Below are positions 1 through 34,334 of a stretch of 34,334 nt of DNA, piece after piece. How positions within the stretch are numbered: position 1 is the stretch's first letter; the number at the start of each line of letters is the position of its first letter. The stretch is from a virus. The position numbers and the translations under genes are program-made. The stretch lies in IMG/VR virus record IMGVR_UViG_3300034073_001020, positions 1-34,334 of that record. One strand, 5' to 3'. Below the pieces are notes generated by a model. The model was not told the DNA's origin. It searched no databases and worked only from the letters and a program-made list of their open reading frames with translations.

Positions 1-127
1 GCTGGCGCACGCATCTACCCGGAGGCGCGAGCGCAGGAGGGAGCCTTGCCGGCCATCGTCTACAGCATCAACAATGAGGAAGCCCTCAAGACGCTTGGCA
101 AGGCAGTCGCGTGGAAGGCAGACCTTG
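1..127. repeat. Direct terminal repeat, copy 1 (circular overlap)
   Basis: Positions 1-127 are identical to 34208-34334, the last base of the window. The coding frame of the DUF3168 gene continues without interruption from one copy into the other. An exact 127-base overlap is what a k-mer assembler with k=127 leaves at the ends of a circular contig. It most likely shows that the genome is circular or circularly permuted rather than carrying a biological terminal repeat. Confidence 0.95.
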
Positions 128-348
128 AGATCGTCGCCATCGCCCTGACTGCGGCAAGCGCACAGGCAATCTCCGAGCAGGTTGTGCTGGCATTGGACGG
201 ATGGACTGGTACAGCCAGTAGCACCGTGGTCATGCACTCCCTACACTCAAGATCAGTCACGGCCTACAACGCGCCGCAGGCTGGCGAAACGACCGGAGCC
301 TTCTTGCAGACGACCGTCTTCTCCGTGATGTACCAAGCATCCCCCTGA
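1..348 (+). CDS. Tail completion protein, DUF3168-like, 3' part
   Basis: This is the C-terminal part of a gene that starts at ATG 34139 and crosses the circular join; frame 1 is open from base 1. Joined, the protein has 138 residues: 23 from 34139-34207 plus 115 here. The pattern of a short N-terminal helix, a segment reading PAIVYS, and alternating strands fits the DUF3168/gp17-like tail-completion family, which sits at the head-tail interface. It lies between the gp10-like neck protein and the tail-tube genes, the expected place. The family call rests on pattern and position, not on a search. Confidence 0.8.
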   Translation, partial: AGARIYPEARAQEGALPAIVYSINNEEALKTLGKAVAWKADLEIVAIALTAASAQAISEQVVLALDGWTGTASSTVVMHSLHSRSVTAYNAPQAGETTGAFLQTTVFSVMYQASP

Positions 349-363
349 CAAGGACTCACACTC

Positions 364-747
364 ATGGCAATCAGCGCATACAGCACGACCTTCACGACTG
401 GCCCGGACATCATTGGCGAAGTCACCAACATCTCCTTCAGCGGCATCAGTGCAGCCGAGATTGATGTGACCAACCTCTCCAGCAGTGCGAAGGCGTATGT
501 GCTTGGCACGATGGACGGAGGCACCGTGGAGGTGACTTGCTTCACCACAGCGGCTGCGCCCACGCTGCCAACGAGCGGCGACTCGTCTGCTTCGTCCTTT
601 GTGCTGCGCTTCGGAGCGAGCGGCCCGACCGTCACCTTCAGCGGGTATGTGCAGAACACCGCCTTTGAAGCAGCCGTGGATGGCGCGGTGACTACCACCT
701 ACACCATCCGTATCACGGGTTCCGTGTCTGTGTCTGCTGGTTCGTAA
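364..747 (+). CDS. Major tail tube protein paralogue 1
   Basis: This 127-residue protein is the first of three tandem paralogues. It is Gly/Ser/Thr-rich and beta-rich, with a central block SGISAAEIDVTNL followed by AKAYVLGTMDGGTVEV. Its C-terminal half (YVQNT, EAAVDGAV, then alternating Thr/Tyr strands) fits a tail-tube fold of the type that stacks hexameric rings around the tape measure protein. An AAGGA sequence lies about nine bases before the ATG. The position, after the tail-completion gene and before the assembly chaperones and tape measure gene, supports the role. Which of the three copies is the main tube subunit cannot be decided from sequence. Confidence 0.75.
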   Translation: MAISAYSTTFTTGPDIIGEVTNISFSGISAAEIDVTNLSSSAKAYVLGTMDGGTVEVTCFTTAAAPTLPTSGDSSASSFVLRFGASGPTVTFSGYVQNTAFEAAVDGAVTTTYTIRITGSVSVSAGS

Positions 748-765
748 TCGAACGGAGGCTCCGTC

Positions 766-1209
766 ATGGCGATTAGCGCATACAACAGCCGCTTCATCAA
801 TCCAGACACGAACGCGGAACTGACTCCGACCACGCAGCCCGTCAAGGGCGAGATCCAGACGATCTCCTTCAGCGGGATCAGCGCGGCAGAGATTGATGTC
901 ACCAACCTCTCCAGCAGCGCGAAGGCGTATGTGTTGGGGACTATGGACGGCGGCACCGTGGAGGTGACGGCGTTCATGTCCACGGGCGCGAACCTGCAGC
1001 CCACTCTGCCAACGAGTGGAGCATCCACGCCGACTTCCATGAAGGTCATCTTTGGCAACGCGGATGGCGGCAATGACGGAGTCACCCTTGCCTTCAGCGC
1101 GTATGTGCAGAACACGGCGATGGAGGCGGCGGTGGACGGCGCGGTGCAGGTGACCTACACGCTCCGAATCAGCGGCGCGGTCACCGTGGCCTACCTGAAC
1201 CGCACATGA
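766..1209 (+). CDS. Major tail tube protein paralogue 2
   Basis: This 147-residue protein shares an identical stretch of more than 30 residues with the preceding gene product, from SFSGISAAEIDV through GTMDGGTVEVT. It has the same ending pattern, YVQNTA followed by EAAVDGAVQVTYTLRISG. At DNA level the shared block (about 432-537 versus 870-975) differs mainly at codon third positions, so the duplication is old enough for silent drift but the protein is conserved. The N-terminus is longer than in paralogue 1 by about 15 residues. It is probably a second tube or tail-terminator-like ring protein. Confidence 0.72.
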   Translation: MAISAYNSRFINPDTNAELTPTTQPVKGEIQTISFSGISAAEIDVTNLSSSAKAYVLGTMDGGTVEVTAFMSTGANLQPTLPTSGASTPTSMKVIFGNADGGNDGVTLAFSAYVQNTAMEAAVDGAVQVTYTLRISGAVTVAYLNRT

Positions 1210-1210
1210 C

Positions 1211-1726
1211 ATGGCAGCAGATGATCCGCTGCCCGGATCGGCCAAAGGAACGACGCTTGTGGGCTGGAGCAAGACCGCTTCAGACCCAAGCCCGTTCAGC
1301 GGCACCGTTCAGCAGTCGATTCTGACTGGCGAGATGTACGCCATCAGCATTGACGGCATCAGCGCGGCGGAGATTGATGTCACGGCCTTGAATGATGCGG
1401 CCAAGCGGTACATCCTTGGCACACGCGATGGCGGCACGATCACGGTGCGGTCGTTCGTCACGCCGAGCGGCATCCCGCTTCCGGTGACCGGGGACAGCAC
1501 GCCTCGCAACTACAGGCTGCACTTCCCGCGCAAGCGGTATGACCCGCTTGATCCCGAGTCGAACTACGCGCTTGCGACCGTGTTCAGCGCATACCTGCAG
1601 TCGGTCGTGCTGGAGGCGGCTGTGGACGATGCCGTCCGGGTCACCTACACGCTGCGCCTATCCGGGCAGGTGGCGATGGCATGGACATCGGTTGGGGAAG
1701 GCCTCGGTGAGCCGGATCCGCTTTGA
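1211..1726 (+). CDS. Tail tube protein paralogue 3 (diverged)
   Basis: This 171-residue protein starts one base after the previous stop codon. It keeps the family core (GISAAEIDVTALND, then YILGTRDGGTITV) and the C-terminal pattern FSAYLQSVVLEAAVDDAV. It has an extended N-terminus, a basic/Pro-rich insertion around residues 100-115, and an acidic tail. It is the most diverged of the three copies. A specialised ring at the tail end or a baseplate-proximal tube protein is possible, but this is inference from divergence and order. Confidence 0.65.
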   Translation: MAADDPLPGSAKGTTLVGWSKTASDPSPFSGTVQQSILTGEMYAISIDGISAAEIDVTALNDAAKRYILGTRDGGTITVRSFVTPSGIPLPVTGDSTPRNYRLHFPRKRYDPLDPESNYALATVFSAYLQSVVLEAAVDDAVRVTYTLRLSGQVAMAWTSVGEGLGEPDPL

Positions 1727-1751
1727 CTCACGACCGCGCCAGCGATAGGCT
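1723..1751 (+). promoter_or_regulatory. Promoter with TAGGCT -10 (leaderless start)
   Basis: TTGACT (1723-1728), a 17-base spacer, then TAGGCT (1746-1751). Six bases separate TAGGCT from the ATG at 1758, so transcription would begin at or next to the start codon. No Shine-Dalgarno sequence precedes this ATG. It matches the same motif at 8115, 22643 and 23963. Confidence 0.7.
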
Positions 1752-1757
1752 GAAGCC

Positions 1758-2117
1758 ATGCACACCGACAAGGCAACCCTACTGTCTCTCAAGTCACGCC
1801 TCATCGTTGAGCCTGTGAAGGTAGACGGTCTAGACGCGCCAATCTTTGTTCGCGGCCTGACTGGCAAGGAGCGCGATTCGTTCGAGAACGCCTGCTTCGT
1901 CCAGCGCGGCAAGCAGCGCGTCATGTCCACGGAGAACATCCGCGCCAAGTTGCTGGTGCGGTCGATCTGCGACGATCAGGGCGTGCGGCTGTTCAGCGAC
2001 CTTGACGAAGGGGAACTCGGCGCACTCCCGGCACAGGTGCTGGATGTGCTGTTCACCGTGGCGCAGCGATTGAGCGGCCTCGGCGCGAGCGACCTTGAGG
2101 AGATGCAGTCGGACTGA
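1758..2117 (+). CDS. Tail assembly chaperone (gpG-like)
   Basis: This 119-residue acidic protein sits between the tail-tube genes and the tape measure gene, the standard slot for tail assembly chaperones. The segment VRGLTGKERDSFENAC and the following helices resemble the N-terminal chaperone of siphoviruses. The start is fixed by the TAGGCT promoter six bases upstream, implying a leaderless mRNA. The next gene is in the -1 frame and begins at the stop of this one, the arrangement that in lambda-like phages gives a G-GT fusion by frameshifting. No canonical slippery heptamer was found, so coupling or an unusual slip site are both open. Confidence 0.65.
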   Translation: MHTDKATLLSLKSRLIVEPVKVDGLDAPIFVRGLTGKERDSFENACFVQRGKQRVMSTENIRAKLLVRSICDDQGVRLFSDLDEGELGALPAQVLDVLFTVAQRLSGLGASDLEEMQSD

Positions 2118-2119
2118 CT

Positions 2120-2467
2120 TTGGGCGGGTCGCGGCGGTTCTACTTCCGCCTCGCGCTCGCCCTAGGTTGCACAGTCCACGAACTGCTTGAGCGCGTGTCC
2201 TCCGCCGAACTGACGGAGTGGCTGGCGTTCGACCGGGTTGAGCCGATTGGAGCGTGGCGTGGCGACTACAACTTCGCCATGCTGGCGGCTCTGTACGCCA
2301 ACGCCAACCGGAAGAAAGGCTCCAAGCCGTTCAAGACGGTGGACTTCATGCCGTTCCTGCCGGACAATGACCCGGGCGGCGAAGCGAAGGCACTCGCAAT
2401 GTTCCAGATGCTCGCGGCGCAGTCAGCCGCACGCGAGGCCGAGGATGCCGCGAAACGCAAAGGCTGA
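2120..2467 (+). CDS. Tail assembly protein (gpT/DUF4035-like)
   Basis: This product of about 115 residues contains FYFRLALALGCTVHELLE, SAELTEWLAFD and KPFKTVDFMPF. These are typical of the second tail assembly chaperone domain of the minor tail protein T type. The reading frame has no ATG. The listed TTG start is provisional; CTG at 2114 has a better-placed AGGAG (2098-2102). A -1 frameshift from the upstream gene is the third possibility, and it would have to occur between 2099 and 2117, because frame -1 has a TGA at 2096. The domain begins almost immediately, which fits a C-terminal extension of the first chaperone. Confidence 0.65.
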   Translation: MGGSRRFYFRLALALGCTVHELLERVSSAELTEWLAFDRVEPIGAWRGDYNFAMLAALYANANRKKGSKPFKTVDFMPFLPDNDPGGEAKALAMFQMLAAQSAAREAEDAAKRKG

Positions 2468-2470
2468 CCA

Positions 2471-5400
2471 ATGGCAACCGTAGGAAACCTGTTCGTCAAT
2501 GTCGGCGCATCGACGCGCGGCCTTGAGCAAGGCCTGAAGCGCGGGCAGGATCAGGTACGAAAGTTCGCCGCTGACAGCAACAAAGCAGCCGCATCGGTCG
2601 CGGGGAACATCCCCGGCGTGGATGCGCTGTATGCACGCGCGTCACAGATGCGCGATCTGATGAACGGGTTCCGTGGTATGTGGGACTCCTTCAATGGTGG
2701 AGTCAAGGCAGCAGCAGCCGAGCAGGCGAAACTCACCAAGGCCATTGAGGACAGCAAGGCCGCGCAGCAGGCTCTTGCGAGCGCGAAGGGGACGCGGCGC
2801 AACATCGGGCAAGCCCGAGCGATGCTGGCGCAGGCTGGCATCAACCCGGATCAGGCTGCGCGACAGTTGGCAACGACTGACACGACCGCGATGCGAGAGA
2901 AGGTCGCCGCCGCCACGAAGATGGTGGCTGACGCGCAGCGGGATCTCAACGCGGCACAAGCAGCGAGCAAGGACGCAACAGCAGCGAAGTTGGCGAACGA
3001 CCTCGCCGCATCGCGTGGCAACCTTGAGCAGGCTACGGCCAAGGTCGCTCAAGAGCAGGCGCGACTGGCTGGCGCACAGGCGTTCGCTGACCGCGCCGCG
3101 AAGGGACAAGATCCATACACCGGGCGGTTCCTGAAGCAAGAGCGGGCGATGGCTGTGCAGGCCAAGGCGCAGAAGGAACTGCAGGCACAGGCCGCACGAA
3201 CCGAGCAGGCCATCGCCAAGCAAGCCGAGGCGCAGGAGGTAGTCAACTCGCTGATGTCCGGTGGCGTGGCAGTGCAGGGTGCGAAGGCTGTAGAGCAGGC
3301 GCAGCAGCGACTCACGCAGGCCACGAAGGCGCAGGCGGATGCCCAGCGTGCGCTCGGCAAAGTGCGCGATGAGAACCAACGCAAGGAGGCGATGCGCGGC
3401 AAGTTGCGCGGCATGGGCATCGACCTCACGAAGGGACAGGCCGCGCTGCGCTTGCCGTCACTCGCGCCGTTCCAGTCGGCGGCTGCAGAGGCATCGAAGC
3501 GAGCGCAGGATCTCGGGAAGGAGATCGCTGACGCAGCCAAGGGCTTCAAGGTGTTCGGCTTGTCGGTCGGCAAGGCACTCGGGCCAGTTGGCCTGATCGC
3601 TGCAGGACTGGTCGCTGCGACTGCTGGGGCATTGACCTTGACGAAGGCAATGGCGAAGCAGATGGGTGCGCTTGAGGATCAGGCCGTGGCCTCGGGCTTC
3701 AGCGTTGAAGGCTTCCAGCGATTGGAGCAGACCTACCGCGACTTGGGTGCTGCTGCAGGCACGGTGGAGATGGCATCGCAGCGGTTGTCATTCAAGTTGC
3801 AGGAGGCAGTGGACGGGAGCGAGGACGCACAAGAGTCGTTTGCGCGGCTCGGGTTGGACTTCCGCAAGTTGGCAGCCGGGTCACCCGAGCAAGCCTTTGA
3901 GGCAACGCTTGCCGCTGTTCGGCGACTCGGGAACAGCCGAGAGCAGGTTGCTGCGTTGCGCGATGTCTTCGGAAAGGGCGGCATCGGGCTTGCGGCTGCG
4001 GCGAGAGCAACGAGTGATGCGCTTGCCGAGGCGGATGCGCGGGCGCGGCGGCTGACGATTCCTGCTGGCGTAGTGGCAACGCTTGCTGCTGCGGATGACA
4101 AGGCCGACCAGATCGGCAAGACGATGACCAAACTCCAAGCACTGTTCGCTTTCGCGATGGCTCCGGTGCTGGAGTCGCTTGGCGATTCGGTCATGGAGAT
4201 GTTCGCAACCGACCCGGGCGCATGGATCGGAGGGTTCCAATCCATCGCACTGGTGCTGGCTGGTGTCTACGACATCGTGGCCGCGCTGGTGAACGCCTTC
4301 GCTGCCATGTGGAATGTGGTGCAGGCCATCGGCGGCGTGATCAACGGTGTCATCATGGGTGCGCTTGGCGCAGTCCTCAAGGCGGTGCAAGCCATCGTCT
4401 ACGGCATTGAGTGGCTGCTGGGATCCGCGAACGACATCAGCGAAGCCATCGGGGACGCGGCAAGCGTGACACTGGGCGCGGCTGGAGAGTCGATGAGCGC
4501 AGCAGGCGAAGACGCAGCCGAAGCCTTGCAGCGTGGTATCGACGCGGTGAAGCCAGACGCAACTATGGCCGTCATGGAGGGCATAGCGCGAGGGTGGCAA
4601 CAGACCACGGCGAGCATGGAAGGCAACCCGGCCACCCTCGCCGCCAAGGTGGATCGAACGGCCATCAAGGAAGTGGAGCGCGAACTGGATGCACTGCGGA
4701 GCAAGTTGGAGGTCATGCAAGTTGGCGAGGCTGATGCGGCCATCGCCAAGATGCAGAAGGCTGGCGCGAGCGAATCGCAGATAGCCGAGGCGCGAGCGTT
4801 GCAACAGCAGATTGCCGCGCTGGAACAGATTGAGGCAGGCAACGAGCGCATCAGAGCACTGAATGACGAGATAGCAAAGGCAACGATGACCGCTGCCGAG
4901 TTTGCCGAGTACGAGGCGGTCACCAAGCAAGGGCTGTCTATGGCTGACGCGGCGCAGGTTCGCGTGCTGCAGGAGCAGTTGGATCTGCTGGAGAAGCAGA
5001 AGGCCGCGCGAGACGAGATCGCATCGACCGTTGAGGATCTGCAGCAGCGGGTGAACGCGCTCGGCATGACCGAGGCGCAGATCCTTACGACGAAGATGCA
5101 GCAGTTGGGCGCAACGGACGCGCAGATCGCGCAGGCGCAGCAGTTGCAGGCGATCCTTGATGCCGCCAAGGTGGATGACGCACTCAAGCAGCACTTCAAC
5201 GCGCTTGAGACGCGGCTGCTGGACGCGCAGGGCAATCAGGAGGAGATCCTGCGGCGACAACTGGAAGGGATGGGTCTCGCCGGGGACGCGCTTGAGGACG
5301 CGCTGGCACGCACGCTGGACATTGAGGCGCAGATCACCGAGGCCGAGCGGCTGAAGGCGAATCAGGAGCAGGTGGCCGGGACGCTGCAGGATCTGACGAA

Positions 5401-5911
5401 CCAGTTGGACAAGTTGAAACTCGGCGAGGCGGGCTATCTAGAGAAGCAGTTGCGGGAGGCAGGCGCGAGCCAGCAAGAGATCGCCAAGGCACTCGCCATG
5501 CAGTCAGAGATCGCTTCGCTGGAGCAGGCAGGCAAGGCGGACGCAACGGTGGCGAAGGCCGAGGAGATGCAGGCGGTCACGGACACCATCGGCACGGCCA
5601 TCGGTGGCATGAAGTTGGCTGGCGTGGTGTCGGCAGGCGAGCGCGTGCAGCGCGACCTGTTGAGCGAGTCGGAGATGCAGACTGGCCTGCTAGGACGGAT
5701 CAGCACGGCGATGGAGGCGATGGTCGGCTCGGGCAAGACACCGGGCAGCGGCATCCTGTTCGCAGAGGATCAGCCGCAGGCAATCGCGTCCACAGTCCCG
5801 GCTGGCCTCTCCCGGCAGGAGGCTGACATGACTAGCCTGATGAAGCAGGGCAACGAGTACCTGAAGCAGATCGTAGGGAACACCGCCGCATTCGCAGGAG
5901 TCCTGACCTGA
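2471..5911 (+). CDS. Tape measure protein
   Basis: At 1146 residues this is the longest gene of the genome. Residues of about 70-330 are Ala/Gln/Lys/Glu-rich coiled coil. Hydrophobic stretches lie around 370-395 and 595-650, as in tape measure proteins that span the membrane during DNA ejection. The C-terminal half has a repeated module: a helix, a segment like KMQKAGASESQIAEA, and a second helix. It recurs near residues 733-800, 854-900 and 970-1020 (GATDAQIAQAQQL, GASQQEIAKALAM). The protein sets tail length and is the substrate of the upstream chaperones. No peptidase or lysozyme motif was recognised. Its stop overlaps the next ATG (TGATG). Confidence 0.9.
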   Translation: MATVGNLFVNVGASTRGLEQGLKRGQDQVRKFAADSNKAAASVAGNIPGVDALYARASQMRDLMNGFRGMWDSFNGGVKAAAAEQAKLTKAIEDSKAAQQALASAKGTRRNIGQARAMLAQAGINPDQAARQLATTDTTAMREKVAAATKMVADAQRDLNAAQAASKDATAAKLANDLAASRGNLEQATAKVAQEQARLAGAQAFADRAAKGQDPYTGRFLKQERAMAVQAKAQKELQAQAARTEQAIAKQAEAQEVVNSLMSGGVAVQGAKAVEQAQQRLTQATKAQADAQRALGKVRDENQRKEAMRGKLRGMGIDLTKGQAALRLPSLAPFQSAAAEASKRAQDLGKEIADAAKGFKVFGLSVGKALGPVGLIAAGLVAATAGALTLTKAMAKQMGALEDQAVASGFSVEGFQRLEQTYRDLGAAAGTVEMASQRLSFKLQEAVDGSEDAQESFARLGLDFRKLAAGSPEQAFEATLAAVRRLGNSREQVAALRDVFGKGGIGLAAAARATSDALAEADARARRLTIPAGVVATLAAADDKADQIGKTMTKLQALFAFAMAPVLESLGDSVMEMFATDPGAWIGGFQSIALVLAGVYDIVAALVNAFAAMWNVVQAIGGVINGVIMGALGAVLKAVQAIVYGIEWLLGSANDISEAIGDAASVTLGAAGESMSAAGEDAAEALQRGIDAVKPDATMAVMEGIARGWQQTTASMEGNPATLAAKVDRTAIKEVERELDALRSKLEVMQVGEADAAIAKMQKAGASESQIAEARALQQQIAALEQIEAGNERIRALNDEIAKATMTAAEFAEYEAVTKQGLSMADAAQVRVLQEQLDLLEKQKAARDEIASTVEDLQQRVNALGMTEAQILTTKMQQLGATDAQIAQAQQLQAILDAAKVDDALKQHFNALETRLLDAQGNQEEILRRQLEGMGLAGDALEDALARTLDIEAQITEAERLKANQEQVAGTLQDLTNQLDKLKLGEAGYLEKQLREAGASQQEIAKALAMQSEIASLEQAGKADATVAKAEEMQAVTDTIGTAIGGMKLAGVVSAGERVQRDLLSESEMQTGLLGRISTAMEAMVGSGKTPGSGILFAEDQPQAIASTVPAGLSRQEADMTSLMKQGNEYLKQIVGNTAAFAGVLT

Positions 5912-6687
5912 TGTCCGTCATTGCAGAGATCACCGCAACGAAGGCCACCAGTGGCGACACGCAGAAGCAACTGGTGCAGGAGTATGTCATCCGTGATGAC
6001 GCAGCCGCAACGGTGACCTACGCGGATGCGCTTGCTGCGCTGCCTGCGATTGGCGCGACCGTGTCGGTCGGTGGGCAGACGGCGATCTGCAAGTCAACCG
6101 AGGTCTCGTCAATCAGCGACGGGGTCTCAAAGGTATGGACAGGCTCGGCCACCTACACATGGGCGGAGGATGAGGACGCGGAGGACACCTTCACGCAGAC
6201 GGACATGAATACCGTCATCAACTTCGTGGATGTGTGGCGCGTAGGCGCATCGTGGCCGAACCTCAACAATCCGGGAAACGCAGACATCGGTGGCACAGCG
6301 GTGGACGCTTGCGGCGAGCCTGTGAGCGCGACCGTCTACAACCAAGAGATCAGCGTGGTCAACATCAAGCCGAACGCACAGACGGCAACCGTCCTCGCCA
6401 ACATCGGCAAGCGAAACACCGAAACGCTCTTTGGCATCTCGGCTGGGTATGTGCTGTTCGTCGGCTCATCGGCGCGGCGCGTGGGGCCGAGCAAGTACGA
6501 GGTCACCTACCGCTTCATCTATGACGGCGCAGGGCACCTGCGGCAGATCCCGGCGAGAGATGTGGACGGCCAGCCGCTGTTGAATGCGCCAGACGCGAAC
6601 GGCAATGCCACCGCGAGTCATGTCATGGCACGCCAGCCGTTCCCGAATACTGCCAACCTCACCTCTGCCCTCGGGCTGGTGCTGTGA
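5911..6687 (+). CDS. Putative distal tail / baseplate protein
   Basis: This 258-residue protein starts within the stop of the tape measure gene. It is beta-rich, with Thr/Val/Ala strands (YADALAALPAIGATVSVGG, YTWAEDED) and a tryptophan-containing centre. No specific family was recognised. Position directly after the tape measure gene is where the distal tail protein of siphoviruses normally lies. Translation is coupled to its neighbour, and its own stop overlaps the next start (GTGA). Confidence 0.5.
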   Translation: MSVIAEITATKATSGDTQKQLVQEYVIRDDAAATVTYADALAALPAIGATVSVGGQTAICKSTEVSSISDGVSKVWTGSATYTWAEDEDAEDTFTQTDMNTVINFVDVWRVGASWPNLNNPGNADIGGTAVDACGEPVSATVYNQEISVVNIKPNAQTATVLANIGKRNTETLFGISAGYVLFVGSSARRVGPSKYEVTYRFIYDGAGHLRQIPARDVDGQPLLNAPDANGNATASHVMARQPFPNTANLTSALGLVL

Positions 6688-7322
6688 AGCCGACGATCAC
6701 GAAAGGCCTCGGCGCACTCACGCCGGAGGTGTGGTCGCAACTGTACGCACTGGTGCAAGGGCAAGGCGCGGACGGAGGCGTGCCGCCATCGGTTCGCAAT
6801 GAGCGAGCGCGAGGCGGTGACAGGGAGCGGTTCCTCGCCAAGATCACGGCGGCGAATCAAGTCAGCAGCCGCGCCATATGGCAGTACGAGTGGGTGCAGG
6901 TGCGGGTACTGACAGCGGAGAACGCATCGCCCACGATCACAACGGTCACGAACGGTCACAGCGACACCGCGCAAGGCGCGGCGTGGAACATCCTTGAGAT
7001 GGCGAACACCGAGAGCAAGGCATTCGGGTTCGATGTCACGAATGGCGTGGACTTGAATGACTTTGACGGCTTCGCGATTGAGCCTGTGCCGACTGACACC
7101 GTTGTCCAGATGTGGTTCACGCGAGCCACCGATGGCTCGCTGCGTGCCGAGTTCGCTGCGCCGAATCCAATCAACGGCACCTGCCCCGAGCCGCCAGCAC
7201 CGCTGGTCAACACTTACGACTATGGATCGTTCATCACGCCAAGCGAGGTGGCAACGGCGTATGACGCAGAGACCTTCGGCGCACCGAACACGACCGTACT
7301 AGACTTCGAAGACTTCTCATAG
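6684..7322 (+). CDS. Putative minor tail protein
   Basis: This 212-residue protein starts at GTG 6684, overlapping the previous stop by four bases. It has an N-terminal charged region (NERARGGDRERFLAKIT), a central aromatic strand IWQYEWVQVRVL and a Pro-rich C-terminus. Proteins of this general pattern (AKIT followed by YxWxEV and a variable C-terminus) occur among tail or virion proteins of environmental phages. I recognise the style but not a named family. It is probably part of the tail tip. Confidence 0.4.
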   Translation: MKPTITKGLGALTPEVWSQLYALVQGQGADGGVPPSVRNERARGGDRERFLAKITAANQVSSRAIWQYEWVQVRVLTAENASPTITTVTNGHSDTAQGAAWNILEMANTESKAFGFDVTNGVDLNDFDGFAIEPVPTDTVVQMWFTRATDGSLRAEFAAPNPINGTCPEPPAPLVNTYDYGSFITPSEVATAYDAETFGAPNTTVLDFEDFS

Positions 7323-7330
7323 GAGCCGCC

Positions 7331-8095
7331 ATGAGCCTGCAGATCAGACGAGGACTGGACGCGAACCGCACCTTTGTCGCCGCTGAAGGCGAGCCGCTGT
7401 GGGTCACAGACACGGATCGGCTCTATGTGGGTGACGGCGAGACCACGGGTGGCAAGGCCGTCAAGGCGTTGCCAGTCGGCACGGCTGGCGGCGACTTGTC
7501 GGGATCGTTCCCTGATCCGGGCGTGGCGAAGGTTCAAGGCAACGCGGTGGAGAGCGGCACGCCCACAGATGGCGATGCGCTGATCTACGAAAGCGCGAAC
7601 ACGCGATGGGCGCACAAGCCTGCCGGAATCGCCGGGGTCGCGGTTGAATCAGGCACGCCGAGCAACAACGAGTCGCTGGTGTATGAGTCGGGTGCTGCAC
7701 GATGGGCGCACAAGCATCCCGTGCTGACATCGGTTGAGTCGTTCATCACTTCCAGTGTGTCATTAGGATCGGCCGAGACTTGGACGGACGCAACCTCTGT
7801 CTCTCTCACGGCGGGTACATGGCTCGTCACAGCAACACTGACGGCGACCGGGTCGATGGACTACAACGCTGGAGCCTTGCGCCTATTCGACGGCACGACC
7901 AACCTTGCAGCCGCTGGCTTCTACGGGGTGATCGACTTCGCTGTCAGCGGTCATGTGTCCAAAGTCGTCACGCTGGCGGCGACTACCACGATCAAGTTGC
8001 AAGGCTACGCGCACGATCTCGGGATGACGATGGCCCACCGTACCTTTCCGGGCGCACTCAACGCGACTGGAATCGTGGCTGTTCGAATCGCGTGA
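7331..8095 (+). CDS. Tail fibre / receptor-binding protein
   Basis: This 254-residue protein begins LQIRRGLDANRTFVAAEGEP and continues with TDTDRLYVGDGETTGG. This is the N-terminal motif of phage tail fibre and Mtd-like proteins (IQLRRG, then LYVGDG). A GDLSGSFPDPGVAKV motif follows, common at fibre shaft starts, with two related segments ending RWAHK (around residues 95 and 122). The C-terminal 120 residues form a beta-sandwich-like Thr/Ala-rich domain, a likely head for host binding. An SD-like GGAG lies before the ATG. It is the last tail gene before the lysis-like cluster. Confidence 0.75.
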   Translation: MSLQIRRGLDANRTFVAAEGEPLWVTDTDRLYVGDGETTGGKAVKALPVGTAGGDLSGSFPDPGVAKVQGNAVESGTPTDGDALIYESANTRWAHKPAGIAGVAVESGTPSNNESLVYESGAARWAHKHPVLTSVESFITSSVSLGSAETWTDATSVSLTAGTWLVTATLTATGSMDYNAGALRLFDGTTNLAAAGFYGVIDFAVSGHVSKVVTLAATTTIKLQGYAHDLGMTMAHRTFPGALNATGIVAVRIA

Positions 8096-8120
8096 CAAAG
8101 ATTGGCAGCAACCGTAGGCT
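8092..8120 (+). promoter_or_regulatory. Promoter with TAGGCT -10 (leaderless start)
   Basis: GTGACA (8092-8097), 17 bases, TAGGCT (8115-8120), six bases, then ATG at 8127. The -35 overlaps the stop codon of the fibre gene. This is the same geometry as at 1723-1758 and 23940-23975, and again no Shine-Dalgarno sequence is present. Confidence 0.65.
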
Positions 8121-8126
8121 GAACCC

Positions 8127-8333
8127 ATGACCCTTGAGCAAGACAAGATGACCGTCAGGCTGTCTGCCCGCGACTGGATCGCCATTGCAGGCATCGCCGT
8201 CACGATCCTTGGCGGGGTCTTGACGGCGTACCTGCACCATGACAGACTGCTCATGCAGATCGTGACCCAGCAGGCAGCAGCGAATGCCCGACTTGACAAG
8301 ATCGAAACTCGTCTAGAAAGGACGCACCCATGA
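8127..8333 (+). CDS. Small membrane protein, possible holin
   Basis: This 68-residue protein has one transmembrane segment (IAIAGIAVTILGGVLTAYL, about residues 18-36) followed by a charged helical C-terminus. The topology resembles single-span phage membrane proteins placed with holins. It is the first gene of a three-gene cluster with short overlaps and starts at a leaderless promoter. Function is inferred from topology and position only. Confidence 0.5.
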   Translation: MTLEQDKMTVRLSARDWIAIAGIAVTILGGVLTAYLHHDRLLMQIVTQQAAANARLDKIETRLERTHP

Positions 8334-8539
8334 GCAGCGTGACCGAAGCCCTGAAGGGCAAGTCGTGGAAGACCACCGGAGCAGGCGTTGCCGCCATCAT
8401 GGTGGCTGGCGGTGCAGCCTTGACTGCGCTCACAGACGCGGATCCGAACACGCACCCGGACTGGGCTGCACTCATCGCTGCGCTCATCGCAGGCATCGGC
8501 CTGATCTTTGCGAAGGACAACAGCAAGCAGGAGGCGTGA
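8330..8539 (+). CDS. Small two-segment membrane protein, possible holin
   Basis: This 69-residue protein has two hydrophobic segments, one near residues 16-34 and one near 47-62 (AALIAALIAGIGLIFA), separated by an acidic hinge with NTHPDW, and a short charged tail. That layout fits small class II-type holins. It overlaps the previous gene by four bases (ATGA) and the next by one (TGATG). No endolysin was found beside it. Confidence 0.55.
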   Translation: MSSVTEALKGKSWKTTGAGVAAIMVAGGAALTALTDADPNTHPDWAALIAALIAGIGLIFAKDNSKQEA

Positions 8540-8856
8540 TGCCGTGTCAGGCTTCCTCCGTGCGCTGTTCGACTCGCTCCTCCGGTGGCTTCACGAACTG
8601 GTGTCTGCAGGCCATCGCGGGAGCGACGCTGTTCGCGATCATGGTGCTCTTGATCGTGCTGGCTCTCGCATTCGCGACTGGCTGCGCTCGCACGGTGCTG
8701 GTGAGCGAGGGAAGCCCGGTCAGGATCGGCCCGGAGATGACGGGCCGGATCTACACCAAGACCGCTGACGGCTGGCAGTTGAGTGACAACCGGGTCACGG
8801 TTCCTGAAGGCTGGTACTGCGTGCCGCCGTCCTATGTTGAAGCACCGGAGCCATGA
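8539..8856 (+). CDS. Small lipoprotein, possible spanin-like
   Basis: This 105-residue protein starts at ATG 8539, inside the previous stop. A hydrophobic segment (AIMVLLIVLALAFATGC) ends in a lipobox-like ATGC, followed by a mature domain with SPVRIGPEM, LSDNRVTVPEGW and YCVPPS. Small phage lipoproteins with an N/RVxxPEGW pattern are known in lysis regions of phages of envelope-rich hosts. With two holin-like neighbours, an outer-membrane or cell-surface lysis role is plausible. The long upstream hydrophilic stretch (about 30 residues) is unusual for a lipoprotein signal. Confidence 0.5.
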   Translation: MPCQASSVRCSTRSSGGFTNWCLQAIAGATLFAIMVLLIVLALAFATGCARTVLVSEGSPVRIGPEMTGRIYTKTADGWQLSDNRVTVPEGWYCVPPSYVEAPEP

Positions 8857-10367
8857 ACACCATCACCGCAGCCACCTGCTGCTGCGATCAACCGGAACCG
8901 GGGCCATGCGATCCGCCGACCACGGGTAGCGCGATCCAGTTGACTTGGCAGGAGCAGCAGGCGATACGGACGCGACAGAAGGCAGTGACTTGCGGCGACT
9001 GCATCCCATGCACGCCAACGCCGTGCGATGAGCCGGACATCGACGCCTCGCCGTTCTTTGGATGCACCTTCGATCTCACGGTGACCCCGGGCAGTCCATG
9101 CGATGTGACTGATGTTGACTACGACCAGAATATGTCTATCGCGATGCCGCAGCCGTGGACGGCGATTCTGCCGTGGGTCAGCAGCGGCGAGTCAACGGGA
9201 ACGCGCCGCTGGTACACGCCTGACGGACTGCTGACAGACTTCAGCGCGTTCGGCGGACAGCGCGTAGACACCTACGGCGGATTGGTGGCTGGCATACGGC
9301 GCACCTATGTCGGCACGATCCCTGCTCAAGGCTGCAAGGTCTTGACCACGGATCCGGCGTGCCTAATCAACTTGACTGCGACCTTCAGGAACTGGCCGTA
9401 CTACACGACTGGCCCGACCGTGTACCGCATCAGGCGCGGCACATCCACTAGTCCAGCGCGGACATGGGAAGTCGTGGGACGAGCCTTCCGCATCAAGAAC
9501 TCAAGCGGCACGGTGCTGTGGTCAACCACACTGATCGGCAAGACCTTGGCGCAGGTGAAGGATGAGGCGAACGCACAGACGGCGGCTCGCGTCACGATGA
9601 CATGGGCAACCGTTCCCGATCCGAATGCGTTCTCTCAAGGCTTGAGCGCGGAGACCTACTTCGCAGATCAGACGTACACCGTGACCAACATCCCGACCAG
9701 TACGGCGGCTCCGTCAGACATTCGGCTGTTCGCGCTGACCAACCAGCAGCCGCTCCCGGATCCCCAGCCCGGTCAGTGCAGCAACGCCTTCATCACCATT
9801 GGATGGAACACGCCAGTCGGAAGCGGCCTGCTGTATGACACGATGAACGCGGCGTACCACTATGGTCGCGGCGCGTGTTCCCGTGCGCTGTTCAACGAGA
9901 TGTGTGCTGGTGTCGGCTTCGCTGGCGAAGCGAACTTCTACGACCCGCTTGATCGAACGCCCGAGGAGGTCATCTTTGACAATGGTGGGCTGGACGAGGT
10001 CAGCCTCTGCGAGAGCGGCAACATCCCGCCAGTCATCGGAACGGGATCATGCTGCGGAGAGACATTTGAGGTGAGTCCTTCGTCCAGTTGCTACCCGGGT
10101 GATCTACCGGAGTCAGTTTGCTTGACCGGAGTTGGCGGTGTGCCGCTTCCATCAGGCACCTTCCGCGTGGGGCCGCTGTCGCAGTCAACCGTATTCGATC
10201 ATTCGGCGGTGCTTACTGACTTCACCTTGGCCGATGACGAGATTGACTTCGCAGGTTGCTGCCCACAGGACGCGCCGTCATTCGGAGCCGGGTGCTTCTC
10301 GTATTCGTCTAGGAAGGTGACTGCCTGTCGTGCCTTCGTGTGGGCCTTTGTGAAGCGAATCGCATGA
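8853..10367 (+). CDS. Large cysteine-rich putative virion protein
   Basis: This 504-residue protein has Cys clusters at both ends: CCCDQPEPGPC at the N-terminus, CGDCIPCTPTPC shortly after, and SCCGETFEVSPSSSC near residue 400. The middle is beta-rich and aromatic. It overlaps the lipoprotein stop (ATGA). Such Cys density suggests disulfide or metal stabilisation outside the cytoplasm. It could be a tail appendage or surface decoration. No enzymatic motif was found. I do not recognise a named family, though CCG-type modules are frequent in phages of Planctomycetes. Confidence 0.5.
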   Translation: MNTITAATCCCDQPEPGPCDPPTTGSAIQLTWQEQQAIRTRQKAVTCGDCIPCTPTPCDEPDIDASPFFGCTFDLTVTPGSPCDVTDVDYDQNMSIAMPQPWTAILPWVSSGESTGTRRWYTPDGLLTDFSAFGGQRVDTYGGLVAGIRRTYVGTIPAQGCKVLTTDPACLINLTATFRNWPYYTTGPTVYRIRRGTSTSPARTWEVVGRAFRIKNSSGTVLWSTTLIGKTLAQVKDEANAQTAARVTMTWATVPDPNAFSQGLSAETYFADQTYTVTNIPTSTAAPSDIRLFALTNQQPLPDPQPGQCSNAFITIGWNTPVGSGLLYDTMNAAYHYGRGACSRALFNEMCAGVGFAGEANFYDPLDRTPEEVIFDNGGLDEVSLCESGNIPPVIGTGSCCGETFEVSPSSSCYPGDLPESVCLTGVGGVPLPSGTFRVGPLSQSTVFDHSAVLTDFTLADDEIDFAGCCPQDAPSFGAGCFSYSSRKVTACRAFVWAFVKRIA

Positions 10368-10735
10368 AGACCACGACCATCCGAACGATGCGCGGCGTGT
10401 GGGTGCTGGAGTTGAACGAGGCCGATGGCACGGCCACGGTGCTGTCGTTCACCAAGCAGGAGCCGTCGATGCTTCGCAAGGCCGCATCATGGGCAGCAGC
10501 GGAGGCGAGCCAAGTCATCAGCGGCCCTCTGCCTGATGACCAGTACGAGGCACGCATTGCGGTCTGCCGTGCGTGCGACCAACTAGACGCAGCGGCTGCT
10601 CCGCTGGTCGGTCATTGCAAGTCGTGCGGATGCGGGAAGGCGGCACGCGCCGAGTTGACCGTCAAGGCGCGGATGCCGAAGGCAACCTGCCCGAAGGCCA
10701 AGTGGCCGACATCGTCTGCGTCGGGCGGAATCTGA
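10364..10735 (+). CDS. Zinc-ribbon-like protein
   Basis: This 123-residue protein starts at ATG 10364, overlapping the previous stop. The C-terminal half has CRAC, then GHCKSCGCGKAARAEL, then MPKATCPKAKW: four or more cysteines spaced like a small zinc ribbon ending CPxxKW. Small phage proteins of this style are often found beside structural genes, function unknown. The N-terminal half carries two beta strands and a helix rich in Ala. It is the last gene before the intrinsic terminator. Confidence 0.55.
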   Translation: MKTTTIRTMRGVWVLELNEADGTATVLSFTKQEPSMLRKAASWAAAEASQVISGPLPDDQYEARIAVCRACDQLDAAAAPLVGHCKSCGCGKAARAELTVKARMPKATCPKAKWPTSSASGGI

Positions 10736-10761
10736 CGATCTAGGAAAGACGATGCAGGAAA

Positions 10762-10784
10762 GCGCGTGAAACCACGCGCGTTTT
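10762..10784 (+). terminator. Intrinsic terminator of the late operon
   Basis: Stem GCGCGTG (10762-10768), loop AAAC, stem CACGCGC (10773-10779), then G and four T. It lies 27 bases after the zinc-ribbon gene stop and just before the promoter at 10790. It separates the structural/lysis block from the accessory block. Confidence 0.75.
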
Positions 10785-10789
10785 CGTCG

Positions 10790-10818
10790 TTGAAGAACCC
10801 TACGGAATCGGATATAGT
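10790..10818 (+). promoter_or_regulatory. Strong sigma70-type promoter
   Basis: TTGAAG (10790-10795), a 17-base spacer and TATAGT (10813-10818) give a good vegetative promoter with start near 10825. It lies right after an intrinsic terminator and has no gene for about 600 bases downstream, so the first product is a long non-coding stretch. Confidence 0.65.
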
Positions 10819-11023
10819 TATGTCGTTGGATTCTTTGACATCTCGGGCATGGCGATGAAGCAACCGCACGCGGGAGACCGCGACGCGGCGCGACAGAAGT
10901 GGCGGCGTGATGAACGCACCACCGGATACGGCGAAGCAGCGAGAGGCGTTCCTCCGAGACCTGCACCGTACCGAAGACCGAACGGGATTGGATACGGCGA
11001 CCTTCAGCCGAGTGAATGACGAA

Positions 11024-11040
11024 AGAGGATGCGACCCTCT
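11024..11040 (+). repeat. Repeated hairpin, copy 1
   Basis: AGAGG, loop ATGCGAC, CCTCT. The identical 17-mer recurs at 11189-11205 with different flanks. Exact conservation of stem and loop in a non-coding stretch suggests a binding site or RNA motif. Confidence 0.6.
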
Positions 11041-11188
11041 GACGCACAGCACAAAGGCCGACAAGACGGCGCACGATCCGATGGAACCATATACGGTCAG
11101 CAGCAGAGCCAACAGCGCAGCACCCGACGGCTGCGCCAGCCCGAGACACAAGCAGACGCGGTGACAGCCGCGTGATGACGACCGAGCG

Positions 11189-11205
11189 AGAGGATGCGAC
11201 CCTCT
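11189..11205 (+). repeat. Repeated hairpin, copy 2
   Basis: Identical to 11024-11040: AGAGG, loop ATGCGAC, CCTCT. It lies 149 bases before the first three-hairpin leader element. Confidence 0.6.
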
Positions 11206-11337
11206 GTAAGCGGACAGCCCCACAAGCACCGCCGCTCGCCAACGAGTCACGCAGGAACGAGCCAGCGACGAACAGACCGAGACACGCCGACCGGGGCGTG
11301 GTAGTCAAGGAGATGGACGGAGCAATCCATCCAACAG

Positions 11338-11428
11338 CCGACCGCCGCCGAAAGGCGACGGTTCGGCATTCGCCCGTGCCGCGTGGCACGGGCTTTCAGT
11401 TCACGAAAGCCGCCGAGAGCGGCAGGAG
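11338..11428 (+). promoter_or_regulatory. Three-hairpin leader element, copy A
   Basis: Hairpin 1 (11338-11366) has a GAAA tetraloop at 11350-11353. Hairpin 2 (11372-11393) has perfect stems GCCCGTGCC and GGCACGGGC around loop GCGT. Hairpin 3 (11409-11423) has GCCGC and GCGGC around CGAGA. The Shine-Dalgarno AGGAG (11424-11428) follows hairpin 3 directly and the ATG is at 11435. Four more copies precede genes at 11828, 12679, 13406 and 14677. Stems change between copies by paired substitutions while both tetraloops are kept. Confidence 0.8.
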
Positions 11429-11434
11429 CATGAC

Positions 11435-11722
11435 ATGAAGAACGACAAGACCCTCGCCTTCCATCGCGCCAACTATGACGCAGCAGTCCGTGCAGACAAG
11501 CAGGCATGGCAGGCCCTTCAGAAGGCCGAGAAAGAATGGATGGCTGCTTCGAAGGAAGACCGTCCGAGCCTCTCGCGAAAGATCCCGCATCTGGAACGGG
11601 CAAGCGAGAAGGCGTGTAGCGACCTCGAACGAGCCGAACTAGTGCTGCTGCGCTACCTGTTGGCAGCAGCACCGAAAGGCTTGGCAACGGATGTGATCGA
11701 GTCCTACCGCGCCCTGCGCTGA
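11435..11722 (+). CDS. Unknown small helical protein
   Basis: This 95-residue protein is almost entirely charged helix, with heptad-like runs (AWQALQKAEKEWMAASKED, then RASEKACSDLERAELVLLRYLL), suggesting a coiled coil. The start has AGGAG seven bases upstream, at the foot of leader element A. It is the first gene of the accessory cluster and is followed directly by leader element B. No family recognised. Confidence 0.7.
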   Translation: MKNDKTLAFHRANYDAAVRADKQAWQALQKAEKEWMAASKEDRPSLSRKIPHLERASEKACSDLERAELVLLRYLLAAAPKGLATDVIESYRALR

Positions 11723-11728
11723 CCCACG

Positions 11729-11821
11729 CCACGCCGCCATCGAAAGGTGACGGCTGGCATTCACCCGGGTAGCGCGTGCTATCCGGGCTGTTACTTCAAG
11801 CGCCGCCCAGCGCGGCAAGGA
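11729..11821 (+). promoter_or_regulatory. Three-hairpin leader element, copy B
   Basis: Hairpin 1 (11729-11757) has GAAA at 11742-11745. Hairpin 2 (11764-11787) pairs CCCGGGTAGC with GCTATCCGGG around GCGT; relative to copies C and D a C-G pair is replaced by T-A. Hairpin 3 (11802-11816) is GCCGC, CCAGC, GCGGC. AAGGA (11817-11821) and ATG 11828 follow. It begins seven bases after the previous stop. Confidence 0.85.
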
Positions 11822-11827
11822 TTCACA

Positions 11828-12574
11828 ATGACCGAGATCGCTTCTATCGTCGCCAACCTCACCGCCGTCAGCACCGCGCTGGAGGGCGCGTGCAAGCAGT
11901 TGATCGCCACGGCACAGGCGATTCCCGCACAGGGCAACAGCACGCCAACCGAGATCGACCTCAAGCAGTTGGCCGACCACACGCTGCGTCACACCTCGCT
12001 GGTACGCGAGGTGGCTGGGCGGCTGGACATGAGCGTGCTGGCGCAGGAGTTCGACACCAGCGACATCGCGGGTGCCATCGACCTGTCCGACCTCGCCAAC
12101 GAGATCAGCGCACGCGACATCGCGGACGAGATCGACCTGAACGATCTACGCGACAAGTGCGTGGACGCGATGAGCATCGACATCGACACGGAGGAGATCG
12201 CACGCAAGGCCGCAGAGGAGATCGACGCGGCAGCCGTAGCGCAGGAGTTGGACACCGCGACCATCGCGGAGGAGATCGTAGATAGCCTGAACTTGGACGA
12301 GATGGCAGACAGCATTGCCAGCAGCCTTGACGCAGAGCAGCTGGAGGCCGTTGGCAGCAGCCTCTGCGACAGAATGAAGGACTGCCCCGACACGATGCGC
12401 GCGGTGCTGACCGCTCTATCGGCGGATCAGGACTTCGTCGCTACGCTCGCTCGCGCGATGGCAGAAGCGATGGTGCGTGGCACCGAACCGCAGGAGCCGC
12501 ACGGTGCCCGCGACACCTTCGTCCCGGCCAGCGAAGGCCCGGACGGCGAGCAGTGCAACGCCATGCAGGACTGA
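11828..12574 (+). CDS. Acidic nonapeptide-repeat protein
   Basis: This 248-residue protein has a period-nine repeat from about residue 42 to 174: any residue, Ile/Leu/Phe, Asp/Ser, three variable, Ile/Leu/Val, Ala, any. Examples are EIDLKQLAD (42-50), AIDLSDLAN (83-91) and ELDTATIAE (140-148). Units at 65-109 are in uninterrupted tandem, with further units at 118-126, 131-148 and 166-174. The protein is strongly acidic, which could suggest DNA mimicry or a solenoid/coiled-coil scaffold. The start is set by AAGGA at the end of leader element B. No known family was recognised. Confidence 0.75.
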   Translation: MTEIASIVANLTAVSTALEGACKQLIATAQAIPAQGNSTPTEIDLKQLADHTLRHTSLVREVAGRLDMSVLAQEFDTSDIAGAIDLSDLANEISARDIADEIDLNDLRDKCVDAMSIDIDTEEIARKAAEEIDAAAVAQELDTATIAEEIVDSLNLDEMADSIASSLDAEQLEAVGSSLCDRMKDCPDTMRAVLTALSADQDFVATLARAMAEAMVRGTEPQEPHGARDTFVPASEGPDGEQCNAMQD

Positions 12575-12580
12575 CCCAAG

Positions 12581-12672
12581 CCACGCCGTCACCGACAGGT
12601 GGCGGCTGGCATTCGCCCGGGCAGCGCGTGCTGCTCGGGCTGTTCCTTGAATGCCGCCGAGCGCGGCAGGAG
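12581..12672 (+). promoter_or_regulatory. Three-hairpin leader element, copy C
   Basis: Hairpin 1 (12581-12609) carries GACA at 12594-12597 instead of GAAA. Hairpin 2 (12615-12640) pairs GCCCGGGCAGC with GCTGCTCGGGC around GCGT. Hairpin 3 (12653-12667) is GCCGC, CGAGC, GCGGC. AGGAG (12668-12672) and ATG 12679 follow. Across 92 bases it differs from copy D at one position only, in the hairpin-1 loop. Confidence 0.85.
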
Positions 12673-12678
12673 ACTGCT

Positions 12679-13062
12679 ATGAGCCTGAACTGGAATGTGA
12701 CGAAGTGCGACCAGACCGCCTGCTGGACGAAGGACAAGGACGGTGACGCATTCATGTCCCCGATGTGCGAAGGACTGATCTGGACGACCATGGTGATAGA
12801 GATGGGTGAGATCACAGCGGCGAAGGTGGACGAGTTCGTGTGGCGCATGAACTTCCTGATCGAACACGGCGGTGCCGTGCTACAGAAGGATCGCGAAGGC
12901 ACGCCCTACACCGAGGACGACCTCAAGCCGTTCATCGGCCTGTTCACCAATGTGGTCACCAAGACACGAAAGCAGTGGCTGCAGTTGGTCATGAAGCAGT
13001 TGGAGCGCGACCACAACGCCGCCGAGCGTAGGCGCAAGGGACAGGAAGGAGGTGCAGCGTGA
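12679..13062 (+). CDS. Unknown protein in accessory cluster
   Basis: This 127-residue protein starts with LNWNVTKCDQTACW, has a mostly helical centre (WTTMVIEMGEITAAKVDEF) and a basic C-terminus ending in AERRRKGQEGG. Its N-terminal WNVTK resembles the WNVTE start of the 14677 product, so the two may share a short N-terminal motif. Leader element C gives the start through AGGAG. The next gene overlaps its stop (GTGA). I do not recognise a family; the fold may be helical and nucleic-acid-associated, but this is only composition-based. Confidence 0.7.
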   Translation: MSLNWNVTKCDQTACWTKDKDGDAFMSPMCEGLIWTTMVIEMGEITAAKVDEFVWRMNFLIEHGGAVLQKDREGTPYTEDDLKPFIGLFTNVVTKTRKQWLQLVMKQLERDHNAAERRRKGQEGGAA

Positions 13063-13301
13063 TTCGCGTAACTGTCGCAGAGATGTGCAGGCGGAAAGCG
13101 GCATTGGCTGTTGCCGTAGAGCAAGTCCGAGAAACCGAAGCGCGGATGGAGGCGTGCGAAGTGCTAGCCGCTATCGACGCGAAGTGGGAGCCGCGCCTAG
13201 ACCGAGCCATCCGCGGATGGCAGATTGCGCTAGACCGAGCCGACGAGGCACAACGGCTTGTAGAGGAAGCGGTACTAGCCACGCCGATTCAGCAGATGTA
13301 G
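13059..13301 (+). CDS. Unknown small helical protein
   Basis: This 80-residue protein starts at GTG 13059, overlapping the previous stop by four bases, with AGGAGG just upstream. The sequence is one long amphipathic helix rich in Ala, Arg and Glu (AALAVAVEQVRETEARMEA), likely a coiled coil. It is coupled to the 12679 gene and followed seven bases later by leader element D. Confidence 0.65.
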   Translation: MIRVTVAEMCRRKAALAVAVEQVRETEARMEACEVLAAIDAKWEPRLDRAIRGWQIALDRADEAQRLVEEAVLATPIQQM

Positions 13302-13307
13302 TACCTG

Positions 13308-13399
13308 CCACGCCGTCACCGAAAGGTGGCGGCTGGCATTCGCCCGGGCAGCGCGTGCTGCTCGGGCTGTTCCTTGAATGCCGCCGAGCGCGGCAGGAG
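13308..13399 (+). promoter_or_regulatory. Three-hairpin leader element, copy D
   Basis: Hairpin 1 (13308-13336) has GAAA at 13321-13324. Hairpin 2 (13342-13367) has loop GCGT at 13353-13356. Hairpin 3 (13380-13394) is followed by AGGAG (13395-13399) and ATG 13406. It is a near-perfect duplicate of copy C. Confidence 0.85.
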
Positions 13400-13405
13400 A
13401 TTGAC

Positions 13406-13948
13406 ATGAAGACGGATCAGGAGACATTGAAAGCGATCCACCCGCTGGCGTGGGATGTCGTGCAGCACCTTCGGCATGAGGGCGGCGTGCCCGACAGCGA
13501 CCTTGAGGGAACGCTGGACACCATCGCCCGTCACGGAGTGGAAGGAGGCATTGCAGGCTTCATCTATGACGAGGACTGCACGACCTTCCTGCGTAGGAGC
13601 GGCGTGATGGAGAAGGCGCAGATGGTGATGCGCGACTACGCGGACGGCATCGGTGAGCCGCTGTGGCGCGTGGCAGCACGCACCGCATCGCTGTCGTGCG
13701 TGTCGGATCGCGACATCGACAGCGACCAGCAGTTGCAGATTGACGGAGCGCGATTGCTGGCGTGGACGGAGGCAACGCTCACGCAGTTCGACTACCGCTG
13801 GCTGGCGGCGCGACTGGTGTGGTTCGTGGTGGTGCGGGTCGCCTACGCATTCGAGGACACCGATGTGGACTGGCGTGCAGGCGATCCGGGCGACCCGGAG
13901 CAGGCATGGGACGGCTACGGTGACATGGAAGGAGGCTGCCATGAGTAA
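13406..13948 (+). CDS. Unknown phage protein (DUF7222-like pattern)
   Basis: This 180-residue protein contains GIAGFIYDEDCTTFLRRSG and a later WRVAARTASLSCV segment. The pattern of a Gly-rich GFIYxxDxxxFxRR motif after a short helical N-terminus resembles a family of uncharacterised phage proteins, but no function is known. It is acidic at the C-terminus. The start is set by AGGAG at the end of leader element D. The following ATG at 13941 lies before its TAA, so the genes overlap by eight bases. Confidence 0.7.
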   Translation: MKTDQETLKAIHPLAWDVVQHLRHEGGVPDSDLEGTLDTIARHGVEGGIAGFIYDEDCTTFLRRSGVMEKAQMVMRDYADGIGEPLWRVAARTASLSCVSDRDIDSDQQLQIDGARLLAWTEATLTQFDYRWLAARLVWFVVVRVAYAFEDTDVDWRAGDPGDPEQAWDGYGDMEGGCHE

Positions 13949-14252
13949 GGCGCACGCCGACTTCATTCGGTCGCACCTGCTGTCCGTCATTCGCAAGGTG
14001 TCGAAGACGGACGGGGCGCACCCGAACCGTGCGGTGCTTGAGTCCGCGAGCAACCGCATCACGCTTGCGACACAGGCCATGGCCATGATCGACTGCATGG
14101 AGGTCGATCCGGTGCGGTTCGCGGCAGCGTTGCGGATGCCATTGCCCATGCACTGGTCGCTGATGACCGAGCCGGAACGCGAGGCGTGGGCGCGGTGCTA
14201 CATCGACGCGGTGACCCCGAAGCGGAAGGAGGCCGACGATGGAGTGGCCTGA
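13941..14252 (+). CDS. Unknown small protein
   Basis: This 103-residue protein starts at ATG 13941 with GGAGG eight bases upstream. It is helical with many Met residues (ATQAMAMIDCMEV) and ends RKEADDGVA. It overlaps both neighbours, so translation of 13406, 13941 and 14239 is probably coupled and driven by leader element D. No family recognised. Confidence 0.65.
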   Translation: MSKAHADFIRSHLLSVIRKVSKTDGAHPNRAVLESASNRITLATQAMAMIDCMEVDPVRFAAALRMPLPMHWSLMTEPEREAWARCYIDAVTPKRKEADDGVA

Positions 14253-14577
14253 ACCGCCAGACGACTACGAGTTGGTCGCCGAGTTCGTTGAGATTAAGGT
14301 GCGTGCCAGCATCGTGGGCACGCAGTTCAGCCTCGACTTCACGGTGCGTGGTCAGGTGGAACCCGGATCACGGGTGCAGGACAACGCTGACCTCATCGCC
14401 GCAGTTGGTGCGGCCATGATGGTCGTGTGGGAGAGCGCATGGGAGCAGCGCAAGGCGGACACCTTGTCGCTGCAGTACCAGTGCCTTCGGCGCGTGTGCG
14501 TGCTGACGGCAGACACGGCGAGCCTGCCCATAGACGCGGTCGCGAACGCGGCGCGTGAACTGGTGCAGGAAGGCTGA
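14239..14577 (+). CDS. Unknown small protein
   Basis: This 112-residue protein has a beta-strand-rich N-terminal half (YELVAEFVEIKVRASIVG) and a helical C-terminal half. The start ATG 14239 has GGAGG upstream and overlaps the previous gene by 14 bases. It ends just before leader element E. No family recognised. Confidence 0.65.
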   Translation: MEWPEPPDDYELVAEFVEIKVRASIVGTQFSLDFTVRGQVEPGSRVQDNADLIAAVGAAMMVVWESAWEQRKADTLSLQYQCLRRVCVLTADTASLPIDAVANAARELVQEG

Positions 14578-14579
14578 CC

Positions 14580-14670
14580 GGGCGGCGTGCCGGAAACGGT
14601 GCGCCGTCCATTGCCCGTGCAGCGCGTGCTGACCGGGCGTTACTTCAATCGCCGCCGAGTGCGGCAAGGA
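14580..14670 (+). promoter_or_regulatory. Three-hairpin leader element, copy E
   Basis: Hairpin 1 (14580-14609) has a fully paired 12-bp stem (GGCGGCGTGCCG with CGGTGCGCCGTC, counting G-T pairs) and loop GAAA at 14593-14596. Its sequence is quite different from copies A-D, so the structure is conserved over the sequence. Hairpin 2 (14613-14638) keeps loop GCGT but has two internal mismatches. Hairpin 3 (14651-14665) is GCCGC, CGAGT, GCGGC. AAGGA (14666-14670) and ATG 14677 follow. Confidence 0.85.
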
Positions 14671-14676
14671 TCTGAC

Positions 14677-15561
14677 ATGACTTGGAATGTGACCGAAGTG
14701 GCTGGATCGAAGTTGGTGCTGCACTGCGGCGCGAACCGCGTGGACTGGAACGAGGTGCGTGCGGTGAAGACGCCGCCGGCGACCGCGACCCACTGCCCGG
14801 TGCCGCACGACTTCCTCGTGGAGCAGGTGCGCGAGGGGTTGGACATGATGGGCTTCCACATCAGCGAGGAGTGCCACGCGCTGTACGGTGGAGGGTTGCG
14901 GTACTTCGGCCTGCTTGCGCTGAAGGCCAAGGTGGGGCACGACATCGGTGGCGACAACGAGATCGGGCAAGGCAGGCGGTTCGTGTTCGGCATCCGCAAC
15001 GGCAACGACATGAGCCTGCCTGCAGGCGGCGTGCTGGGCACGCAGGTCTTCGTCTGCGACAACCTCGCGATGCACAGCGGAGACACCATGTTCCGTTTCG
15101 CACGCAAGCACACGCGCTGGGCGCTGCGCGACCTGCCGCAGATCATCGCCACGCGCATCGGCAACCTACGGCTGGCGATGCAGAGCGTGACCGAGCGCGA
15201 GAATGCCTACGCACGGTTCGACTTCCGCGAGGCTGACGAGCAGGCAGGCGTGCGGCGCGGCACGATCCTCAACGACTGCCTCATGCGGTGCCTGCGAAGC
15301 GGAGCGATCACGACCACGGCCCTGCCGCACATCGTGAAGGAGTTCGACCGTGCAGACGGCCCGGGCGGTCACGCGCACGCTGGCGAGGCATGGCAGCGGC
15401 CAACGCTGTTCCGTTTGCTTCAGTCGGTCACCGAGGTGGAGAAGGAGCGTCCGGGTCTGCTCAACCTCACGCGCAGGCATTCGCGCTTGCACGGGATCTT
15501 CGACTCCATCGCTGCAGGCACAGACATCGTGGACGCGGAGGCAACGGAAGTCGAAGTCTGA
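14677..15561 (+). CDS. DUF932-like phage protein
   Basis: This 294-residue protein contains GTQVFVCDNLAMHSGD near the middle, preceded by FGIRNGNDMSLP and followed by a long helical region. The segment resembles the core of DUF932 / phage-plasmid-like proteins (VCxNGL or CDNLA motif), which are widespread in phages and plasmids with no settled biochemical role. Leader element E provides AAGGA upstream. It is the last gene of the accessory cluster; a GC-rich hairpin (15573-15608) follows. Confidence 0.65.
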   Translation: MTWNVTEVAGSKLVLHCGANRVDWNEVRAVKTPPATATHCPVPHDFLVEQVREGLDMMGFHISEECHALYGGGLRYFGLLALKAKVGHDIGGDNEIGQGRRFVFGIRNGNDMSLPAGGVLGTQVFVCDNLAMHSGDTMFRFARKHTRWALRDLPQIIATRIGNLRLAMQSVTERENAYARFDFREADEQAGVRRGTILNDCLMRCLRSGAITTTALPHIVKEFDRADGPGGHAHAGEAWQRPTLFRLLQSVTEVEKERPGLLNLTRRHSRLHGIFDSIAAGTDIVDAEATEVEV

Positions 15562-15572
15562 CGCTCAAGAAA

Positions 15573-15608
15573 GCCGCCGCCCCGGATCGCGTGCTCCGGG
15601 GCGGCGGC
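15573..15608 (+). terminator. GC-rich hairpin after the accessory cluster
   Basis: A perfect 14-bp stem (15573-15586 with 15595-15608) encloses TCGCGTGC, which contains the same GCGT as hairpin 2 of the leader elements. It lies 11 bases after the stop of the 14677 gene. No T-tract follows, so it may act as an RNA stabiliser, a Rho-independent terminator of low efficiency, or a processing site. Confidence 0.5.
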
Positions 15609-15663
15609 GAGCGCAGAGAGGAATCAGCGGCAGCATCATAGCAACCGACGAGAACCAAATGGC

Positions 15664-15678
15664 TGTCAAACTTTGACG
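15664..15678. promoter_or_regulatory. Palindromic operator site 1
   Basis: TGTCAAACTTTGACG, 14 of 15 bases of the palindrome TGTCAAACTTTGACA found at 25665. With site 2 it forms a perfect 16-bp inverted repeat (15663-15678 and 15686-15701, seven-base spacer) just upstream of the HTH gene. Confidence 0.7.
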
Positions 15679-15685
15679 CGCTGCC

Positions 15686-15700
15686 CGTCAAAGTTTGACA
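15686..15700. promoter_or_regulatory. Palindromic operator site 2
   Basis: CGTCAAAGTTTGACA is the mirror copy of site 1. It contains TTGACA (15695-15700), which could be a -35 box, but no good -10 lies at 16-18 bases. It lies 17 bases before the ATG of the HTH gene, fitting autoregulation. Confidence 0.7.
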
Positions 15701-15717
15701 GTTGAGAGGCAGTTGCG

Positions 15718-15927
15718 ATGGCGATATCTTTCGCCTCCATGAATCACATCACCACCAAACAGATTGCGGAAAGCATCGGTGTGACGCCGTGTCGCGTGTT
15801 GCAGTTGGCATCATCTCGCGGCATCAAGCCGACCCGAGTTGGGAGCGCGTATGTGTGGCCGCGCGAAGTGTTGAGCAAGTTCAAGCGTCGAAGCCCGGGG
15901 AGACCCGTGCAGAAAGGAAAGCGATGA
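15718..15927 (+). CDS. Small HTH (MerR/excisionase-type) DNA-binding protein
   Basis: This 69-residue protein contains TTKQIAESIGVTPCRVLQLA, a helix-turn-helix of the HTH_17/excisionase style, then a GSAYVWPREVL wing-like strand and a basic tail (KFKRRSPGRPVQKGKR). The start at 15718 has AGAGG upstream; an internal ATG at 15739 has none. It probably binds DNA, and the paired palindrome just upstream is the obvious candidate target. It is the first gene of the recombination operon and overlaps YqaJ by ATGA. Confidence 0.75.
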   Translation: MAISFASMNHITTKQIAESIGVTPCRVLQLASSRGIKPTRVGSAYVWPREVLSKFKRRSPGRPVQKGKR

Positions 15928-16856
15928 TTACGGACAAGCAGGAGAGCGAACGCATGAAGGGCATCGGATCGTCCGATGTCCCGACCATTCTCGGGCTAAA
16001 CCCGTGGGCGACCCCGCACGACCTATGGCTGGTCAAGACGGGGCAGGCGGATGGCCCGGAGGAGAACGATGCGATGCGAATCGGTACGGTGCTTGAGGCA
16101 GGCGTGCTGCAACTGGCATCGGATCGCCTTGGCGCGAAGATCGTGAAGCCCACCAGCACCTTCGTCGGGTGCGAGTTGTTCATGCGAGCGAATGTGGACG
16201 GGATGATCGGCGTTGCCAAGCGCGGTTCGCCAATCGTGGAGGCGAAGACCACAGGCCGCACCGAAGGCTGGGGCGATGAAGGCACGGACGAGGTGCCCGA
16301 AGCCGTGAAGGCGCAGGTCATGTTCCAGATGCTCTGCGCGAGCAGCGACATCGCTCATGTCGCGTGTCTGCAAGGCGACTACGGCTTGCGCCTCAAGATG
16401 TACCGCGTTCCCTTCTGCGCGGACTACGCAGGCTACATCGTGGAGCGTGTGCGCGAGTTCTGGACGCGCCATGTGGAGCGGCGCGTTGCGCCTGCAGGCT
16501 TGCCAAGCCTTGAGGTGCTGAAGCGCATACGGCGGGATGCAGACGCGCCGCCAGTGCAGATCGACCCGGCCCTGTTCATCGAAGACGCGCGATGCCAGCG
16601 GCTGCTCAAGGAGGCCGAGGCGACCGCCGATGCTGCGCGTGCAGCACTCATGGTCGCGCTGGGCACGGCCACCGCAGGTGAGGGCGGCGGCTACCGCATG
16701 AAGGTCAGCAAGGTGGAGACCTCGCGATTCGATGCCAAGGCATTCGCCGAGGCGAACCCGGAAGAAGCAGCGAAGTGGACTGTCCGCTCCGGCTACAACC
16801 GGACAACCGTGACCGCTCCGAAGGCGGCACCCAGCAAGAAGGAGTTCGTGCGATGA
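15924..16856 (+). CDS. YqaJ-type recombination exonuclease
   Basis: This 310-residue nuclease degrades one strand from double-stranded DNA ends to make substrate for the annealing protein encoded next. Family motifs are visible: GIGSSDVPTILGLNPW near residue 13, RIGTVLEAGV with Glu58, NVDGMI with Asp92, IVEAKTT with Glu106 and Lys108, and AVKAQVMFQ with Gln131 and Gln135. These form the restriction-endonuclease-like active site. The start overlaps the HTH stop, and the stop overlaps the ERF-type gene start, a classic nuclease/annealase pair. Confidence 0.9.
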   Translation: MITDKQESERMKGIGSSDVPTILGLNPWATPHDLWLVKTGQADGPEENDAMRIGTVLEAGVLQLASDRLGAKIVKPTSTFVGCELFMRANVDGMIGVAKRGSPIVEAKTTGRTEGWGDEGTDEVPEAVKAQVMFQMLCASSDIAHVACLQGDYGLRLKMYRVPFCADYAGYIVERVREFWTRHVERRVAPAGLPSLEVLKRIRRDADAPPVQIDPALFIEDARCQRLLKEAEATADAARAALMVALGTATAGEGGGYRMKVSKVETSRFDAKAFAEANPEEAAKWTVRSGYNRTTVTAPKAAPSKKEFVR

Positions 16857-17521
16857 GCAAGGCAGAGAGGAACAGCATGGCGACCGCGCTTCTGATGGCG
16901 CAGGCGCAGATGAGGAACGGCGTGTCCAAGGACGCGCGGGTGGACTACGGCAAGGGGTACGACTATGTCAGCGCGGAGCAGATGATCGGCGCAGCGCGTG
17001 CAGGGTTGCACGCCGCCGAGTTGACCTTGGTACGGACGGGCTGGCAGTACCTTGACGGCAACGATGCCCGACCTCCGCTGGTGCTGTGCGATTACACGCT
17101 CATGCACAGCAGCGGCGAGGCGATGCAGTTCGCTGGCCTGCCGTGGCCCATCATTGAGCAGAACGGAAGACCGATGGACAAGGCTCTTGCGGGTGCGCTC
17201 ACCACAAGCCTTGCGTACTTCCTGCGCGACCTCCTGCTCATCCCGAAGGTGGACGGCGAGGAAGTGGATCGCCGCGATGACACGGGCCATGTCGCAGGCG
17301 TGCTTGGCGTGCCCGGTGCCGTTGCCCTGCGGAAGCGGCTCAAGGAGGCTGGCATTGAGGCGACTGAACTTCTCGCCGTGATGCACTCCAAGGGCGTGCA
17401 TGTGCCCGAAGACATGGCGCAATGGTCGAAAGACCTCATGCCGCGCATCAGCACTTGGATCCTCAAGCGGCGAAAGGAGATGGCGGCAGCGGAAGGCTGC
17501 AGCGATGCCGTGACGGATTGA
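16853..17521 (+). CDS. ERF-family single-strand annealing protein
   Basis: This 222-residue protein has the ERF layout: an N-terminal helix, GKGYDYVSAEQMIGAARAGL, a strand-rich centre with DYTLMHSSGEAMQF, and a C-terminal MDKALAGALTTSLAYFLRDLLL segment matching the ERF signature around the Ala-Leu-Thr-Tyr-Ala-x-Arg region. It anneals complementary single strands during phage recombination and replication with the YqaJ nuclease. The pair and the overlap fix the start at 16853. Confidence 0.85.
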   Translation: MSKAERNSMATALLMAQAQMRNGVSKDARVDYGKGYDYVSAEQMIGAARAGLHAAELTLVRTGWQYLDGNDARPPLVLCDYTLMHSSGEAMQFAGLPWPIIEQNGRPMDKALAGALTTSLAYFLRDLLLIPKVDGEEVDRRDDTGHVAGVLGVPGAVALRKRLKEAGIEATELLAVMHSKGVHVPEDMAQWSKDLMPRISTWILKRRKEMAAAEGCSDAVTD

Positions 17522-17873
17522 CCCATCCACTCGCGCCCCTACGACGGAGGCGCGTTCGGCTGCGCGGCGGGAAACCTCCGCGTAGCCTTTCCAACCAATC
17601 GCCCGTGACTGCTGGGCGCGTTCCTCTGCGGAGGGCAGTCAGCGTGCCGACCACGCTTCGTGTGGGTCGATGGCATCAGAGGCGACGGACATGAACCCTA
17701 CCGCGCCCCGCGCATCAGCGCGAACTCGAATACGCCCGTGGTTGCTGCCTGCCTGCAGCGGAATGGTGAGAGGCGTATTGCGACCGACCGACGAAGCAAC
17801 ATCGTTGGGCGAATCTCGGCTTCCTGCGCCGGGGTTCGCTCCCTCACTCTGAAGCAGGATGAATGGAGTCAGC
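17522..17873 (+). other. Structured intergenic leader before the ParB-like gene
   Basis: There are 352 bases with no convincing gene. CGCGCC and GGCGCG pair at 17532-17554. A GAAA-loop hairpin lies at 17562-17583, stem GCGCGGCGG with CCTCCGCGT and one mismatch. CCTC, TCTG-type loop and GAGG form a short hairpin before GGAGGG. A 12-bp stem (GCGAATCTCGGC with GCCGGGGTTCGC) lies at 17809-17839. The order of a GAAA hairpin followed by more hairpins and an SD resembles leader elements A-E, but the GCGT loop is not in place. It may be a diverged relative or a separate attenuator. Confidence 0.4.
17644..17694 (+). CDS. Possible 16-residue leader peptide
   Basis: GTG 17644 has GGAGGG (17630-17635) at good spacing, an in-frame stop 16 codons later, and a stop overlapping an ATG at 17691 (ATGA). 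The peptide is basic (ending RRRT). It may be a regulatory upstream frame of the structured leader rather than a functional protein. Very short frames can arise by chance, so confidence is low. Confidence 0.25.
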   Translation: MPTTLRVGRWHQRRRT

Positions 17874-18701
17874 ATGACACGGAAAGCGAAGACGAACGAA
17901 GACACGCAACGGATCAAGGAAGTGCCGTTGGCGAAGATCACGCTGGACAAGGCGTTACAACCGCGCATCTCGTTGACTGCCGAGGCCGTCGCGGAGTACG
18001 CGGAGGCGATGCAGGAAGGCGCGAAGATGCCGCCCTGCGTCGTGATGTGGGACGGATCGACCTATTGGCTCTGCGACGGGTTCCATCGCGTGACTGCCGC
18101 GACGAGACTGAAGTGGAAGACCATCGAGTGCGAGATCAACGAGGGCACCAAGGAAGACGCGATGTGGCTGGCCGCAGCGGCCAATCTGAAGCACGGCGTG
18201 CGGAGATCGAACGCCGACAAGCAGCGAGCGGTGCAGATGGCGTTGCTCTGCAAGCCCGAGGCAAGTCTGCGCGACATCGCCACGCATTGCTTCGTCAGTC
18301 AGGAGATGGTGCGTGGGTGGAAGCAGCGCGCGGAACGGATTGATGAGTTGGCGGACGAGGCTACAAAGGCCGTGGATGCAGCCATCGCCGACGAGATCAT
18401 CGAAGAGGATGATTCCATTGATGCGCGGATGATCGGCTCCGAGGCGGCAATCAAGGCCGTGATCCAATGCGTGGATGACGCGGTGCAGAGCGTGAACGCC
18501 TTGCTCCAGACGGAGCACGCGGCCTTCGTGGCTCAGCAGCGCGTGCTGACCGACCTGCGGAACGCAAAGACGGCGTTGAAGCAGGCGATGCCGCACGAAG
18601 TGTGCCCGCTGTGCGGCGGCGATGGTTGCGAGACCTGCCGTATGACGGGCTGGGTGACGAAGCAGCAATGGGATCTGATTCCCGCAGAGCAGAAAGGATG
18701 A
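17874..18701 (+). CDS. ParB-like nuclease-domain protein with zinc ribbon
   Basis: This 275-residue protein starts at ATG 17874 with GGAG five bases upstream (an ATG at 17859 has weaker support). The N-terminal domain follows the ParB/sulfiredoxin pattern: VPLAKITLDKALQPR, then MPPCVVMWDG and LCDGFHRVTAATRLKW, the GxHR motif. An HTH-like region (ASLRDIATHCFVSQEMVRGW) follows. The C-terminus has a CPLCGGDGCETC zinc ribbon. ParB-like phage proteins act in partition, nicking or gene control; with the recombination genes around it, a replication or recombination role is likely. Confidence 0.75.
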   Translation: MTRKAKTNEDTQRIKEVPLAKITLDKALQPRISLTAEAVAEYAEAMQEGAKMPPCVVMWDGSTYWLCDGFHRVTAATRLKWKTIECEINEGTKEDAMWLAAAANLKHGVRRSNADKQRAVQMALLCKPEASLRDIATHCFVSQEMVRGWKQRAERIDELADEATKAVDAAIADEIIEEDDSIDARMIGSEAAIKAVIQCVDDAVQSVNALLQTEHAAFVAQQRVLTDLRNAKTALKQAMPHEVCPLCGGDGCETCRMTGWVTKQQWDLIPAEQKG

Positions 18702-18706
18702 CAGCA

Positions 18707-20395
18707 ATGAGCGCAAAGACAGCATCACGGGAGGCTCCTTCGGGAGCCTCCCTTTCACTTCGGGACTACCAGCGCGATGCCATCGGCGGCGTGTTCGCGC
18801 AGTTGAAGGAACACCGCAGCACGCTGCTGGTGATGGCGACCGGGCTTGGGAAGACGGTCGTGTTTGCGGACATCGTGCGCCGCGCACAGGCGACCGGGCG
18901 TGGCTGGCGCACGCTGGTGCTGGCACACCGCGAGGAACTGATCTTCCAAGCGGCCAAGACCATTGAGCGCGTGGCTGGGTGCGCCGTGGACATTGAGATG
19001 GGCGATCTACGGGCGCAGCGCGACTTCCTTCGGCGTGCGCCCGTAGTCGTGTCCACGGTGCAGACGCAGACGGCGGGACGCGGCGACTCGCGCAGGATGC
19101 ACAAGTTCGATCCAAACGAGTTCGGACTTGTCATCGTGGACGAGGCGCACCATGCCATCAGCAGTTCCTATCGGGCGGTCATCGACCACTACATGACCAA
19201 CCCGTCGGTACGCCTGCTGGGTGTGACCGCAACGCCTGACCGCACGGACGAGGCCGCGCTTGGCGAGGTCTTCCAGTCCGTGGCCTACGAGTACGGCATC
19301 CGCGAAGGCATCGACGGCGGATGGCTGGTGCCCGTCAAGCAGCGCGTGGTTCATGTGGGCGGGCTGGACTTCAGCGCGTGCCGCACGACCGCAGGTGACT
19401 TGAACGGCGCAGACCTCAACGCCGTGCTGGAGTACGAGGCAACGCTGCACGGGATGGTCTATCCGACCATCGACATCGTTGGCGACCGTAGGTGCCTGAT
19501 CTTCGCCGCAAGCGTGGCTCACGCTCATCGCATCGCGGAGATCCTCAACAGACACCGCGCTGGATGCGCCGTGGCTGTGGACGCGAACACGCCACGCGAC
19601 GAGCGGCGTGCGATGTTCGCTGGCTTCAGCGAAGGGCAGTACCAGTTCCTCGTCAATGTCGGCGTGGCAACGGAGGGCTGGGACGATGGCGCATTGGACG
19701 GCAAGGGCGTGCAGGTCATCGCCATGATGCGCCCGACGAAGAGTCGTGCGCTCTACTGCCAGATGGTCGGGCGAGGCACGCGGCCGTTGCCCAACACGGT
19801 CGAACGCTGCGACGATGCGGAGTGCCGAAAGGTACGCATCGCCGAGAGCAGAAAGCCCTCCGTCATGGTGTTGGACTACTGCGGCAACGCAGGCAGGCAC
19901 AAGTTGGTTCACTGCGTGGACGCGCTGGCAGGCAAGGACGCACAAGGCGTGCGCGACCGGGCCGAGGCGCGGGTCATGCAGCAGGCGGATGCTGACGAGG
20001 TGGATGTGATGGCCGTGCTGACCGAAGAGGAGGTGCGTGCGAAGCAAGAGGCCGAGCGTGCGTTGCGGCGCGGCCTCGTCGTGAAGGCGGGCTATCAGGT
20101 GCAGGAGATCGACCCCTTCAGCCTGATCGACCTCACGCCCGACCGCGAAGCGGCTTGGGCCAAGGGCATCCCGGCAAGCGAGGCGCAGTTGCAACTGCTT
20201 CGGAAGTTGAAGGTAGCCATCCCCGAACTGCTGACGCGCAACGAGGCACGACGGCTGATCGACGCAGCCATCGGAACGCCCACACCGAAGCAGCAGGCCG
20301 TACTAATCCGTGCAGGCTTTGACCCAGCCGACTACGACCGCAAGAGTGCATCAAGGGTCATTGATGCCATCATGCAGAACAGGAGAGCATCGTGA
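18707..20395 (+). CDS. Superfamily II DEAH helicase
   Basis: This 562-residue helicase has all core motifs: LRDYQ near residue 18, Walker A ATGLGKT (Thr50), DEAH at 145-148, TATPDRT at 174-180, and QMVGRGTRP at 352-360. Domain 2 carries LIFAASVAHAHRIAEIL and NVGVATEGWD. It unwinds nucleic acid for replication or recombination. ATG 18707 is preferred over 18698 because AAAGGA lies eight bases upstream. A UUCG-loop hairpin is embedded in codons 8-16. The last part (after about 430) has no recognised domain. Confidence 0.85.
   Translation: MSAKTASREAPSGASLSLRDYQRDAIGGVFAQLKEHRSTLLVMATGLGKTVVFADIVRRAQATGRGWRTLVLAHREELIFQAAKTIERVAGCAVDIEMGDLRAQRDFLRRAPVVVSTVQTQTAGRGDSRRMHKFDPNEFGLVIVDEAHHAISSSYRAVIDHYMTNPSVRLLGVTATPDRTDEAALGEVFQSVAYEYGIREGIDGGWLVPVKQRVVHVGGLDFSACRTTAGDLNGADLNAVLEYEATLHGMVYPTIDIVGDRRCLIFAASVAHAHRIAEILNRHRAGCAVAVDANTPRDERRAMFAGFSEGQYQFLVNVGVATEGWDDGALDGKGVQVIAMMRPTKSRALYCQMVGRGTRPLPNTVERCDDAECRKVRIAESRKPSVMVLDYCGNAGRHKLVHCVDALAGKDAQGVRDRAEARVMQQADADEVDVMAVLTEEEVRAKQEAERALRRGLVVKAGYQVQEIDPFSLIDLTPDREAAWAKGIPASEAQLQLLRKLKVAIPELLTRNEARRLIDAAIGTPTPKQQAVLIRAGFDPADYDRKSASRVIDAIMQNRRAS
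18729..18752 (+). terminator. UUCG-loop hairpin with T-run inside helicase start
   Basis: GGGAGGCTCC (18729-18738), TTCG, GGAGCCTCCC (18743-18752), then TTT. A perfect 10-bp stem with the ultra-stable UUCG loop and a short T-run is terminator-like, yet it lies inside the coding region of the helicase, 22 bases after its start. It may be an attenuator that reduces helicase expression, or mRNA folding without termination. Confidence 0.5.
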
Positions 20396-20736
20396 GCAAT
20401 CGAACGCGGCACTGGCCGCAAGTCAAGCAGTGGCTTCGCGTGAAGGGATTCAACATCGGCCAGACCATGACGGGCTGGGCGGCGGTGAATCGCACAGGCA
20501 TCGTGGTGACCGTGAGTCAGTCGCGCGTCAAGGTGGAGTGGCCGATCCCGGGCGAAGGCATGAACGAGCGCAAGGCTCGCGAGGTGTCCATGCCGTGGAT
20601 TCAATGGACGCTCTCCGATGCCGAGCGCGACATTGAGGAGATCGCTCGCGAAGCCGACAGGCTCAATCGTGAGTTCCGCACCACCGATGGCGAAGGTGCT
20701 GCGATTCGCAAGGCCATGTACGAAGGCGAGGGATGA
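20392..20736 (+). CDS. Unknown protein after the helicase
   Basis: This 114-residue protein starts at GTG 20392, overlapping the helicase stop (GTGA). It has a basic N-terminus (RTRHWPQVKQWLRV), a beta-strand segment (TGIVVTVSQSRVKVEWP) and an acidic helical C-terminus. Its stop overlaps the next ATG. No family recognised. Confidence 0.6.
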   Translation: MSNRTRHWPQVKQWLRVKGFNIGQTMTGWAAVNRTGIVVTVSQSRVKVEWPIPGEGMNERKAREVSMPWIQWTLSDAERDIEEIAREADRLNREFRTTDGEGAAIRKAMYEGEG

Positions 20737-20951
20737 CCATGCCGCAGGAATCAGCACCGAGGCTTGAGTCGCAGATGATCGTGTTCGGGCGGTTGCGCCT
20801 GATGAGTCAGAACGAGTACGGCGAGTGGTGCGCGATGCCCGTAGGTAAGGACGGGCGCGACCTTGAGCGGGCGGGGCCTGTGTGGCTGCTGCCTGCAGCA
20901 ATCGTGACCGCAGCCGAGGCGCGTGCCGCATTGAAGGGAGGCAAGTCGTGA
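20733..20951 (+). CDS. Unknown small protein
   Basis: This 72-residue protein starts at ATG 20733, inside the previous stop (ATGA); ATG 20739 is an alternative two codons on. It is mixed alpha/beta (MIVFGRLRLM, then VWLLPAAIVTAAEARAALK). No family recognised; coupling to its neighbours supports it being real. Confidence 0.5.
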   Translation: MTMPQESAPRLESQMIVFGRLRLMSQNEYGEWCAMPVGKDGRDLERAGPVWLLPAAIVTAAEARAALKGGKS

Positions 20952-20986
20952 ACGACACCCAAACATCACACAGAAGGAGACTCGCC

Positions 20987-21265
20987 ATGTTCAGTAACAC
21001 TTGCGCAATGACACTCGCACAGAAGTCCGACCGCATCCTCGCCCAGACGCGGGGCTTGAGCGGAGCGACACCAAACGCCACGCAACTCATCGAAGCATTG
21101 CGGTCAGCGTTGGAGGAGAACAGGAGAGAAGTCGAACGCCTCACCGCCGAGCGCGACGAGGCAAGGCGGGAAGTGTGCAACCTGATGTACCAAAAGGGAT
21201 TCCCGACTGGCGATTACGCAAAGGGGCGCGGCTGGGACTGCTTCCAACAGGAGGGCGGCAAGTGA
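20987..21265 (+). CDS. Unknown small protein, tail module paralogue 1
   Basis: This 92-residue protein has a strong AAGGAGA seven bases before ATG 20987, which is preferred over GTG 20948. It contains a coiled coil (EENRREVERLTAERDEARR) and ends GWDCFQQEGGK. The next gene product ends with the same pattern (ERDEARR, a cysteine, an aromatic, then GWDCFEEDGK). The two probably arose by duplication of the C-terminal module. Function unknown. Confidence 0.6.
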   Translation: MFSNTCAMTLAQKSDRILAQTRGLSGATPNATQLIEALRSALEENRREVERLTAERDEARREVCNLMYQKGFPTGDYAKGRGWDCFQQEGGK

Positions 21266-21513
21266 GCAACTTCGACCCCATTCCCCGACTACAACAGATC
21301 GCCGCAACCATTGAGGACGGAGGACACCTTGATTCCCCCGCCACCGCAGCGCACTACATCAACTGCGCGATCAAAGAGATTGAGAAACTGCGCCAAGAGC
21401 GCGACGAGGCGAGGCGGATGTATTGCGGGCGGGTATCCCGCGATGTGAAACCTGATGCGTTTGAGATTGCGAAGAATCACGGTTGGGATTGCTTTGAGGA
21501 GGACGGCAAGTGA
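21262..21513 (+). CDS. Unknown small protein, tail module paralogue 2
   Basis: This 83-residue protein starts at GTG 21262, overlapping the previous stop, with GGAGG 7 bases upstream. A helical N-terminus is followed by ERDEARRMYC and a tail ending GWDCFEEDGK, the module shared with the preceding gene. The next gene starts within its stop (GTGA). Function unknown. Confidence 0.6.
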   Translation: MSNFDPIPRLQQIAATIEDGGHLDSPATAAHYINCAIKEIEKLRQERDEARRMYCGRVSRDVKPDAFEIAKNHGWDCFEEDGK

Positions 21514-21683
21514 ACGACACCGAACTCACGGAGTGGCTGCTGCGGCAGAAGGGAACGACCGCCACGGTCGGCATGATCGCCGTGCAACGCATCAAGGAAC
21601 TCAAGCGCGAACTCGCCCGGGCCAATCAGCGGCTCGGGCTGTATATGCACCACGCATCCAAGAAGAAGCGAGGCAAGGCATGA
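21510..21683 (+). CDS. Unknown 57-residue helical protein
   Basis: GTG 21510 opens a 57-codon frame ending at TGA 21681-21683, overlapping both neighbours by ATGA/GTGA. The product has a helical first half (TELTEWLLRQKG), a basic central helix (RIKELKRELARANQR) and a basic end (KKKRGKA). It is too short for a typical gene caller but the double overlap and SD-like GAGGA upstream support it. A DNA-binding role is possible from charge, not from a recognised motif. Confidence 0.55.
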   Translation: MNDTELTEWLLRQKGTTATVGMIAVQRIKELKRELARANQRLGLYMHHASKKKRGKA

Positions 21684-22531
21684 TCCTCACACTCATGGAC
21701 AAGCGCACCGGGGAGGTCACCTTCGACGGGGAGCGTGCGCGGCGCGGCCTGCCGTGTCCGATCTGCGAACACCTGCACCGGAACCCGTCATGGTGCTTGA
21801 TCGACCGGGCGCGTGGGCTGGTCATCTGCCCACGGGTGGCATCGAAGCGCAAGTGCGGAGATGCCGGATGGCTGCACCGCATCGACGGCGCGACGATTGA
21901 CCTGCCCGTGGCACCGCTGACGCGAAAGCCACCAGCGGAGGTGACGGACTTCGCTGACCGATGGCGGCGAGCGCAGCAGCGAGTGACCGATGACAGCGTG
22001 CGCCAGTTGGCCGAGCGGCTGGCGTTGCCGGATGCGTATGTGCGTACCGTCCCGTGCGGCGTGGACGGGGCAGCATGGGCCTTCCCCATGCAGCAGGACG
22101 GGGCTGTCGTTGGCCTCAAGTTGCGGACGCAGGACGGCCTCAAGATCTGCGCCAAGGGCAGCAGGCTCGGGCTGATCGTACCGCCATCGTTCAAGCCCGA
22201 TGCAGCGGAGGTATGGCTGACCGAAGGCGAGAGCGACCTGATGGCAGCACTAGGCGCATGGGGAGTGAACGCCGTTGCCAGACCGGGATGCACGGCCTGC
22301 ACGACCGAGGTGGCTCGCCTGTCACGGGGAAAGCACCTCGTCATCCTTGCCGACAACGATGGCCCGGGCAAGGCTGGGGCGGCACGGTTGGCGGCGGACT
22401 GCTTGGCAGGCGGGTGCGTCAAGACGGCTACGGTGCTTGCCCCGCCTGCCAAGGATGTCCGAGATTGGGTGAAACGAGGGGCGACAGCAGCCGATGTCCG
22501 ATGGAGATTGAAGTCACGGCGCGGCTGGTAG
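21680..22531 (+). CDS. Toprim-domain primase-like protein
   Basis: This 283-residue protein has an N-terminal zinc-binding segment (LPCPICEHLHRNPSWC, Cys26/Cys29/Cys39, then Cys50 and Cys59) and a Toprim domain. In the Toprim domain VWLTEGESDLMAAL gives Glu182, VILADNDGPGKAGA gives Asp225 and Asp227, and KDVRDWVKRG follows. This fits a small primase lacking a fused helicase; it may work with the SF2 helicase encoded upstream. The start at 21680 overlaps the previous stop. The last codons contain the promoter of the following unit. Confidence 0.85.
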   Translation: MILTLMDKRTGEVTFDGERARRGLPCPICEHLHRNPSWCLIDRARGLVICPRVASKRKCGDAGWLHRIDGATIDLPVAPLTRKPPAEVTDFADRWRRAQQRVTDDSVRQLAERLALPDAYVRTVPCGVDGAAWAFPMQQDGAVVGLKLRTQDGLKICAKGSRLGLIVPPSFKPDAAEVWLTEGESDLMAALGAWGVNAVARPGCTACTTEVARLSRGKHLVILADNDGPGKAGAARLAADCLAGGCVKTATVLAPPAKDVRDWVKRGATAADVRWRLKSRRGW

Positions 22532-22534
22532 GCT
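22508..22534 (+). promoter_or_regulatory. Possible promoter (TAGGCT) for the small RNA
   Basis: TTGAAG (22508-22513), 15 bases, TAGGCT (22529-22534). The spacing is shorter than the 17 bases of the other two-box copies. No useful start codon follows at six bases; GTG 22539 opens only four codons. A strong terminator lies about 60-95 bases downstream. Confidence 0.45.
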
Positions 22535-22540
22535 GACGGT

Positions 22541-22631
22541 GCGTGGGATCTGACGCCTCGCCCTCCGTGTTGGAGCAAGCGGGTGCCCATGACAGGCGTA
22601 GGGCGGCTGATGGCCGCTCTGCGCCTTTTTT
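22541..22631 (+). ncRNA. Candidate phage small RNA (about 90 nt)
   Basis: Between the TAGGCT box (22529-22534) and the intrinsic terminator (22595-22631) is a stretch with no convincing coding frame. Transcription from the box would give a terminated RNA of about 90 nt. One 35-codon GTG frame (22543) runs through the terminator stem and is unlikely to be real. The promoter -35 is weak, so this remains a hypothesis. Confidence 0.4.
22595..22631 (+). terminator. Strong intrinsic terminator
   Basis: A 13-bp stem (GGCGTAGGGCGGC at 22595-22607 with GCCGCTCTGCGCC at 22613-22625, two G-T pairs), loop TGATG and six T (22626-22631), then TCGTTTT-like sequence. This is the best terminator in the window and separates the primase operon from the next unit. 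Confidence 0.9.
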
Positions 22632-22642
22632 CGTTTTCAGAC

Positions 22643-22648
22643 TAGGCT
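22643..22648 (+). promoter_or_regulatory. TAGGCT -10 before a leaderless GTG
   Basis: TAGGCT at 22643-22648 is followed by exactly six bases and GTG 22655, the same spacing as the copies before 1758, 8127 and 23975. The -35 position (22620-22625) falls in the terminator stem (TGCGCC) and is poor, so promoter strength is uncertain. Confidence 0.5.
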
Positions 22649-22654
22649 GACGGC

Positions 22655-22867
22655 GTGCAGGAGCAAGGCGACTGCGACGAGTGCCAGCAGAAGCGGCGTG
22701 CGTGCGAGGAGCGTGCGCGGCGGTGGATTGCAACGCTCGCATGGCTTGATGACCAGATCGGACTCACGATCAACTACCTTGACTATCACCGTGCTCGCAG
22801 CGAGCGGCGTGCGTACATCGAAACGCTCCGCAAGCGGCTGGTCAAGATCAGGGAGGAGATGCCATGA
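22655..22867 (+). CDS. Unknown small protein, leaderless
   Basis: This 70-residue protein starts at GTG 22655, six bases after TAGGCT, with no SD. It contains CDECQQKRRAC, a short Cys pair, and a long helix (ERRAYIETLRKRLVKIREE). It overlaps the RusA gene by ATGA. The Cys spacing (CxxC then C) may bind metal. Function unknown. Confidence 0.6.
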   Translation: MQEQGDCDECQQKRRACEERARRWIATLAWLDDQIGLTINYLDYHRARSERRAYIETLRKRLVKIREEMP

Positions 22868-23286
22868 AGCATTCGCTGGTCGTGTTCGGCAAGCCAGTCG
22901 CGCAGCCGCGTCATCGCGTGTCATGTCGCGGTGGGTTCGCGAAGGTGTATCTGCCAAGCGATCACCCAGTCCACGACTACAAGCGTCGCGTGGCCGCAGT
23001 CGCCGCCACGCATCCGATCAGCCGCATTGAGGGGCCGATCCGGCTTGACTTGCTGTTTGCGTTCGCGCAGCCCAAAGGACGCAAGCGGCAGTTCAAGATC
23101 AGCAAGCCAGACCTCGACAATCTGGAGAAAGCCGTCATGGACGCGCTCACCGACGCTGGCGTGTGGTGCGACGATGCACAGGTTGTGGAGAAGCACAGCA
23201 CGAAGGTCTATGCTGCCACGGACGCGACGAGCATATTCATCACGCCGCTTGGGTTCGCGGTGGATGACCGTCTAGCGGACATCTGA
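22864..23286 (+). CDS. rusA: RusA-type Holliday junction resolvase
   Basis: This 140-residue protein has the RusA signature KPDLDNLEKAVMDAL with Asp83, Asp85 and Asp93, followed by WCDDAQVVEKHSTK with Asp103, Asp104 and Lys110. The N-terminal half begins with FGKPVAQPRHRV, as in the family. It cuts four-way DNA junctions produced by recombination and replication. It overlaps both neighbours (ATGA upstream, TGATG downstream). Confidence 0.88.
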   Translation: MKHSLVVFGKPVAQPRHRVSCRGGFAKVYLPSDHPVHDYKRRVAAVAATHPISRIEGPIRLDLLFAFAQPKGRKRQFKISKPDLDNLEKAVMDALTDAGVWCDDAQVVEKHSTKVYAATDATSIFITPLGFAVDDRLADI

Positions 23287-23948
23287 TGCCGTGGAAGCCG
23301 CCAAGCGTTGGCAAGGGTCGCAGCCCGTATGACGAGCGGTGGAAGCGCATCCGAGCGCAGACGCTGCAAGCCGAGCCGCTATGCAGGCTGTGTCTCGCAG
23401 CAGGGCGCACGGTAGCAGCAACGATTGTTGACCACATCGTGCCGCTAGCAGACGGCGGAACGCACGCGACTGCCAATCTCCAGCCGCTATGCAAGCGGTG
23501 CCACGATGCGGTCAAGACACCCGCTGATCTTGCTGCTCGGGAACGAGCCGCATCGGTTGGGCTGACCGTGATTGCCGTGGCATTCGGCGTTCGTCTTGCT
23601 GGAGTAGGCGTGATGGATCAGCGCGTCTTCCGGCAGGTGTTGGCAACCGGGTGCGGCTGGCAGACGGCGCATCTACTTTCGTTGGCTGCATTGGATGGCA
23701 TCATTGCGTCTGCTCAACGCGGCGATCTGCCGCGCTTGACCGGGACCATTGTGACCGATGATGCCGTATGGGCAAAGGGAGCAGCAAGTCGGTTGGGCGT
23801 GGAGGTCACCATTCAGCCGATGAACGATGAAAGCCCATCCGGGCCGCGCGGGAGCGAGGCAGCATGGTTGAGAGAGAGATATGGCAGCGAGCGGGACGCT
23901 CGTTCCGTAGCCGCTCATGGATCGCAAGCCGAACGAGCCTTGTCGTAG
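23286..23948 (+). CDS. HNH endonuclease with C-terminal extension
   Basis: This 220-residue protein has an HNH nuclease in the first 85 residues: CRLCLAAGR, VDHIVPLADGG with the catalytic His pair, and LQPLCKRCHDAV. The second CxxC completes a zinc site. The rest (about 90-220) is unrelated to the usual HNH family and may be a kinase-like or unknown domain; no frameshift was resolved. HNH proteins near terminase act in DNA packaging or end formation in many phages. The next promoter overlaps the stop. Confidence 0.7.
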   Translation: MPWKPPSVGKGRSPYDERWKRIRAQTLQAEPLCRLCLAAGRTVAATIVDHIVPLADGGTHATANLQPLCKRCHDAVKTPADLAARERAASVGLTVIAVAFGVRLAGVGVMDQRVFRQVLATGCGWQTAHLLSLAALDGIIASAQRGDLPRLTGTIVTDDAVWAKGAASRLGVEVTIQPMNDESPSGPRGSEAAWLRERYGSERDARSVAAHGSQAERALS

Positions 23949-23968
23949 ATCTGCTTCCTCGGTAGGCT
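23940..23968 (+). promoter_or_regulatory. Promoter with TAGGCT -10 (leaderless start)
   Basis: TTGTCG (23940-23945), 17 bases, TAGGCT (23963-23968), six bases, ATG 23975. The -35 overlaps the end of the HNH gene. It has the same geometry as the promoters at 1723 and 8092. Confidence 0.65.
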
Positions 23969-23974
23969 TCGGCC

Positions 23975-24520
23975 ATGAAGACCGATGCTGCGCTGAAGAT
24001 GGTTGAGATCAAGATCGAAGACCTGATCGCCGATCCGCAGAATGTGCGAAGGCACGATGAGAAGAACATCGCCGCAATCAAGGGATCGCTGGCTCGATTC
24101 GGACAGCAGAAGCCAATCGTCATCAACGCGGACGGAGTGGTCATCGCCGGAAACGGAACGCTGGCTGCAGCGCGTGATCTTGGTTGGCAGACGATCAAGG
24201 CGGTGCGTTCGGCGCTGGTTGGCGACGAAGCGACTGCGTACTCAATCGCGGACAATCGCACGGGCGAACTCGCGGCATGGGATCAGGAGGCGCTACAGGC
24301 GCAACTGCAGGCTCTGCATGAGGTCGATGCGTCCATGCTTGACGCGATGGGATTCACCGCTGCTGATCTCGCGATGGGTGGCGAAGCAGCGGATCGTGAG
24401 GTCGATCTTCCGGAACTCACCTTCCGAGTGATCGTCGTGTGCAAGACCGAACAGGATCAGGCGGCGCTCTTTGAGCGACTGCGAACGGAGGGATACGAGT
24501 GCCAACTCTTGATGTCGTAG
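23975..24520 (+). CDS. ParB-like protein linked to modification cassette
   Basis: This 181-residue protein has a ParB-type N-terminal domain: VEIKIEDLIADPQNVRRHDEKN, then KPIVINADGVVIAGNGT and LAAARDLGWQ, ending with DNRTGELAAW. The usual GxxR step is replaced by GNGTLAAAR. A C-terminal strand-helix segment (TFRVIVVCKTEQDQAALFERL) resembles the extra domain of ParB-like proteins next to phage DNA-modification genes. It starts at a leaderless promoter and overlaps the ABC/GNAT gene by 22 bases, so the two are coupled. Confidence 0.75.
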   Translation: MKTDAALKMVEIKIEDLIADPQNVRRHDEKNIAAIKGSLARFGQQKPIVINADGVVIAGNGTLAAARDLGWQTIKAVRSALVGDEATAYSIADNRTGELAAWDQEALQAQLQALHEVDASMLDAMGFTAADLAMGGEAADREVDLPELTFRVIVVCKTEQDQAALFERLRTEGYECQLLMS

Positions 24521-25635
24521 TGGAATCGAATAGCAAGATCAGCACGCGCGCCATGCAGGTGTGCGGGATGTTCGATTGCCCACCGCAGGAAACGCAGACG
24601 CTGCGGTGGAAGGCCAATCTGCCGCTGGATGAGAAGCCGTGGAGTGTCGGGCTGATCGTCGGGCCATCAGGCAGCGGCAAGTCAACCTGCGCGAAGGCGC
24701 TGTGGCCAAGGCAGATGGAGGAGCGAATCGAATGGAAGGCGGATTCGGTGATTGATGACTTCCCGGAAACGGTGAGCATCGGCGAGATCACTGCCGCGCT
24801 TTCGTCGGTTGGGTTCAACACCGTCCCGGCGTGGCTGCGCCCGTTTCATGTGCTGTCGAACGGCGAGAAGTTCCGAGCCGAGATGGCGCGCCGATTGGTT
24901 GAAGGTTCCGATGTCATCGTCGTGGACGAGTTCACCAGCGTCGTGGATCGGCAGGTGGCACAGATCGCCTCGCACGCGGTTCAGAAGGCGGTGCGCAAGG
25001 CCGGGAAACAGTTCGTGGCGGTGTCGTGCCATTCCGACATCATTGATTGGCTGCAGCCGGATTGGATCTTCGACCCAGCAGAGCGCAAGTTCGCATGGAG
25101 GTCGGTTCAACGGCGACCTAGCATCCATCTTGAGGTGGCGCGAGTGCCCTACGAGGCGTGGAGCCTCTTCGCACCGTTTCACTATCTGACGGCCGACCTT
25201 CACAACGCTGCTCGCTGCTTCGGTCTGTGGGCCAACGGCAATCTCGCTGCGTTCGCTGGCGTGCTGCATCGTCCGCATCCGCGAGCGAGCATCAAGGGCG
25301 TGAGCCGCGCCGTCACCTTGCCCGATTGGCAGGGACTTGGGCTGGTCTTCCATCTGTTGGAGACGCTTGGAGCCGCCTACGCAGGCGTGGGCTTCCCGCT
25401 GCATACCTACCCGGCCCATCCGGCGTTCATCCGAGCCTTCCGAGCAGACAAGTGGCAACTGCGGAAGCAGCCGGGCACCTTTGCCGTGACCAGCATGGCA
25501 AGAGCGGCACGCGGCAAGGCACCACACCCGCTGGCTAGAGGCGAGTGGCAGGGGCAGCGTCCGTGCGCGGTGTTCCGCTACCGAGGCCCGGCAATGGAGG
25601 CGGCAGCGGCGCAGCGGCTCATCGAAACCCGATGA
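24499..25635 (+). CDS. ABC-type ATPase fused to GNAT acyltransferase
   Basis: This 378-residue protein starts at GTG 24499 with GGAGG eight bases upstream. The N-terminal ABC-ATPase has Walker A GPSGSGKST (55-63), signature LSNGEKFRAEMAR (119-131), Walker B DVIVVDEFTSVVD (138-150), and an H-loop VAVSCHSD. From about 209 the sequence shifts to a GNAT-like acyltransferase fold with LPDWQGLGLVFHLLE (274-288). Mom-like GNAT enzymes modify adenine in phage DNA; whether this fusion does so is unknown. Its ParB-like partner supports a DNA role. Confidence 0.7.
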   Translation: MPTLDVVVESNSKISTRAMQVCGMFDCPPQETQTLRWKANLPLDEKPWSVGLIVGPSGSGKSTCAKALWPRQMEERIEWKADSVIDDFPETVSIGEITAALSSVGFNTVPAWLRPFHVLSNGEKFRAEMARRLVEGSDVIVVDEFTSVVDRQVAQIASHAVQKAVRKAGKQFVAVSCHSDIIDWLQPDWIFDPAERKFAWRSVQRRPSIHLEVARVPYEAWSLFAPFHYLTADLHNAARCFGLWANGNLAAFAGVLHRPHPRASIKGVSRAVTLPDWQGLGLVFHLLETLGAAYAGVGFPLHTYPAHPAFIRAFRADKWQLRKQPGTFAVTSMARAARGKAPHPLARGEWQGQRPCAVFRYRGPAMEAAAAQRLIETR

Positions 25636-25664
25636 CGGCAGCGGCCAAGCAAGGGGGATAGGGG

Positions 25665-25679
25665 TGTCAAACTTTGACA
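25665..25679. promoter_or_regulatory. Palindromic operator site 3
   Basis: TGTCAAACTTTGACA, a perfect 15-bp palindrome around a central C. It is the same motif as the pair at 15664-15700. It lies 30 bases after the ABC/GNAT gene and 145 bases before the terminase gene, so the HTH protein could couple both ends of the early block. Confidence 0.7.
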
Positions 25680-25751
25680 GATTGGGTTCAAGACCGCGCG
25701 ACGACCCTTCGCGCACGCGCTCACGGGTTAGGGGAACGCGGGAAACCGTGC

Positions 25752-25757
25752 TAGGCT
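25752..25757 (+). promoter_or_regulatory. TAGGCT -10 before terminase (weak -35)
   Basis: TAGGCT at 25752-25757, with only TAGGGG at the 17-base -35 position. No start codon follows at six bases, so this would give a short leader of about 60 bases to ATG 25824. Weaker evidence than the other TAGGCT sites. Confidence 0.35.
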
Positions 25758-25823
25758 GCGCGGGAAGGCCCCTAGATTGACCCCAGTGCCGTCCGTGGCT
25801 CCAAGACGATCAGAAGTACCCCC

Positions 25824-26303
25824 ATGCCCGGCCCCCCGCCTAAACCGACCGCCGCTCTACGCCTCGCCGGATCGTGGCGGGCTGGAACCCGTAAGGCCGA
25901 ACCCACTCTGCCGTTGCGGGTTCCATCGCCGCCGCCATGGCTACCCGCCACCGCGATGGACACTTGGAACGAACTGATTGCTGCCGTTGGCCCGATGCGG
26001 GTTCTGACCGATGCTGATGCCATCGCTCTCGGACAACTCGCCTCGTACCTGACGCGATGGAAGCACGCCACGGCGCAACTGGATCGCCTCGGGGATGTTC
26101 TTCCCATCAAGGACGCGGCTGGTGCCGTCATCGGTTTCAAGCGGTCGCCGTATGTGGCGATGCAGTTGGAGTACGGCTTGATGATTCGGCGCATGATGCA
26201 GGAGTTCGGCCTGACCCCGAGTGCCCGGTCACGCCTCACGCAGGAACATGACACGAAGCAAGTCGAAGCCATCTTCAGCCGGAAAGCCACGCTCCTCAAG
26301 TAA
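25824..26303 (+). CDS. Terminase small subunit, P27-like
   Basis: This 159-residue protein starts MPGPPPKPTAALRLAGSWR, the pattern of P27-family small terminase subunits (GRPPKPTALK). A helical domain follows with LTDADAIALGQLASYLTRW and a C-terminal segment LTPSARSRL, typical of the family's ending. It recognises phage DNA and loads the large subunit. It is overlapped by the large subunit gene by 56 bases. Confidence 0.8.
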   Translation: MPGPPPKPTAALRLAGSWRAGTRKAEPTLPLRVPSPPPWLPATAMDTWNELIAAVGPMRVLTDADAIALGQLASYLTRWKHATAQLDRLGDVLPIKDAAGAVIGFKRSPYVAMQLEYGLMIRRMMQEFGLTPSARSRLTQEHDTKQVEAIFSRKATLLK

Positions 26304-27903
26304 GTGGGCAGCGGAAGCCTTCAACAGCCTGCCGCGCTATGACGCAATCAAGACGCGCGGGGACTGTGTGTGGAACGCCGATGCCGCCAAGCACGCGGTG
26401 CAGTTCATCGAAGGGCTGTGCCGCTACACCGAAGGCGAGTGGGCTGGGCAGCCGTTCAAGTTGCTACCGTGGCAGCGTGCGCTGGTTGCCAACCTTTACG
26501 GGTGGCTGCGCCCGGACGGGACGCGCCGCTACAGGCAGGCGCACATCCTCATCCCGCGCAAGGCAGGAAAGACAGAGTTGGCCGCTGCTCTCGCGCTGTA
26601 TCACCTGCTGGCTGACGATGAACCCACGCCCGAGGTGGTCGGCATTGCGCGTGACCGTAAGCAGGCCAAACTGTGTCTCGGTCGCGCCTCGCGTATGGCA
26701 GAGGCCGAGCCTCTGCTCCGCCAGCGCACCGAAACCTACCAGCATCGGCTGGTGGCTCCGCAGTCCTACGGCGCGTACAAGGTGCTATCTGCAGACGCGC
26801 CAAGCGCACACGGCTTGAATGTGAGCGCGTGCATCGCGGACGAGATCCACGCGATGGAGAACCGCCGAGACCTGTGGGAAGCCGTGATGACCTCAATGGG
26901 CGCACGCAGGCAGCCGCTGATGGTGAGCATCACGACCGCAGGCGTGCTGCGCGAGTCGCTTGAGCATGACCTGTTCCAGTACGCGCTTCGCGTGTGTGAG
27001 GGCACGGTGGACAACCCGGCATTCCTGCCATGCCTTCACTTCGCGGAGGCAGATGCGCCGTGGGATGACCCGGCGACATGGAAGAAGGCGAACCCGTCGC
27101 TGGGCCATACCACGCGCATTGAGTGGTACCGCGAGGAGGCGAAGCGAGCGCACGACCAGCCGTCATACGAGACGCCTTTCCGCACCTACTACCTGTGTCA
27201 GCACATCACAGCGGCAGACCGCTGGATCAGGATGAGCGACTGGGATGCGTGCAAGCAGGAGATCGACACGAACCGCTTGCGCGGGTTGCCTTGCTACCTC
27301 GGCATCGACCTCGCGCAGACGACTGACCTGTCAAGCATCGCCGCCGTCTGGGTGGACGAGGACCGCCTGATCGTTCGCAACTGGAACTACGCGCCTGAAG
27401 TCGGTGCTGCCAATCGGACAAGACGAGACGGCGTGCCGTATGTAGAGTGGTCGCGGCGAGGCTGGCTCACGCTCACCGAGGGCGATACGACCGACTACGC
27501 CTACATCACCAAGCAGGTGGAGACACTTGCACGCGAGCACCGTGTCCGACTCATCGCCTACGACCCCTACAACGCGCAGAACCTTGCCAACGACCTTGAG
27601 GGCAAGGGTCTCAATGTGGTTCGCGTTCCGCAGTCGTTCCTCAACCTTGCCACGCCTACGCAGATGTGGGAGCGAGCGGTGCTGGCTCGCAAGTTGTCGC
27701 ACGATGGCAACCCGGTGCTGGCGTGGGCCATGTCGAACTGCGTGGTGGATCGCGATGCCAACGGCAACCCACGGCCAAGCAAGAAGCGCAGCGTGGAGCG
27801 CATCGACCCCGTGGTGGCTTCCATCATTGCGATTGCCGCAAGCCTGCACGATGAGCACCAGCGCAGCAGCGTCTACAACGAGAGAGGACTCATATGGCTC
27901 TGA
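26248..27903 (+). CDS. Terminase large subunit
   Basis: This 551-residue packaging motor has Walker A PRKAGKT (103-109), Walker B ACIADEIH with Asp198-Glu199, and coupling motif SITTAG (228-232). The nuclease domain has GIDLAQTTDL with Asp354, LIAYDPYN with Asp439, and RIDPVVAS with Asp520. It drives ATP-powered DNA packaging and cuts concatemers. ATG 26248 has AGGAA close upstream; GTG 26221 is a possible alternative. It fits the Terminase_1/HK97-type family. It overlaps the portal start by ten bases. Confidence 0.93.
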   Translation: MTRSKSKPSSAGKPRSSSKWAAEAFNSLPRYDAIKTRGDCVWNADAAKHAVQFIEGLCRYTEGEWAGQPFKLLPWQRALVANLYGWLRPDGTRRYRQAHILIPRKAGKTELAAALALYHLLADDEPTPEVVGIARDRKQAKLCLGRASRMAEAEPLLRQRTETYQHRLVAPQSYGAYKVLSADAPSAHGLNVSACIADEIHAMENRRDLWEAVMTSMGARRQPLMVSITTAGVLRESLEHDLFQYALRVCEGTVDNPAFLPCLHFAEADAPWDDPATWKKANPSLGHTTRIEWYREEAKRAHDQPSYETPFRTYYLCQHITAADRWIRMSDWDACKQEIDTNRLRGLPCYLGIDLAQTTDLSSIAAVWVDEDRLIVRNWNYAPEVGAANRTRRDGVPYVEWSRRGWLTLTEGDTTDYAYITKQVETLAREHRVRLIAYDPYNAQNLANDLEGKGLNVVRVPQSFLNLATPTQMWERAVLARKLSHDGNPVLAWAMSNCVVDRDANGNPRPSKKRSVERIDPVVASIIAIAASLHDEHQRSSVYNERGLIWL

Positions 27904-29546
27904 AGATCCCGTTCCTTGGCACGCTTGAACTGCGCCGCTTTGATTCGACTGTGCCCGTTGGTCAGCCGACCACTGGGGGGCTGCAGGTCTATACGGGCAT
28001 GGTGTCCGACACGGGCAAGGCCATCACGCCAACGGTGGCCCTGTCATGCGTGACGGTCAACGCTTGCGTGCAGGCCATTGCGACCGAACTGGCAAAGTTG
28101 CCGTGGAGCGTCTTGAGCCGCGGCGACGAAGGTAGGCGCGTGCGTAGCGAACATCCGGTGCATCGGCTGCTCAATGTCGCGCCGAATCAGCAGATGACCG
28201 CACTGGCATGGCGTGAACTGATGCTGACCAGCGCGTGCTTGACGGGAAACGCCTACAGCCTGATCGAACGAACGCCGGATGGCCGACCGATGGCCTTGCA
28301 CTTTCTGCGCCCGGATCTGATGGAGGTGCAGCGCATCGGCACTGGCGAGATTGCGTATATGTACGGCGGAGGTCGGGACGAACAAGGCCGCGCCGTGTTC
28401 AGCAGCAACGAGATATTCCACCTCATGTGGATGTCCCCGGACGGTCTGCTGGGATACTCGCCGCTGTCGTTCGCGCGGCAGGCCATCGGCCTGTCCATCG
28501 CGGCAGAGGCATTCGGTGCGTCCTACTGGCGGAACGCAAGCAGGCCAAGCGGCGTGCTGTCCACGGACAAGGAACTCACGCCAGATGCCGTGCAGCGGAT
28601 GCGCGAGTCGTGGGAGGCCCGGATGCGCGGCGTGGAGAGTGCTGGGGCTATTGCCGTGCTGGAAGGCGGCCTGAAGTACCAGCAGATCAGCCTGTCGCCG
28701 CAGGACTCGCAATGGCTTGAGGGCCGCGCCTTTCAGCGAGAGGAGATCTGCGCGATGTTCCGGGTGCCGCCGAGCGTCATCGGCATGGGGCAGAAGCAGT
28801 CCTATGCGAGTGCCGAGCAGGCGAACCGTGAATGGGTCACCAACTGCCTGTCTTCGTGGGCGGCACGCATGGAAGCAGAGGCAAGGCGCAAACTGTTCCG
28901 CGCTGACGAGCAACTGGACACGGAGATCAGTTTCGATGCCATGCTGCGAGCCGACATGATGACGCGCTATCGGGGTTTCAGCATTGCGCGGCAGTTCGGA
29001 TTCATGTCGGTCAACGAGATTCGCGCGGAGATCGGTCGCAACTCAATCGGCCCGGACGGCGATGTGTTCCTACAGCCCGTCAACATGGTGCCAGCCGCCA
29101 CGCCATACGGCGGCGACAACTTTGCAGACCTGACCGAGCCGGATCTGCTCCCTGACGAGCCTGATACGGAACCGTCCGAGGAGCGTGCGCTCACGCTGGA
29201 GGAGATCGACCTGCGACCCACCCAGGCGATGGCAGGCAATGCGAAGCGCGGCCTTGAACTGCGCCGTGAGTACGGGCGAGGCGGAACGGCGGTAGGGGTA
29301 GCGCGAGCAAGAGACATCGCGAACCGCGCACGGCTGTCCCCGGACACGGTCAAGCGCATGGTGTCCTACTTCGCGCGGCATGAGGTGGACAAGCAGGCAA
29401 GCGGATGGAAGCAAGGCGAGGACGGGTATCCGTCAGCAGGCTTGGTGGCTTGGCTGCTGTGGGGCGGCGATTCGGGACGAGCGTGGGCCGAAGCGAAGGC
29501 TCGGCAGATCGACCGAGCGCGTGGTGAGGGAGATGGCAATGAGTGA
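27894..29546 (+). CDS. Portal protein with C-terminal extra domain
   Basis: This 550-residue portal forms the DNA entry ring. Its core to about residue 430 follows HK97-type portals: CVTVNACVQAIATELAKLPW, MTALAWRELMLTSACLTGNA, NEIFHLMW and FRVPPSVIGMGQ. Residues of about 441-550 form an additional domain beginning PTQAMAGNAKRGLELRREYG and containing RARDIANRARLSPDTVKRM and YPSAGLVAWLLWGGD. It resembles a domain seen separately or fused to head genes in other phages. AGAGGA upstream fixes the start. Confidence 0.9.
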   Translation: MALKIPFLGTLELRRFDSTVPVGQPTTGGLQVYTGMVSDTGKAITPTVALSCVTVNACVQAIATELAKLPWSVLSRGDEGRRVRSEHPVHRLLNVAPNQQMTALAWRELMLTSACLTGNAYSLIERTPDGRPMALHFLRPDLMEVQRIGTGEIAYMYGGGRDEQGRAVFSSNEIFHLMWMSPDGLLGYSPLSFARQAIGLSIAAEAFGASYWRNASRPSGVLSTDKELTPDAVQRMRESWEARMRGVESAGAIAVLEGGLKYQQISLSPQDSQWLEGRAFQREEICAMFRVPPSVIGMGQKQSYASAEQANREWVTNCLSSWAARMEAEARRKLFRADEQLDTEISFDAMLRADMMTRYRGFSIARQFGFMSVNEIRAEIGRNSIGPDGDVFLQPVNMVPAATPYGGDNFADLTEPDLLPDEPDTEPSEERALTLEEIDLRPTQAMAGNAKRGLELRREYGRGGTAVGVARARDIANRARLSPDTVKRMVSYFARHEVDKQASGWKQGEDGYPSAGLVAWLLWGGDSGRAWAEAKARQIDRARGEGDGNE

Positions 29547-30123
29547 GCCGATGCAGTACCGTGAGGCAATGCAGGCAGAGATTGAACTGCGAACCGCATC
29601 GGTGGCGTTGGAGGAGCGCGATGCTGCTCCTCCGGTGCTGGTGGGATACGCCGCGACCTTTGACCAGCCGTATCCGGTTGAGTCGGTCATGGAGACCATT
29701 GACCGCGCTGCATTCGACCGCACGCTACGGGAACTGCCTGATGTGTTCGCGCTCATCGGCCACGACCAGTCGCGCGTGATCGCCCGAACAAAGAATGGCA
29801 CCTTGCGACTGCAGCCGGATCAGCGAGGACTCCGAGTAGAGATCGCGCCTGTGGACACGCAGGAAAGCCGCGATGCGTTCGCGCTGGTGACCAGCGGCAC
29901 TATCGACGCGATGTCCTTCGGGTTCCGCGTGCGAGATCAGAAGTTCGACCGCCGCAATGGTGAGGTGCATCGGCTCATCACGGATGTTGACCTGTTTGAG
30001 GTGTCGCTCGTTGCGTTCCCGGCGAACCCGCAGGCGCGTCTGTCACAGCGTGCGAAGGCACTCGCATCGCAGGCATTGCCGCGCGTGCCGTTCCTCATGC
30101 CGAACCCCATCCACAGGATCTAA
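29539..30123 (+). CDS. Prohead serine protease
   Basis: This 194-residue protease contains VLVGYAATFDQP, ALIGHDQSRVIA (catalytic His), and TSGTIDAMSFGFRV (catalytic Ser within SFGF), then VDLFEVSLVAFPANPQA, a family signature. It removes the scaffold (delta) domain of the capsid protein during maturation. ATG 29539 is preferred over 29533 because GAGGGAG is spaced seven bases before it. It overlaps the portal stop. Confidence 0.9.
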   Translation: MSEPMQYREAMQAEIELRTASVALEERDAAPPVLVGYAATFDQPYPVESVMETIDRAAFDRTLRELPDVFALIGHDQSRVIARTKNGTLRLQPDQRGLRVEIAPVDTQESRDAFALVTSGTIDAMSFGFRVRDQKFDRRNGEVHRLITDVDLFEVSLVAFPANPQARLSQRAKALASQALPRVPFLMPNPIHRI

Positions 30124-30125
30124 TC

Positions 30126-31112
30126 ATGGCGAAGTCAGACGGCGGAGCACAACTTGGTGACGGCCCCGGCCCCGGCCCCGGAGCGCAGCAGGCACAGGCT
30201 GCAGCCGGATTCGATTACGCAGGCATCACGCTGTCGGCGCAAGCGCGGCTCTATGACACTTGGCTTTTGCGGATGTGTCGCGTCGTTGACGGCGTGGCTG
30301 CATATCGCATGATTGCGGACTCCAACACTACGCTCACGCAGCCGTACATCAGCACGGTGGACACGGTTGCGACTGGCACCGCAGAAGGCGCAACCAGCAC
30401 AGAGCAGGCGTACACCTTCGGCGCAGTCTCGACCAACTTCATCACCTTCCGGTCGCTGCAGACGGTGAGCAACGAACTGCTGCAGGACAGCGATGCCATG
30501 CAGGTTGTGGCCGCGTCGATGGCTGGCGAGATCAGCGAAGCCGTGCAAGCGCATCTGCTGACGCGCATCGGGGAAGACCTTGTCGCTGCTGCCCCGGCCA
30601 ATCGGCTGGTCTTTGCTGACAGTTCCAACCCTGCCTTCGTCACCTTGCGGCAACTGACGAACGGTATCGGCGGCACTGGACTGGGTACCAGCCCGTATGA
30701 CGCGGCTGCCGGAGCCGCGCTTTGGAACTGCGAAGAGCGCAAGCGCATCGTCATGGCCTCGCACAACGAGGTGCTGGAGCGGTTCTACGAGTCAAACTCG
30801 TCAGGGAGCAGCGTGACGCGCTTCCAGTCGATGGTGATGGTTGAAGACCGGGTGCCATGCCCCATCTACGGCGTGCCGTGGTACACCGACAAGTCGATGC
30901 CGCTCGCGGCAACGACCTCGGCGACTCCCCATGTGCTGATCTTCGATCCGCAGCAGGTGCTGCTTGTGTCGAAGGGACTGGTGATCCGCGTTGACACCGA
31001 GTCGCGCATGGCATACAACCAGTCCGTCATTCACGCCACCTTCAGGGCTGCTGGTGCGCTGATGAACCCGCGTGCAGCCGTTGGCTCGTACCTGTCAGAT
31101 CCTGATGCCTGA
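30126..31112 (+). CDS. HK97-fold capsid-like protein (paralogue without delta domain)
   Basis: This 328-residue protein resembles an HK97-fold capsid lacking an N-terminal scaffold domain. It has a GPGPGPG linker near residue 13-20, then FITFRSLQTVSNELLQDSDA, an E-loop/A-domain pattern (YGVPWYTDKSMPL) and VIHATFRAAGALMNPRAAVG. Segments match the next gene product, such as the NELL-containing spine helix. It may be a minor capsid, decoration, or second major protein. AGGA seven bases upstream supports ATG 30126. Confidence 0.7.
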   Translation: MAKSDGGAQLGDGPGPGPGAQQAQAAAGFDYAGITLSAQARLYDTWLLRMCRVVDGVAAYRMIADSNTTLTQPYISTVDTVATGTAEGATSTEQAYTFGAVSTNFITFRSLQTVSNELLQDSDAMQVVAASMAGEISEAVQAHLLTRIGEDLVAAAPANRLVFADSSNPAFVTLRQLTNGIGGTGLGTSPYDAAAGAALWNCEERKRIVMASHNEVLERFYESNSSGSSVTRFQSMVMVEDRVPCPIYGVPWYTDKSMPLAATTSATPHVLIFDPQQVLLVSKGLVIRVDTESRMAYNQSVIHATFRAAGALMNPRAAVGSYLSDPDA

Positions 31113-31130
31113 TTGAACAAAGGAACCACT

Positions 31131-32429
31131 ATGACCATCCGAGAGATCACCGACGAGATTGGCGCGCTCTACGAGCGCATGAAGAAGGCCGTTGAGGAAG
31201 CCGCTGGCGCGGGTGCGCCGATGAGCGCGGAGAAGGAGGAGGAGTACCAGAAGAACAACGCTCGCCTCACCGACCTCATCAAGTTGCGCGACCAGCAGTA
31301 CGCGCTGCTTGACGCGCAGGCCAAGGCCACCTCATCGCGCCGCGATGCGATTGGGGCGCTTGCCGAGGAGCGCAGCCTGTCCACGAAGGCGACGAACCGC
31401 CTTGAGAAGTTCCTTGATGGCGAGGAGTACCGCAGCGCGTTCCTGAACTACCTGACCAAGGGTGGCTCGGGGCTGTCAACGGACGAGGTGCGTGCGATGT
31501 CCGAAGGCTCGGACGCGAACGGCGGCTACCTGCCAGCCACCGAGTTCTACAACCAACTCATCAAGAAGCGTTTCCAGACCAACGCGATGCGGCAGATCTG
31601 CACCGTGATGCCGCTGGGCACCTTCAAGACCGATGTGGTCATCGAGTCCGGCTTCGGCACGGCTGCGTACACCGCCGAGGCCGCTGCCAAGGCTGATGAC
31701 AACCCGACCTTCAGCAACATCGTGCTGTCGCCGCACACGCTGCGCTACTTCACGAAGATCAGCAACGAACTGCTGGCTGACGCGCCCACGCGCGGCCCGG
31801 GCTTCTCCATCGAATCCATCCTTGCTGACCAGATGGGTCGCGTGATGGGAGAGAAGGAAGAAAGCGCGTTCGTTAGCGGCACGGGCAGCGGTCAGCCGAG
31901 CGGCATCCTGTCTTACATCACCGGGTTCAGCGGCGGCGCGATCACCAAGGTCACCACCGCCACCAACAATGTGATCGTGGCGCAGGATCTGCTCAATGTG
32001 ATCTACAGCCTGCCCCGTCAGTACCGCGCGAACGCGAAGTGGGTGATGACGGATGCCATGTTCGCCAAGATCCGTGCGCTGCTGCAGACGCAGGTCGCAA
32101 CGAGCGCAGGGCTCTCCTACGCACCGTTCGCGTGGAGCATGGGCGATGGTCGCCTGCAGGATGGCGAGCCGGATCGCCTGCTCGGCTACCCGGTCGTGTG
32201 CGTTGCCCAAGGCCCGGACTATCCGGCTGCTGGCACCGCGCGAGTCATGGCGGCGTTCGGCGACTTCTCGTACTACCACATCGGCGACCGCGAAGCCGTC
32301 AGCATCAAGGTGGCTCGCGAGACCTTCCTCGCGAACAATCAGACGGGCTACTTCGGGTTCGCGCGGCACGATGGCAAGGCGAGCCTGCTGGATGCGTTCC
32401 GTCACTTTGAGATCAAGGGCAGCGCGTAA
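31131..32429 (+). CDS. Major capsid protein, HK97-type
   Basis: This 432-residue protein has a charged coiled-coil delta domain at residues of about 1-110 and then an HK97 fold: EGSDANGGYLPATEFYNQLI, FTKISNELLADA, FVSGTGSGQPSGIL and a C-terminal VARETFLANNQTGYFGFARHDG. The protease gene upstream implies cleavage near residue 100-125. ATG 31131 is chosen because AAGGA sits seven bases upstream; TTG 31113 has none. A terminator-like hairpin follows. It is the building block of the head. Confidence 0.93.
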   Translation: MTIREITDEIGALYERMKKAVEEAAGAGAPMSAEKEEEYQKNNARLTDLIKLRDQQYALLDAQAKATSSRRDAIGALAEERSLSTKATNRLEKFLDGEEYRSAFLNYLTKGGSGLSTDEVRAMSEGSDANGGYLPATEFYNQLIKKRFQTNAMRQICTVMPLGTFKTDVVIESGFGTAAYTAEAAAKADDNPTFSNIVLSPHTLRYFTKISNELLADAPTRGPGFSIESILADQMGRVMGEKEESAFVSGTGSGQPSGILSYITGFSGGAITKVTTATNNVIVAQDLLNVIYSLPRQYRANAKWVMTDAMFAKIRALLQTQVATSAGLSYAPFAWSMGDGRLQDGEPDRLLGYPVVCVAQGPDYPAAGTARVMAAFGDFSYYHIGDREAVSIKVARETFLANNQTGYFGFARHDGKASLLDAFRHFEIKGSA

Positions 32430-32445
32430 GCAAGTCCCCCGGAAG

Positions 32446-32478
32446 GGCGGCGGCGGGCTTCGGCTCGCCGCCGCCTTT
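32446..32478 (+). terminator. Terminator-like hairpin after the capsid gene
   Basis: A 13-bp GC stem (32446-32458 with 32463-32475), loop TTCG and TTT. It follows the capsid gene and precedes the next gene by 11 bases. A partial terminator here would keep capsid mRNA more abundant than the downstream head-tail genes. Confidence 0.75.
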
Positions 32479-32489
32479 GAGGTTCAGCC

Positions 32490-32702
32490 ATGAAGATCAA
32501 AGTGCTAGTCGGACTGTCGTGCGCTGCCGGGAGTTTCAACGCTGGCGACATCGTTGAGATGCCCGATGACATCAGCAGCAGCCTCATCAAGTTCGGGCAC
32601 GCGGAGGCGGCGGAAGAAACGCGCACCGCAGCGGCGCAGCCTGTCACGCGAAAGGCGACCAAGTGGCAGAAGCAAGACCGCGATTCCGATGGGGTCAACT
32701 GA
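32490..32702 (+). CDS. Small head-tail region protein
   Basis: This 70-residue protein starts MKIKVLVGLSCAAGSFNAGD and has an acidic centre. Proteins with a KVLVG start and a GDIVEMPD step are common between capsid and head-tail genes in many siphoviruses, function unknown. AGGT-type SD (GAGGT) precedes the ATG. Confidence 0.65.
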   Translation: MKIKVLVGLSCAAGSFNAGDIVEMPDDISSSLIKFGHAEAAEETRTAAAQPVTRKATKWQKQDRDSDGVN

Positions 32703-33277
32703 CCGCACCGTCCTTTGAGCCGCTGACTACGGCGGAACTGAAGGCGCATCTGCGCGTAGACCTCAACGACGAGGACGCGCTGATTGCAGCACTAGGCGTG
32801 GCCGCACGCGACTGGTGTGAGCGGCAGACCGGGCACATCATGTGCAGCCGCTCGTTCTACCTTGAGGCGGAAGCATTCCCGGAGGCCAACGGCGACATCG
32901 TGCTGCCCATCGGCCCGATTGCTGCGGTGACGCAGGTGGCATGGCGCACGGCGGAGAGCAGCGGAGACACAGTCCAGACAGGCGTGGTGGACACCGACTA
33001 CAGGGTGACCGCTGCGCTTGGACGCATTCGACCGATGCCGACAGCCACATCATGGCCGCGCACGGCGCAGGTCAGCGATGCCGTGCAGGTCACCGCCACG
33101 GTCGGCTACGCGACTGCCGCAGCCGTCCCGGAGATTGGCAAGCACGCGATCCGTCTGCTGGTCGGGCACTGGTTTGAGAATCGGGAAGCCGTGGTCAATG
33201 GCACCATCAGCAGCGATGTGAAGTTGACCGTGGACGCGCTGCTGTCGCCGCTGAAGGTCAGGGAGATGCTGCTGTGA
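32663..33277 (+). CDS. Head-tail connector (gp6-like)
   Basis: This protein of up to 204 residues contains EPLTTAELKAHLRVDLNDEDALIAALGVAARDWCERQTG, the gp6-like helical start, then IVLPIGPIAAVTQVAW and a C-terminal AIRLLVGHWFENREAVV helix typical of this adaptor. It joins portal and tail. The start is uncertain: GTG 32663 gives a long N-terminus within the previous gene, and CTG 32699 overlaps the stop of the previous gene. Both are poor starts. Confidence 0.75.
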   Translation: MAEARPRFRWGQLTAPSFEPLTTAELKAHLRVDLNDEDALIAALGVAARDWCERQTGHIMCSRSFYLEAEAFPEANGDIVLPIGPIAAVTQVAWRTAESSGDTVQTGVVDTDYRVTAALGRIRPMPTATSWPRTAQVSDAVQVTATVGYATAAAVPEIGKHAIRLLVGHWFENREAVVNGTISSDVKLTVDALLSPLKVREMLL

Positions 33278-33609
33278 CCATGCAGATCGGTGAACTACGA
33301 GAGCGAGTCACGATCACGGAGGCCACCGCGAACACGGATGCGATGGGGCAGCGCATCGTCACTTTCGGAACGCCGTTCAGTCGGTGGGCCAAAGTAGAGC
33401 AGGTGCAGCAGGGCGAGCAGCAGGTCTATGACGGCACCGCAGCCAAGCGGCGAATCATCGTGACGATGCGGAACAGTTGGCTGGGCGGCAAACTTTGGTC
33501 GGAGACGATGCGTGTGGGTTGGCGTGCCTTGACTTGGGATGTGGTGTCGGTGCGCGAACTGGATGCCGAGCGCAGATGGCTTGAACTCACGGCGGAGGTG
33601 AAACTGTGA
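33274..33609 (+). CDS. Head-tail stopper / joining protein
   Basis: This 111-residue protein has the small beta-barrel pattern of the head-tail joining family: IGELRERVTITEATANTDAM, WAKVEQVQQGEQQVYDG, IVTMRN and WDVVSVRELDAERRWLELT. It closes the portal channel after packaging. GTG 33274 overlaps the previous stop; ATG 33280 is an alternative start two codons on. Confidence 0.8.
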   Translation: MTMQIGELRERVTITEATANTDAMGQRIVTFGTPFSRWAKVEQVQQGEQQVYDGTAAKRRIIVTMRNSWLGGKLWSETMRVGWRALTWDVVSVRELDAERRWLELTAEVKL

Positions 33610-34142
33610 AGCGGATGGCCTCCAACGAGATCAGCGTCAAGGTGACGGGCACCGACCGCGTGCAGCGCAACATGGGAGCCTTCGCCAAGAGCGTGCAGGA
33701 GGCCATGTTCGTCCGGGCCGTAAAGCCATCGCTTGAGATCATCCAGAAGGCCGCCAAGCAGAATGTCATGGGTGCGCCGAGCAAGTCGGCAGGTAGCACG
33801 CGAACCCGCGAGGCCATTGCAAGTCGCACCAGCATCAAGTTGCAGCGTGCCAAGGGATCAAGGTACTTCAGCCGTGGCCGACTGGCCGTCTTCTATGGCC
33901 GACCACGCGGGACGGCTCCCAAGCAGGAAGTCGGGAAGACCCCGCCGCTATGGGTTCGGGCATCGCTGGCGCACCTGATTGAGTACGGGTTCAAGTTGAC
34001 GCATTTCTTCGGGCGCAAGGTGCGAGCGCGGCGCATCCCAGAGCGACCGTTCATGCGCCCTGCCTTTGAGGCCAACCGAGCCGCCGCCGAGCGGCGGTTC
34101 CTGTCGGTGCTGCGCGGCGAGATCGGGCGAGCGCGGCCATGA
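33606..34142 (+). CDS. HK97 gp10-like neck/tail protein
   Basis: This 178-residue basic protein has the gp10 pattern: EISVKVTGTDRVQRNMGAF, then SLAHLIEYGFK, and RRIPERPFMRPAFEA near the C-terminus. It is the tail-completion component between the stopper and the DUF3168 protein. GTG 33606 overlaps the previous stop. Confidence 0.8.
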   Translation: MKRMASNEISVKVTGTDRVQRNMGAFAKSVQEAMFVRAVKPSLEIIQKAAKQNVMGAPSKSAGSTRTREAIASRTSIKLQRAKGSRYFSRGRLAVFYGRPRGTAPKQEVGKTPPLWVRASLAHLIEYGFKLTHFFGRKVRARRIPERPFMRPAFEANRAAAERRFLSVLRGEIGRARP

Positions 34143-34334
34143 ACATCCAAGCAGCCATCCGCAGCAGGCTCGCCGACTACGGGAATCTGACCGCGCTGAT
34201 CGGCGGGGCTGGCGCACGCATCTACCCGGAGGCGCGAGCGCAGGAGGGAGCCTTGCCGGCCATCGTCTACAGCATCAACAATGAGGAAGCCCTCAAGACG
34301 CTTGGCAAGGCAGTCGCGTGGAAGGCAGACCTTG
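34139..34334 (+). CDS. Tail completion protein, DUF3168-like, 5' part
   Basis: This is the start of the gene that continues at positions 1-348 of the circular genome. ATG 34139 overlaps the previous stop by ATGA. The first 23 residues (34139-34207) precede the repeated segment; residues after that are shared with copy 1 of the overlap. It starts MNIQAAIRSRLADYGNLTAL, a helix typical of DUF3168. Start and end together give 138 residues. Confidence 0.85.
   Translation, partial: MNIQAAIRSRLADYGNLTALIGGAGARIYPEARAQEGALPAIVYSINNEEALKTLGKAVAWKADL
34208..34334. repeat. Direct terminal repeat, copy 2 (circular overlap)
   Basis: This is the second copy of the 127-base overlap, identical to positions 1-127. 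Joining the ends gives a 34,207-bp circle in which the last gene of the head-tail module runs into the first gene of the tail module. Confidence 0.95.

Follow-up and report, generated by a model that had tools for sequence, protein, structure and literature searches.

The window analyzed here comprises 34,334 nt of viral DNA, and all of the features whose ranges are given below lie on its (+) strand. The structural-gene operon is closed by a terminator-like hairpin (10762..10779), which is followed by a candidate early promoter (10790..10818; TTGAAG-17-TATAGT) and by a boxA-like site of a candidate rRNA type, TCTTTGACA (10832..10840). A gap of ~460 nt, occupied by a large structured non-coding RNA (10817..11302), separates the promoter from a cluster of early genes. 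Downstream of this cluster lies a RecE/YqaJ-type exonuclease gene (15924..16856), which served as our anchor for finding relatives.

The first-pass annotation of this DNA had described five copies of a three-hairpin leader, each ~92 nt in length and each ending at a start codon. All five copies were located where claimed, with their three hairpins (H1, H2, and H3), a Shine-Dalgarno sequence (SD), and an ATG, in a span of 11337-14679. The repeat unit is as described, if slightly longer: the distance from H1 to the ATG measures about 98-102 nt. Leader A (11337..11434; H1 11337-11367, H2 11372-11393, H3 11409-11423) is followed by the SD AGGAG (11424-11428, within the leader) and the ATG at 11435 of a gene encoding 95 amino acids (11435-11722). 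Leader B (11728..11827; H1 11728-11758, H2 11764-11787, H3 11802-11816), with the SD AAGGA (11817-11821) and an ATG at 11828, precedes a gene encoding 248 amino acids (11828-12574) in which a ..DIA.EIDL.. motif is repeated. Leader C (12580..12678; H1 12580-12610, H2 12615-12640, H3 12653-12667; SD AGGAG 12668-12672, ATG 12679) heads a unit of two overlapping genes, 12679-13062 (127 amino acids, MSLNWN family) and 13059-13301. Leader D (13307..13405; H1 13307-13337, H2 13342-13367, H3 13380-13394; SD AGGAG 13395-13399, ATG 13406) heads a unit of three, namely 13406-13948 (180 amino acids, with a weak match to DUF7222) and the overlapping 13941-14252 and 14239-14577. Leader E (14580..14676; H1 14580-14609, H2 14613-14638, H3 14651-14665; SD AAGGA 14666-14670, ATG 14677) precedes a gene encoding 294 amino acids (14677-15561) that is DUF932-like by homology. 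Leaders C and D are ~95% identical, yet the genes downstream of them are unrelated; within genomes, leaders have been duplicated to genes that share no ancestry.

The loops also agree with the earlier description: H1 is capped by GAAA (GACA in C) and H2 by GCGT in all five copies. The deviant H1 of leader E is indeed fully paired, as a 13-bp stem, and its type (CCG-GAAA-CGG) is common to the orthologous leader in two relatives, L006 and L008. A model built from the five copies found exactly five strong sites when run over the 34 kb with cmsearch (A, 86 bits; B, 106; C, 118; D, 121; E, 88), the next site scoring 20 bits. Folding z-scores against dinucleotide shuffles were about -4.2 to -4.5 for A, -2.0 for B, -4.1 for C, -5.3 for D, and -2.8 for E; leader B taken alone is weak, as 10/200 shuffles fold equally well.

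Conservation of the fold in two clades

Kindred leaders, at 2-9 copies per genome, were found in other uncultured phages that were reached through their protein relatives. They fall into a clade-1 set of 21 distinct copies and a clade-2 set of 40. In clade 1, changes on both sides occur at 23 of the 27 pairs and 96.4% of cells are paired; pairing drops to 75% in shuffled controls and to 29-53% in slid controls, and none of 500 shuffles equaled the observed value. Clade 2 provides an independent case, with both-side changes at 19/22 pairs and 99% of cells paired, and all three hairpins were recovered by RNAalifold from a plain MAFFT alignment. A model built from clade 2 only matched four of the window copies (E 1.7e-8 to 4.5e-6). 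On the gene-sense strand, the leaders contain 27 G-U as opposed to 9 A-C appositions. Covariation among homologues, the absence of which would have refuted the idea in the first-pass annotation, is very strong in both clades and supports a phage RNA element. The copies are confined to gene starts, on one strand and in one cluster, and are not an ordinary mobile repeat.

Given the compensation in both clades and the match of the clade-2 model to the window copies, we conclude from the comparative evidence that the three-hairpin leader is a conserved RNA structure, and neither a product of chance nor a mobile repeat. Because the fold is preserved although the sequence changes, the leader is a real RNA device, and one that has been absent from catalogues until now. 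In keeping with the earlier opinion that it is not a known riboswitch, no Rfam family reached threshold in the window or in eight relatives, at gathering or relaxed settings, where only sub-threshold matches (E 0.6-0.8) appeared. The sole one on the sense strand, of RF03012 (Mu-gpT-DE) to H3 of leader D, scored 18.8 bits (E 0.6) against a gathering threshold of 49 bits and was deemed to be due to chance.

When 50,697 annotated phages were searched at the nucleotide and protein levels, no close relative appeared, and the only matches were DUF932 matches of 27-30% in Salinibacter phages and of 26% in one Microcoleus phage. No relatives of the RecE gene were found in bacterial genomes, and DUF932 relatives in 77 bacterial loci were all devoid of the leader. 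When viral contigs were searched with an H2+H3 pattern, the matches were the known relatives, two prophage-like contigs of the single-hairpin leader family described below (L071 and L120), and L132, where the match sits inside a terminase gene and was rejected as chance. A clade-2 pattern returned only relatives and L335/L336, which lack model support and were also set aside; the match in L335 lies in coding-like sequence. With ~60 distinct natural variants now aligned and a covariance model in hand, the family can be searched for.

Placement of the leaders and initiation of translation

In these uncultured phages, almost every early gene with its own translation start is preceded by the three-hairpin RNA. 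Starts that bear a leader follow gaps of about 92-121 nt, whereas leader-less starts in the same clusters lie at -26 to +36 nt, overlapping or almost touching the upstream neighbor. The first-pass claim of a leader at all genes that are not joined by overlap to the gene before them holds for 11.4-15.6 kb; the next gene downstream (HTH, 15718) is preceded by a hairpin region of another kind, without a leader. H1 and H2 start ~0-20 nt from the upstream stop codon and occupy the intercistronic gap, and all copies point in the same direction and are seated on the SD. Among the 48 copies in which H3 was found, it lies 11-16 nt before the ATG in 47, and at 19 nt in the other. The linker between H2 and H3 contains just 7% G in genomes that are GC-rich. 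The first gene of the cluster carries a leader although it has no adjacent upstream gene, which assigns the element to the gene that follows it.

Such position and anatomy favor a role in translation initiation. Our preferred reading, to which we assign a probability of roughly 0.6, is that the leader is a cis-acting translation-initiation module in a polycistronic early transcript, where it frees each early cistron from its neighbor. In a transcript rich in GC, H1 and H2 would keep the new start clear of long-range pairing and of translation arriving from upstream, whilst the G-poor, single-stranded linker and H3, a short GC hairpin that adjoins the SD at a fixed spacing to the start codon, would offer the ribosome a defined landing site. 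Every cistron would then be initiated independently and at similar rates. More tentatively, the CGU of the H2 loop may contact a host or phage factor.

Several observations count against an initiation module. By prediction, the SD is only moderately accessible (unpaired with a mean probability of 0.55), and in leaders C and D it is able to pair with the linker, so that repression is possible. That pairing is not preserved across copies, and we rejected anti-SD sequestration as a general switch. Other phages keep their genes apart by overlaps or short gaps, with no such leaders. Finally, the H2 loop is conserved more strongly than a passive insulator requires. The module is within reach of testing in laboratory strains, by means of compensatory-mutant reporters.

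The upstream transcript and alternative roles

The ~460-nt gap upstream of the leaders is, judging from its covariation, a conserved structured non-coding RNA: it has 46 pairs with double changes, compared to a null maximum of 22, and a folding energy of -106.9 against -55.9 (sd 5.2). This RNA is a by-catch of our analysis that is possibly larger than the leader finding itself. Candidate promoters were also seen in relatives (TTGACC-17-TAATAT in L175 and TTGCAG-18-TATACT in L325). Each of the ten relatives examined has the boxA-like TCTTTGACA once between genes, 13-30 nt past a -10-like hexamer, and GCTCTTTGACA precedes a 16S rRNA gene by ~239 nt at locus L328. The position and invariance of TCTTTGACA fit a boxA; compared with the gamma-proteobacterial boxA consensus, GYTCTTTAANA (PMC5725501), it has a mismatch at the first A. 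It is conceivable, albeit rather doubtful, that promoter, boxA, non-coding RNA, and leader-bearing cistrons form an rRNA-like early transcript, in which the leaders would join with the non-coding RNA, or with a boxA-loaded antitermination complex, in a dedicated expression system encoded by the phage. If true, it would be a natural RNA-insulated modular operon, for which no counterpart is known. The large RNA with its boxA-like site is a further candidate among the few large phage non-coding RNAs.

The leaders might instead be sites at which one trans-acting factor (a phage or host RNA-binding protein, an antisense RNA, or the large upstream RNA) switches the whole early gene set at the level of translation. 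A CGU is retained in or beside the H2 loop in 20/21 distinct clade-1 and 28/40 clade-2 copies while the H2 stem drifts freely, copies stay similar within one genome, and a large structured RNA is located immediately before them in this part of the DNA. We nevertheless think this unlikely, as the H1 loops of any clade-2 genome are random, no RNA-binding protein emerged as a candidate, and no complementarity between the non-coding RNA and the leaders was demonstrated. Recognition of the H1 GAAA loop in the manner of boxB and lambda N was rejected on account of the free variation of the clade-2 H1 loops.

Quite improbable, in our opinion, is that the leaders serve in RNase processing or in mRNA stability, as sites at which a polycistronic transcript is cut into units and its ends protected. 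There is a single stable intercistronic structure per unit, with an H1 of 11-13 bp, and a 5' end of short, defined length before the SD would result from a cut at the base of the five-pair H3. However, the first unit has a leader as well, sequence alone reveals no cleavage signature, and no leader follows the last gene of the cluster, which is not how a protector of 3' ends would behave.

We are still more skeptical of transcriptional attenuation or antitermination, in which H2 would be a terminator, or H1 and H2 an RNA of the put kind with RNA polymerase as its partner. H2 and its tail (UGUUCCUUGA and UUUCAGUUCA in the window) reach a lax terminator pattern in leaders A-D, an H2-like hairpin before the DUF932 gene of four distant phages (L206, L207, L216, and L219) is trailed by TTTTCTTTTTT, and the boxA-like site stands at the start of the transcript. 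Yet a proper U-run after H2 is found only in those L206-type relatives, and in neither the window nor clade 2; control of transcription does not need a fixed distance from leader end to start codon; and the put sites of HK022 are two, each below an early promoter, and not at every gene (PMC9378689). Last, a DNA-level element (a palindromic protein site, recombination hotspot, or mobile repeat) whose RNA folding is incidental would suit palindromic leaders that are spread among unrelated genes and may have driven changes in gene order, such as the swap of B and C relative to L006, L008, and L012, but is hardly credible given stems that diverge freely with compensation, a sense strand that tolerates G-U threefold over A-C, and the uniform orientation of all copies on the SD.

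Comparison with known systems

The start-associated sequence (SAS) of cluster K mycobacteriophages is a conserved 13-bp sequence, GGGATAGGAGCCC, described in 2011 (PMC3203893). Like our leaders, SAS and its extended form, ESAS, occur several times per genome, at non-structural genes only and in one orientation, and end at the ribosome-binding site or start of unrelated genes; an inverted repeat, whose sequence varies between subclusters, often lies just upstream (PMC3203893). The SAS consensus had no match in the window with up to two mismatches. Whilst RNA pairing of the ESAS repeats is, according to their authors, unsupported (PMC3203893), the leaders described here have overwhelming compensation and three hairpins. 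Covariation can thus distinguish an RNA leader from start-associated repeats of the kind that has long lacked an explanation in other phages.

The put RNA of HK022, ~70 nt with two adjacent stable stem-loops, is found below each early promoter, where it binds the zinc-binding domain of the RNA polymerase beta' subunit and suppresses termination (PMC9378689). The leaders resemble it as stable adjacent stem-loops in an early phage transcript, but differ in having up to nine copies, each joined to a ribosome-binding site, and in the addition of H3. A single-hairpin leader of Pseudomonas-type prophages, CCACCTTCTGCCGCCCAGCGCGGCAAGGACACCCCATG, has a near-identical H3 and SD ahead of several unrelated small genes, but lacks H1 and H2; the two types are possibly alike by chance or convergence.

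Single-stranded landing places beside a hairpin are also a feature of ribosome standby sites. In synthetic biology, hairpin insulators and operons processed by ribozymes or Csy4 place a structured cassette ahead of each ribosome-binding site, making the cistrons independent. The leaders differ from these in being natural, in residing in phages, and in having a conserved three-hairpin fold, and no nuclease is known to process them. If the initiation-module reading is right, they would be the natural form of such hand-built cassettes, a reusable structured RNA that gives the genes of an operon starts of their own.

Five leaders in a probably complete phage genome and their relatives

The 34.3-kb window carries a 127-bp direct repeat at both ends and is therefore probably a complete phage genome. 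It encodes a tail tape measure protein (2.5-5.9 kb), a RecE-type exonuclease (15.9 kb), a helicase (18.6-20.4 kb), and terminase, portal and head proteins (26-32 kb). The five leaders (A to E, 11337-14679), each consisting of three hairpins (H1, H2 and H3) that end at a Shine-Dalgarno (SD) sequence and ATG, lie between the upstream structural-gene operon and the exonuclease gene. On re-inspection of the window, the coordinates, loops, H3, SD sequences and start codons reported in the first-pass annotation all matched. The covariance model of the five copies that it had proposed was built; across the whole window, it returned those five only, at 86-121 bits, with the next best match at 20 bits. 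In folding, each leader was more stable than its dinucleotide shuffles, copy B only marginally.

Relatives, all metagenomic, were collected independently of the leader, via the exonuclease and via the DUF932-like protein of gene E (14677-15561). Several contigs are fragments or near-duplicates, and the leader counts are therefore lower bounds and not independent. Close relatives (clade 1) carry four leaders in L006/L007, four in L008 and six in L012, whilst more distant phages (clade 2, L173-L184; gene E ~40% identity) carry two to nine. A model built from clade 2 only (R3) matches four window copies (E 1.7e-8 to 4.5e-6), and the two clades therefore share homology as RNA. Four leaders (47-97 bits) also occur in L325, an independent phage contig retrieved solely via a pattern of the upstream non-coding RNA described below. 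Loci L010/L011 contain a variant with an unchanged H3 and different H1/H2 sequences; some of these variants (L010 4283 and 6002; L011 5771) start with CCCTTGCGG..TAYRGTTACYGCATCG, which resembles an extended -10 promoter, and such units may have their own promoters. A two-hairpin version precedes the DUF932 gene in phages L206/L207/L216/L219/L221/L227, and the leader is absent before more distant DUF932 genes of bacterial genomes. In L206, L207, L216, L219 and L227, a U-run follows the second hairpin, which is terminator-like, lies a few nt 5' of the SD and is a candidate attenuator.

The genes downstream of the leaders form orthologous families that are mutually unrelated within one genome, and the B/C gene order in the window differs from that in L006/L008/L012. 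Leaders C and D are ~95% identical, and their genes are unrelated. Similarly, most L012 leaders are closest to one another, the exception being that of gene E, which is closest to its orthologues. The leaders have therefore been both inherited with genes and copied between genes.

Covariation, anatomy and proposed function of the leaders

In alignments that had been fitted to the models, both-side changes occur in 23/27 pairs among the 21 distinct clade 1 copies (96.4% of cells paired) and in 19/22 pairs among the 40 distinct clade 2 copies (99.0% paired). For clade 1, 0/500 shuffles equalled any measure, and slid controls were 29-53% paired. When clade 2 was simply aligned with MAFFT, RNAalifold recovered the same three hairpins, with 14/22 pairs doubly changed. 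H3 is nearly invariant in the window, yet it compensates (GCCGC/GCGGC, GCGGC/GCCGC, GCTGC/GCAGC, GATGC/GCATC). The gene-sense strand has 27 G-T cells versus 9 A-C cells, as expected if selection acts on sense RNA rather than on double-stranded DNA, although the rows are related and this excess is supporting only.

In ten clusters, with genes called by a simple codon-based caller, leader-bearing starts typically lie 92-121 nt past the upstream stop, so that the leader fills the gap, whereas leader-less starts lie at -26 to +36 nt. Outlier gaps (for example, 290, 348 and -29) are due to small ORFs missed or spuriously called; one such ORF in the window, 13941-14252, overlaps its neighbors on either side. 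The first gene of every array has a leader despite having no abutting gene, and the element therefore belongs to the downstream gene.

Our analysis establishes a conserved RNA-type fold for the leaders, together with their position, copy number and distribution. The inferred role of the leader is a cis-acting one in translation initiation. H1, which often has a bulged C at its base and whose loop is GAAA in clade 1 and nearly random in clade 2, would, with H2, shield the cistron against long-range pairing and set it apart from the terminating ribosome. The 12-nt stretch 5' of H3 comprises 7% G, 34% A, 36% C and 23% T; this G-poor linker and H3 would define where the 30S subunit lands. In 47/48 copies, the end of H3 lies 11-16 nt 5' of the ATG (19 nt in the other). 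The linker is predicted to be unpaired with a mean probability of 0.66, and the SD with one of 0.55. CGU is kept in the H2 loop region of 20/21 (clade 1) and 28/40 (clade 2) distinct copies, and recognition of this loop by a factor is an unlikely, though the strongest, alternative to action at translation initiation. A role in processing is more doubtful still, and transcriptional roles appear improbable.

Upstream non-coding RNA and other hairpin elements

No convincing gene lies in the ~560 nt that separate leader A from a terminator-like hairpin (10762-10779). Just upstream of the array is a conserved structured region of ~460-490 nt (window 10817-11302; L006 3826-4325; L008 3302-3815), with counterparts at L012 2820-3280, L325 1290-1825 (minus strand) and, in clade 2, where a similar region occurs, L177 4235-4690. 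The L006, L008, L012 and L325 counterparts align with the window, and RNAalifold gave -106.9 kcal/mol versus -55.9 (sd 5.2) in column shuffles, with 46 doubly changed pairs versus a shuffle mean of 13 and maximum of 22 (a simple null with few sequences). It has no Rfam match and is possibly a new large phage ncRNA. A hairpin, GAGAGGATGCGACCCTC, is repeated inside it (window 11026 and 11191; L006 4041, where the second copy has diverged).

Shortly 3' of a -10-like hexamer, all ten of the relatives compared share TCTTTGACA, an invariant boxA-like site (window 10832-10840 and counterparts) directly after a candidate early promoter. Its core, GCTCTTTGACA, occurs ~239 nt upstream of the 16S rRNA gene in L328, which, like L290, is a locus of one Parerythrobacter genome; this fits an rRNA-type boxA. 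The arrangement suggests Nus-dependent antitermination of an untranslated early leader.

On the other side of the array, the DUF932-like gene is followed by a long GC hairpin and conserved GAGCGCAGARAGGARTCAGC, which is SD-like and lacks a clear start codon (window 15573-15625; L006 7870-7925; L008 7655-7705), possibly a decayed or different leader. The 16-bp palindrome CTGTCAAACTTTGACG (15663-15701), just 5' of a small gene (15718-15927) whose product weakly matches HTH_17, probably serves that gene as an operator, or is a further leader; the palindrome at the matching position in L006 is unrelated. Elsewhere, a single-hairpin RBS leader, CCACCTTCTGCCGCCCAGCGCGGCAAGGACACCCCATG, in which CCTT could pair with AAGG, stands in front of three or more small genes, unrelated to one another, in ~100 prophage-like contigs (L013-L131; e.g., L014, L022 and L029), with annotated matches in Pseudomonas phages phiAH14a and SC_8_H2H8_2017.

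Comparison with known systems

No Rfam family fits the leaders. HK022 put (PMC9378689) likewise has adjacent stem-loops, but it does not share the copy number or the RBS. Although the SAS consensus has no match in the window, and RNA pairing is not supported for the published ESAS repeats (PMC3203893), the SAS/ESAS system of cluster K mycobacteriophages is the nearest known concept.
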